64,000 nucleotides of DNA from NCBI RefSeq assembly GCF_964355755.1, contig NC_092680.1:3077001-3141000 (forward strand). Direction: 5' to 3'. The DNA is from Antedon mediterranea. Lineage: Eukaryota > Echinodermata > Crinoidea > Comatulida > Antedonidae. Below, in pieces: positions 1-64,000 of this stretch. The notes below the pieces were generated by a model, which searched no databases, had not been told where the DNA came from, and worked only from the letters and a program-made list of their open reading frames with translations. The position numbers and the translations under genes are program-made. Within the stretch, counting starts at the first letter, position 1; every line of letters begins with the position of its first letter.

Positions 1-264
1 GTGTAGACAAGGCTAAACATGGTGTACCAATAATCTTGTTTGTATATTGAGCAGAGCGTCGGTTCAATGTGCTCCTTTTTCCAAAAGATTCAAACTAGGC
101 AGCAGAACTTTGTATTCGAGTATGAAACATTCAACAAATGTTGACTGAAACTTGCATGTGTTGGTATATTGACATGCAAGAGAAGGCCTAAATGGTTACA
201 ACTTTTATCAAATTATTCACAAAGAAATTTAAATATTGTACATGTTTGGTTTTTCTCATTTCAG

Positions 265-1720
265 TTGCTGGTTGAATACAAGTAATCGTGTGATCTTCAC
301 ATTCATTGTACCAGTTGTTACAACGATTCTGGTAAATTACATTACATACACTACTGATACACTACATAAGGAGTATACGAAGTTTTTCCTAATTTCTACT
401 TTTTCACAGCCTATTTAAAATCGAAAAAAAAAAGTTTAGTTTTTAATACATTTTAACAAATGTATCTTAATGGTAGGCGGAAACAGAAGCTTTATCGTTA
501 TATTTAGAATTGATTATTTTTCTTCGATGCTATACATAAAAATACAACTTTCAATATTAAGGAATTGAATTTTAAATGAATTAAACATTGTGGTAGATGT
601 ATTGTATTTTTCAGACTGTATCAATTCAATTAATGGTTGTCTTCTGCGAAGTATATAAGAAATCAATATCAATGCCTACCAGCGAACACGATGAACATCT
701 GAAGTTGAAGAAACTAAGGTAAGACAGGCTGATAAGCATTGTTAATAATATAAAGTATATATATACACCACGTATATTAGTTCTGAAAAGAACTGTTGAG
801 TTTCTCGACGTTTCGATCAATATGTTTTGATCGTCTTCAGGAGTTAGAATGGAAAGCATTGTAATTGGTATCTTCACCAAATGTATAAAGTAACATCACA
901 TCATCCTTCTCCTTATCCTTATTACCACCCATGCTGACTGGGTTATGTGTCTGAAGCGATGTTTTCAAGAAGTGGGCCTTCACTGAAGCCACGCCTATTT
1001 TTGCTAAAGCGTGGTTCCCACTAGCGACGCAACGAATTGACCAATCACAAGCGATGGCTTATTCGCTTGTGATTGCTAACTGTCTATAACTTCGCTTGTC
1101 ATTGGTTAAAACGCTTGCGTTGCGTTTACGTCCTTGCGTTACGTTCTAGTGGGAACCAAGCTTAAGCGACGACTACTGCAGTATATAACCATACTAACCA
1201 GATTTCTATTTAGTTCATTAAAAAAAATTATATTTTCTAGATCGATATCATACAGAGTGTTGTTGTTAGCTCCAGTGGTTGGATTGCCGTGGGTGACGGG
1301 CTTCTTCGTCATTCTTAATGATTCAATGTATACTCAATTTATCTTCATAGTTTCTGCTGCATTTCAGGGTTTGTGGATCTGGATCACACAGTTTTGCCTA
1401 AGCCGAGAGGTAGGCCTCTGTCATTATAAATTATATAGGCCTACAATACACTCATGAATCAAACAGTTTGCCAAAGCCAAGCATTAGTATATCATTATCC
1501 ATTCGATGGCAAGAGCGAATTCATTCAATCAATGTTTGAACAGTGAACATAAATTTAGTTCTCAAACCGCATAATCCTCAGGAATTATGGAATTGATATT
1601 AGTACTGATTAGACATAAGTATGTCTAATATAAAATATACAGTTTAAACCAATAACTCCAATTGCTTTCCAGTGGAAGTGCAAGTTGTCAAAAATCCGTA
1701 AAATTCGTGAAAATTATTAA
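265..1720 (+). CDS. Adhesion-type GPCR, C-terminal exons (5' truncated by window edge)
   Basis: Four spliced exons encode the end of a seven-helix receptor of the adhesion (class B2) family. They are 265-331, 615-718, 1241-1409 and 1673-1720, and the phases (2-0, 0-2, 2-0, 0-stop) join without a frameshift. Exon one gives the extracellular-loop-2 motif CWLN and the start of helix 5 (FTFIVPVVTTIL). Exon two gives the rest of helix 5 and a basic third cytoplasmic loop ending KLKKLR. Exon three gives helix 6 (LLAPVVGLPWVTGFFVIL, with the family's GLxW-GF pattern) and helix 7 (FIFIVSAAFQGLWIWITQF, with the FQG motif). The last short exon supplies a basic 15-residue tail ending at TAA 1718-1720. 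About 128 residues are visible; the ectodomain and helices 1-4 lie left of the window. The tail is very short for this family, so the last exon is less certain than the others. A polyadenylation-like AATAAA lies at 1998-2003. Confidence 0.82.
1673..1720 (+). CDS. Putative last exon of the adhesion GPCR
   Basis: A pyrimidine-rich acceptor (TTGCTTTCCAG) precedes an open stretch that begins TGG in phase 0, matching the phase-0 donor after GAG at 1409. It encodes a basic tail starting WKCKLSKIRK and stops at TAA. The basic residues after helix 7 suit the cytoplasmic juxtamembrane segment. The alternative is readthrough or a different downstream exon, with this one used only in a short isoform. 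Confidence 0.5.
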   Translation, partial: WKCKLSKIRKIRENY

Positions 1721-2719
1721 TACTAGATAGCACGCTCGCTTCGCTCGCGTACCATCTAGGGGTGCTCACAGATGGTTCTCGAATACAGTAGAATCCACGG
1801 ACGGGGACTTTTTTGGGACACTAAACAAAAACGGAAGTGTCCCCCTAATTGGGGTATTCAGAAATAGAGACAACAAAACCAATACTGGATTCCATAAAGG
1901 ACAATTAATTTATGTGGATTAAAGAAATTAGGGAGAAATGGAAATGTATGTACGGGAATTGGGCGGCAGCACGTGGTGGTGGTGATGGAACCGCAGTAAT
2001 AAAGTTGATTGTATTTATATATTATAAGAACCAAACTAAATAAATAGACCTAGACATTCTGCGAAATGGAAATCGGAAATTCATGCTCCTATTCAGTGAA
2101 AAATTAAACTGTAGTCTACCTAAATATTTAGGGCAAATCATCGGTTGTGGTGTTGAACTTCCTGTAAACATTTGTGTGAACCAAACTGGGTCGAATTTCT
2201 GTCATGAGTACTGATTTGTTGGCCTGTGATTTATGACGCCTAAGGGATCTATCTAGACTTATTTTTTAGAATAATGTACGTACCTGTCAGATACAATTGT
2301 CTTGTGTCGTATAATAAATAAGTACTGTAATAGTTACTGAAGTTACTATTACAATCTCGTCAATGAAAACACGAAAATGTATATGCGCTTACTTATGAAA
2401 ACGTATACAGTATTATACTCATTTATTGAAACAGTAGGTTTAAAAAAGTTTCGTTTGTCTGTAAAATGATGTAATCAAGCTGTTTACATGAGTCTTAATT
2501 TATAAGCACATAAACTTACAGAGAAAGTAGGGTATCATAAATTTGGCCTTAGCACTCGGGGGAGTGGAGATGAAGTCCGTGGGACTACTAAATATAAATT
2601 GTAATGAACCTCGAGGGACATAAATAGGAATATTTCATGTTTCATTATCAATGTATAATAAATGGAAACTGTTTACCGATTCAAATAATAGAAATTGGTT
2701 TTTAACATTTTCCGAACCT
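1721..2719. other. Intergenic sequence and GPCR 3' UTR
   Basis: No coding signal is visible. It probably contains the GPCR 3' UTR up to about position 2,020 (AATAAA at 1998-2003), followed by AT-rich sequence without clear repeats. Confidence 0.5.
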
Positions 2720-3095
2720 ATTGCAAGTTTATTCTCAAAGGGCCCATATATTTACCTACCGTATGTGTTAAACCAAGGGCTCATAAATTTACCTACAGTA
2801 CTTGTGTTAAGCCAAACTCTGGCAGACTGAGAGATTGGGATGTTCCATTCATCGCAAATCAATACATTTGTATAATCGTATATTAAATCTATCAAAATAG
2901 TATTTTTTAAAGAAAATCGGCCTGTCTTCAACATTATGATGGTGTACTCTAGCAATCTATCAAAATAGTATTTTTTAAAGAAAATCGGCCTGTCTTCAAC
3001 ATTATGATGGTGTACTCTAGCTGTTCAACCGGTTTTCAGCTATTAAAAACAATTATCGTAGGAGGAGATAGGAAAATGCGAAGCCTCCTCGCTAT
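2720..3095. repeat. Duplicated block, copy 1 (with an internal 68-bp tandem duplication)
   Basis: This stretch recurs at 3543-3847 with only scattered differences. Copy 1 carries an extra tandem duplication: the segment starting at 2887 is repeated at 2955 (68-bp period), whereas copy 2 has it once. Short open frames on either strand here are coincidental, because they are shared by both copies and resemble nothing known. Confidence 0.9.
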
Positions 3096-3542
3096 GTAAC
3101 ATTAGGGTTGAGGGATGGGAAAGCGGATAGGTACAAAGAGGAACAATTTTTAAATATATTCTTTATCCACTGAGTAACGAAATATTTTGTTCATGTTTTA
3201 TAGGCCTATAAATAATATACCTCTAAATACAGTAGGCCTAAAACATTTGCGATTTAATACTTTGTTAAAACTGTCACTTCGATTGAAATATTAAAGTACA
3301 TGTCACGATACACCACTACGACGTTTATATTTTTGGTAATTATTAATTAATACAAACGTTGAGAAGGAACTGTCAGTATAAAGTTTATTTGTATATCTAA
3401 CAGTAGAGCCTATCCACAGTCTCAGTAATAAAGTTTATTTGTATATATTTTTATATTACATCTAACAGTACGAACATTCACAGTAAGAAATGTTCGATTC
3501 AAATGAAAAATAGTTAATAGGTATTTACAGTATTGTCAAAGT

Positions 3543-3850
3543 ATTGCAAGTTTATTCTCAAAGGGCCCATTATATTTACCTACCGTATGTGTTAAACCAA
3601 GGGCTCATAAATTTACCTACAGTACTTGTGTTAAACCAAACTCTGGCAGACTGAGAGATTAGGATGTTCCATTCATCGCAAATCAATACATTTGTATAAT
3701 CGTATATTAAATCTATCAAAATAGTATTTTTTAAAGAAAATCGGCCTGTCTTCAACATTATGATGGTGTACTCTAGCTGTTCAACCGGTTTTCAGCTATT
3801 AAAAACAATTATCGTAGGAGGAGATAGAAAAATGCGAAGCCTCCTCGCAT
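3543..3850. repeat. Duplicated block, copy 2
   Basis: Direct-orientation near-identical copy of 2720-3095, lacking the internal 68-bp duplication. Its right end has a small stem, GCGAAGCCTCCTCGC, also present in copy 1, where the similarity stops abruptly. The intervening ~450 bp is not duplicated. Confidence 0.9.
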
Positions 3851-5636
3851 TTTTTTGGCGGGTATTTTTCAAGATGGACATCCATTAGACAGTGTATTCC
3901 ACGATCGGAAAACACCCCTATTTGGGGCAAATCGTTGAACCTAAATTCGTTTTAATCGTCAATAACTAATTATCTAACTCAATTTAATTAGTAAACAGGG
4001 TTACATCAGGCGGTTAAAATCAGTACCGAAAGTACGAACCATCTTTACATACCATCGAGTGAAAATTCTAGAAGTAAGGCGCGATTTACCGAATTTTGCC
4101 CTTACGTAAATTTATATATAGATACCAGGGAAGAGTGAACACACTCTATCCTGATATACCGTTATGTAAAAACATCAAAAAACAAATCAGTTTCAGATTT
4201 ATTTCACACATAAATATAACACAATACCTACATTTTTCTTTTTTTTAAATATAAATGATAATGATGTGTATGGAGATTGCATTAAGCCAATTTGGATTTA
4301 GGTCTGAACCTCGAAATGAATCAAATTTATAGTATATAAATGTACTTTGAATGTACGATAAGAAAAGAGATTGTTGTACATAGAGCTTCCTCTTTTTCTT
4401 TTGTCAATGAATTAAATTTATGTCATTTTGTTGACGCCCAATCGATTGTCTAGTTTGTTGTAAATAATCTTAGCTTTGATATATATTGTAGGTACGATAT
4501 GCTTTTAGGAAGCACTGTAAATGTTGTAACAACCAGATATCGTCGGGTAAAACTATAACCGTAACAAGTACGAGGGTAAGTGGTAATTAATATTAGGATA
4601 TGTTTTATAGTTAAGTTTCGTTTCCACTAGCGACGCAACGTAACGCAACATAGGAAGAAATGTTATTGAAACTGCTAACAAAAAATTACCTGTAAGCACG
4701 CTGATCGTCACGAAATATATTGTTTTTTAAAGTATATCTTTTATGTTTTTATTCTTCCAGACTGATCTTCAGCCTTCTTTTACCTGAAGTTATTTGACTG
4801 CATATGTACTGTGAATCCACCTACAAAATAACCATATTGGTTAAGGCCCGCATTTAGTTTAGATCAGCGAGAATAAGTGGATGAACGACATAATTAGAAT
4901 AACTAAATATTAGATGTGGTTGTTTAGAATTTACCAATGTATATTATTTAATATAAAATCGTTCCACCATATCACTGGTACCAGAGTCTCTATTTAAATA
5001 ATGTCTGTTTAATCATGTTAGAAATTGAGTAACAATTGTGCGAATTCTTACATATTTGAACATTTATTTATTTACTATCTCACATTATTAATACAGGTAT
5101 TACTTTTTTTGTTGAGCTGACTTCTCATATTCTTGCAGAGAAATTTAGAATACTTGTATCTCTATTGAACTATAGGCCTATAATCGTTACGTCATTAATA
5201 TGCATATTCATGAACATCATTTTGAAAATAACTAGCAACACCATCTTCATTTGCATGGTATGGAACAGATTTTTAACTGAATTTAGTGTTTTTTAATCAA
5301 ATACAATTGACCAAGGAAAAACAACTTTTATTGCTTTTTTGAAAACCTTATACTGCATAATTTGCATCGGACAAGTTCAATCTGTCTTCTTGTTGGGTGT
5401 CCTTTTTTAGGTAAAATCAGGGAAGAGTGAATTTCTCTCGTCGCTGATTTTGTGAACCAAAAAACTACAGGAGCAGGCTTTATATACTAATATAATATTA
5501 ATAGCTAGCTTTATAGACTACACACAAAAACATAAAACAATTTTCACATCACTCAATATTTTTTTTTCAAATAAACATTTAATTAAATCATTTCAAACTA
5601 TCCTCAATTCAAATGTTTAAACAAGTTGATAAATCA
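3851..5636. other. Intergenic, no gene seen
   Basis: AT-rich sequence without a supportable exon. CAGGGAAGAGTGAA-type words occur at about 4,127 and 5,407 and recur as the arm of a perfect palindrome at about 35,342, so they may be remnants of one short element family. Confidence 0.5.
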
Positions 5637-5880
5637 TTGGTTGTTGGTATTAGGTATTCAAAAACACTGCAGATGAAGTGTAGGTACTGTTACTATGAAC
5701 AAAAAGATATTCATGATATCCCTACACTATTATGAATAAGTTGATCGCACATTGATTGTTGGCATTAGGTATTCATAAACACTGCAGGTGAAGTGTACTG
5801 TAGGTATTGTTACTAGATCATAGAGATATTCATAATATTTCCACACTATGATGAATAAGTTGATCGCACATTGATGTTGT
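5637..5880. repeat. Two-copy tandem repeat, period about 118 bp
   Basis: Two adjacent copies share the words TTAGGTATTCA, AAACACTGCAG, GATATTCAT and GAATAAGTTGATCGCACATT. The copies are at about 5,640-5,758 and 5,759-5,878, with small indels between them. Confidence 0.85.
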
Positions 5881-6109
5881 GTGGTTTTTGCCAGGATTCC
5901 TGCTGTTCAAATGATGGTACAATTGTATCCCATTTTCCTTATACAGAGTATTGTATCCATAAATATTCTATTGTTACATAGCAGCAAACTTTTAAATCAT
6001 TTTCTGTAAGCATCCATGTTTATTCATTATGGATTTAGTCTATTATTTCAATTTACCAAATTGTCAGGAGATTTGTCTAGCTTTCATACACTCACACACA
6101 CTAATTTCA

Positions 6110-6516
6110 TCTGAAAAAAAAAAACAATAATTGTTTAATATTAGTCAACTGTGAATAACGTAATCTTTGTCAATTAGTATATTTTCATGGTTTTCTATTG
6201 AATTTTATCTACAAAAAAGATTGCAGAATCAGAATATTTACAGAGAAATTTATCAATTATTAATTGAGGCAAATTGTATCTTCTTGAATTATAAAGAATT
6301 TAAGCTATTAAGTGCACACAAGCATTTCTACTACCAGAACCATAAAGCAAGTGAGCCTCGAACCCTTGCTGATGTTATGGCTAATGGATTATGGTTCCAC
6401 TACTCGGCCACTCACCTACGTGAACATTTTTCCCATATTTTTGGTGATCAGTACAACAGAGTGAGTGGATGGTGCATCGTATAAGCACTAATTTTCTCTT
6501 TATACAACTTACTTGA
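6110..6516 (-). other. Probable COX5A 3' UTR
   Basis: Downstream of the COX5A stop on its strand, ending near an ATTAAA at about 6,133. A 105-codon frame on the opposite strand (6167-6484) has no recognisable motif, no splice-site support and sits wholly inside this UTR, so I do not call it a gene. Confidence 0.4.
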
Positions 6517-6648
6517 TTAATATATTTTATCTTGTTGTGGTTGATCTAGGCCTAATTCCTCTGGAGTTTGAATGCCCAATTCATCAAGTGTCGGTCTTAC
6601 TTCTTGCAAAATATATGGGTAGATATTCTTATGACCTCTAGATTTGTC
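6517..6648 (-). CDS. COX5A: COX5A exon 3 (C terminus)
   Basis: Acceptor ATTTTGCAG, phase 0, beginning [16 protein letters not shown] and ending at TAA 6519-6517. It is 43 codons plus stop, and carries the family C-terminal TPEELGLD motif followed by a 9-residue lineage extension. Confidence 0.95.
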
Positions 6649-7582
6649 CTGCAAAATTAATTAATTATTAATTAATAGTATCAATTATTTGTAACAACTA
6701 ATTTGATTAATGTGATGTACTACTACACTACATTTTCAACCGGTACACACTACAGTATTTAGTAGTACTAGTAGAATTTTAAAAAAGACTTTTAGGAAAG
6801 AGAAAAAGAATTTATGATTTGGAAAGTGTATTTTTGTGAAAGTATTGCTGATTACTAACTTTGACAGCTTCTAGGATACGGATTGCCATAGCTGTATCAT
6901 TAAGTCTTCTGCAAGCTTTGAACGCTGCAATTAAAATCTTAGGCTCTGGGACAAGATCATGGCCATGAAGCTCATTTAAACCTCTTCGCAATTCCCAATC
7001 ATCAATCTCGGGCCGATTGAAATACGCCTCCCATCGTGCATCAAATTGCTCATCTGTTTCTTGTACTTTTGAAGAGAAAAGCCTGACTGATGCTACTGCA
7101 AAAGATAAAATGATTAAAATATAATTATTTATTCAGCAGTTTTCTGTATTTGTAGGCCTAATAGTAGGCCTAGGGTGGTACTGTAGGCTGTGGAATTATG
7201 AATGTTACATTGCGAAATTTAATTGTCACAAGTTCCTGGGGACACACTTTCAGCTCATCATCATAGCAGCCAGGCTAGCTACTACAGCACTATACTAAGC
7301 AGTCAATCCTTGCCCCCACCTCCACAACCCAATACTAGCTAGGCCTAGGCCTACACTCGGTCCCTACCAAGCTCCCGGCAAAATGATGTTCTTCGCCCTC
7401 TGTGAGTTTATTTAGTGCATGTTGTGTAGGCCTAGCTAGGCCTACTAGATTCTATAATGTGACCTCAATAATACATTAAAGAAGAGACCTAACCAGCACT
7501 TACCTGCAGGTCTATTCAAATATTGCGCTTGTAGTACAGATCTACATACAGGATTTAGCCGGAGAACAATCTGACGAAACAT
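6517..7582 (-). CDS. COX5A: Cytochrome c oxidase subunit 5A, mitochondrial
   Basis: Nuclear-encoded subunit of respiratory complex IV, on the matrix side of the inner membrane. Three exons (7582-7504, 7095-6860, 6648-6517) join in phases 1 and 0 to give 148 residues, close to the ~150 usual for the animal precursor. Residues 1 to about 30 are Arg/Leu-rich without acidic residues (MFRQIVLRL...), as expected of a mitochondrial presequence. The mature part shows the diagnostic family blocks: [49 protein letters not shown], then [17 protein letters not shown] and TPEELGLD near the C terminus. The frame is open upstream to 7729, but the ATG at 7582 is chosen because the presequence starts there. 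Introns are 408 and 211 bp. A possible ATTAAA polyadenylation signal reads on this strand near 6,133. Confidence 0.97.
6860..7095 (-). CDS. COX5A: COX5A exon 2
   Basis: Acceptor TTTTGCAG at 7096-7097, donor AAA|GTTAGT after 6860. It encodes the conserved helical core, from [10 protein letters not shown] to ILEAVK. Confidence 0.95.
7504..7582 (-). CDS. COX5A: COX5A exon 1 (presequence)
   Basis: Starts at ATG 7582 and ends at donor CAG|GTAAG, phase 1. It encodes the mitochondrial targeting peptide only. Confidence 0.92.
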
Positions 7583-7900
7583 AATGCTTATTATTTGCTG
7601 CTTTACAGCGATATTAGTTAAAACGTTGGATTGAGTTCTTGCAACAAAAACCAAAATGGACGAACCGGCAACAATTCCCACAATTCCCAATGTTAAATAT
7701 GGAACGCCTCCTCTGCCTTCAGTGTACATTAAACATGCAGTTCACACCACCAATCGCCTCCCAATCGTACGTCATGCAGTACATACCAATGGTCATGCAG
7801 TACATATGGAACGCCTCCTCTGCCTTCAGTTCACATTTATCATGCAGTACTATTTAGGCCTATATTTGTTATTAAACTTTGTTTACAGATGGTGACCATA
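7583..7900. promoter_or_regulatory. COX5A 5' flank with locally duplicated words
   Basis: A 26-bp word beginning TATGGAACGCCTCCTC occurs at about 7,698 and again at about 7,805. GTCATGCAGTACATA is repeated between them. The region lies immediately upstream of the COX5A start and is the likely promoter/5' UTR. No TATA box is evident at a convincing distance. Confidence 0.4.
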
Positions 7901-7959
7901 CAAGCAAATGCGGACAATAAAGGGTCCCTCAAATATGATTTTTTGATTTAGACAGTAAG

Positions 7960-8350
7960 CCCCAGGGCTGAGTCACAGAATTCAGCGCACACATGCAGCT
8001 GGCCAAACCCTGGCACCACTTTCCCTACACAAACAAACACATATAATGAAATGTAATGTTGTTTGAATTATATAGCGCTTATACAATCAAAAGATTGTCT
8101 ATAAGTGATGAGAGAAAAAACAGAAAGAAATTACAAAGAAGACAGGTTTTTAAGAGTGTTTTGAAAACTATAGGATGCATTTTTAATAGGATCAGGAAGA
8201 TTGTTCCACAGTTTAGGAGCTGCAACTGCAAAAGTTTGATATATGTCTTAAGGCGGCTGGGAGGAACAAAAAGTGCAGATGGATTAGTAATCGACCTAGG
8301 AGATCTTTTGCAAACTGAAGGTGTGAAAGGAAGATTGGAAATTTAAGAAG
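7960..8350 (+). repeat. Degenerate dispersed repeat (SINE-like tail)
   Basis: From ATATAGCGCTTATACAAT at about 8,071, the sequence resembles the TATAGCGC-type short interspersed repeats common in marine invertebrates. Its body reads through as a frame but carries no domain. Recognition is by texture only, so the family is not named. Confidence 0.45.
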
Positions 8351-8920
8351 TTTATTGATTTTCTTTCGTGATTGGTGGACAGTTTTTAAAATTATTTTAT
8401 TACCCTATTAATGCTGTTAAATGCATTTAATATTTAAAAATTGTGCACTCAAGATTTTACTCTTGATGACTATTTTGTTTATGTGTTTAGTTTCGAACCC
8501 AAACCAGTATATGACCCGGGAACATGTTCTATTAATGACTGTGTGTGTTCTCTGGTTCCAAATGGAACCCATGTTTTAGTATGAATTACCTATGAAAATG
8601 AAATAGATTTAATACTATTCCAACATATTATCAATAATAATAAATCATTCTGTAATTTCATTAAAGAAACAATACATTTATAATATTTGTTATTAATATC
8701 ATGTACTGTACGTTGCTAAATGTATTATATTATACAAAATTAAGATCATCATTAGTCTGGCTTCCATATTGGAAACACGCAAGCCTCGCTACCACGTCAA
8801 GGTTGATGATCACAGCGAGGACTTACCTGTGGTTGGTTCCATGTCAAAAACTGTATCTTCCTGTTTTTTCCTGCAATTCCACCATTCATGTATATCTGTT
8901 AGATGGGCTGGTCCGGATAT
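8351..8920. other. Intergenic, with one exon-like segment on the - strand
   Basis: Mostly unremarkable. On the - strand a possible exon ends at CAACCACAG|GTAAGT (donor near 8,823). Its last ~26 nt resemble the exon-like segment at 21,535-21,569 and the donor end of the 41-nt repeat cores. The acceptor side is weak, so it is not called as a gene. Confidence 0.3.
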
Positions 8921-8939
8921 AATCTTCTATGCCACCTAC

Positions 8940-10830
8940 TATGAAGTATCATATCATGTTGAAACCTGCTTAAGAAAAACTATAGTCACCTTAAGGGAAA
9001 GCTTACAATACCAATGCCATCTTACACATTTCCAAAAAATAACCAATATAAAATGCATTAAAACCTAAACCTGTATATTCTTAGCAACACACACAACCTG
9101 CAGTGAAAATTTACAATACCAAGATATAATGCCACCTTACACATTATATAGAATACATTTTCTAAAAAAAAACAACTTAAACCTGTAGATTCTTGGCTAC
9201 ACACAACCTGCAGTGAATATTTTTTTATACCAAGATATTCAATTCACTAAAAATAACCTGATTTGAAGTGCATTGCAACTTAAACCTGTAGATTCTTAGC
9301 TACACACAACCTGTAGTGAACATTTTTTAAACCAAGATAATGAATTTATTAAAAATAACCTGAAGTGCATTGCAACTTAAACCTGTAGATTCTTAGCTAC
9401 ACACAACCTGTAATGAACATTTATTATACCAAGATAATGAATTTATTAAAAATAACCTGATTTAAAGTGCATTGCAACTTAAACCTGTAGATTCTTAGCT
9501 ACACACAACCTGCAGTGATAAATTTATTATACCAAGTTAATGAATTTATTAAAAATAACCTGATTTGAAGTGCATTGCAACTTAAATCTGTAGATTTTTA
9601 GCTACACACAACCTGTAGTGAACATTTATTATACCAAGATAATGAATTTATTAAAAATAACCTGATTTAAAGTGCATTGCAACTTAAACCTGTAGATTCT
9701 TAGCTACACACAACCTGCAGTGAACATTTATTATACCAAGATAATGAATTTATTAAAAATAACCTGATTTGAAGTGCATTGCAACTTAAATCTCTAGATT
9801 TTTAGCTACACACAACCTGTAGTGAACATTTATTATACCAAGATAATGAATTTATTAAAAATAACCTGATTTAAAGTGCATTGCAACTTAAACCTGTAGA
9901 TTCTTAGCTACACACAACCTGCAGTGAACATTTATTATACCAAGATAATGAATTTACTAAAAATAACCTGATTTGAAGTGCATTGCAACTTAAATCTCTA
10001 GATTTTTAGCTACACACAACCTGTAGTGAACATTTATTATACCAAGATAATGAATTTATTAAAAATAACCTGATTTAAAGTGCATTGCAACTTAAACCTG
10101 TAGATTCTTAGCTACACACAACCTGCAGTGATAAATTTTTATACTAAAATAATGAATTTACTAAAAATAACCTGATTTAAAGTGCATTGCAACTTAAACC
10201 TGTAGATTCTTAGCTACACACAACCTGCAGTGAACATTTTTTATACCAAGATAATGAATTTATTAAAAATAACCTGATTTGAAGTGCATTGTAACTGAAA
10301 CCTCTAGATTCTTAGCTACACACAACCTGTAGTGAACATTTTTTAAACCAAGATAATGAATTTATTAAAAATAACCTGATTTGAAGTGCATTGCAACTTA
10401 AACCTCTAGATTCTTAGCTACACACAACCTGCAGTGACCATTTGTTATACCAAGATAATGAATTTACTAAAAATAACCTGCTTTGAAGTGCATTGCAACT
10501 TAAACCTCTAGATTCTTAGCTACACACAACCTGTAGTGAACATTTATTATACCAAAACAATGAATTTATTAAAAATAACCTGATTTGAAGTGCATTGCAA
10601 CTTAAACATGTAGATTCTTAGCTACACACAACCTGCAGTGAACATTTATTATACCAAGATAATGAATTTAATAAAAATAACCTGATTTGAAGTGCATTGC
10701 AACTTAAATCTCTAGATTTTTAGCTACACACAACCTGTAGTGAACATTTATTATACCAAGATAATGAATTTATTAAAAATAACCTGATTTGAAGTGCATT
10801 GCAACTTAAATCAATAGATTTTTAGCTACA
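8940..10830. repeat. Tandem array, ~103-bp unit, about 17 copies
   Basis: Each unit carries the words TTCTTAGCTACACACAACCTG, CCAAGATAATGAATTTATTA and TGCATTGCAACTTAAACCT. The period, measured between successive ACTTAAA words, is about 103 bp. Units alternate subtly (CTGTAG versus CTCTAG), suggesting two-unit amplification steps. The first, more diverged copies start near 8,940-9,180. Confidence 0.93.
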
Positions 10831-11215
10831 CACACACAACTAAAGCTTATAATACCAAGATATAATGCCACCTTACACATTATATATAATAATTTACAAA
10901 AAATATTTAAAATTATTTGAAATGCACTGAAACTTAAACCCCTAGGTTTTTTAGCTACACATAATTCAGTATATCTTAGCAACACACATACCTGTAGGAA
11001 AAGCTTACAATACCAAGATATTGCCACCTTACACGTAATATATATAATAATTTACAACAAATATTTAAAATTATTCAAATACATACCTGTAGAGAAAACG
11101 CAAACCAAATGTATCTTAAATGTGTTTAGTTAGATTTGTATTTGTAGATGCATATAATAATGCTATCTGAAATGAGTAATAGTAAAGAACAATTATTATG
11201 TGCAGGTTGTGTTGT
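10831..11215. repeat. ~160-bp C-type repeats and degenerate 41-nt D segment
   Basis: Diverged versions of the GCCACCTTACACATTAT / CTTAAACCTCTACG repeat seen fully at 11,986-12,692. They are followed by a degraded copy of the segment that appears as a clean 41-nt exon-like core at 12,727, 15,406, 18,190 and 20,415. Here its donor side is broken. Confidence 0.8.
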
Positions 11216-11985
11216 ATGCTTACCTGTGATTGGTTCCAACAGCCTTGCATCAGTATCTCCATATCTGAAAAGGGAAAATGTGAAAAAATTTAATTATACC
11301 ATTGCATAGGCCTTGATGTTTCTTACCTGTGATTGGTTCCAACACTCTTGCATCGGTATGGCCATAACTGAAAAGGGAAAATATAAAGAAATTTAATTAT
11401 ACCATTGCATAGGCCTTGATGTTTCTTACCTGTGATTGGTTCCAACAGCCTTGCATCAGTATCTCCATACCTGAAAGGGAAAATATAAAGACATTTAATT
11501 ATACTATTGCTTAGCTTTTGATGTTTCTTACCTGTGATTGGTTCCTACAGTCTTGCATCGATATGTCCATATCTGAAATGAGAAAATTTAAACAAAATTA
11601 TTATACCATTGAATAGACTGGATATTTCTTACCTGTGATTGGTTCCAACAGCCTTGCATTGGTATGTCCATATCTGAAATGAGAAAGTTTAAAGAAATTT
11701 AATTATACCATCCATAGGCTATGATATTTCTTACCTGTGATTGGTTCCAACAGCCTTGCATCGGTATGTCTATATCTGAAAAGGGAAAATATCAAGACAT
11801 TTATTATACCATTGCATAGACTTGATATTTCTTACCTGTGATTGGTTCCAACAGCCTTGCATCGGTATGTCCATATCTGAAAAGGGAAAATATCAAGACA
11901 TTTATTATACCATTGCATAGGCTATGATGTTTCTTACCTGTGATTGGTTCCAACAGTCTTGCATCGGTATGTCCTTATCTGAAAA
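11216..11985 (-). repeat. B array block 1: 8 units of the ~102-bp exon-like repeat
   Basis: Tandem ~102-bp units. Read on the - strand, each holds a polypyrimidine-AG acceptor (TTTCCCTTTTCAG), a 41-nt core starting ATATGGACAT and ending ACCAATCACAG, and a GTAAGAAA donor. Units differ by substitutions, but the splice-like signals are kept in all eight. Confidence 0.93.
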
Positions 11986-12692
11986 GATATTCTTAGCTAG
12001 CTACACATAATATATCTTAGTTACACACAAACTTACTAAGATATAATGCCACCTTAAAATGAATTTACAAAAAGTAACCTGATTTGAAATGCATAGAAAA
12101 CTTAAACCTCTATTCTTAACTACACTTATATTTCCTAACTACACACTGCAGGGAAATCTTACAATACTAAGATAATGCCACCTTACACATTATAGATAAT
12201 AATTTACAAACACATGTTTAACATTTTTTTAAGGCACTGAAACTTAAACCTCTGCGTTCTTAGCTACACTTAATACAGTATACCTTAACAACAAACATAC
12301 CTGCAGGAAAAGCTTACAATACCAAAATATAATGCCACCTTACACATAATATATCATAATTTACAACACATATTTAACATTATTTGAAATGCACTAAAAC
12401 TTAAACCTCTACGTTCTTAGCTACACTTAATTCAGTTATCTTAGCAACACACATACCTGCAGAAAAAGCTTACAATACCAAGATATAATGCCACCTTACA
12501 CATTATAGATAATAATTTACAACACATATTTAACTTTATTTGAAATGCACTGAAACTTAAACCTCTACGTTCTTAGCTACACTTAATTACAGTATATAAC
12601 ACACATATCTGCAGAGAAAAGCTTACAATACAAAAATAATGCCACCTTATATCATAATTTACAACAAATATTTAAAATTATTCAAACACATA
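11986..12692. repeat. C block between B arrays 1 and 2
   Basis: Starts with a junction word GATATTCTTAGCTAGCTACA that recurs at 14,501, 17,285 and 19,667. It then holds several ~155-160-bp units with CTGCAGGAAAAGCTTACAAT and GCCACCTTACACATTAT. Confidence 0.9.
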
Positions 12693-12726
12693 CCTGTAGA
12701 GAAAACGCAAACCAAATGTACCTTAC

Positions 12727-12767
12727 CTTTGTTTAGTTAGATTTGTATCTGTATAGGTGCATGCTAT
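12727..12767 (-). other. D-type 41-nt exon-like core, copy 2
   Basis: Read on the - strand, TTACTCATTTCAG precedes exactly 41 nt starting ATAGCATGCA and ending AACAAAG, followed by donor GTAAGG. The sequence differs from the B cores, but the length and the splice-site layout are the same. Confidence 0.6.
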
Positions 12768-12815
12768 CTGAAATGAGTAAGAGTAAAGAACAATTATTAT
12801 TTGCAGGTTTTGTTG

Positions 12816-14500
12816 TACTTACCTGTGATTGGTTCCAACAGTCTTCCATTGATATGTTCATAGCTGAAAAGAGGAAATATAAAGAAATTTAATTATACCA
12901 TTGCATAGGCTTAGATGTTTCTTACCTGTGATTGGTTCCTACACTATTGCATCGATATGTCCATATCTGAACAAGGGAAAATATGAAAAAAATTTAATTA
13001 TACCATTGCATAGGCTTTGATATTTCTTACCTGTGATTGGTTCAACAGTTGTGCATCGATATGTCCATATCTGAAAAGGGAAAATATGAAAAAATGTAAT
13101 TTTACCAATACATCTTTGATGTTTCTTACCTGTGATTGGTTCCAACAGTCTTGCATCGGTATGCCATATCTGAAAAAGGAAAATATAAATAAATTTAATT
13201 ATTCCATTGCATAGGCTTTGATTTTTCTTACCTGTGATTGTTTCTAACAGTCTTGCATCGGTATGTCCATATCTGAAAAGGGAAAATATAAGAAATTTAA
13301 TTATACCAATACATCTTTGATGTTTCTTACCTGTGATTGGTTCCAACAGTCTTGAATTGGTATGTCCATATCTGAAAAAGGAAAATATAAAGAAATTTAA
13401 TCATACCATTGTATAGGCTTAGATGTTTCTTACCTGTGATTGGTTGCAACAGTCTTGCATTGGTATATCCATATCTGAAAAGGGAAAATATAAAGACATT
13501 TAGTATATCATTGCATAGCCGTTGAGATTTCTTACCTGTGATTGGTTCCAACTGTCTTGCATTGGTATGCCCATATCTGAAAAGGGAAAATATAAAGAAA
13601 TTTAATTATACCATTGCATAGGCTTTGATGTTTCTTACCTGTGATTGGTTGCAACTGCCTTGCATCAGTATATCCATACCTGAAAGGGAAATATAAAGAA
13701 ATTTAATTATACTATTGCTTAAGTTTTGATGTTTCTTACCTGTGATTGGTTCCTACAGTCTTGCATCGATATGTCCATATCTGAAATGAGAACATTTTAA
13801 GAAAATTATTATACCATTGAATAGACTGGATATTTCTTACCTGTGATTGGTTCCAACAGCCTTGCATTGGTATGTCCATATCTGAAATGGGAAAATATCA
13901 AGACATTTATTATACCATTCCATAGGCTATGATGTTTCTTACCTGTGATTGGTTGCAACTGCCTTGCATCATTATGTCCATACCTGAAAAGAGAAAATAT
14001 AAAGAAATTTAATTATACTATTGCTTCGGTTTTGATGTTTCTTACCTGTGATTGGTCCAACAGTCTTGCATCAGTGCGTGCATATCTGAAATGAGAAAGT
14101 TTAAAGAAATTTAATTATACCATTGCATAGACTTGATATTTCTTACCTGTGATTGGTTCCAACAGCCTTGCATCGGTATGTCCATATCTGAAAAGGGAAA
14201 ATATCAAGACATTTATTATACCATTGCATAGACTTGATATTTCTTACCTGTGATTGGTTCCAACAGCCTTGCATCGGTATGTCCATATCTGAAAAGGGGA
14301 AAAAAATAAAGACATTTATTATACCATTGCATAGACTTGATATTTCTTACCTGTGATTGGTTCCAACAGCCTTGCAACGGTATGTCCATATCTGAAAAGG
14401 GAAAATATCAAGACATTTATTATACCATTGCATAGGCTATGATGTTTCTTACCTGTGATTGGTTCCAACAGTCTTGCATCGGTATGTCCTTATCTGAAAA
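12816..14500 (-). repeat. B array block 2: 17 units
   Basis: Same ~102-bp unit as block 1. Most cores are 41 nt; the cores at about 13,030, 13,130 and 14,046 are 40 nt through single-base deletions. Donors CACAG|GTAAG are intact in essentially all units. Confidence 0.93.
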
Positions 14501-15370
14501 GATATTCTTAGCTAGCTACACATAATATATCTTAGTTACACACAAACTTACTAAGATATAAAGCCACCTTAAAATGAATTTACAAAAAGTAACCTGATTT
14601 GAAATGCATTGAAAACTTAAACCTCTATTCTTAACTACACTTATATTTCCTAACTACACACGACCTGCAGGGAAATCTTACAATACTAAGATAATGCCAC
14701 CTTACACATTATAGATAATAATTTACAAACACATGTTTAACATTTTTTTAATGCACTGAAACTTAAACCTCTGCGTTCTTAGCTACACTTAATACAGTAT
14801 ACCTTAACAACAAACATACCTGCAGGAAAAGCTTGCAATACCAAAATATAATGCCACCTTACACATTATATATAATAATTTAAAACACATATTTAACATT
14901 ATTTGAAATGCACTGAAACTTAAACCTCTGCGTTCTTAGCTACACTTAATACAGTATACCTTAACAACAAACATACCTGCAGGAAAAGCTTACAATACCA
15001 AAATATAATGCCACCTTACACATTATATATCATAATTTACAACACATATTTAACATTATTTGAAATGCACTGAAACTTAAACCTCTACGTTCTTAGCTAC
15101 ACTTAATACAGTATACCTTAACAACAAACATACCTGCAGGAAAAGCTTACAATACCAAAATATAATGCCACCTTACACATTATAGATAATAATTTACAAC
15201 ACATATTTAACTTTATTTGAAATGCACTGAAACTTAAACCTCTACGTTCTTAGCTACACTTAATTACAGTATATAACACACATATCTGCAGAGAAAAGCT
15301 TACAATACAAAGATAATGCCACCTTACACATCATAATTTACAACAAATATTTAAAATTATTCAAACACAT
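14501..15370. repeat. C block between B arrays 2 and 3
   Basis: Copy of the 11,986 block with one or two extra ~157-bp internal units, hence longer (870 versus 707 bp). Confidence 0.9.
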
Positions 15371-15405
15371 ACCTGTAGAGAAAACGGAAACCAAATGTAC
15401 CTTAC

Positions 15406-15446
15406 CTTTGTTTAGTTAGATTTGTATCTGTAGAGGTTCATGCTAT
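15406..15446 (-). other. D-type 41-nt exon-like core, copy 3
   Basis: As at 12,727, with identical acceptor and donor, and again exactly 41 nt. Confidence 0.6.
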
Positions 15447-15494
15447 CTGAAATGAGTAAGAGTAAAGAACAATTATTATTTGCAGGTTTTGTTG

Positions 15495-17284
15495 TACTTA
15501 CCTGTGATTGGTTCCAACAGTCTTCCATTGGTATGTCCATATCTGAAATGAGAAAGTATAAAGAAATGTAATTATACCATTGCATAGGCTTTGATGTTTC
15601 TTACCTGTGATTTGTTCCAACAGTCTTTCATCTGTATGTATGTCTGAAAACAGAAAATATAAAGAGATTTAATTATACCATTGCATAGGATTTGATGTTT
15701 CTTACCTGTGATTGGTTCCAACAGTCTTTCATCTGTATGTCCATATCTGAAGAGGGAAAGTATAAAGAAATTTAATTATACCATTGCATAGGCTTTGATA
15801 TTTCTTACCTGTGATTGGTTCCAACAGTTGTGCATCGATATGTCCATATCTGAAAAGGGAAAATATGACAAAATGTAATTTTACCAATACATCTTTGATG
15901 TTTCTTACCTGTGATTGGTTCCAACAGTCTTGCATCGGTATGCCATATCTGAAAAAGGAAAATATAAATAAATTTAATTATTCCATTGCATAGGCTTTCA
16001 TGTTTCTTACCTGTGATTGGTTCCAACAGTCTTGCATCGGTATGCCATATCTGAAAAAGGAAAATATAAATAAATTTAATTATTCCATTGCATAGGCTTT
16101 GATTTTTCTTACCTGTGATTGTTTATAACAGCCTTGCATCAGTACATCCATATCTGAAAAGGGAAAATATAAGAAATTTAATTATACCAATACATCTTTG
16201 ATGTTTCTTACCTGTGATTGGTTCCAACAGTCTTGAATTGGTATGTCCATATCTGAAAAAGGAAAATATAAAGAGATTTAATCATACCATTGTATAGGCT
16301 TAGATGTTTCTTACCTGTGATTGGTTGCAACAATCTTGCATTGGTATATCCATATCTGAAAAGGGAAAATATAAAGACATTTAGTATATCATTGCATAGC
16401 CGTTGAGATTTCTTACCTGTGATTGGTTCCAACTGTCTTGCATTGGTATGCCCTTATCTGAAAAGGGAAAATATAAAGAAATTTAATTATACCATTGCAT
16501 AGGCTTTGATGTTTCTTACCTGTGATTGGTTGCAACTGCCTTGCATCAGTATCTCCATACCTGCTGAAAGGGAAATATAAAGAAATTTAATTATACTATT
16601 GCTTAGGTTTTGATGTTTCTTACCTGTGATTGGTTCCAACAGTCTTGCATCGATATGTCCATATCTGAAATGAGAAAATTTAAAGAAAATTATTATACCA
16701 TTGAATAGACTGGATATTTCTTACCTGTGATTGGTTCCAACAGCCTTGCATTGGTATGTCCATATCTGAAATGGGAAAATATCAAGACATTTATTATACC
16801 ATTCAATAGGCTATGATGTTTCTTACCTGTGATTGGTTGCAACTGCCTTGCATCATTATGTCCATACCTGAAAAGAGAAAATATAAAGAAATTTAATTAT
16901 ACTATTGCTTCGGTTTTGATGTTTCTTACCTGTGATTGGTTCCAACAGTCTTGCATCAGTGCGTGCATATCTGAAATGAGAAAGTTTAAAGAAATTTAAT
17001 TATACCATTGCATAGACTTGATATTTCGTACCTGTGATTGGTTCCAACAGCCTTGCATCGGTATGTCCATATCTGAAAAGGGGAAAAAAATAAAGACATT
17101 TATTATACCATTGCATAGACTTGATATTTCTTACCTGTGATTGGTTCCAACAGCCTTGCATCGGTATGTCCATATCTGAAAAGGGAAAATATCAAGACAT
17201 TTATTATACCATTTCATAGGCTATGATGTTTCTTACCTGTGATTGGTTCCAACAGTCTTGCATCGGTATGTCCTTATCTGAAAA
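15495..17284 (-). repeat. B array block 3: 18 units
   Basis: Largest block. It contains subtypes with TTTCATCTG inside the core (about 15,607 and 15,709) and one 39-nt core (15,607). Unit order strongly parallels block 2, so the two blocks are copies of one another rather than independent expansions. Confidence 0.93.
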
Positions 17285-18153
17285 GATATTCTTAGCTAGC
17301 TACACATAATATATCTTAGTTACACACAAACTTACTAAGATATAATGCCACCTTAAAATGAATTTACAAAAAGTAACCTGATTTGAAATGCATTGAAAAC
17401 TTAAACCTCTATTCTTAACTACACTTATATTTCCTAACTACACACGACCTGCAGGGAAATCTTACAATACTAAGATAATGCCACCTTACACATTATAGAT
17501 AATAATTTACAAACACATGTTTAACATTTTTTTAATGCACTGAAACTTAAACCTCTGCGTTCTTAGCTACACTTAATACAGTATACCTTAACAACAAACA
17601 TACCTGCAGGAAAAGCTTACAATACCAAAATATAATGCCACCTTACACATTATATATAATAATTTAAAACACATATTTAACATTATTTGAAATGCACTGA
17701 AACTTAAACCTCTGCGTTCTTAGCTACACTTAATACAGTATACCTTAACAACAAACATACCTGCAGGAAAAGCTTACAATACCAAAATATAATGCCACCT
17801 TACACATTATATATCATAATTTACAACACATATTTAACATTACTTGAAATGCACTGAAACTTAAACCTCTACGTTCTTAGCTACACTTAATACAGTATAC
17901 CTTAACAACAAACATACCTGCAGGAAAAGCTTACAATACCAAAATATAATGCCACCTTACACATTATAGATAATAATTTACAACACATATTTAACTTTAT
18001 TTGAAATGCACTGAAACTTAAACCTCTACGTTCTTAGCTACACTTAATTACAGTATATAACACACATATCTGCAGAGAAAAGCTTACAATACAAAGATAA
18101 TGCCACCTTACACATCATAATTTAAAACAAATATTTAAAATTATTCAAACACA
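17285..18153. repeat. C block between B arrays 3 and 4
   Basis: Near copy of 14,501-15,370 in sequence and length. Confidence 0.9.
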
Positions 18154-18189
18154 TACCTGTAGAGAAAACGGAAACCAAATGTACCTTAC

Positions 18190-18230
18190 CTTTGTTTAGT
18201 TAGATTTGTATCTGTAGAGGTGCATGCTAT
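18190..18230 (-). other. D-type 41-nt exon-like core, copy 4
   Basis: Same 41-nt segment with acceptor TTTCAG and donor GTAAGG on the - strand. Confidence 0.6.
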
Positions 18231-18279
18231 CTGAAATGAGTAAGAGTAAAGAACAATTATTATTTGCAGGTTTTGTTGT

Positions 18280-19666
18280 ACTTACCTGTGATTGGTTCCA
18301 ACAGTCTTCCATTGGTATGTCCATAGCTGAAAAGGGAAAATATAAAGAAATTTAATTATACCATTGCATAGGCTTAGATGTTTCTTACCTGTGATTGGTT
18401 CCTACACTATTGCATCGATATGTCTATATCTGAACAAGGGAAAATATGAAAAAAATTTAATTATACCATTGCATAGGCTTTGATGTTTCTTACCTGTGAT
18501 TGGTTCCAACAGCCTTGCATCAGTATGTCCATATCTGAAAAAGGAAAATATAAAGAAATTCAGTTATACTATTGCTTAGGTTTTGATGTTTCTTACCTGT
18601 GATTGGTTCCAAAAGTCTTGCATCATTATGTCCATATCTGAAATGAGAAAGTATAAAGAAATGTAATTATACCATTGCATAGGCTTTGATGTTTCTTACC
18701 TGTGATTTGTTCCAACAGTCTTTCATCTGTATGTATGTCTGAAAACAGAAAATATAAAGAGATTTAATTATACCATTGCATAGGCTTTGATGTTTCTTAC
18801 CTGTGATTGGTTCCAACAGTCTTTCATCTGTATGTCCATATCTGAAAAGGGAAAGTATAAAGAAATTTAATTATACCATTGCATAGGCTTTGATATTTCT
18901 TACCTGTGATTGGTTCCAACAGCCTTGCATTGGTATGTCCATATCTGAAATGAGAAAATTTAAAGAAAATTATTATACCATTGAATAGACTGGATATTTC
19001 TTACCTGTGATTGGTTCAAACAGCCTTGCATTGGTATGTCCATATCTGAAATGGGAAAATATCAAGACATTTATTATACCATTCCATAGGCTATGATGTT
19101 TCTTACCTGTGATTGGTTGTAACTGCCTTGCATCATTATGTCCATACCTGAAAAGGGAAAATATAAAGAAATTGAATTATACTATTGTATAGGCTTAGAT
19201 GTTTCTTACCTGTGATTGGTTGCAACAGTCTTGCATTGGTATATCCATATCTGAAAAGGGAAAATATAAAGACATTTAGTATATCATTGCATAGCCGTTG
19301 AGATTTCTTACCTGTGATTGGTTCCAACAGTCTTGCATCACTGCGTGCATACCTGAAATGAGAAAGTTTAAAGAAATTTAATTATACCATTGCATAGACT
19401 TGATATTTCTTACCTGTGATTGGTTCCAACAGCCTTGCATCGGTATGTCCATATCTAAAAAGGGGAAAAAAATAAAGACATTTATTATACCATTGCATAG
19501 ACTTGATATTTCTTACCTGTGATTGGTTCCAACAGCCTTGCATCGGTATGTCCATATCTGAAAAGGGAAAATATCAAGACATTTATTATACCATTGCATA
19601 GGCTATGATGTTTCTTACCTGTGATTGGTTCCAACAGTCTTGCATCGGTATGTCCTTATCTGAAAT
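18280..19666 (-). repeat. B array block 4: 14 units
   Basis: Same repeat. The block is shorter than block 3 because several interior units are missing; the unit at about 19,104 joins directly to the type found later in block 3. Confidence 0.93.
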
Positions 19667-20380
19667 GATATTCTTAGCTAGCTACACATAATATATCTTA
19701 GTTACACACAAACTTACTAAGATATAATGCCACCTTAAAATGAATTTACAAAAAGTAACCTGATTTGAAATGCATTGAAAACTTAAACCTCTATTCTTAA
19801 CCACACTTATATTTCCTAACTACACACGACCTGCAGGGAAATCTTACAATACTAAGATAATGCCACCTTACACATTATAGATAATAATTTACAAACACAT
19901 GTTTAACATTTTTTTAATGCACTGAAACTTAAACCTCTGCGTTCTTAGCTACACTTAATACAGTATACCTTAACAACAAACATACCTGCAGGAAAAGCTT
20001 ACAATACCAAAATATAATGCCACCTTACACATTATATATCATAATTTACAACACATATTTAACATTATTTGAAATGCACTGAAACTTAAACCTCTACGTT
20101 CTTAGCTACACTTAATACAGTATACCTTAACAACAAACATACCTGCAGGAAAAGCTTACAATACCAAAATATAATGCCACCTTACACATTATAGATAATA
20201 ATTTACAACACATATTTAACTTTATTTGAAATGCACTGAAACTTAAACCTCTACGTTCTTAGCTACACTTAATTACAGTATATAACACACATATCTGCAG
20301 AGAAAAGCTTACAATACAAAGATAATGCCACCTTACACATCATAATTTACAACAAATATTTAAAATTATTCAAACACATA
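19667..20380. repeat. C block between B arrays 4 and 5
   Basis: Copy of the other C blocks, lacking one of the ~157-bp units found at 14,501 and 17,285. Confidence 0.9.
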
Positions 20381-20414
20381 CCTGTAGAGAAAACGGAAAC
20401 CAAATGTACCTTAC

Positions 20415-20455
20415 CTTTGTTTAGTTAGATTTGTATCTGTAGAGGTTCATGCTAT
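20415..20455 (-). other. D-type 41-nt exon-like core, copy 5
   Basis: Same 41-nt segment with intact splice-like signals. Confidence 0.6.
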
Positions 20456-20504
20456 CTGAAATGAGTAAGAGTAAAGAACAATTATTATTTGCAGGTTTTG
20501 TTGT

Positions 20505-21520
20505 ACTTACCTGTGATTGGTTCCAACAGTCTTCAATTGGTATGTCCATAGCTGAAAAGGGAAAATATAAAGAAATTTAATTATACCATTGCATAGGCTT
20601 AGATGTTTCTTTCCTGTGATTGGTTCCTACACTATTGCATCGATATGTCCATATCTGAACAAGGGAAAATATGAAAAAAATTTAATTATACCATTGCATA
20701 GGCTTTGATGTTTCTTACCTGTGCTTGGTTCCAACAGCCTTGCATCAGTATGTCCATATCTGAAAAAGGAAAATATAAAGAAATTCAGTTATACTATTGC
20801 TTAGGTTTTGATGTTACTTACCTGTGATTGGTTCCAACAGTCTTGCATCATTATGTCCATATCTGAAATGAGAAAGTATAAAGAAATGTAATTATACCAT
20901 TGCATAGGCTTTGATGTTTCTTACCTGTGATTTGTTCCAACAGTCTTTCATCTGTATGTATGTCTGAAAACAGAAAATATAAAGAGATTTAATTATACCA
21001 TTGCATAGGCTTTGATGTTTCTTACCTGTGATTGGTTCCAACAGTCTTTCATCTGTATTTCCATATCTGAAAAGGAAAAGTATAAAGAAATTTAATTATA
21101 CCATTGCATAGGCTTTGATATTTCTTACCTGTGATTGGTTCCAACAGTTGTGCATCGATATGTCCATATCTGAAAAGGGAAAATATGACAAAATGTAATT
21201 TTACCAATACATCTTTGATGTTTCTTACCTGTGATTGGTTCCAACACTCTTGCATCATTATGTCCATATCTGAAAAGGGAAAATATAAAGAAATTTATTT
21301 ATACCATTGCATAGGCTTAGATGTTTCTTACCTGTGATTGGTTCCAACACTCTTGCATCGGTATGTCCATATCTGAAAAGGAAAAATATAAAGAAATTTA
21401 TTTATACCATTGCATAGGCTTAGATGTTTCTTACCTGTGATTGGTTCCAACAGCCTTGCATTGGTATGTCAATATCTTAAAAGGGAAAATATAAAGAAAT
21501 GTAATTATACCATTGCATAG
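20505..21520 (-). repeat. B array block 5: 10 units
   Basis: The 5'-most block in the - orientation. One unit (about 20,614) has lost the donor GT (TTTCCTG instead of TTACCTG on +). Another (about 20,718) has GTGCTTGG in the core. The other donors and acceptors are intact. Confidence 0.93.
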
Positions 21521-21534
21521 GCTTTGATGTTCAC

Positions 21535-21569
21535 CTGTGATTGCTTTCCTTGTATTGTCAAAACTAGAT
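21535..21569 (-). other. Divergent 35-nt exon-like segment at the head of the array
   Basis: On the - strand, TTCTTCTCTTTTCAG precedes 35 nt starting ATCTAGTTTTGAC and ending AATCACAG, followed by donor GTGAAC. It shares the donor-end sequence and spacing with the B cores but differs elsewhere, so it may be the single-copy exon from which the array grew. Confidence 0.45.
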
Positions 21570-22043
21570 CTGAAAAGAGAAGAAACATTATTTTATATGA
21601 ACATGTGATTTCTTTGTTTTAAGTGAAGAATTATACACTTTATTATAATTCTTTCTACAATTTGTCGAGGTCTCCCAAATTTATTTTGCATGCTTTCTGT
21701 AACATTTTACATTTTACACAATAAACAATTGATGTGTTAGTATACATGTAACACTTATAGCTGTGTCTGCATTAACTAATAGTTGTCCCAAGAAACCTAA
21801 ATTGTCTGAAAAAAAAAAGAGAGTGCAGGGAAAAATTATTCTTATTATGTGCATACATAAAAACAGTAAAAGGCCCATATAAATGACAAAACATTTATTT
21901 GTGTAAATCTAAAATGTTACAGAAGTACGCGCAGAAACAAAAGCTACCTAAAATCTAACTGCAAAGTACAAGAAGTATAAATATTATGTGATTTAAACCT
22001 AAACATTCTTACTTGGAAATATAAGAATATAAAATAATATTAC

Positions 22044-22118
22044 TTATCTGTCATAAGTGTAGAGAAGCACAACAGGAATAATAATACCAGTCAGCAGTCT
22101 GAGGACTGGAAGTAAGAC
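22044..22118 (-). other. Candidate exon with possible start codon upstream of the array
   Basis: On the - strand a strong acceptor (TTTTTTTTGCAG) precedes 75 nt ending GATAA|GTAATA. An ATG at 22,054-22,052 reads ATG ACA GAT AA in phase 2. Joined to 21,569-21,535 this continues openly as MTDKSSFDNTRKAIT, and exits in phase 1 into the first 41-nt core. A different frame of the same exon reads hydrophobic (LLPVLRLLTGIIIPVVLLY) but stops at TAA. There is no transcript evidence in the sequence itself. Confidence 0.35.
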
Positions 22119-22254
22119 CTGCAAAAAAAAATCTAACATCAAAAAATAAACAAAAAATAAATAAATATTTGTCCTTAAATAAGACAAGTACACTTAAATT
22201 GTATTATTATATTCTATAAAAGATTTAACCTATTCAATTCAACAATAAATGTTC

Positions 22255-22440
22255 CCGTATTAAAATTATACATCTCCCGAGGCCCCGAGACTCCTTTCCC
22301 GCTAGTAGATTGGGCTGAGTAGAAAATCAGACGACGTACGCAATGAACACCTGTGACGTCACAGTGACCGGGAACCAGTGAACGCGCTAAGCAGACGATA
22401 ATAACGGTTCGCGGTGATTTACTTTTACAAACCATAGCTC
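22255..22440. promoter_or_regulatory. CpG-rich segment, possible second promoter
   Basis: Locally rich in CG dinucleotides (CCGCTAG, ACGACGTACG, GTGACGTCACAG with a CRE-like TGACGTCA) compared with its AT-rich surroundings. A frame on the - strand from 22,435 has no recognisable motif. Confidence 0.3.
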
Positions 22441-22773
22441 AATGTAGGCTCAGTTATTTTCGCTAAAATTGAAAAAAATAAACTATCTTGATGAAATCAG
22501 TGTTGTAAATAGTAATAGAATATATTGAAATTGAAAATTGGCAAATTTGTAGGCCAAAGTAGCATCAGGCTTATGCCTAAAATTTCAAACGAGTTGATCG
22601 AGGGCCTAGGCGAAGAAGTGGTTCATAAAATCAACATTTTCTGTATAAAAATGTGTCATTAAATAAGATAAAGAAGTAAATTATGAGCTAGGGCCTACTA
22701 AAAGACTATATTATAATTGATAACTCGTAATATTTTGTATTAGTGCATATTTTTAAACAAATAAAATACTTAC

Positions 22774-22860
22774 CTCCTCTACGGTCCTTCTCTCTCTTGA
22801 TGTTTCTTCGTCGCCGCCAACTTACGAAATGACAACGTAAGTCGCCGAGTCGGTAACGTG
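22774..22860 (-). promoter_or_regulatory. Candidate first (non-coding) exon and promoter
   Basis: CpG-containing segment with an AAGTTGGCGGC word (YY1-like) followed on the - strand by GTAGAGGAG|GTAAGTAT, an almost ideal donor. No ATG lies before the donor. It is suitably placed as the 5' UTR exon of a - strand transcript running into the repeat field. Confidence 0.4.
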
Positions 22861-23749
22861 ACGAAAACTATCCAAATTGTTAGATGAACTTATTCTAACT
22901 GTGATTGGCTAAATCTTCGTTACTGTTTTTGCTGCAACTCGTTGATTGGTTAATCAATAATTACTGTTGCCCCCGCGTATTCTGAACTATCTCGGAACAA
23001 CGATTGGTCAACTTTTTCACAGAAACACGTGTCTCCTGCATGCTACACACCAAACTCCGCCCAGAGGAAGTTTTAAGAACTTTTTTACTAGAGGGAGCTA
23101 TTCATGGTTGAAGAGTTGCCAGGATCATACAATAATGTTTTATGTTGTTATTATGTATAAGGACTTCAAAACGCATGGACAATTAGGTTATCAAAAGTTA
23201 TTAGCTTAGGGTGTCTAGATGATTGAATTTACGTTAGGTGGCAGTGTGATCGACGTTTCATGTCAAGTTAATATAGTAAACTTGTTTTAATCCATAAGAT
23301 TTAAACTTGAAGTTGATACTTATTAATAGATTAATTTGCTGAATGCATAAATCTAAAGCTGTACTTATTCGCAATATTTCAAACACCATAATATGAATAA
23401 CTAGAGCCTATAATAAAAGGCAACATGAACATTTTTTACCATAATAAACAACTAAACTAAATTAATATATATATTTGGCGGCAAGAACAATTGTATAATC
23501 AGTACAATACTACTACAGATTGTATGAATATTATGATTTTAAAACAAATTTGTTTAGAAATATATTAATAACGTGAAATGCTAGATGTCATAAATTAATA
23601 AATCTAATGTTTTAACAGTTATGAATTAACCGTATCTTATTTTTTTAATCATAATGTTATATGTTATTATTTCAATATGTTAAAATTAGTTACAGATGTC
23701 AGGATAGGCTTTTATGTTAGAATTAAGGCAAAAATAATTATTAGTCCTC

Positions 23750-23856
23750 TCTCCATGACGGTTGTCACATAATGCTTTCTATTATTTTTTATTGTATTTA
23801 TATGTTTCATATGGACAGTTTGTCTGAAATAAAGTTGAATTGAATTGAATTGAATA
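23750..23856 (+). mobile_element. Truncated retroelement 3' end
   Basis: Ends with an AATAAAG word followed by a (TTGAA)-type simple tail, TTGAATTGAATTGAATTGAA. This is the usual 3' end of several non-LTR retrotransposons. Similar tails occur at 25,580, 32,055 and 58,515. No coding part remains. Confidence 0.5.
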
Positions 23857-23999
23857 GTAATACTTTTTACATTTTATCTTCATTATACAACGACGAGACA
23901 ACTAAATTACGTAAACAGTTCACCGACATTTTTAGTATTATTACTGAAATTTGGAATGTGCAAAATCTATTCTAACCCGTGGTTAATTTTTATTCGGAC

Positions 24000-24040
<41 letters not shown>

Positions 24041-24365
24041 AAATATTATATATAATATACAGGATAAAACATATCAGATAACAGTGTATCTGTTTTACAT
24101 TGTGGTCCTGTCTTAATCAAAATATACAAAAGAGAAACTTAATTAAATATAATACAGTTTTTATGAAAAGAAATAAATAGTAATTAATACAACGATAATT
24201 AAATAAGAACAATTTTATAATAATCATTTATTTCAATTACCATATCTGCTATTTGTTAGTACATTTTTTACCAAATTGTGAACCACGATGGTGGTGAGTA
24301 TGTGTTTAAACATCGCGCTTCTCACTTTGTTTACTTACTTGTTTAAAAAAAAACATGTTTTCTGG

Positions 24366-24510
24366 AACAGTTTGGATGCCGTGTACGTTGTTATATGCAA
24401 ATGATTGCAGAGTGGGGAAGATGGTATTGTTATAGTCATTCGCGGTCAACACGCCACACTGTTAAATTTTGATGTTGTTAATCTTTACATTAGAAGATTA
24501 TTCAAATCAT
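24366..24510. repeat. Dispersed repeat, copy 1 of 3
   Basis: Shares GGATGCCGTGTACGTTGTTAT..., CACGCCACACTGTT and GATGTTGTTAATCTTTACATT with 25,680-25,792 and 26,050-26,185. Copies differ by small indels. Family unknown. Confidence 0.7.
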
Positions 24511-25199
24511 GTAAAGAAACAATTTTCCGAGCGGGAACCTAAAAGCTCCACTCTTAGTTTGCAAAAGTAATCTCGAAAAGAAGTCCATCTGGTTTGTCTC
24601 CGTTCTTGAATGGGGTTAATGGGAACTGATGAGATCAAATATAGAACATTTGTAAAGATGCCGATGCCTAGACCAGGCTTCGAAATTGGACTAATTCCCC
24701 GGCTGTGCTAGGCCTTAGGTATAATGTGATTATTGTAATTGTTTTATGAAAATTGGACAATTAAAATTGGTAACTAAAACGGCACTCTGAGTGCATACCT
24801 CCTCCTACTGTAAAATTCTCCTACATAAGATTTCATCGGGAAAAAAAATTAAATTTTTTATGTCTTAATGTGTGTGATTAGGCTAATTTCACTACAACCA
24901 TGTGTATGCGAATTTGGTGTAGGCCCTAATGGTTATGTAACCAGCCTTTCAACTAAAAATAGTTTAATTTGAATAACAATAGAACAGCCAACAACAAACG
25001 GGTGAATTTGAAAAGAAGTAGGTTTTTTAAAACTACTCGTATCAAAAAACCTGTAAGTACATTAAATTAAATTATGTTTTAAAATTAAAAATTACAAATT
25101 ATAACTCTTGCCTCTTGTAGAAAAATGAAGTTTTTTGGACAAGTAGTTCTCGAGAAAATGCAATTTCAGTTTTAATGGAAGCCTAATTTATATAGACAT

Positions 25200-25580
25200 T
25201 CATCCAGGTAGTTTAGAAAGATATCATGTTCACAGATCATACGTACTCCTTTCCACCACACATCATGAGGCGATAACATCAATGCATCTGGTGATGTGCT
25301 GGAAACGACCCTAAAAGGCTGTGACAGGGCCTTAGTGCTGAGGCAGGGAGAGCACATTTAACATCTTTTATTTTTCTGTGGCTTTCGCCACCTGTATTTT
25401 TTATATTAGTTTTACAGTTGATGGATGTTTTAATTAAAATTTTTAAATTGTAAATTTGTTCTATGTATGATGTAATTGTGATGTTTTTACCATATTTTTT
25501 CTGTCGAGGAAAACAATTTTTCCATGTACATTTTATATACTGTATACGGAACGAATAAAGATTTGATTTGATTTGATATT
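25200..25580 (+). mobile_element. Truncated retroelement 3' end
   Basis: A 3'-UTR-like segment with GGCTTTCGCCACCTGTATTTTT, an AATAAAG and a TTGATTTGATTTGATA tail. Typical of a 5'-truncated non-LTR insertion; only the end survives. Confidence 0.55.
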
Positions 25581-25679
25581 GTAAATGTTATGTTTAGCGC
25601 CCTCAATTTTAATCAGAAAAAGGGGAATTAACATTTTTTTTTTCGTTTTAAGTGAAGAGAATTTATATCTCATCGTTGT

Positions 25680-25792
25680 TTAGTATGGCGTGCGTTGTTA
25701 TGCGTAGTGGGGACGATAGTATTTGCGGTAGCACGCCACACTGTTTTTTTTTATGTTGTTAATCTTTTACATTAGAAGATTATTATTCTTGC
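25680..25792. repeat. Dispersed repeat, copy 2 of 3
   Basis: Same family as 24,366-24,510, shorter, with a T-run where copy 1 has AAATTT. Confidence 0.65.
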
Positions 25793-26049
25793 GTAGGCCT
25801 ACCACATTATACTGTATTTTGAAATATCCGTTTCATGCAAGATATTGTATTGTAATATGTTATGAATAACAGTTTATGGTAGTGGTACCGCCCAGAATAA
25901 ATATCTTTAAAACAGATAGGCCTAGTTTGTCTCCGTTTTTCGAACCTAGCACAGCTCTATATTTCAAAATTGTCTTTGCTCATCCCTAAGCATGGTGGGG
26001 TAGTGAAGACTGTTCTATTTTGTTTCAAAATAATAGATGTCATTTTTTC

Positions 26050-26185
26050 AGTTTGGATGCCGTGTGTGTTGTTATGCAAATGAGTTTATACAGGTGTAGT
26101 GGAGAAGATGGTATTGTTAGTCATTCGCGGTCAGCACGCCACACTGTTAAATTTTGATGTTGTTAGTCTTTACATTAGAAGATTC
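26050..26185. repeat. Dispersed repeat, copy 3 of 3
   Basis: Very close to copy 1, including CATTCGCGGTCA and CACGCCACACTGTTAAATTT. Confidence 0.7.
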
Positions 26186-27091
26186 AAATCATGTACAGTC
26201 GAGCAGCAAAGTGCTCATTTAACCGTTAAAACGCTGTTTTTTAACTGCGCAGGTCACTGAGCATCGCCAAGTTATAGTGACTTCCGGTTCGCTTTTCACT
26301 TCGCGGCAAGCATTTTGCATGGGAATACCCTTACAAATCTGCTGCAATTTCCACCATCCGGGTTAAATTATATCTTTCTATATTTGGAAATTGTTACTCC
26401 TAATATGGAAGATTATTCCCGCCACAAAATTTTGGTATAAATAGCCCAGGAAATGACGACAGAGCTTATTGAAGAAAAAAGTGCAGATGGAGGTGTTCGT
26501 TGAGGTAGGCTACATGATTTATTTGTTTGGTTTCGTAGGGAATCCGGCACTTTTCTCATCAGCACGGAACCTTTATAAAAACTTAGTGGTTGGTTATTAG
26601 GTTATTAATCTATCTTTTCTGAAAGTTTAAGCTTGGTTCAGCTTGTGGGACGGATTCAATATCCGTTCAAAGCTGGGGATATATTCTAAGCAGACTCCAT
26701 CTTGGATTCGTATGTTTAGTACAGGCCGTGTGGTTGAGTAATTTCAATCCTTCAAAATCACTATGTGCAATCCGTTTTTAAACCAGTTAATATACCAAAA
26801 TATGTTATTAGTAGCTTTATTATTTTGGATTTGGTGCTAGTTTGGTAAATATTGCAATATAATTGTAGATTATTTGGTTGTAAAAAAATGTACCCAACTT
26901 GTATTATCTAGGCCTAGGCTAGCCCATTTGACGGAAACCCAGTGCTATTTGTAGAGGGATAGAGAGGGCCGCAGGCTAGTTTTTAGTGGCATATCGCCGG
27001 CTTATTATAATCAATGTGAAGCCATATTATGTTTAAAATGTTGAATCTATATCCACTGAATTATGGATATATATCGTCGGATATTTAAGGA

Positions 27092-27896
27092 ACGCCGTGG
27101 TTAGGATTCCGGCACCGGAACTCAACTGCCCACCGTTAGGGAATCCGACACGCTATTGCGCATGCCCAGAGCTCTGGGAAGTGAATTATAGCTTGCACTA
27201 AATAGTGCCACACCACGCGGAGAGCATACGGAGAGTCGGAGTGTTATAGGGATTTACTGTAGCCTAGATAGTTGTTGCGCGAGCGAGAGAGCGATGGATG
27301 AAACTTCATGGCCTATGCCATACATGAATTAATAATTAAAATACGACTAATTATATATTATAATATTTATAATGATATTAATAAGTATCAGTATCTATCT
27401 AAGATTTAAGAATCGTAATGCTGTTTTTAGCGTTGCGACCCTGACTTCCCGAACAGTTTTTTCACATCCACGCGGTGGCTGCCGTGTCAACAAATCAACT
27501 TGTGATTGCATGTTGTTTTTGTACAGCAAAGAACTTAAGTTCTTTGTGTACAGTATAATGCGTTATGAAAAATCATAAAACTAGTCATGTAATTATATAA
27601 TTCATAATGATATGAAGTTTATATATGAATGAAGCAACCACTTTTTAATTACAAAATAAATACTATACGCCCACTGGTCACGTCTAACTGGTAGCCCTAG
27701 CCTAGATTAGTGGATCCCATCAGTAGGCATCTAGGCTAGTTCGCCGTGTGTTGTGGCGCAGCTCATGAAACGATCCATCGCTGTTATTGATAAGTATAGA
27801 GTCGCCGATTACCTCGCTCTGCGCATGCGCAATCGCGTGTCGGATTCCCTAACGCTGGGCAGTTGAGTTCCGGTGCCGGAATCCTAACCACGGCGT
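27092..27896. mobile_element. 805-bp terminal-inverted-repeat DNA transposon (non-autonomous)
   Basis: Begins ACGCCGTGGTTAGG and ends with the inverse complement. The inverted repeats extend at least 73 bp with about two mismatches (27,092-27,165 versus 27,824-27,896). A perfect 7-bp flanking direct repeat TTAAGGA lies at 27,085-27,091 and 27,897-27,903, the expected target-site duplication. The interior has only a 68-codon frame without transposase motifs, so the element must be mobilised in trans. The near-perfect arms imply a recent insertion. Superfamily is uncertain: a 7-bp duplication is not typical of the common groups, and a hAT 8-bp site with one edge error is possible. Confidence 0.85.
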
Positions 27897-28740
27897 TTAA
27901 GGAAAGTCCTAGGCCTACCCTTTTAATTTACTTAATTAATTTAGGACTATATTACGGGAAATTCTTTGCCAAAGAAAAGAAAATATGTTGTGGCTGTTGG
28001 AGGTTTGTAATGACAATAATGTAGCCTAGGCTAGGAAGGACTGTAGGTAGGATGAGGTAATTTGGATGGTCGTACGTACATAGTATGATATTTATATATA
28101 CAGTATAGTAGTAGTGATCATGGCGACACAATTTAGGATGACTAAAGTTGACATTAAAATTATTTAACTATGAATAGCTCATTATTGGTGTTTTTTTTTC
28201 TTTCAGGTTTCTAAGAAACTATCCGACTTGTGATTCATCTTGTGCTGCAAAAACAATCCTATTTTGATATTTGTAAATTGATGTACGTAACAGATGTCTT
28301 TAAAAATAAAAAAATAAATAAAAATGTTTATTATAGCGATGATTTAACTCAAATATTGACATATATAACTTGATATTTTAGCCTGAGCAAGATAGTTTGA
28401 TAGGCATATTTTACTTCGATGTAAACAAGATATTACAATTACATGTTATACTGTATGTAAAATACTTTTGTGTAAATAAAATTATTTAATGGTGGTTAAT
28501 TTATTAACTTGTTAATTTGTTTGTTAGTTATATGATGTTATACTACTGTATTAATTATTTAGTTAGTAACCAAAGTGGAGTGGATTCGTGCCAGTTGCAA
28601 CTTGACTGTAATATGCATATATATAATAATATGTACTTCTTGGATAAAGTTAAAGGAAAATAAGCAATAATAAAAATTAAATATTTATTTTGCCATAAAG
28701 AAAGCAAAAACTAAACATACAGTACTATATGTACAGTAAT

Positions 28741-28766
28741 ACCATGGACCTATAGGTCCATGGTAA
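28741..28766. repeat. Perfect 26-bp palindrome
   Basis: Two 13-bp arms, TACCATGGACCTA and its complement, with no spacer, flanked on both sides by imperfect ACAGTA words. Confidence 0.85.
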
Positions 28767-29214
28767 TACATACTGTAGTATTGAGCACCAGTAGCAGAGA
28801 CGTCTGGACAATCGAATATAATCGTTATCAGCTGTCTGGGTACCCAAGGCTAGTGCTAGAAAATGGCGAAAATTCGTGTATTCATTCGCCGTCAGCGAAA
28901 TGAATCCGGCACTTTTCTCATCAGAAGCAAATCAACAAATCCTTTTATCAGTTTGTTTTGATATATAATCTGGATAATATATATTAAAATGGCCTTGGTT
29001 CAAGCATGTTTAACGGGTAAAATCAGATTTTTTCCTACCTAGGCCCCTTAGCACTGCGGTACCCTACGCCATGTGGGGGAACCGATCTCAGCAGTATTTC
29101 TTAAGTAGCCTATCTTTCGTAAACTCCTTAGTTGAATTTTATTAATATAAATTTAATTGTATGAATATGCTATTTAAATGTTATTGAACATTTTTTTGCT
29201 GCATTTTGTAATTC

Positions 29215-29320
29215 CGCACTACTTGCTTTATCGCGATTCCAAGATGGCGGCAATTCAAATTTTGATTTGGTAATAATTCGCGAGGTCAACCACTTTGCTG
29301 CCCGACTGGTAAAGAAAACA
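29215..29320 (+). promoter_or_regulatory. YY1-like initiator-proximal sequence
   Basis: CCAAGATGGCGGC is an exact match to the YY1 core that often sits just downstream of TATA-less start sites. No coding exon could be attached to it, so it may be a repeat-borne promoter: the flank at 29,295-29,360 resembles 24,510-24,565. Confidence 0.3.
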
Positions 29321-29999
29321 ATTTTCCGGGCGGGAACGGGAACCTATCAGCTCTCCTCTTTTATTTGCAAAAGTTCGGGAAGCAAAATTCTAACAATTAA
29401 ACTTATCTTAACTAGGGTCACGAAAACTTTAGTGGACCAGGGCCTCTGATTCGAGTGGAGAATCCTACTATGTCATTTAAAATGGCGTTACGGCAGAAAG
29501 ATTCTCTCAGCCGATTCGCGCGATGGTATTTAAATTGAAATTTATTTAATTTAGATCTATAATTCGCGTTTACCACCTGTATTAAGTTAATTTTAAGAAA
29601 AAGAAATCGATTGTGACATTAAATGAAATCCATTTCATGTTGTTGAAGATCGGTCAGGACGAATAATGAGTTTTAAAGGCCTGCAATTTTATTTCATTAT
29701 TTATTTTATAGTTATACACTTTATTACAAGCTAACAATTTATTTTCACAGAAATCATGGTATTCCCAGTTTTGTTTATGTATAATATATAACTTTTGATT
29801 CCCTACATGAGGTATCTTTACTAATACGGCGGCGGACAAATCTATGCCAGAGTCCCTAAGCTACCAAAATAGTGAATACATTTTGCTATAGATACTTGCT
29901 TGCTTGATACTTGCTTGATGTTATGGGTCGGTTAGAAAGCTAAATATAGCTTATATGACCCTTCTTGTCTTCGTATGACTCCGGGCTCCGGGTACACAT

Positions 30000-30245
30000 A
30001 ATGTTCCAAAGTGATTATAAATATGAAAAGGTAAACTTGCAGTCAAGGGACTTCCAATGACCATTGAGGAGTGACTTGAACAGATTTAAATTTGGAGCAT
30101 TTACAACATTAGATGGCAAGTTATTCCATGAGTCCACAACTCTACAACTGAAGGAAAACTTCCTGGAATTAAGCCTAAACTTGTTTTTATATAGCTTGTA
30201 TTCATGACCTCTAGTTCCATGACAATCAACAATAGACGATCAAAG
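30000..30245 (-). repeat. Degenerate dispersed repeat
   Basis: Contains CTTGTATTCATGACCTCTAGTTCC and GGCAAGTTATTCCATGAGTC, wording that is typical of old interspersed repeats in invertebrate genomes. No open frame. Identified by texture only. Confidence 0.35.
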
Positions 30246-31274
30246 TAATAAAGAAAAACATTATGAGAAATGCTTAGGTAATTCTAAAATACATATTTCC
30301 GTCTGTATGTGAAAACTATATTATATTTTATTTTGATAATATTATGTTTGAAGACAATAATCCGTGTATTTTTGCTCTCCTGGCGAACACTGATTCTGGC
30401 AATCATTATTTCCAAGATGCTGGTTTCGGGATATAGATTGGATGAAAGTTCACGTCTGTTGTTGTTGTGATCGATACCCCACAGTATATCTCTCGAAGTC
30501 TACTTATTTAATGTACAAAATTAGGCTTATTATTGAAATTTTTCACCGTATTCACCAATCAGCAAGGAAATAAATTGGGTGGGTGGAATAAGGTAGGTAT
30601 TGCTATAACATAAAATGGTTTTATGTAGGCCTAGCGTAGAGACCTAGCTGGCTCGGTACCCGGACCCGCCGTAGAAGCCTAGGCTAGGCTAGGCCTACTT
30701 GTTTCCAGACTTAGGCTAAGATTAGCTAGGGTTAGCTCCTATTATGCTATTTGCATTTCAGGTGTATGCAAAGAATTTATTTTCTACTGTGTGTTTAATA
30801 CGAAAGAACTGCATAACAAACATGTTAATACTAATAGCCAAAATATTATGATTGGTGTTATGTATGTGTGCCTGATAAAATTCATCAAATACAATAAAAA
30901 TAAGTAAAGTTCTGTTCTTTGCAAATATAACCGACTTCATTTCAGAGCTGCTGGTGGTAATGTTGGATAATTAAGCTATTTGTTTTCTACAACATTGATA
31001 CAGTAATACGAATTTTATGTTAGCAAATATGAATAAAAATGTGTTGATTACTAAATAGTTTTATGCATGATGGCAGAAACATGGATATCATAGTCTATAG
31101 TATTATAAATAAGATCATCTTGCATATTTTCTGTTTTGTTTTCATTATTATTAAATCATTACTGAGCAAATATACTCTATATTGATTAAACTTCCCTTTT
31201 CCAGACTTCTGTAGCAATCAAAGCGGTAAAAAAAAAGTATTTTACGAAAACGACTAGCACAACCGGAGAAAGAC

Positions 31275-31460
31275 ATGCGGAAGTTACCGTTTAGTAATAT
31301 CCTCATTGCAACAGTTCTAGGTTTCGCTGGAGGCATCTACATTTATAAACCCATCTATGAAAATTATGCACATGAACAATATGTTAAGAAATTGGAAAAT
31401 GAATCGGATGCCAATAAGACAGAGGAAGTGGAACAAATAGAAAACAAAGTTGAAACGTGA
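31275..31460 (+). CDS. PIGBOS1: PIGBOS1-like mitochondrial outer-membrane microprotein
   Basis: A 61-residue protein. Its N-terminal half strongly resembles vertebrate PIGBOS1, a ~54-residue outer mitochondrial membrane microprotein reported to contact the ER protein CLCC1 and tune the unfolded protein response. Shared features: short basic N terminus (MRKLPFSN), one membrane segment at about residues 8-25 (ILIATVLGFAGGIYIYKP, with the family's ATVLG-AGG-YI pattern), a following PIYENYA, and a polar acidic C-terminal tail. The tail is about 8 residues longer and Glu-rich here. The coding part is in one exon, whose acceptor TTCCCTTTTCCAG lies at 31,203-31,204. The ATG has GACATGC context. I see no PIGB gene on the opposite strand, unlike the vertebrate arrangement. 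AATAAA signals lie near 31,790 and 31,865. Confidence 0.88.
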   Translation: MRKLPFSNILIATVLGFAGGIYIYKPIYENYAHEQYVKKLENESDANKTEEVEQIENKVET

Positions 31461-31880
31461 ACAGACATGATGAACAGAATGATCTGTACAAACTTGTCAT
31501 AAAGAGAGCAACAATCCTTCACCAAGTGTTAAGTATAATATACAGTAGTTCCTTTCGTCAACTTCTGAATTCAACCAGCAAATTATTGATTGGAATAGGT
31601 GCTTACCTTCAGTGATGCTTACTGTAACTTTAGTGATGTTAAAGTATATTTAGACAATTCGGAATTTGTTAAGAAACTTTTTAAAAAACGTTTCTCCCTC
31701 ACAAACTCCAGTTTATCAGTTCATTTGACTAACAAAAAGATCAATCAATTTTTCACAGGACTGTTAGCGTTTGTATGTCATACTAAAATAAAATAATAAA
31801 GTGTTGTGGATAATTTTTTAATAGATTGTAAAAAGCTATGAGTTGATACAGCAGTATTTAAGTAAATAAAGGCAAATTTT
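31461..31880 (+). other. PIGBOS1-like 3' UTR
   Basis: AT-rich, with AATAAA words near 31,787-31,800 and 31,863-31,869. The open frame at 31,599-31,796 lacks any motif and is regarded as chance. Confidence 0.5.
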
Positions 31881-31919
31881 CACAAATGAAATGTTTTTTT
31901 GAATTATATTTTTTTTTTT

Positions 31920-32062
31920 CTGGTGGAACTAGCCTTAAAGCCCTCCGGGCTTATTTATGTTTCTCCAGCATAAGTGCATTCTAATTATAAAAAAAACAAA
32001 AAAAAACACTGTAATATTATTTCACAATGATGTATCTTATGAAAATAAATTGAATTGAATGT
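31920..32062 (+). mobile_element. Truncated retroelement 3' end
   Basis: CCTCCGGGCTTATTTATG followed by ATAAATTGAATTGAATG; same kind of tail as at 23,840 and 58,510. Confidence 0.45.
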
Positions 32063-32103
32063 TCAAGTCTTTCATAACAACCTGCAATTTGACAACCATT
32101 GGC

Positions 32104-32652
32104 AGTACAGTACAGTACTAGGCAGTACAGTACTAGGCAGTACAGTACAGTACTAGGCAGTACAGTACAGTACTAGGCAGTACAGTACAGTACTAGGCAG
32201 TACAGTACTAGGCAGTACAGTACAGTACAGTACTAGGCAGTACAGTACAGTACTAGGCAGTACAGTACAGTACTAGGCAGTACAGTACAGTACTAGGCAG
32301 TACAGTACAGTACTAGGCAGTACAGTACAGTACTAGGCAGTACAGTACAGTACTAGGCAGTACAGTACAGTACTAGGCAGTACAGTACTAGGCAGTACAG
32401 TACAGTACTAGGCAGTACAGTACAGTACTAGGCAGTACAGTACAGTACTAGGCAGTACAGTACTAGGCAGTACAGTACTAGGCAGTACAGTACAGGGCAG
32501 TACAGTACAGTACTAGGCAGTACAGTACAGTACTAGGCAGTACAGTACAGTACTAGGCAGTACAGTACAGTACTAGGCAGTACAGTACTAGGCAGTACAG
32601 TACAGTACTAGGCAGTACAGTACAGTACTAGGCAGTACAGTACAGTACTAGC
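32104..32652. repeat. GTACA-rich minisatellite, 15/20-bp units
   Basis: About 550 bp of GGCAGTACAGTACAGTACTA (20 bp), interspersed with 15-bp units missing one GTACA and one 25-bp unit. There is one TACAGGGC interruption near 32,490. Unit-length changes come in steps of 5 bp, as expected of slippage. Confidence 0.97.
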
Positions 32653-33479
32653 CCTTCATTCTGATCCGTCAAACAGCTTTAATCAATACTGCAACTCTTC
32701 GTATTACAGCATAATGTAAACGGAAAAATAATGCACGATTAAGTGTAAATACATGCAACCAACGCCACTCCCAGGTTACTGGATATAATAAAAGATCACA
32801 TCGAATGTAGGCCTAAATATTTAGGGTTTTAATGACATAAAATCAGTTGAAATAAACACTCAAATACTATCTGTAACAGATAATTATGTTTCTTTGTTTT
32901 GTTTATTAACACAAACTCAGCAATCTTATATCTTTAAAGTAAGTTAACATAAATGAGAATAACACTCCAGTGAAAATCAAAGTTTCTCTACATTTTCAGT
33001 TCAATTAAAAGTTCTGTTTTATTCACAGTATCAAGCAAACATCAAATTGCATCTGGAAATATTTCTCCCAATGACATCTGAAAATGGAAAAATAAAATAT
33101 TACTAATTAAAACATGGCATACAACAAAGATGGGGGTGGGGGAGGGTTAGGACAACAAAGGCACCAGGGATATCACTTTATGCTACCTAGTCTTCCCTGC
33201 TATTAGTACTGTATTACTAAACCAATTCAATATTTATTGTACATTTTATTCATTAGGACAGATTTAATGTCTTGTCTATATTTTTGTTTGAAAACCAATT
33301 TATAAGTATATTCAGTTCTCTTTTTGATTCCTCTCCTGTTTATATCTTGGATGTTGTTTGCAATTGTATTTTCATGACATTTTTTTATACTAATTAAATA
33401 ATAATAATAATAAATTGGTGAAAACCGTGACAATAAAACCATTAATTTACTTCTTTTTTATCTAGGTATCTGCATGTGT
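32653..33479. other. Sequence downstream of UQCR11, including its 3' UTR
   Basis: The UQCR11 3' UTR probably runs from 33,479 down to about 33,230, where TTTATT on + gives AATAAA on the gene strand (33,245-33,250). The remainder shows no gene. Confidence 0.5.
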
Positions 33480-33600
33480 TTATTCTTCTGTCTTGAATTG
33501 TTGTTTGATGTATGGTAATTTGTCAAGCACCAGTTTCCAATTTGTCATATAGACCAATCCGACAGCAGCTCCTGCTCCCCATACATATCCAGTCTTTCGC
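33480..33600 (-). CDS. UQCR11: UQCR11 exon 2
   Basis: 121 nt completing a split Trp codon, then the transmembrane segment and C terminus; TAA at 33,482-33,480. Confidence 0.93.
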
Positions 33601-34086
33601 CTTTTTACCAAAATAAAATTGTAATTAACATTTACGGTTTAAAATTAAACTGTACACATAGGCCTATTGCTTACTAAAAATATTAATTAATATAATACTA
33701 TTTTTTGTTCACAACAATCACACTGTCCGTATGTTCAGTGAATTAGTGTTACTAGTCTAGGCCTAGTTAGTGGTAAGTATTACGTTTGGACTAGTATAAA
33801 ATAGTTTTTTTGAAGTGTATGCATGTTCAACCATGCCAATGCATTGTAATTTGGTCAAGTTCTTGGTGGGACGATTCGTCCACCTACGTACCAACACTGC
33901 CGCGCCAGCAAGTTTAGTTAGCGGCTACTTGATTGACACAGCCTTGTACGTATAGTTGGGGCCTGGCCTAATAAGCACAGAGAACTATATTTAATTCAAG
34001 CGGTCTGAAAGAATGTTAACTTACCAACTGGCTGCTATTTCAATGTATTTTCTTCCAATATATCTATTTAAAATTTGAGTAATCAT
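33480..34086 (-). CDS. UQCR11: Cytochrome b-c1 complex subunit 10 (UQCR11)
   Basis: Small single-span subunit of respiratory complex III in the mitochondrial inner membrane. Two coding exons (34086-34025 and 33600-33480) join in phase 2 to give 60 residues; vertebrate UQCR11 has about 56. The fragment after the splice shows the family signature: YVWGAGAAVGLVY, then TNWKLVLDKLPYI, ending QQFKTEE. Vertebrate forms have YTWGAVGAVGLVWATDWRLILDWVPYI in the same place. Residues 23-36 or so form the membrane segment, and the N terminus (MITQILNRYIGRKYIEIAASW) is amphipathic. Donor TTG|GTAAGT and acceptor GGTAAAAAG; the acceptor lacks a strong pyrimidine tract, yet gives the only in-frame join. Intron 424 bp. 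Confidence 0.93.
34025..34086 (-). CDS. UQCR11: UQCR11 exon 1
   Basis: ATG at 34,086; 62 nt, phase 2; encodes the N-terminal amphipathic helix. Confidence 0.88.
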
Positions 34087-34278
34087 TTTAAACCTTTTTT
34101 CGTGATTCTTAGTTTTACCGGTGTTTTTTCCACTTCAATTCTACGTACTCGACTCTACTAGTACTAATCCTACACTGTATAGAAAGAGGGCAGCAAACAC
34201 AAAAACGTATACAAAAATCACAATTTTAAATTTAAAATAAATTTATTGAAAAATCAATGGGAAAATAAAAACACAGCC

Positions 34279-34653
34279 CTACATGATCACTAACGAATTT
34301 GAACGTATTTTGTCTGATTTAAATTTCGAAAGCTGACAAAGAGAGGATATTGCCAGATTATAACAAATTGTAATAATTAGGCGACCTACTAATTCTATGT
34401 TCGTTTGTGGGATATAACAAGAAGTATCGACGGTAGTAGTAGAGTACGTACAATTTAAAATCTGAGTGCGTACTTTTAGAGTGGGCACGAGCATACTCAG
34501 GTAGTACTCCTTTTGATTATTCACCTGCTTGTGTGTTATAATAATATGGCCTGGTTTCTTGAATGAAACGGACACATACACATTGATTACACAGAGATCC
34601 AATGAGATAATCATAAATGATTTTGGGCCAGTACAGAATAAAGTTGCCTTCAA
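34279..34653 (-). other. Unrecognised open frame with nearby polyadenylation signal
   Basis: A 124-codon frame ending just before AATAAA-type words on the same strand near 34,230-34,245. I recognise no domain. Its upstream half lies in an imperfect internal repeat (ACAGGATAAAGTTGC, TATTTTCGTATAT recur at about 34,630, 34,780 and 34,860), which argues against a conserved gene. It could be a terminal exon or chance. Confidence 0.2.
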
Positions 34654-34910
34654 TGGTATTTTCGTATATTCCTTTGCAATGCAAAGTTATAACAATATTC
34701 CGTGTAGTTCGAGTTAAATCTTGTAGGGGTCGTAATCGGAAATTGTTGGCCGGCCTACTATCTGGGGCAACTTACAGGATAAAATTACTGTTAATGATAT
34801 TTTCGTATATCCCACTAAGGATAATACAGCAATGTACTCTATTCTCGGGCAACTTACAGGACAAAGTTGCTGCCATTGCTGTTTTAACATTGTACACACA
34901 TACGGGAACG
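34600..34910. repeat. Imperfect short tandem repeat
   Basis: Three diverged units share CAGnATAAAnTTnC and GTATTTTCGTATATnCC, at about 34,632, 34,776 and 34,858. Confidence 0.5.
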
Positions 34911-36145
34911 ATGTCCAACAACTTTTATCCATGTGGCTTTTCACATGATTAAATCCATTTTTTACCCGATCCTATTTGGTGCCCCAGGAAAAATTTACAG
35001 GATATGACCAGGTAACAATACTGATTATTGATGAATCTTGGCCATATAATCAGCCCATATAATCAGCCCATCAATCAGCTTTTCACATGAATAAACTTTC
35101 TGGGCGCCCGGTCTACTTGTTTAAAACAACTGAAATTGAGCAGAGATTCTATTCAAAGTGTATGTTAAATGTAGTTAATTTTCTTCTGGTTAACAATCAT
35201 ATATCTGTTAAAAATGTATTTATAGAGAATGTTTTTCTAGGTTCTTGTGTCAGTCGAGTCATATTTGCAAATGCAAACATGTGATTTATTTTTATTTTCA
35301 AATTTCCTGAAATATTACCATGTAAACTATTATGTAAACATCAGGGAAGAGTTAAATTACAATTGTAATTTAACTCTTCCCTGGTAAACCTAAAATGCTG
35401 TAAACATTTCTATTTTGCCATGTAGGCCTATAACAGTCGAGCATTTCTTAATATAAAACCTTTTGAAAAGTTATATTGATTGCATAAATTGTCATGTTAT
35501 TTTGTTTCTTATTGTTAATTATACATTTGTTTACATGTTTAATTAGTGTTCATCTCAATGTGAATCAAATAACCATTTCCTATAGCTTACTACTCTACTT
35601 ACTGTAACAAAGAGAACGTTTTTTACTTTTTTGTGAATGTGATAATACAATTCAGAATATTTTTCGTAGTTTATTAATTTGCAATAACCCCCTCTATAGA
35701 AAGAAAACTGTTTTTATGCAATTAAGTCATGTTTTTTAAATTTTCTCATCAAATCTTCATAAAACAAGTCATGAATTAAAAATAACAGGCATTTAAGATA
35801 TTATTTTTCAACTACAGTATTTATTATTGAATTTTTATTGAAAAATAATCTGACCTGAGAACATAATATAGATGATAAATTAATAATAATGAATATAAGC
35901 CGGCCCGGGGGGGGGGGGGGAGAATCGCTCATCCTGATCAGCTGCGCGCACGTCACACACCACGCACACACACCCACTCCCGCGATGTCCCCTCTGCTGA
36001 CAGTCTGTAGCATGCATCAGGACGTCTCCGGCGTACTCTGCTGGTAGGCTATATGCTATGTATTAAAAACCAGTATGGTTTCATGTTGTTTTTGTGCATA
36101 AGCCTAGTTAATAATATTATTATTCGAAATTAATATTATTCGGGA
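34911..36145. other. Intergenic, with a perfect palindrome and a CpG-richer 5' flank
   Basis: Contains a ~38-bp perfect palindrome near 35,344-35,384 (arms GGGAAGAGTTAAATTACAA), a 15-G run near 35,907, and CpG-enriched sequence at about 35,900-36,045. That sequence ends CTGCTG|GTAGGC and could be a 5' UTR exon of the gene that starts at 36,146. Confidence 0.5.
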
Positions 36146-36458
36146 ATGCAAGGAGATCGATGGATGGAGGATTCTACAAATGAGAGATTTGTAAAAGAGT
36201 CTAGAAATTTCCACTCTCATTCTCAAGAACGTTGGTTTTCTCGGCAACCATCACCACCTCCCAACAGCGGCCCGGTTACGATGCCGACAGTGGTCACTCT
36301 CACTGTTCAGCCTCTTGAACCTGCTCCTGAGGCGGAAAATTCAAAACGTGTGCGTGACAGGCCTACTAGACAAATGCCTATGGGCTTTGGCTTAGGAACA
36401 CCGTCCTCAACTTATACTAAAAGACGAAAGAAGTTATTAAAACTTCCTGATGAAAAAA
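36146..36458 (+). CDS. First coding exon of the long form (A1)
   Basis: ATG at 36,146, 313 nt, donor AAAAAA|GTACGG (weak), phase 1. The frame stays open 17 nt past the donor before stopping. The donor is chosen because it gives the only in-frame join to 36,743. Pro/Ser/Arg-rich. Confidence 0.6.
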
Positions 36459-39400
36459 GTACGGGTTCAAATTAAATTTAAATAAAAAAAATATTCTAGC
36501 CTCTAGGCCTAGGCCTAGGCTAGCTAGACAGAGATATAGATAGGCCTAGCCTATCAATTATACTATAGAGGGCTCTTTAGGCCCTAGGCCTAGGCCTAGC
36601 CTATATAGCTAGCCTACTACTAAACAAGCTACAAGTCCAGCCTAGCTAGTATACAGTACTATCCTAGACCCTACCTACCTTGCTAAGTTTAATTGAGCAC
36701 TTTTTAAGGCTTGGCCTACACTTGTTATTTTCTTTTTTGCAGGACCAGTATCGACGCAAGATAAATCTCGCTGCAAAACACCATCCCAACCTCTGCAGAA
36801 TGATTTAGATTGGACATATTTTTTGGACAAGCATCTCCCATTCAGGTACAACATTTTACAAACATTTGTGGAATAGGAATATTTCATAGGCCACCAGTAG
36901 TGGAAGGGGGAGCATCTTCTATGACGTCGTCCATCCCAACCACCATAATCTGGAATTTGTATTTATTTTACCATTAGTTATTAATTATCACCATTGCGTT
37001 ATGTAGGCTTATTTCTGTCATTTATACTCTTCCTCGAGTCCCCCATTTCTGGATCCATGTCTTGGTTTTTCAACTCGCTTATTTATAAATACATACTAGC
37101 TTGCATGTATTTTCAAATACATTTAAACAATGCTGGGTGAAAAACCACACCAGAGAAAAAGCAGATGATATAATAGTGATATCTTTAATTGGATTGTTTT
37201 AAAGAGTCTTTTACTAACAAACTGAACAATGGTTCTTTGAAAACTGAGGGGTAAAAAAAAAACCATGCACTTAAATATACAATAAAAAAAGTATAAAGCT
37301 GAGCATGATAAAACCCATTCATCCATGACATCTAGACCCACAGTGTACATTTAATTTATTTCTATTAGTATGGGTATTAGTATTATAAACCTGGAACAGA
37401 AGTTTGTATTTAGTGTTGTATGTAAGTATATTGCACTGTTCTGTTTTAAAATTGATAATTGAAAATGATTAATTAAAACTATACCTATTATTATTATTAC
37501 AGTTTAATTGTTAAAACAATGTTAAAATTTCAGTTTTCTAGCAAATGGTTCAATGGATTTCATGCTTATAGTGAGTTAAATTTATTGCATCCAGGTCAAA
37601 CTACTTTTATATTGTGAGACAGTATCCATAGTAACCACATAGTTGATACCTTTAACATACCTAATTCAGTCAGAGACTAAACAGAGAAGTCACTGTTATT
37701 GCAACATACAGTAGTTTTAGGCTTGAAAAATATTATTTGTTTAGAGGAGTGTTGGGAGTCATTTGGTGTTCAGTGTTTTAAAGCCTATTATATTTGTTGA
37801 GAACTTGAAAAGCATTATAAATTGCTTTGTTCTTTTTGAAAGGCGGTGTTTCTGTACACATTGTTTTATAACATGCTTAATTAAAAGGTTAGTGTGTATC
37901 ATTTAATATGTAATTGAGTGTCAGATCCATGCATTCATGTGTGGAATAATGGTGGTGTTTAACATTAAAAAGTAACACATCTAGAAAAGAATTACAGTAA
38001 TCTAAATTATGAGAGCTGTGATATGCATACATTTTATATTATGTCCATGAGAGAATTCAATTGTTGTGAGTGAGTTTATGCCTAATGGATGTAACTCTAA
38101 AATCTCATTTTAATATGAAGCAGATTGCTTTTTTATGAGAGTGATTGTCTTCTTCTCTCTCTAGTAAAGATTCAGCATTTTAATTATCAAAGTTCAATGA
38201 CATTTTGACTTCCAAGTATACAGACACCTAATATAAAGAGCTGCTAATGTATTGTATTGATTATTTTTCTATCAGTTCTGCTTGATTACTCGAGACTCCT
38301 GGCAAAATATTTTCCAACACATTGAATCCATCATCGCCTGTTGTATATTTACCTGTGTACCTTTGACATTATCATGTACTCAGTGTAACTTGATGTTCTA
38401 CTTGGCAAAAATGTTACGTTGTCATTTGTGAATGGACCGAGGACCAGCATCATGGCAGCTGTTGCACCCCCAGAAGAACTGTCCTGCTGCATTGGCATGT
38501 TTATGCCTAAAAAGAGAATTGTCTTGAAGAAGAATTCCTCCTCAAACGTTCCACAAGTGAAGCCGATTCTTAAGCCTGTCAGAGTTGTTCCTTTACGGTA
38601 TTCTAAGTCGTCTGTGTGGAATGCATTGCAGTAAGTAACGTTGATGTGATCTTGTTGCATTTGGACATCATTGTTCTATGCTAGGATATAAGCTAATATT
38701 CAATTCAACTTATGTTGTAATGTTTAATAAATATTACACTCACGTACATGGACGCCTTACACTGTTCACAATAACCTTACTAGAATTACAAACTTTAACT
38801 TATCACTTTTTTTTGGACAGAATATTAATAATTAATTAATAGGTTAGAACGAAACACACAAATGGTCAAATTGCGCCTTCGGGCCCTTGGCACTCCCACC
38901 GAAGTATTACTAACACTCCTTTTTTTCAGAATTCTGGATCCTTGCCTGGTGGTATCCCTCAAAAAGTAATAATAAATAACAGAACACTGAACATTATTTG
39001 CCAACAAACATTATTTTATATGGGTGTGGTCTTTTTCCACAAGGTAAAACATTATCATGAGCTGTAGGATAGTATAGGCTGTTTCTTTTGCTACTGTTCT
39101 TATTTTGAAAGGAGTACTTTCTGGCTTGTTTGGATGCCTATCTTTTACTTTTCAATCTGCCTACATGTTGTATGAGTATACAATAAATTAATTATCAGTA
39201 AATAGCAATGCACCTGGAGCCAAAGAATATGAAGTAAGAATTATTAAAACATCCTGAAGGCAACTTTGTTTATGACATTAAACTTTGCTAATTTCAACAA
39301 CTGTACTTGGCATGCTGCAGGACATTATTAAGTCAAGTATACTGTACTACACCAGGTCACTGACCCACGAATGTGACTACTGTAAAATTAAAACTCTTTA

Positions 39401-42400
39401 GTTTTATTTCTTGATTATCGTACACAATGTATATGTGCTTTAACAAAAATCCAGTACCATACATCTGTCCAGATGGGTACTTGAGGTTGTTACCCTAATT
39501 ATAACTAAAACAATACAAAAATAAAATCTGAAAAAAAAACATTTTTGTCCTTAGAGCCTTTTCCCGCATTCCAAAATCACTATGGATTACAATTACTACA
39601 GTAAGGTTTTGCAATATCAACTGACAGTAAATGCAATTTTATGCTCTTGACAAATTAGTAAATACTTTTAATCGCTAATAAAATGTAAAAATTATTTTTT
39701 TAATTTAAAATAATATCAAAATTTGTACCTGTGCATACAAATAAAAAAAAAATTGAAATGCATAACAAATTATGTTTTTTTTTTAAATTTTAATAATTTG
39801 CAAGGTTGAGTGGAGTAATGCTAAGCTTCACACTCCTTGGATCTCCCGAGTGTTTTGGACGCGATAAAACATTTAATAACCATTCACTTTTCAGCTAAGT
39901 GTTGAATTTCTCGCATGGCATTGAACTCATAGCAATTAATTTAATCTGGGTCTGTTTGACCCCATGTCTGTTACTATTCATCTTGCCCTGAGGGAATATC
40001 GCCCCCAATTTGTTGTTTGGATCGAACCTTTTCAGATACACAGGCAATAATTCAATCATGGAAATCTTCTTCTTCCTTCTTTCATTTAGGAACAAACTTC
40101 ATAGTTGAAGGCCACTGCTCCACCATAGTCAATAGACCACTGGTTATAGCTGTTGCAATGCAACTTTTTTGGGGTTTTTGTTTGCATACAGTAAGTTGTG
40201 CATATAAAATGTACAATCCCTAATGTTCCTACTTTTTCTTCATGATTTTGTTGATCAAGAAACATTTTCAATTAGGCTGGGAGGAGAAACGTTTTCGCTC
40301 CTGAAATGCTGCTGGCACCAAACTTTTTAAGGAATGATTAAGGATTGGAGAGTCATTACAGACTTAGACTTATTTGCGGACCTCCTCAGACCTTTTTCCT
40401 AATTTTTTTTGGTAAATCCACCCTTCACAAGAATTCAAATGTTTTTAAATTTTAAAATGTAATATGTATTGTTATTAATTACACTACAGCAAAACATTGT
40501 CTAGCGCTAGCAATTCTTTCGACTGTCACTTCTATTCAGTATAATACAAAAAATGTAAAGTTTAAAACAAAAATGTTTAATATCAATAATTTGTGAATAG
40601 AACAATACATTATGATCATGTTCTAGTCTTACTTCTAATAAATATTTACTTATTTTAGAAGGTTAAATTATCCTTAAAAGAATAATCAACAAACCACACC
40701 CAAAGTTCATTGACAATGCTGTTCACTGGTGCAAAAGTAGTAAGATATTAATTAAATTAATATCACCGCATTGTCAACAATGCATTATAAAACTGCTCAT
40801 CGTTGTTCATCTTTCGTGTAATCAGAATAAAATAAGCAGGTGGAGTTTAGAGACTTAGTGGAGACTCTGCAGTCATGCATTTGTTATCCATTCATTATTA
40901 CATCACAAGTGTTTGTATTTTCACTTTGTGTTATTTATTGATTTGTTAAAATAATAAAATGTTTATGAATTTTGGTGAATATCACACGCTATACAGAAAG
41001 AAAGGGAAAAACAGCTAAAAAGTCATGAAGAAAAACTATTCAGTATTTATTGATAACTTCAGTACAGTGTTTAACATAAATACAAGTATTTAAGTAATTA
41101 TATGTTTTACGATGTATTGTACAGTACAACTACTAGGTTTTATTGATAATATTTATTGCTGCCAATTTCCTAAGCTGACTTTAGATAAGAATGTAGGTCA
41201 TTATGGTCACATGATATGTCTTTTGAATAATGAATACAATTAACTATGATGTTGATTAACACCTGCGTTTAAAAAAAATATTTTTTAATGTTTCTTAACA
41301 AAAACTTAAAAACATAATGTGTGTCTTGTCAGGCACTGGATAGTCGCAATATTTTTGTTTTGTGAAAAATGTTATAGGTAATATCTAAAATTCATTAGTA
41401 GTAGTACCCGTCCATTGTCATACAAAAAGTATCTTATCCTTGCATTTTGCATTAATTAAAATCTGTCAAAATTATAGGCCTACTACTACTGTATTTTAAC
41501 ATGTGATAATAATGAGTGACAATTATGGTACACCGTCAAAAATATATTGCTTAGGCCTATGTTGCATTGGACTAAATAAAAGCTCTGTCTACACGTACAC
41601 TATCAAACTTTATTTTGTGACACAAAAATGTGATGTGCCCATCGGCATACAGTATATGGATATAATGATGTCATATCACCACCATATTTGGGCATATCAC
41701 TGCCAAATTTGGGCACATCAAACTAGTTTGATAGTGTAGATAGTGCTTAACAGATATAAAAATAGTATATTCAACATATATTAATTATTATAAAACAGAT
41801 TCCTATATAAATACACTATCCCTTTAACATTTCAATCTAATATGAATACAGAAATATCTATGGTAATTGGTATTACAATGATGATTATTTAAAATAAATT
41901 AGATATTTTCACTTTCTATTAAATAACAATTGTTTTAATGTATAGAAAGTGAATTTTACTCAAATGGAGACAATTTGATTTATAAAGAAGCCGTGTCCAA
42001 GAATAAATAACATTCTTACTTATTAATTATTGTATACTGTATAAATATTTAATTAAAACTGTTAATGTTGCTTAATCTTAAAAGAAGTTTCAATTTAATA
42101 CAAATGCTGATTAGACTACCAACGGTATAGTAAATATAATTTCACTGTAAAAGGAAATTAAGTTTTGAAAGCATCTTGCGTGCAGGTGGAATTATCTATT
42201 TAAAAGGTTTAATTGTATGTGTTTGTTTTATGTTGGTCATTAAGGTTTAATTGTATGTGTTTGTTTTATGTTGGTCACTAGGTGTAATTGTATGTGTTTG
42301 TTTTATGTTGGTCACTAGGTTTAATTGTATGTGTTTGTTTTATGTTGGTCACTAGGTTTAATTGTATGTGTTTGTTTTATGTTGGTCACTAGGTTTAATT

Positions 42401-45400
42401 GTATGTGTTTGTTTTATGTTGGTCACTAGGTTTAATTGTATGTGTTTGTTTTATGTTGGTCACTAGGTGTAATTGTATGTGTTTGTTTTATGTTGGTCAC
42501 TAGGTGTAATTGTATGTGTTTGTTTTATGTTGGTCACTAGGTTTAATTGTATGTGTTTGTTTTATGTTGGTCACTAGGTGTAATTGTATGTGTTTGTTTT
42601 ATGTTGGTCACTAGGTTTAATTGTATGTGTTTGTTTTATGTTGGTCACTAGGTTTAATTGTATGTGTTTGTTTTATGTTGGTCACTAGGTTTAATTGTAT
42701 GTGTTTGTTTTATGTTGGTCACTAGGTTTAATTGTATATGTTGGTTTTAAGTTGGTCACTAGGTTTAATTGTATGTGTTTGTTTTATGTTGGTCACTAGG
42801 TTTAATTGTATGTGTTGGTTTTAAGTTGGTCACTAGGTTTAATTGTATGTGTTTGTTTTATGTTGGTCACTAGGTTTAATTGTATGTGTTTGTTTTATGT
42901 TGGTCACTAGGTTTAATTGTATGTGTTTGTTTTATGTTGGTCACTAGGTTTAATTGTATGTGTTTGTTTTATGTTGGTCACTAGGTTTAATTGTATGTGT
43001 TTGTTTTATGTTGGTCACTAGGTGTAATTGTATGTGTTTGTTTTATGTTGGTCATTAAGGTTTAATTGTATGTGTTTGTTTTAAGTTGGTCACTAGGTGT
43101 AATTGTATGTGTTTGTTTTATGTTGGTCACTAGGTGTAATTGTATGTGTTTGTTTTATGTTGGTCACTAGGTGTAATTGTATGTGTTTGTTTTATGTTGG
43201 TCACTAGGTTTAATTGTATGTGTTTGTTTTATGTTGGTCACTAGGTGTAATTGTATGTGTTTGTTTTATGTTGGTCACTAGGTTTAATTGTATGTGTTTG
43301 TTTTATGTTGGTCATTAAGGTTTAATTGTATGTGTTTGTTTTATGTTGGTCACTAGGTGTAATTGTATGTGTTTGTTTTATGTTGGTCACTAGGTGTAAT
43401 TGTATGTGTTTTATGTTGGTCACTAGGTGTAATTGTATGTGTTTGTTTTATGTTGGTCATTAAGGTGTAATTGTATGTGTTTGTTTTATGTTGGTCACTA
43501 GGTGTAATTGTATGTGTTTGTTTTATGTTGGTCACTAGGTGTAATTGTATGTGTTTTATGTTGGTCACTAGGTGTAATTGTATGTGTTTGTTTTATGTTG
43601 GTCACTAGGTTTAATTGTATGTGTTTGTTTTATGTTGGTCACTAGGTGTAATTGTATGTGTTTGTTTTATGTTGGTCACTAGGTGTAATTGTATGTGTTT
43701 GTTTTATGTTGGTCACTAGGTGTAATTGTATGTGTTTGTTTTATGTTGGTCACTAGGTGTAATTGTATGTGTTTGTTTTATGTTGGTCACTAGGTGTAAT
43801 TGTATGTGTTTGTTTTATGTTGGTCACTAGGTGTAATTGTATGTGTTTGTTTTATGTTGGTCACTAGGTTTAATTGTATGTGTTTGTTTTATGTTGGTCA
43901 CTAGGTTTAATTGTATGTGTTTGTTTTATGTTGGTCACTAGGTTTAATTGTATGTGTTTGTTTTATGTTGGTCACTAGGTTTAATTGTATGTGTTTGTTT
44001 TATGTTGGTCACTAGGTTTAATTGTATGTGTTTGTTTTATGTTGGTCACTAGGTTTAATTGTATGTGTTTGTTTTATGTTGGTCATTAAGGTGTAATTGT
44101 ATGTGTTTGTTTTATGTTGGTCACTAGGTTTAATTGTATGTGTTTGTTTTATGTTGGTCATTAAGGTGTAATTGTATGTGTTTGTTTTATGTTGGTCACT
44201 AGGTTTAACTGTATGTGTTTGTTTTATGTTGGTCATTAAGGTTTAATTGTATGTGTTTGTTTATGTTGGTTATTAATTAAAACTGATTCCATACAAAAGC
44301 ATTCATATTTTCTCAAATTATTTAAAAGAGAAACATATCTTATGACCATACGCACAGACCTAATTTCTACACTATCAAAAAAATGTGATTTGCCCATACA
44401 ATATATGGAATGGACATGATAATGTCATATCACTACCATAGTGTGATGATAGTGTAGATGAGCTTTACATGGAGTACTCATGATTTTCTATAAAACATTT
44501 TACCATAACTTTTAGGTGGTAGACCTGGAATTATTACAGAATAAATACTAATGTACACTGTAGTTTATATTCTTTCATAACTGTTCATAATTCAAATGTA
44601 GGCCCACTACACTATGTATGACGTTAATACCGGTAGTATAGATATTAGACAGTATAATAATTGATATCCTTATCTGATTCGGTGACAGATTTGACAACAT
44701 TTGCTTAGCTTATCTTCACCATGTATTTGACGTGTGCATCATCAACAATGGAATAGTCCTTCAATCACGTACAGAAGGTCAAAAATAATAAAATGATAAT
44801 ATTAGAAAATACCAGATGTTGTCAAACAGAGGAATTCGTTCGTGTTGGAAGTACTGTTTGTGAATAGTAGTAGATAATAAGTCCAAAGAAGCAATGTGTA
44901 GTTGTATGAGAATCATCTGATTATGGAGAGTTGCATGGTTGTGGTTAGGCCTCCCAGGTTGAATGCCCCTCCCACTCAGACTACTACCGTAAGAAGCTTA
45001 AGCGCCTCTTCTAGGGAGACTTTGTGGTATCCGACAAAAGTGAACATTGGGCTGCAAATTCATCGACCCTTGGGTCGACTACGGGATTCTACTTCTGACT
45101 GGTAGGATTGGTTTTTCGTTGTAATTCATATACTTTTTTTTTAAATAAACGTGAAATAATTGGTCAATACAGATGATCATGTCTCGGAAAACTAGACGCA
45201 TTTGCACTTTAACCAACATTATTGTCTACAGTATATACTGTTTTTTAGGCAACGCATTTTTAAACACACAAAGAAATTACTATCAGTAGGCCTACACTTT
45301 TTGCTTAAAGTATACTGCTGTAGTGTATGGTGTCTATAAGTGTAGGCACTTTCTCTTGTCTACAGTAGCTAAAAAAGTAAAAGTCTTGTCCTGTTCTGTT

Positions 45401-48400
45401 TATGTCAGTATTTGAAATGAATGACAACATTTTATTTTGAAAAACTTGTCACAATACCGCATCCCATTTTGTAATGAGTTACTGTGTGGCTTTATAGTAC
45501 TATTTCAATTTAGGTTTTATGGCCTTTCCAGCTTTGATAGGTAAGTGATAATTAATATCATCAACCCGCACCATCTTGTCAGTCTAATAAATAATATATT
45601 TGTCTAGAAATAGTTGTCGCATTTTAGTACTGTAGATTTACCATGTTTAACAACTGATTCAAGAATGTTTTTTTTTCTTGCTATTTAAATTCATTATTTT
45701 CTCCCTGCCTCATTTTAATGATGTAGAGTTTAGTAGTAGTGTAGTACACAATCAGTAATCCGCATTAAACTTACAGTTTTACTTATAATGTATGATATTT
45801 TCATTTTTAAACATTATTTAGTTATTTATTTTACTCCTATATAAAACATAGTTTCATTCAATATTTTCATATTTTGTATCAACCCATCTGTATTATAATG
45901 ATTGTACCTTAAATAATAAATGGTTATTCAAAAGGTTGTTTCTGAGTAGTTTACATTTGACATTTTTCATAATTCATGACTAAATATTAAAGATGTTAAT
46001 TGTGTTTTGATAACCATTTAGCAAGACCTATACTGTGCTGCCTCAACCAAAAAGCATTTTATGACAAATGATGTTATTTAAATGTACAGTGGCACAGTAG
46101 ATATGCTATCAATAACTTTGTTCTTCTTAAGGTTATCCATTGTTAATGTATCCCCATGCAAAGTGTGATTTAAAAAACAATGATACCTTCTACTGTCCAA
46201 TTCCATGCTCAAGTTGTGATTTAATGATTTCCAACCACAGACTAAAGGTGTTCAGGAAATTGCAGAGAATCTAGCCTAGCTCACTGTTTCAGAGTCTGTA
46301 TTTAAGTGAAGGATTAGAATAGTCTGTGTACTGTATACTGCTTTTCAGGGTTATTTTCCATAGATTATATTTATATTTTCTGCTGCTAATGTTAACCTGG
46401 TACTCTTATGCGAAGTGACATTTGCAGCTGACCGGATGACAGTCCATTATTATACTATGGATTATACATTATTCAATATGTGATTAGGAGATAGGTTTAA
46501 CCGAAAGCTGCTTGCATGCGTCACAAATGCCGATATGGGATTATTTTTGTCGTACAATTACGTCATCATTGTGATGGCATTTGAAATGCCAAGTCTACCA
46601 TTAATACTGTAGTACAATATTATATTTCACAGCATTACTACACATGATATACACAAGTACTCATACATTCATGCTTGACAGTTCATAGTCGAATGGTTAC
46701 TTTGAGATTTAATGAAGAAAAATGTCTGAAGAAACCAGTTTTGAGTGTCTGATACATTCTTACATGAAAACAGCCTTTGTTGGAAGATTTATATGGATGT
46801 CAGATATAACTTTTCAAGTTATTAAAATGTGTTTTAATCATTTGCGTAGGCTGTGATTTGGAATATAATTGAGTAGAATTGTATGATATAAGAGTACATA
46901 TGATTTTCTGCTAGTAACTGAGTCTTCAATTGTTGCAACTTTCTATTGCCTTGCATACACAATAAATGTTCAGTATTGTGATTTGAGCACAGAGGATTTT
47001 CTTTTAGAGTTTGTCAAAAACCTGCATCAATTTATTTACTTTTGCTGGAGAATCCAAATTGACAATGTTAATAATCGTGTGATTTCTTACGTGGACAGAA
47101 ATATTATAAATGTGTGGATATGATTGGCTATCGTAGAAGAAAAAATGTTTATCAACGATTACTAAATAGATTGCGAGACGATCGTTATCTATTCAGACAA
47201 CGGTAAAATTCTTTTTTTCTTTTTTTTTTAATATTTTTTTTTTATTCTTTTTTTTTAAAATTAATTAGGTGTTTATATCACATTCTCTATTCTAAAGTAT
47301 TAATACAGTAAACATTTGCAAAATTGTTATTTCTTCGACTGCCCGATAATGTCTGATTTTCAAAAAATTAAATAGTATTTTAAGATCCATTAGAATCTTT
47401 ACACAAAATCTGGTTTCTACATCAACTGTATAGGCCTATAGCTGAGTACATTAGTTATTTACAGTTTACACAAATGTAAATTATTGGAGTTTACACATAT
47501 TACCCAATAAGATAGTTCAATAATATATTACAGTAAGTATTGTATTAATTTTGTCAGCATTGATTACTAAATAGATACTGTAGGTCTAATAATGAAACTC
47601 TCATCAACATTCTAAAGAGTTTGAACTCAACTGAGTGTTGCCTTATCACCATGGAGCTTGTAAACAATTAGATTGGACTGTTCCATTATAGAGTAACATT
47701 ATAAACCAATTTCCTGTTTGTTCATTGTACAAATGATGTTCATTTACTCTCAGATAATTATTATATTACTGTATAAATAAAGGTTATTTAATATGTCAAA
47801 TTGTATTTACTTTAACTTTACATTGCATTTTGGGATGATCATTTAATATGCTCAATATTGTAAAAATAAAATGAAACATTCCAAGAGATTGAATTTTTAG
47901 TGATGTATTGATCAACAATGGTAATTAATTCATGATAAGTATTGTACTTAAGCAAAGACTAAGGGGAAAGTTGAAAGATTTATTCTTTATTTTACTTAGG
48001 TGTTATAATGTATTATAAGTCATCTGGTTGATTGTGAGACATGTTAGTTAGTTAAGCCTAGCTGCTAGGCTAGACGTGACACCGACAGTTTTGCCCTAAT
48101 TCAGAGGCAATTATGGCCTTCCAATCCAGGTAGCTCTGCCTAGGATAGGTTTAAGAAATATATGCCTACAGGAGAACAGTTAGTATGACAGCAGGCATGG
48201 ATGAGAACAGAGATAGCCTAGCCTAGCCAGGGTAGAAATCAATAAATACTGTAGTACCAGCTGTGAAGAACAACTAACTGCTCAGCATTCATACACTATT
48301 ATGCTCCTGACACTACCTTGATATTATTAATCAGGTCTGGAAACGGAAAGTTATAATAGTGTGGAGTATGAGTCGACAGCATCTTCCATTTTTAAATCGT

Positions 48401-51400
48401 AGATGGTATATAAATGAATTTACATTTGATGGGCATTCAGACAGACACTCGGACAAAAAATGGTACAGTATGTTCTGATCCAGCCTCAAATGTTGATCAT
48501 CAACCAACAATTATCAGTGACTTTTTGGTTCATGGCACCAAACCATTATTATAAATCTTCCCTATTCCGTAAGTGCCCCTTTTGAAGCTACAGACCAGCA
48601 TGAACAATTTTTTCCCTCCTCGCCCTACCACCCTGTAAAAATCCAAGATACAGCCTTGTGAATGACATGTTTATTGAAGCCAAAAATTGGACTAGATTGT
48701 TATACTATTTCTATTTATTATTATTATTATTTATTATTATTGATTAAATAAAGGATTTGTTTGTTTTTTTCTTTTAGCTCTGCTAACTCTCCGTATGGAC
48801 ATCAAGAGCTACCGACCACATCACCCCTTACAAACAGTTCACAGTTAGACACTGTTCGGTCTATTAGCGATGACCTTCACAACCTTGAACGTAAACTTGA
48901 GAAAGAACGTGATCGACGCACAAACACGGACTCACTTGGTGTGGCCAAATTTGAAACAAAAGGTAAGTTGATCATGTTGAAAGAACATATGTTATTGTTA
49001 CTATGACTTTCGATTTATTACAGATCTGCTGGTTAGTAATCTATCCGAGGGCCTGTAGTGTAAAACCTCCCAGGAACTTTGCCGTTTCGGCTAATGTTTT
49101 CCCAAAAATGTTAGCAGTACATACAGTAGGTGAATTTTAAATAGAGAAACAACATCAGAGTGAGTAAATGTTGTTCGGTTAAGACAGTGGAATCGTAATT
49201 ACGTAGCCATAACATCGGCAAGGGTTTGCGGCTCACTCGCTCCATGGTAGAAGAATGTTTTATTATTTTTAGCTTTTTTTTAAAAAAATCTACTCGGCTG
49301 AGTGACCTACAAGGTCTAAATCCGTCCCTGCCAACTATAACAGTGAGGGATCAAGCTTGTTTTTTAGCCTACAATTTATTGTACAAAATAATTTCATAAT
49401 AGTAATACCGCCCTCAGTTGGTTTTAAGCTTTCATTTAATATTTAATTTTCACTAATATGCAGGTTATTTTTAATGTCTATGAATTATTCTGTCAGTTTC
49501 TATTGCGTTCCCACCCTGTCTACTGTTGGACAAAAAAGTGTCATGTGCCCAAATAATGGTAGTGATATGCTTAAATATGGTAGTGATATGACATGTCCAT
49601 ATATGGGCACATCACATTTGTTTGTCACATAAAGTTTGATAGAGTGTAGACAGAGCTTAAAATAGTACATTGACAGATGTTAGTAATATTGAAACAGTTT
49701 TGTTTTCTTTGTTTATATTGTTGGTAATCAAAACTAAGGATAATAATGCTAACTTGGATAACAATGCGTACTTGAGTCTCATCAATTTCAATTTATGTCT
49801 TTACTTCCTCAAGTTTTTTTCTCCTCAAATCCTCGGCTCACCTCAGAGATAATATGATTTTTTGTATTGTAACATTTTTTGTGTGCTATCAACGGTTTTG
49901 TCATTCACAAGTCACTTTGAAAAAATATTCACCAATTTGCTATACATGTTCTTTAATGAAAAAAATCAAAACAGTACAATTAGTTTAATTTAAGCTGAGT
50001 CCAGTAAATGAGCAGTTAAGACAGAGGGCAACTCCAAATTACAGCCACTATAGTAGAAAAGGTGTTTAAAAGATAAAAACTTAAAAGCGGTCCAGTGCAC
50101 TTTTGTAAACGATCCTACATATTTCAGTAATAAATAGAATACAAGTTTTAATTCTTGTTTAAGATATTACAGTTGCAAGGTGGAACTTTCGCAAGCCAGT
50201 GGCTGCACCGCCTGAATCACCACCATTACAGACATCCAGCAGTTGCTGCACTGTTAATGAGGATACAGGTAGTGCCAGTTGTCCAAACAAACATATTCCT
50301 CCATAATTTTACTAACTGCTTAAATATATTAACTGTAGATTCATAAGAAATTGAAATTGGCACTCAGAGTCGCCTTCAGATAGTGCCAGTTGTCCACACA
50401 CATAATCTGTATACATACAGTAGGCCTACTATTGCTTGCAACTTGTTATCAGTAGATTCATCATGAGACATTTTTATTTATTCAGTTGCACTGCTAGTAT
50501 AACCTGATACAGATAGTACCAGTTGTCCACACACATAATCTGCATACATTTTTAACTACATTTACTTCATGCAATTTAACTAGATTCATTAAATGATCAT
50601 CTACAGTATCTAACCATAGAGGTATAAAATTAAATCTAATTTTATACCTCCATAATCTAACCTCCATCGTCGACACACACCACAGTAATTGCTGATACCC
50701 TCTTACATAATAGGTTCATACTCTATACATGCATGTGTTCATTAGGTAGCATCAAAATAACCTCCTTCCCACCCTCCTTATACACTATTAAATTAGTTTG
50801 ACAATAATGTGTGATATGCCCAAATATGGTAGGGATATTCCCAAATATGATAGTGATATGACATCATGTCTACTACATAAAAATTGATAGTGTATTTGCT
50901 TATAGCTTTGTATGAACTCACCCCCGTAATCATCATATGATCAAGTACAATAACAGATTAGTTGGCTAGCCCATCATAGCAGTAGTTTTTACTACATTGC
51001 ACACCTGACTAATAATAAATTGATTGATAATCGTAATCACAACCAATCATGTCAACTTTTTACCGAGAATTCCAAGATACTGTACCATCATGATTAAAAT
51101 GTTAGAAATAAATAATTCTGTTTTATAACAATTGATAAAGGAAGTATGTTAAAAAAGATTGTTTCATTCAGATTATAAGATAATTAAACTATTATGTATT
51201 TTTAAATACTTTAATTATGTCAAACATTATATCCTGTATTTACGTCTTACTTACCTTATCTAAATCATTTTTATTGAAACACATTTCCTTATTAAATAAT
51301 ATTTTATTTACCAATGTTAGTTCCTCATTTGTAATTCTTTATTTAATTTATTGTTCCTTGTTGATGATTATGTTCATGTTTTTCATTTTTTATTTTTCAA

Positions 51401-53457
51401 ACTAAATATGATGATTATGGTCATGTATTATTTAAACTACTACAACATTGCATGTATCCATACATTTTATGCTACCTTAAAGATATGCCATTTTATGCTA
51501 CCTTAAAGATATGCCATTTTATGTTACCTAAAATAGTTCATTAATAATAGTTCATTCTTATATAGCGCTCTACAAGCAAGCTTCTCTAAGCGCTGAACAT
51601 TATTACCCCAGTCATTTTTTGGATCAAACACGTATGGAAACATACTCCCATAATGCAGCTAGTAATCAGCGCAAAGTTGTGTCTTGATCGGTAACCATTT
51701 TACACACCTGGGTGGAGAGAGGCAAATGTAAGTAAAGTATCTTGCCTAAGGATACAAGCAATGCGGCGAGAGTTTGCTTCGAACCTCGGTCTCACGATCA
51801 GTAGTTCAACGTCTAACACCCTGCGCCACACGCCCTCACCTTAAAGATATGCAAATTTATGCTACTTTAAAGATATACAATACAGAATTGTCCCCCTGAA
51901 AAAAATGATTAATGCAAGAATATTAAACTTAATGGTTACAAATAAAATGTAAAGTTTTTAATTATATTTAACTTGCAGTAAAATAAAGGCAGAAAGTTAT
52001 TCAGTAATTAAAAACTAGTATTAATTAGTAATATCTGTAAACTTCCTCTTTGAAAATGAATTATTAGAAGACTGCCATGTTTAACTGCAATTGGTTTTTG
52101 TTTCTATTTGTTTAACATAGTTCATATTCTATTATTTAAGGATTAGAGAGTAGAAAAAAAACAGCCTATACTAACTTTTTTTATTGTTCAAAATGTGTTG
52201 TGATTATTAGTATAAGGAACATAATGTTATTGGTCCATATTTTATTGATTTTGTTTTGTTTTTTGGTAAACTTTTATCTTAACCGCGTTTGCTAACTAAC
52301 AAAACAAGCAATTTAGTTTTCATCCACCAGTGATGCCATTGTATTGATAGTTTAATTTGTATAATACAATAGTCTCTATTAATAGCGGTTTTTGTAAAAG
52401 CATCTGAAGAATTTGTCGTAGTTACAGTACACTCTAAATATCGCCTTCCCTTTGAGCATTTTTTATTATTATCTTCAGTTTTAGGTGATGAAAATATGGA
52501 AGGATATAAGCGAAATAGTTTCAGGCCTTCAGCCAGAGGCACGTTTTTTGCCAGAGAGCACTACTTGTCTCCAAATTCAAACACGTTCACAAACATAAGT
52601 AATGATAACTCACTTGCCATGGGAGCTTTAGCAATTACTGCTCCTCCGTCAGCTACTAGTCGAAAACAACAACAATCGGTTAAAGATCTTAGAACACAGC
52701 CATCTCAAACGTTAAGATCGAGAGGAATGCTACCAATGGCAAGGGAACGAGCAAAACGTAAGACTTGCTTATTGCAAAAAATATTCTCTGATAATATCAA
52801 ATGTTATCCATATAGAGCCTAGGTACTCAACAAGCAGCCAGCAGGCCAAAGTTGGCCCTGTTTAGGGTTACTTGGCCTAAAAGGTATAAAAAAGTAAGGT
52901 TTAAAAGATGGGGTTAATGTCCTTACAACCCTTGAGCTTCTTACAATTTTCTCAAGGCTCAATGGGTCCCAATTTTGTTCGTACTACTAAAATTGTATTT
53001 TAAGAACCAGTGACCATATCAGCAATCAAACATACTGTGAGATATTTCACTTAAGTCAATAAATATTTAGATAGGATAATTTTAGGATATGAGTAGTGAA
53101 TACCACCGCACAGACATTTTTGAGCCAGTATGTGTGTATTGGGAGAATTTACTAAATTATTAGCTTTATACACATCGCATTGTGTTTGTACATTGCATGT
53201 AGATAAAGCATTGTCATGTCAGTAGTTTAGGTATGACCGTTTGTTTTCCATAGCTCACAGTATTTGCAGAGTGTTAAACTTTTTATTGATGTTCTTTTTG
53301 TATTACAGCTCCAAAATATGTATATTCAGATGCTGTATCAGGAGCGACTCCAGCATTTCAACAGAGGATTTCTGAATTGACAACTCTAGAAAATGAAACT
53401 TTGAGATATGAAAGAACTCGAAAGCTTAAGAAAAAGACAAAGCAAGACAGAGATTGA
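36146..53457 (+). CDS. Unrecognised basic, largely disordered protein with alternative first exons
   Basis: Long form: exons 36146-36458, 36743-36845, 48778-48962, 50164-50268, 52479-52757 and 53309-53457. Phases 1, 2, 1, 1, 1 join into 1,134 nt (377 residues). I cannot name the family. The N-terminal ~105 residues are Pro/Arg-rich (RQPSPPPNSGP). The common exon at 48,778 carries a short predicted coiled coil (DDLHNLERKLEKERDRR). The C-terminal end is charged and probably helical (FQQRISELTTLENETLRYE, then RTRKLKKKTKQDRD). No signal peptide, membrane segment or enzymatic motif is visible, so a scaffold or cytoskeletal role is only a guess. Three other coding first exons (38,452; 44,923; 47,120) also end in phase 2 and can replace the first two exons. 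The common body has good splice sites throughout and stops at TGA 53,455-53,457. Confidence 0.78.
36480..36665. repeat. Cluster of TAGGCCTA / CTAGGC words
   Basis: AGGCCTAGGCCTAGG-type stretches at about 36,502-36,525 and 36,580-36,600, within the first intron. This is the densest cluster of a word that recurs across the whole window. Confidence 0.85.
36743..36845 (+). CDS. Second exon of the long form (A2)
   Basis: Acceptor TTTTCTTTTTTGCAG is very strong, donor TTCAG|GTACAA, 103 nt. Encodes PVSTQDKSRCKTPSQPLQ followed by NDLDWTYFLDKHLPF. Exits in phase 2, matching 48,778. Confidence 0.75.
36846..38451. other. Intron/5' flank of exon B
   Basis: No repeat or coding signal seen. It would hold the promoter of exon B if that is an alternative start. 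Confidence 0.4.
38452..38630 (+). CDS. Alternative first coding exon (B)
   Basis: ATG at 38,452; 179 nt to donor TTGCA|GTAAGT, phase 2. Begins MAAVAPPEELSCC and has a basic centre (MPKKRIVLKKNSS, VKPILKPVRVVPLRYSKS). AG dinucleotides at 38,440 and 38,446 would make it a cassette exon in the same phase, but they lack a pyrimidine tract, so an alternative start is preferred. Joined to the body it predicts a 298-residue isoform. Confidence 0.65.
38631..41575. other. Intron sequence
   Basis: AT-rich. A frame near 40,086-40,200 runs to a good GTAAGT, but in phase 0, so it does not fit the downstream exon. Confidence 0.5.
41578..41750. mobile_element. TATCAAAC miniature inverted-repeat element, copy 1
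   Basis: Ends AGCTCTGTCTACAC...CTATCAAACT and its inverted counterpart GTTTGATAGTGTAGA...GCTT. The interior has inverted GTGCCCA/GGGCACATC words. Same family at 44,360, 49,513, 50,780 and 60,985. Confidence 0.85.
42205..44275. repeat. 37-bp minisatellite, about 55 copies
   Basis: Unit GGTTTAATTGTATGTGTTTG plus TTTTATGTTGGTCACTA. Variants: TGTAATTG for TTTAATTG, GTCATTAAGG at unit ends, and 33-bp units lacking TTTG. Intronic to the 36-53 kb gene. The - strand frames (DQHKTNTYNYT repeats) are by-products. Confidence 0.97.
44360..44470. mobile_element. TATCAAAC element, copy 2 (shortened)
   Basis: CTACACTATCAAAA on the left and GATAGTGTAGATGAGCTTT on the right; interior mostly deleted. Confidence 0.75.
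44923..45101 (+). CDS. Alternative first coding exon (D)
   Basis: ATG at 44,923; 179 nt open to donor GACTG|GTAGGA, phase 2, again compatible with 48,778. Begins MESCMVVVRPPRLNAPPTQ, Arg/Thr/Ser-rich. Base composition is clearly less AT-rich than the surrounding intron, as in coding sequence. The length equals that of exon B, but the sequence is unrelated. Confidence 0.5.
45102..47119. other. Intron sequence
   Basis: No gene. A CRE-like TTACGTCATCA occurs near 46,558. The 28-nt segment at 45,513-45,540 has splice-like ends but the wrong phase. Confidence 0.45.
47120..47202 (+). CDS. Alternative first coding exon (C)
   Basis: ATG at 47,120; 83 nt to donor CAACG|GTAAAA, phase 2. Encodes a very basic 27-residue N terminus (MIGYRRRKNVYQRLL, then NRLRDDRYLFRQ). 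No phase-compatible acceptor precedes it, so it would be a first exon. It is followed by T-rich tracts in the intron. Confidence 0.45.
47203..48777. other. Intron sequence
   Basis: T-rich tracts at 47,213-47,262; otherwise nothing recognised. Confidence 0.5.
48778..48962 (+). CDS. Common exon 1 of the body (coiled-coil)
   Basis: Acceptor GTTTTTTTCTTTTAG, donor AAAAG|GTAAGT; 185 nt. Ser/Thr-rich start (SANSPYGHQELPTTSPL), then LDTVRSISDDLHNLERKLEK, a short coiled-coil-like helix. Confidence 0.8.
49513..49662. mobile_element. TATCAAAC element, copy 3
   Basis: CCTGTCTACTGTTGGAC...GTCATGTGCCCAAATAATGG and inverted GGGCACATCAC...GATAGAGTGTAGACAGAGCTT. Confidence 0.8.
50164..50268 (+). CDS. Common exon 2 of the body
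   Basis: Acceptor either TTGTTTAAG (start 50,164) or ATATTACAG (start 50,173). Both keep the frame and differ by three residues (ITV). Donor ATACAG|GTAGTG. Encodes WNFRKPVAAPPESPPLQ and a CC pair. Confidence 0.78.
50780..50910. mobile_element. TATCAAAC element, copy 4 (degraded)
   Basis: TACACTATTAAATTAGTTTGAC... with repeated CCCAAATATGGTAG; the right end AATTGATAGTGTATTTGC is decayed. Confidence 0.65.
51470..51550. repeat. Short tandem repeat flanking the SINE
   Basis: TTATGCTACCTTAAAGATATGCCATT occurs about three times and again right of the SINE at 51,840-51,880, so the SINE probably inserted within it. Confidence 0.65.
51551..51845 (-). mobile_element. tRNA-derived SINE
   Basis: On the - strand the head contains an A-box-like TGGCGCAGGGTG and a B-box-like GGTTCGAAGC with tRNA-like spacing (about 40 nt). 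A body with CACCCAGGTGTGTAAAATGG follows, and a TAGAGCGCTATATAAG tail. This is a retroposon head, not a functional tRNA: it cannot form a complete cloverleaf by eye. CCTTAAAGATATGC occurs on both sides and may be the target duplication. Confidence 0.7.
52479..52757 (+). CDS. Common exon 3 of the body
   Basis: Acceptor ATTATCTTCAG (start 52,479) or TTTTAG six bases later (52,485), both in frame. 279 nt, donor AAAAC|GTAAGA. Basic, Ser/Asn-rich (GYKRNSFRPSARGTFFARE; RSRGMLPMARERAKR). Confidence 0.82.
53309..53457 (+). CDS. Common last coding exon
   Basis: Acceptor TTTTTGTATTACAG, 149 nt, stop TGA 53,455-53,457. The charged helix ending KLKKKTKQDRD is the most conserved-looking segment of the protein. 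Confidence 0.85.
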
Positions 53458-53699
53458 AAGAGCTATATTTTTTCTTAAGAGGAAGTTGATCAGAGGTCAC
53501 AAAGAAGCTAAGTATTATCCTTACCTATTGGAAACTAATTTTCCTTCAGTTTGGCGATGAAACCTGCTTCAAACGATGAAAAATCAAATGTAACCGGCCA
53601 AAAGCTTTGTATCGAATTGAAAGTCTTGGACGGTTGGTGATGTCAAGCTGAGGTATCAACCTATCTCATTTACTCTTTGAAGAAAGAACAATGCTGGGT

Positions 53700-54005
53700 T
53701 TCATTACAGTGGTACTAGTGGTATTAACCAGTTGAGTACCGCAAGTACCAGTTTATTTCACCATCTGGTAAAAGGTAATGGATGGTGCATGTTGTTAACC
53801 AGTTGATTATCAATGGTTGGTTTATTTCACACTTTGGTGAAAGGTGATGGATTGTTTATGTTAACCAGTTGAGTACCAATACCAGTTTATTTCACCATCT
53901 GGTGAAAAGTACCACATGGTGCATGTTGTTAACCAGTTGATTATTATTGGTTGGTTTATTTCACACTTTGGTGAAAGGTGTTGGATGGTTATGTTAACCA
54001 ATACT
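53700..54005. repeat. Imperfect tandem repeat (~110/60 bp) with TTAACCAGTTGA words
   Basis: TTAACCAGTTGAnTA, GGTTTATTTCACnnTnTGGT and AAAGGTnnTGGATGGT recur four times at spacings of about 60-65 bp, in two alternating subtypes. Confidence 0.75.
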
Positions 54006-54432
54006 TTGGTTTAGTTACTGATATAACCAATAATTGGATGTCAAAGAAATTGTTGTTAAAAGTTCATGGTCTTTCATTGTTATTGTTCAATCTTTAAAAT
54101 GTGCAGTAATAAGACTAAAATATAATTTGTGCAACCGGCTTGTTTGCAATCTAGGATGATTATTATCAGTTTGCTAGCTATGAAGAGATTCTGATATGGA
54201 TAATGTAGGTACCAATCCAATGTATTGTGCTGTGCTCAAGAAAGACAGTCAGTGCTGAAATAATGTATACACTCTTTAGGATTGTTAAATGTTGGCTAAG
54301 GGAAATCCATCTATATTGTGTTGTGTGCTTCAAACGTTTGTTTGCATATTTATAGTTTTATTTTGCATAAGCACTTGTTTACAGTGCTTATATGAGAATA
54401 TTGGAAGAATTTCATCTGGTTGTGGAATAGGT

Positions 54433-54693
54433 ATTACATAAAATTTCTTTTTGAACAACCAAAAATAGTATAAGCGAACTTACAGTACGTTTCACACATT
54501 TATGATCAACTATTGGAGAAGGGGGCACGTCCTTTTGGACCTATTGGTGGCGCTATACCAACTCATCGTCGTCATGGGATTAACAACGCTAGACGATGAA
54601 ACGCCAGTTTAGAATGAAACCTGATAGGTTTCGAAACGTACTGTAAGTTCGCTTATACTATTTTTGGTTGTTCAAAACGAAATTTTATGTAAT
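54433..54693. mobile_element. 261-bp inverted-repeat element flanked by 90-bp direct repeats
   Basis: Arms of about 58 bp, ATTACATAAAATTTC... and its complement, nearly perfect. The ~90 bp to the right of the element (54,693-54,783) closely repeats 54,314-54,403. Confidence 0.85.
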
Positions 54694-55560
54694 ATATTGT
54701 GTTGTGTGTTTCAAACGTTTGTTTGCATATTTATAGTTTTATTTTGCATAAGCACTGGTCTACAGTGCTTATATGAGAATACTTCCACCGTGAGAACAAC
54801 GTCATATGAGTTCCACAGTGAATCCTTTCACAACTGACTTTTTCCGGGTTTCTTTGATTACAACATAGTGAAAATGATATGAGACATGATGACTAGTACC
54901 GTTATACTTTCAGTTTCAATCAGTATATACTTGAAGCAATATTTAGAGGCATCTCAAAGATTGCACATAGAGAAATTATGCTTTCACTGGTCTCTGTTTA
55001 GAGAGCTGTTTCAGCACTGGGCCACATTGATCAATACAGTGTCCAGAATTGCCATATTGGTCTCATCATATTAGGCAAATACATAATTTATTTTGGGAAT
55101 TTATTTTGTTGATAACATTTTAAAGTTTATGCAAATTTTTTTTATGCTAACAACAGACATGACAAATTAGTTGCAAATGGAAAAGTATTTGTTTATGTGC
55201 ATGCATATTCATATTTTCATCTTATTTTTTAACCAATCAGAACTCAGAAATGTTTGATTTTCACGAATAGATTTGCTTAGTGGAAACGGGCTTTAAACTA
55301 GAAGGTCTTGTCAAAGTAGAGTAACAACAAACGTAGTTGAAAATAGCTATACCACTAAATACATGTTACTGCATGCATTTGTGTAATAAGAAGAATATTG
55401 CAGTTAATGCGCTCTTTTAGTATCGAAATATAAATCCAACATTTGTAAAATCAAGTTAAATTTTCTGGTATTTCTATGCAGATGTTTTATATTTAAAGCT
55501 CCTAATTATTTAAACCTTTATTTTGTTACATTTACAAATAAAACTTATATTTTATGAAAA

Positions 55561-58500
55561 GGTTTCCATTGCATGTACAGGTAGTTACCGAAGAGTTTAT
55601 AAAGTTTTAAGAGTTTCGAACCTTTGATCTTGTCAATAAATTATTTTATACCTACTTCGTTTTGTTACCTGCTGATAATTGTACTAATCTAAATACCGCC
55701 CTCTATGTCGTATATTCTTCCATATTGTATAATCAATGTGTTACACAATATGGTTTCCATCAAGGCAATCTATCCACTATATATCATTTTAACATGATAA
55801 ACTTTGACCTTTAAAGAGAGGGCGTTTTACAATATAAATGGCGTCTAGACTTAGCCGCCTTTTGTTTGTGCGTTTGTTTTTTCGCGTCCCTGGATTGATA
55901 ATTAACACACCCTTGTGGGTAGATGCAAGAGAAAAGTAATATATTAAGAAAAAAACTCAATTTACTCAAAACCAATGTTTGCGTTCGTTGCTTTGTTCAA
56001 TAATTTCTGTATGAGTCATTCATTTTCGGTAGTTAGTAATACAACCTAATTATAATACAAACAACAATGCTAGGTAACAGTTTGATCAACATCATCAAAA
56101 AGCTAAATCAAACAATTAGGTTGGAGTGAGAAATTCTAAACTTGCACGAAAAACTATAATGTGGGCTTCATTCGACGCGGTTAATTATGATATTTAGCTC
56201 TTCTTCGAAGAAGATAATACATATAATAAGTTATGTAATTGAGAGCCTACCGTACTTACGCCCTATATCAGAATAGATTATTATCTATTTATTTTCATTT
56301 AGGCCTATAGGCCTAGATATTGTATTTAAACATATTTTTATTTACTAATGCGGACGCTTGTTCAAACATGGAGAACAGTTTATACCTCCATGGTACCCCA
56401 CGTCATTTCATATATTAAACTTTATAAGTTATAGGCCTATATGTTTGTTTGGCATGTTTAAATATGTTCCAATTGGCAATGAAATAGGCTAAAGGTGTTT
56501 TTTCTACCACTGAAGAGAAGAAAATGTTGCCATCTGTGGCACTTTTGTTGTGTATCAACACCTTTCAATCGATTTTCAGCACGAGATTATATAACTTGGC
56601 GTCCTGTACCATCATCACGTTCATTTGAAAATGTTTTTATGAAGTTGTTTGGTTTAAAATTCAGTAGGCCTAGAGTAGCATTCGGTTTATCAGGAGAGAT
56701 ACAGCTAATCAAAAATCAATACAGTTGCTCAGAACCTCGGACTCGATCCGATAAAACTTCTATTTCGTTCAACAAGTGTCAAAACGATCTAGCTTCCAAA
56801 TGTTGACGATTATGCAATAGTGTTATAGTGTTGCCTTTGTGCCACACGTGTCATAACCATCTGAGGCCACTAAAATTAAGAGACGCATGCTGTATAATAT
56901 AAAGACACACGTGACAATTTTATTCAAAATGTATGTAAAGATGCACTGTCATTCCTCAACTGAAAACTTGACTTTGAAATGTATATGTCAATTAAAATCA
57001 TCTTTGCCAAGTTTTACAGTCAAATTTGTTAACAATATCTGAACAAATAAATAATTTACGTCTGTTTTTGGTGTAGATAATGTTTTGCCAATTCGATATG
57101 AGAAGTGAGTAATTTAAATCTATCATGTGTTGGAACTAAAGATTTGATTGTGCGTTTTTACCAAACCATAGCTCCTACTTGAGTAGGCCTGACAATAGTT
57201 ATAATTTGTAGTGTATACTGTTACGTACTAATTAGCATTAGACACTAGTCTGGCCGCAAAATGATAACACTTAAATTAACCAAAATCACTTTCAAATTTT
57301 AATTTGGCCTTTAATTATTATTATTATTAAAAGTGGATATCCATAGAGGATGCTTTTCTTGTTTTGAATTCAATGATAAAGCTGTTTCAGCTGGCAACGG
57401 TATATCTATATGCTAATGCATCTATTATAGGTAAGAAGGCACAGGCTGTTGCTGTCTTCAACAATTGGACTTAAAGATTGTAATTAGTTAAGCTACTGAT
57501 TGGTCTTACATAATAGGACGAACCATTATTTAGAAACCCCGGTTTATTGTCACCTTTGTAATGACACAGTGGTGTGTTAAAACCTATCCTGAATGTCACT
57601 TATTGTCCATCGCATTGTGTCAAATTATCAAGTAATGCAACTTAACAAAAGCTTTGTGCTGACATTTTTAAGACACACGAACCCGGCCGGTGGCGGCTCA
57701 AGTAGTATTAAACGCGCACCGTATGGTGGATGTCATCATCCGATTAGACAACATGCTTGTTAATGTTGTTATTTTGACATTACTGAACAACATGTGACTG
57801 CACCGGTGCGTTCACATTCACCGTATGGCCATTTAGATAATGGACATTAATAAACATTATTATGAACCAATTGTTAGATAATTGAGGCTGCCGTCCATAC
57901 TGTAATGTAAAGAGTTTCAAATTTTTATTTTTTTAAAATAATTTTTTCTCATTTTTCATTTTATATACTGATATTTCAACTTCATTGTAAGTTTAGCGTC
58001 TTTTTTTTGTTAATATTTTAATGCAATCATTAACGACTTAGTACGGTATCTCCTGTTTTCCCTGTCTTTTTATTTTACAAACAATACATTTTTTATCGTT
58101 TAATTGTTCCTTTGACCCCTATACATAAGCATCAAACTGTATTGATTTTTAATATACAGGAATACCAATAGTTAAGTAAATGTGTTATTATTTCAATAGA
58201 AAGACTTAAAAACCGCTTGACAAACAGTGCAGTCGATAAAGTAGATATCATTATCTAAACGCATTGGTGGTTACAAAGTGAAGGGTTATTCGGTAAAAAT
58301 GGAAAATCCCCACTATGATGCCGGTTAAGAGTCCTCTTCTCCGTAATCAGTGACAACAGGTCATAGGGTGGGGTTAGATTTTAATATTTTACTTAGGCCT
58401 ATTGAATTTTAAATGTAATTATGTATATGTTTGTATGATGCAGTATGTTTTAAGGGGATATTAGCCGGCCCTTGGTGGCATTTGCAGCAATAAAGAAATT

Positions 58501-59515
58501 GGATTGAATTGAATTGACAGTAGTCTCAAATGTTATCCAGTATAGGCCTAATCGTCTAATTTTGCAACTGTCCCTAGGTAGATTGTAACTGACTATTGCA
58601 AGTCATCTAAACTATAGTGTACGTTGGATACACGTTATCCATGTTACTACGTTCGCATGTAGAGGCAATTTTAATTGTAAATGTATGATGTAAAATGTGT
58701 CTTTTGGGTTTTTTTTTTTAATTCTTTGTCATAACGCCGATGTTGGAAAAACTCGACATTTCTTTTCGTATCCTAGTTGATTGAGGAAACTTGAACTGTT
58801 TTTTTTAGATAATATTAATTTTCCATGCTGGAGTTATCCTGGCTGATTAGAGTAGTCCAGCCGGTCCGGAAATTAGAATCTTTCTTTTTTTAGATATAGG
58901 AATTTTCCATGCTGGAGTTATCCTTGTTGATTAGAGTATAGGCTAATCGGTCCGGAACTTAGAATATTCCTTTCTTTAGATATAGGAATTTTCCATGTCG
59001 GTATTTCAATGCATTTTAACTGACATTTATGCAAGATTTCGATGTCCATGACTTCTAACATATTTTGATGAAAGATCACACAGAATAGTATAAATATGTA
59101 TCAGGCCTATTCGATTTCGAACATTTGAATTACCATTTATTTATTCATTAAAACTTAATTCTTTAACATGCCTTTTCATCGATATTTAAGCGTCTGAAAT
59201 AATAATTATGAAAAAGAATTGTGCATATTTCATATTAGCCAACGATGCATCATATTTTATTTACTTATATAATGAGTGTTTTTATATAAATAATTTATGG
59301 AAGAATTTTCATTATTTATAATTTACGCATTTAGAAATTATTTTAAATTATCTATTGTTAAACTAACATGGCACCAAAGAAAGTATTTTAATCTAGATCA
59401 TTAAACAAATTCTCCATTGTTAAATCTTCGGAAATGAAACTTCTTTGTAGATGAGAAAGGATTTGTAGTCTTACGTGCAATCAAGGTGCTTGATTAAAGA
59501 CAGATCTGGCGAAAG
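55561..59515. other. Intergenic, no supported gene
   Basis: A 103-codon + strand frame at 56,495-56,806 (Cys/Arg-rich) has no recognisable domain or clear splice sites. CpG-richer sequence at about 57,670-57,830 (CCCGGCCGGTGGCGGC; CACCGGTGCG) could be regulatory. A truncated retroelement 3' end lies near 58,430-58,520 (GCAATAAAGAAATTGGATTGAATTG). Confidence 0.5.
58803..59000. repeat. 84-bp tandem repeat, 2.3 copies
   Basis: TTTTCCATGCTGGAGTTATCC starts at 58,819 and 58,903. GGTCCGGAAnTTAGAAT follows each, and a third partial copy begins near 58,984. Confidence 0.85.
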
Positions 59516-59519
59516 GGGA

Positions 59520-59690
59520 GATACTGCAGTACTCCCAATGACGTCATAAAGATACGCGAACAATTCGTACACCAACACCCGAGCGCATGCGCAGCGTCAA
59601 CGCTAACATTGGGCGTCTTCATCGTACTGTCACACTGACGAGTTGAGAACAACTGACCAAGTCTGGGAAAAGTGAAATTAATTAATTTCA
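59520..59690. promoter_or_regulatory. CpG-rich segment with NRF1-like site
   Basis: Contains GCGCATGCGCAG (NRF1 consensus) at about 59,583 and TGACGTCA at about 59,539, then a palindromic AGTGAAATTAATTAATTTCACT. The frame on the - strand (59,691-59,494) has no motif. Likely the promoter of a gene whose exons are outside the window or unrecognised. Confidence 0.45.
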
Positions 59691-60984
59691 CTCTTTCACA
59701 TACACTGGGAAAGATGCTTCTTACCTTTTAATTGTTTAATAACAAAACGCAAAATTATACGGGTAAATTCTGTCCGCATAATTAATATTTAAATATAATA
59801 TCAATATTGTTTTAGTATTATCTTTTAAGATATCGGTACATTTCAAAGTTGATTTCAGTTCTAACGTTATAGTTAAAATAATAAACATATGTGGGTTGGT
59901 TTGTTTGTGTTCAAGATATTCGAATAAGCTAAAAATTTATTTTATTTTTATTATAAACACGTGCCAATAAATGGTATCAAATCACTTCTGTGTTATAAAC
60001 AAATTATTTATATGATATCCAACACATGGAAAATAAATAATCGTGAAAGAAGAAAAAGCTTGATTTTGGGTGGAGTTCTTTCGCTTTTGAACTCTGACTT
60101 CTAAAACACAAACAATAGACGGTCGAGAATAAAGCTTAGGCCTAAAGTTTATCCGGAGAAACGTTTACCTTTTCATTCTTTATTATTTCATCTTAACTTA
60201 AGTGAACAATAGTAAATTGGATGGAGGCTTCAGGTGGATCTAAAACAAACCAATTTAAAGAAAGGGATTTCCCGAAACATCTATTGTTGTTTGATTGTAT
60301 AGTGCTTTACCATCTGTGTGCATGTATCATGTATTATTCATATAACAATTGAATAGAAATCTAGTTGTATTTGCCCGAGTCTTTGTTAATACCAGTGATG
60401 ACTCACCATATTAAGAGAATAATATTAATAATCATAATTTAAAAAAATAACAATACGAACAATCCCAAGTCTGACTTTTTGTTTCTTTCTTCGTTTTCGC
60501 GATAATTATTCCCGCTGCTGCTGCTGGAGGAACATTACGTCATCAAAAACTGTTGCTTGGAAATGTTTTTTCCAGTATAATGACGTAATGAACTTATTTT
60601 AAGAAAGAGTAACTGTTTCACTGCTCGGAGATGTTTTTCTGTTTATATAGTTTCAGGCTCAAAATACTATTCTTGTAATACAAATAATTCCAGACTGAAC
60701 TGATTCAATCTTAACTGTTTTGAATTAAAATGTTTACTGAAAGAGTGTTTTATATTTAATAATAGTGCATGTATAACATTTGAAATGTGTAACTATGGTT
60801 ACCTAAATGTTTCTCCTGATTATTGATGTTGTATCTGATGTTTTCTTTATATAAAATCATTTCAAATATTTTTCATCAATGTTTTTGTATTTGTTTTGAA
60901 ATTTTCGAGAAATTTTTCACCCGATTTTTCAGAAATTGCGTTTTTCTTTCATTAGAAAGAAATCTTGTGATCTAACTTTGTCTA
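59691..60984. other. Intergenic, no gene seen
   Basis: AT-rich. (GCT)4-like CTGCTGCTGCTGG near 60,512 and two TGACGTAA/TTACGTCA words near 60,535 and 60,583. Confidence 0.45.
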
Positions 60985-61115
60985 AAACTCTGTCTACACT
61001 ATCAAACTTTATGTGACAAAACAATGTCATGTGCCCCTGGACATGGTGATGTCATATCGCTACCATATTTGGGCACATCACAGTAGTATAGTTTGATAGG
61101 TAGACAGAGCTTTAC
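60985..61115. mobile_element. TATCAAAC element, copy 5
   Basis: Best-preserved short copy: AACTCTGTCTACACTATC on the left, TATAGTTTGATAGGTAGACA on the right, with GTCATGTGCCCC and GGGCACATCAC inside. Confidence 0.85.
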
Positions 61116-61820
61116 TAAAGATGAAGATTCAATTCATTCATTCATTCATTCTGCTTTTATACAATATTTCTCTTTGCAGTATATATAAAATAAAACTGAA
61201 TTGCGAGAGATTTACATATAAAATTGGTACAAGCTTTCAAACATCAAAATTTACAACATTAAAAAGTTAAAAAGTTAAAAAAAAAAAATAAAATAAAAAA
61301 AAATTCAATCATATTGTATAATTATTATTAGAAATGTATATGCCTAATGTTAAAGACTCCAATCTAATAATAACTCTGTTTTACCAATGATGGCATGACA
61401 AGATAATCATTCAGCATCTTGAGTCATAATTAGCTAGAATGATTTGATAAGCAAAGGATGAGTCAATAACAACTAATATCAATTATAAAAGTAAATTTGT
61501 TTAAGGTATGACGCACAACCAAAATACTTTTTACTAGTGATTCAAGAAATTTAAATTTAAATCTAGGCCTACTTTATTTTATTTGAATACAGAAGCTTCA
61601 TCAGTCCAATGATTTAATGATATAACGATCCGTCCTTAAAAACCTTCAATATAAGAAGTAATAATGGATACTAGGAACTTAAGAATTCAGGAATTAGTTT
61701 ACTGAAATTCTTATAAAAGCATATTTATTTTCCGTTCATGTTCCTTCCTTTATCTTCTACTTCTATCAACTATTGTCATGACGTAATCAATTCTTTCCTC
61801 CTAGAAGTTCTAGTTGTTAA
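61116..61820. other. Intergenic, A-rich
   Basis: (CATT)n near 61,136 and an A-rich tract at 61,261-61,305; nothing coding. Confidence 0.5.
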
Positions 61821-61821
61821 A

Positions 61822-61986
61822 TTAAGGTTTAATACTGTTCTACGACACTCACACTAAAATAATTTCCGTAATATTTTCGGAGAAACCATTCTCCGTCCTC
61901 AGCGGATGGTTTTGGAGAATGGTTTCTCCGAAAATATTACGGAAATTATTTTAGTGCGAGTGTTGTAGAACAGTATTAAACCTTAA
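61822..61986. mobile_element. Foldback element, ~75-bp near-perfect arms, TTAA at both ends
   Basis: Left arm TTAAGGTTTAATACTGTTCT... to GAAACCATTCTCC; the right arm is its complement with two or three changes. The loop is only about 15 bp. TTAA at both boundaries may be the target site or part of the arms. Confidence 0.88.
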
Positions 61987-63688
61987 TTGAATGTTTTCGA
62001 CCGATATGTATAAATCTCTTCAAGTTCTAGTTGCTTTAGTGAATAACACAGTGCCTGTTCAGTATATTTACCCGTGTAAGTTGGCTCCTATACCCACCAA
62101 AGTTAGCAGTAACAGTGCCCATGAAACCCGGGTAAATAGCTAAGCATACATAGCATCTTATGTTATTGACATGTAACATGAAGTATTATCTTGACAATCG
62201 TTAGTACAATATTGTTTTCATTGACATTGCATTTGGCACACAGCCAATTTGTAGTAAACAACCTGACGTGTCCTTATTGATATTTTATGAAACTTTGTTT
62301 GATTTATGTCTGATAAAAGTTTATCACCCTTTGAAAAGTGTTCTTTCAGAATTGCGTTAAATTTTATTTGTTGTTTTTCTTCTTGGATCTTTTCCCCCCT
62401 TAATCTATGACATGGTTATTCTAGATCCCATGCATAAGTTTTCATTGGTGTTGAAATTTAATCATTAGGCCTATATTGAGTAAACATTATTTTACAAACT
62501 TAAATCGGATGTTCACATATGCGTTGCGCAACACACGTAATGTTTTGCGTAAACCACCAGTTTGTTGCGAGATCCCGACTACTAAGAGTTTGTTATAAAT
62601 AAAAGACAGTCGACAGGCTAAAAAATCAGTTATAATTTTTCACAATCTTTGATGCTGGTTTTAAATATTGATGTCTACTGTGTAGGCCTAAAAAAACGAG
62701 TTTATTTCAATGGCCTATTTATTCGATTCTAACAACATTTAAATAAGTAGGCTTTTCCTTTAAAAAAAAATATTGTTGGCGCTAGTCCAGAACGTGCTTT
62801 TTGGCAGCTCGATATATTAATAACGTGCGTCAGATCACACACAAAAAAGAAAGAAAAACCCGATAAATAAATAAAAATAAGTTAAATCGGCTTATCAAAT
62901 TATAGGCGTAGTAATGTACATTTACATTATTAATGTATGCAGCGTGGTCATAATGCCACTCTCGCGTTGTTTACGATGATGTGTATATATCAAATATTGT
63001 AGTATGATGACATATTATTAGTAATTCATTGATGAGGTTGCTCGTTTAATATTATGCTGGTAGACGAACTCTGCGTTAAATTATGCAATATTCTTTCTCT
63101 TTGTTAGTGTATTCTGAGTGTTTTTTTCTACGTGATACAGTTTTTCCTAGAGAGTTTGTCACCCTCTTTGTCATTTTATTGTTATAGATTAATTTTCTTT
63201 TTTCAAATAACGGATAAATGAAAATGAAATTAATAACACGGTACCGGCAGTTAGTCATGTTATTCAATAATAGGCATACAACATATTTAATTTTAATTTC
63301 ATATGTAAAACATTAACATAACAGTCATGATATACATTCTTTGTTACCATAATGACGTAATACCTGGATTTTTTTTATTGATCTTGTTTCATTGCAGGAC
63401 CATATTAAAAAACAGACATTTTGTGATCTTTTCTTTTCTGAATTATGTTATCCTGCCTAAATATGTTTTAATAAATAAATAAATAAAATCTTAACCCATT
63501 GCTGATCAAGGCAATGTTTATTCGTCACATCGCCTTAATTAGCAATTATGTATAGGCCCTACAAATTATTTATTTATGAAATTTATTTTTCAATGCATTT
63601 GAAATAGAAATGTAAAATACATACTATAATATGAAATAACTTGAAGGGGAATTCCCACTAATCATAAGGTTGATTCCACGAGGAACGT
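61987..63688. other. Intergenic, no gene seen
   Basis: AT-rich, with no coding signal or clear repeats. Confidence 0.45.
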
Positions 63689-63817
63689 CATTGCGCAATG
63701 TATGATGGGAAGGGTTTGGGAGCCAACGTCACGACGCGTAGGCCTACGTACAAATAACAAATCACGTACGTACGCGTTGTGACGTTTGCTCCCAAACCAT
63801 TCCCATAATGCGCCGCA
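63689..63817. mobile_element. CpG-rich foldback element
   Basis: Arms of about 55 bp: CATTGCGCAATGTATGATGG... GGGAGCCAACGTCACGACGC, against the complement ending CATAATGCGCCGCAC. The spacer is about 13 bp and there are several mismatches. Immediately followed by CGGTTCACACTG near 63,887, which resembles the end of another short element cut by the window edge. Confidence 0.8.
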
Positions 63818-64000
63818 CAAGCTATTTACGATATACATTATAACCACAGCATCTTTTTGCGTTAAGCCTGCTTTCTATTAAGGCCCGGTTCACACTGAGA
63901 ATTTATACTGTACGCTAAATAAAATAGACCTCACGCCAGTCTTCTGCATGGTCTAACGCGGTAGAAACTCACGACGTGTTCAGACCTACTTGGTACAATA

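Follow-up and report, generated by a model that had tools for sequence, protein, structure and literature searches.

A tandem array of small exon-like units in the crinoid Antedon mediterranea: candidate splice-competent exons grown as a minisatellite

What kind of sequence carries an acceptor, a short core and a donor in dozens of tandem copies? The window, the stretch of 64,000 nucleotides of Antedon mediterranea DNA analyzed here, raises this question between positions 11224 and 21475 (positions are those of the window, and the array and the elements described around it lie on its minus strand), where 67 standard exon-like units were identified. Each comprises an acceptor TTTCCCTTTTCAG, a short core and a donor GTAAGAAA with a period of ∼102–103 bp, as described in an earlier interpretation of the letters alone (hereafter the sequence-only reading), and the count of about 67 units and the core length of mostly exactly 41 nt given there are confirmed. 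Cores are 41 nt in 58 units, 40 nt in 5, 39 nt in 3 and 44 nt in 1, with 44 distinct cores among the 67. TRF scores in the thousands for the array, and the existence of further arrays of this unit in the genome, place it beyond chance. As in an exon-bearing minisatellite, the tandem unit falls within the range of tens to ∼100 bp and its copy number differs among paralogues.

The units stand as first described but do not form the single continuous array then envisaged, as four stretches of ∼157-bp repeats (19756–20344, 17374–18119, 14590–15335, and 12146–12658) split them into five blocks (21475–20511, 19659–18286, 17277–15502, 14493–12823, and 11978–11224). On the sense strand, each repeat stretch is preceded by one nonhomologous 41-nt exon-like segment (20415–20455, 18190–18230, 15406–15446, and 12727–12767) that begins with ATAGCAT, ends with AAACAAAG and is followed by GTAAGG. 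This segment is open in phase 0 only (2 of the 4 window copies and 6 of the 8 printed copies of the window, A2 and A2b, the last two being parts of one duplicated locus whose counts leave out about 10 kb, C11:1746001-1756000). A divergent 35-nt edge unit at 21535–21569 also has AG and GT and is open in two of three frames. Sense-strand AATAAA occurs repeatedly within the array.

The donor GT is present in 66 of the 67 standard units, the exception being GA in the unit at 20614–20654. Because this census demanded AG in every unit, acceptors were judged from a scan of the window with looser anchors and from a scan of contig C11 that used neither splice site as an anchor. The looser scan, which includes the edge unit, the four ATAGCAT segments and one decayed copy, gave GT in 71 of 73 units and AG in 73 of 73, the latter count being mildly biased because acceptors were placed by a motif score including AG. 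On C11, taking only units lying 90–115 bp from the preceding unit (268 units, 224 of them distinct, in five pieces), AG was found in 218 of 224 distinct units and GT in 259 of 268 units. These counts agree with the initial observation that both dinucleotides survive in nearly all units. The sequence-only reading had proposed to set substitution at AG and GT against substitution in the spacer, and the outcome favors splice-site function and supports the exon-like character of the units: 10 changes were inferred in the AG and GT columns, whereas columns of the same bases away from the splice motifs predict 30 (P 0.004). All P values in this study are rough because descent and gene conversion link the units. 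AG alone also differed from matched columns (P 0.02); GT alone was not significant (P 0.07–0.12), which we count against the reading favored below. Core length is likewise well kept, indels on C11 being 3.3 times rarer in the core (0.39 gap events per nt) than in the spacer (1.28 in its run-free and 1.33 in its run-rich part). The core measured 41 nt in 227 of 252 units and the spacer 62 nt in 143 of the same 252, a set restricted to spacers of 45–75 nt and leaving out A3 and the ATAGCAT segments.

Arrays of the same unit occur in at least five other places in the genome among the matches listed (150-odd of 207). Unit numbers range widely, from 9 at A3 and 40 at C2 to the 67 standard units of the window and 106 scanned at A1. 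An upstream region is common, in the same orientation, to the window and four other array loci (A1, A2, A3, and C9); the C2 array lacks it. Unit versions of 47 and 48 nt exist at other loci, the 48-nt units at C2 and C9, and the 41-nt unit therefore appears to derive from a symmetric 48-nt exon by secondary loss of 7 nt. At C2, GT is intact in 40 of 40 units, and AG is at the expected place in 35 and 2 nt further in the remaining 5. At C9, where degenerate units are present, a scan with loose anchors placed GT where expected in no more than 66 of 105 units, a count that weighs against the favored reading; the stop counts for single units at C9 and C2 cover units with GT, AG, and 46–48 nt. Between C11 and C2, core identity is 0.85 versus 0.75–0.77 for the spacer, with several other pairs of loci reversed; this small advantage of the core in comparisons between loci is also counted against the favored reading. 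Spacer similarity nearly equals core similarity across units, and exon and intron were amplified together, so growth of a minisatellite from one ancestral exon, which the sequence-only reading had offered as an equal alternative, gains support.

We tentatively propose, with somewhat less than even confidence, that the locus belongs to a small gene family that evolves fast and that its tandem array, derived from an exon, has remained competent for splicing, with only single or scattered units in use, if any. The minisatellite unit would then consist of one small exon plus its intron, and the array would lie within the family's transcription unit or immediately downstream of it. In favor of this reading stand the preservation of AG, GT, and core length, the splice sites of the C2 array, the upstream region common to five loci, and the failure of in-order reading described below. 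The ancestral exon was probably symmetric, with 48 nt encoding 16 codons, and on contig C11 a 7-nt deletion may have produced the 41-nt version before expansion. Unequal exchange would also have copied whole blocks comprising units, the ATAGCAT segment, and the 157-bp repeats. If the spliceosome still recognizes single units, as we predict, a transcript would include at most a few of them, perhaps one or none, and not the whole set. Because splicing two units in succession alters the frame, transcripts with several units would mostly run into a premature stop. As the product, a short peptide of variable sequence or an RNA may be considered. Rfam gave nothing covering the array, its four window matches with E values up to 1 (at 61846–61958 and 32539–32650) all falling below the gathering score; a search of 10 of the 12 loci (all except L005 and L009) likewise produced no match at gathering level. 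Single units folded no better than shuffled sequences (z 0.18).

The upstream region contains candidates for the beginning of such a gene. An alignment of five paralogues reveals a conserved promoter-like block with three CCAAT boxes followed by a putative noncoding first exon (together 22774–23064) that would end at 22774, before GTAAGTATTT. A putative second exon (22044–22118; acceptor TTTTTTTTGCAG, donor GTAATA) holds ATG ACA GAT AA up to its boundary, from which reading would continue in frame into the edge unit (MTDKSSFDNTRKAIT). These putative 5′ exons are all short, offering an ATG and a short hydrophobic stretch and no long open reading frame. In the same alignment, the edge-unit region is among the less conserved parts (five-way identity 0.52 and 0.43), and the part just before it with an AATAAA (21685) is among the best kept (0.81), so a conserved gene could end before the array. 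The poor conservation of the edge-unit region and the presence of AATAAA both before and inside the array are counted against the favored reading.

The main rival, plausible rather than probable in our estimation, is a splice-silent minisatellite, in which an old exon and its intron were tandemly amplified and the units are either skipped or located downstream of the gene, leaving their splice sites as young relics. Amplification of whole units, core and spacer being similar to almost the same degree, is as expected under this explanation, as are the AATAAA signals within the array, the C2 array lacking the shared upstream region, the degenerate C9 units, and the absence of a coding signal from all frames. 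It accounts less well for the better preservation of AG, GT, and core length, which extends to arrays ∼28–30% different from that of the window.

Codon-level selection is undetectable in every frame once regional conservation is allowed for. The cores of C11 units have no codon-position rhythm (mean steps 5.4, 6.7, and 6.7) and no excess of synonymous changes. An unmatched test suggested a depletion of nonsense changes in one of the three frames (frame 2, 18 versus 31.5, P 0.009), which was dropped as a significant result because the stop-adjacent sites of that frame sit in the best-kept end of the core; with sites matched, depletion was absent in all frames (frame 2, 18 versus 21.3, P 0.18), a further point counted against the favored reading. 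Stops were fewest after a 1-nt overhang, both in 41-nt units on C11 (13 of 239 versus 57 and 64) and in 46–48-nt units on C9 (5 of 57 versus 20 and 16). The edge unit leaves just such an overhang, which favors the preferred reading but is only suggestive.

A bolder version of splicing from this locus, which we consider unlikely, is a lottery arising from a minisatellite, with one micro-exon picked from 67 near-identical candidates (over 100 scanned at A1) and the 41-nt length policing the choice, since adding another unit always causes a frameshift. If true, the exon cluster would be larger than that of Dscam1 exon 6, and a symmetric 48-nt exon would have become a self-limiting asymmetric one through a 7-nt deletion. 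The requirement that exactly one unit enter each transcript, as for insect Dscam1 exon 6, is a strict form of the preferred reading and not independent of it. Equal core lengths (58 of 67), the frameshift on double inclusion, and the few stops in the edge-unit phase accord with this requirement, but the encoded variety is small (44 distinct cores of 67), the peptide is not under selection, and a coarse test found no docking or selector complementarity of the spacer consensus in five regions (z −1.5 to 1.4). We regard it as improbable.

Serial inclusion, with all exons joined in order into a repeat protein of rotating phase (41 nt) or constant phase (48 nt), is very improbable. The consensus cores are indeed open in three frames, as the sequence-only reading stated, and the C2 array joined in order has no stop in one register over 40 units (635 codons; 1 and 5 stops in the others), but this is expected without selection because the C2 units hardly differ from one another and none of their three frames is closed. 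Inclusion in order had been thought to meet a single TGA; instead the three registers contain 22, 24, and 20 stops in the window and 25, 20, and 23 at A1. With 20–24 stops per window register and no detectable codon-level selection, the idea that a long protein is built by rotating the phase is rejected. Equally hard to credit is a regulatory array in which the CCAAT box of each unit (GGAACCAATCAC) is a repeated binding site and not part of an exon, for although the CCAAT-bearing end is the best-kept part of the core on C11 and three CCAAT boxes occur in the upstream block, the consensus at C2 has CCGAT instead and C9 types t3 and t7 lack CCAAT, yet AG and GT are kept at these loci.

Flagelliform spider-silk genes also comprise repeated exon–intron units in which exon and intron are amplified and homogenized together, their exons being long, in frame, and coding, unlike the units here. 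Among open-licence PubMed Central papers on tandem exons, micro-exons, exon-bearing repeats, and silk genes, no description of such an array was found. Paralogues from human segmental duplications, such as the morpheus genes, have variable internal tandem repeats (minisatellites) of up to 39 copies, readable in more than one frame and in some cases creating new splice sites and introns, according to De Grassi and Ciccarelli (2009, PMC2812944). As at the crinoid locus, minisatellite expansion there differs among young paralogues and changes gene structure; the human repeats, however, appear to lie mostly within exons, whereas here, from DNA alone, each of the 67 units has its own acceptor, core, and donor.

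Drosophila Dscam1 exon 6, with 48 mutually exclusive tandem alternatives, likewise consists of duplicated exons that stand in a long row, have equal lengths, and are separated by similar introns (PMC1431710). The array shares with it tandem duplicated exons with canonical splice sites. As to equal phase, 58 of its 67 cores have 41 nt and the remainder 39, 40, or 44. Dscam1 alternatives are diverged exons for part of an Ig domain, and an anchor sequence pairs with their introns (PMC1431710); the units here are near-identical, 41 nt long, and without coding selection, and the coarse test found no docking sequence. Schistosome micro-exon genes (MEGs) resemble the array in that they evolve fast and contain numerous very short exons, but their micro-exons are mostly <36 bp and symmetric (26 of 33) and have long exons on either side, with a signal peptide (PMC4671649). 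The present units have 41 nt, are asymmetric (only 3 of the 67 window cores, those with 39 nt, are divisible by 3) and near-identical, and the putative 5′ exons are short.

Should the units be spliced, the locus would be a natural test bed for a spliceosome facing dozens of nearly equal small exons with ∼62-nt introns and would show a possible start of Dscam-kind exon clusters as exon-carrying minisatellites. Arrays of 41-, 47-, and 48-nt units in one genome provide a ready comparison of symmetric and asymmetric units. Should they not be spliced, the locus would show how far conserved splice sites can mislead gene annotation.

Downstream of the array lies another tandem array (9173–10834), whose 102-bp unit is related to the 157-bp repeat and carries an AG/GT-like element with AG in 16 of 16 units. 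Its putative second GT, the candidate donor, is intact in only 12 of 16, a contrast that favors the preferred reading. An exon-like segment following the arrays (8827–8936) is related to an exon-like segment of 125 nt that C9 carries in tandem copies; the A1 paralogue is open for 38 codons, and the copies in the window and A2 are interrupted. Next to it, and outside the array, is an ∼80-nt element (8740–8822) with 37 genome-wide matches, which also occurs within a dispersed repeat.

The array in the window (11219-21543, period 102-103 bp, interrupted; Tandem Repeats Finder) comprises 67 standard units on the - strand, running from 21475 to 11224, with 44 distinct cores that measure 41 nt in 58 units, 40 nt in five, 39 nt in three and 44 nt in one. 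About 67 tandem units with a mostly 41-nt core, and a donor GT intact in all but about one of them, had been claimed in the sequence-only reading, and both points hold (GT follows the core in 66/67). A looser anchor gives 73 matches (AG in 73/73, GT in 71/73), comprising the standard units, a divergent 35-nt edge unit (21535-21569), one decayed copy (11120-11166) and four ATAGCAT segments, which are non-homologous, exon-like and each placed before ~157-bp repeats on the sense (-) strand. The row of units is broken by four stretches of these repeats, leaving five blocks, and is followed by a related 102-bp array at 9173-10834 on the - strand (Tandem Repeats Finder). In this array and the 157-bp blocks, a pyrimidine-AG directly abuts GT (TTTTCCTGCAG/GTATGT), resembling a recursive splice site.

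A 401-base array query found 207 matches in the 354 Mb genome (18 contigs; the window is C11:3077001-3141000), about 150 of them listed. Those listed lie on C11 (1.138-1.152, 1.737-1.760, 3.088-3.099 and 18.393 Mb), C9 (24.114-24.130 Mb) and C2 (14.739-14.744 Mb), and a C2-derived query returned the same loci among the matches listed. Matches to a 102-bp array query were confined to the vicinity of unit arrays, bar one of 64 bp (C11:19572120). We compared the loci in 12 genome pieces covering C9, C2 and the other C11 arrays (A1, A3 and A2/A2b, the last being parts of one duplicated locus). The C2 array (L011 4128-9523) has 40 units, about 97% alike in its main part, with GT in 40/40 and 48-nt cores in 37, five of which can be read as 46 nt with the AG 2 nt on. 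The 57 C9 units passing the filter measure 48 nt (34), 47 nt (18) or 46 nt (5), and a small number of A1 units are 48 nt long. Between the 48-nt (ATAGCACCTATGG...) and 41-nt (ATATGG...) versions the difference is AGCACCT; judged from this distribution within a single species, the simplest order would start from an ancestral 48 nt, with 7 nt then deleted on C11 and the shorter unit expanded there.

The survival of the splice dinucleotides, on which the proposal of candidate microexons had partly been based, exceeds, for AG and GT taken together, that of same-base columns. Redefining units by a core-internal anchor that includes neither splice site gave 268 units, 224 of them distinct (62 in the window locus, 107 in A1, 68 in A2, 22 in A2b and 9 in A3), with donor GT in 259/268 and acceptor AG in 218/224 distinct units. 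On the unit tree, parsimony assigns 10 steps to AG and GT together, where same-base columns not belonging to the splice motifs have 29.9 (P 0.004); AG alone has 3 against 15.2 (P 0.02), GT alone 7 against 14.7 (P 0.12) and the preceding unit's donor GT 5 against 14.7 (P 0.07), P values that are only rough because the units are related and undergo gene conversion. Gap steps number 16 in the core (0.39 per nt) and 81 in the spacer (1.31 per nt), the spacer rate being similar in run-free and run-rich halves. Together, these counts indicate that splice sites and core length are retained about three times better than the remainder.

The long protein envisaged from phase-rotating units read in order is not borne out: joined in order, the window array contains 22, 24 and 20 stops in its three registers, and the step counts of units display neither a codon rhythm nor a synonymous excess among changes. 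Across 239 41-nt units, stops by frame number 57, 64 and 13, the third frame being the phase left by the edge unit, and C9 offers a parallel (5/57 units against 20 and 16). An unmatched test found nonsense changes depleted (18 against 31.5, P 0.009), whereas the depletion was absent from a site-matched test (18 against 21.3, P 0.18); as a coding signal, the third-frame scarcity is suggestive at best. One register is open across all 40 C2 units, which carries little weight because the units hardly differ from one another and every frame is open in them.

On sequence grounds, the units look exon-like enough for recognition by the spliceosome, and something preserves their splice signals. Full inclusion makes no sense given the in-order stops; one or a few units per transcript would be the better fit, as adding another 41-nt unit changes the reading frame. 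The chief rival reading, against which the retained splice signals speak, is a minisatellite that arose from an exon and is now silent. An array binding CCAAT factors is less likely, because C2 and two of the C9 types have lost CCAAT yet retain AG and GT. Among known systems, minisatellite growth within young paralogues is reported for human genes (PMC2812944), Dscam1 exon 6 has 48 alternatives (PMC1431710) and schistosome micro-exons are mostly symmetric (26/33; PMC4671649); literature searches among open-licence PubMed Central papers listed no description of arrays of this type.

The 2 kb that precede the array on the sense strand (23731-21502) can be aligned to A1, A2, A3 and C9 at 73-91%. 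A 561-base query from this region matched the window locus and these four, plus a 101-base fragment at C11:995701, in the genome; the C2 array lacks it. The best windows of the five-way alignment include a CCAAT-rich block (23004-22885; 0.82 and 0.78 identity) and 21732-21675 (0.81), and those of the edge unit are poorly kept (0.52, 0.43). A putative first exon may end at 22774, and a putative second exon (22118-22044) has ATG ACA GAT AA/ and would read on in frame into the edge unit (MTDKSSFDNTRKAIT). AATAAA is present at 21685, so the upstream gene may end before the array.

Behind the arrays lies an exon-like segment (8936-8827), open for 38 codons in A1 and interrupted in the window and A2. 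Its 125-nt, exon-like C9 relative, of which two matched copies have 41 open codons, is contained in a 161-bp tandem array of 4.6 copies (G000:C9:24132767-24133512; R5 ~22767-23512). A ~80-nt element (8740-8822, - strand), which may represent a conserved domain within a short dispersed element, has 37 genome matches (copies L010, L013-L021), five of them (L013-L017) identical including the printed flanks. It is retained in the window, A1, A2 and C9 copies despite differing flanks; with its GTAA prefix, the window copy folds better than shuffles (z -3.2), and an Rfam search gave no match. COX5A, a neighbour outside the array, comes next on the same strand (exon at 7132-6812, - strand; Pfam E 9e-32), with a further exon-like stretch downstream of this exon.

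Elsewhere in the window are a near-perfect long hairpin (61850-61958), probably a short inverted-repeat element, with a sub-threshold mir-3118 match on both strands; a minisatellite of about 56 copies of a 37-bp unit (42205-44270; 96% matches) with strong GC skew; a 28-copy tandem array of the 20-bp unit GGCAGTACAGTACAGTACTA (32101-32651); and a perfect 68-bp tandem duplication (2886-3021; 100% matches).
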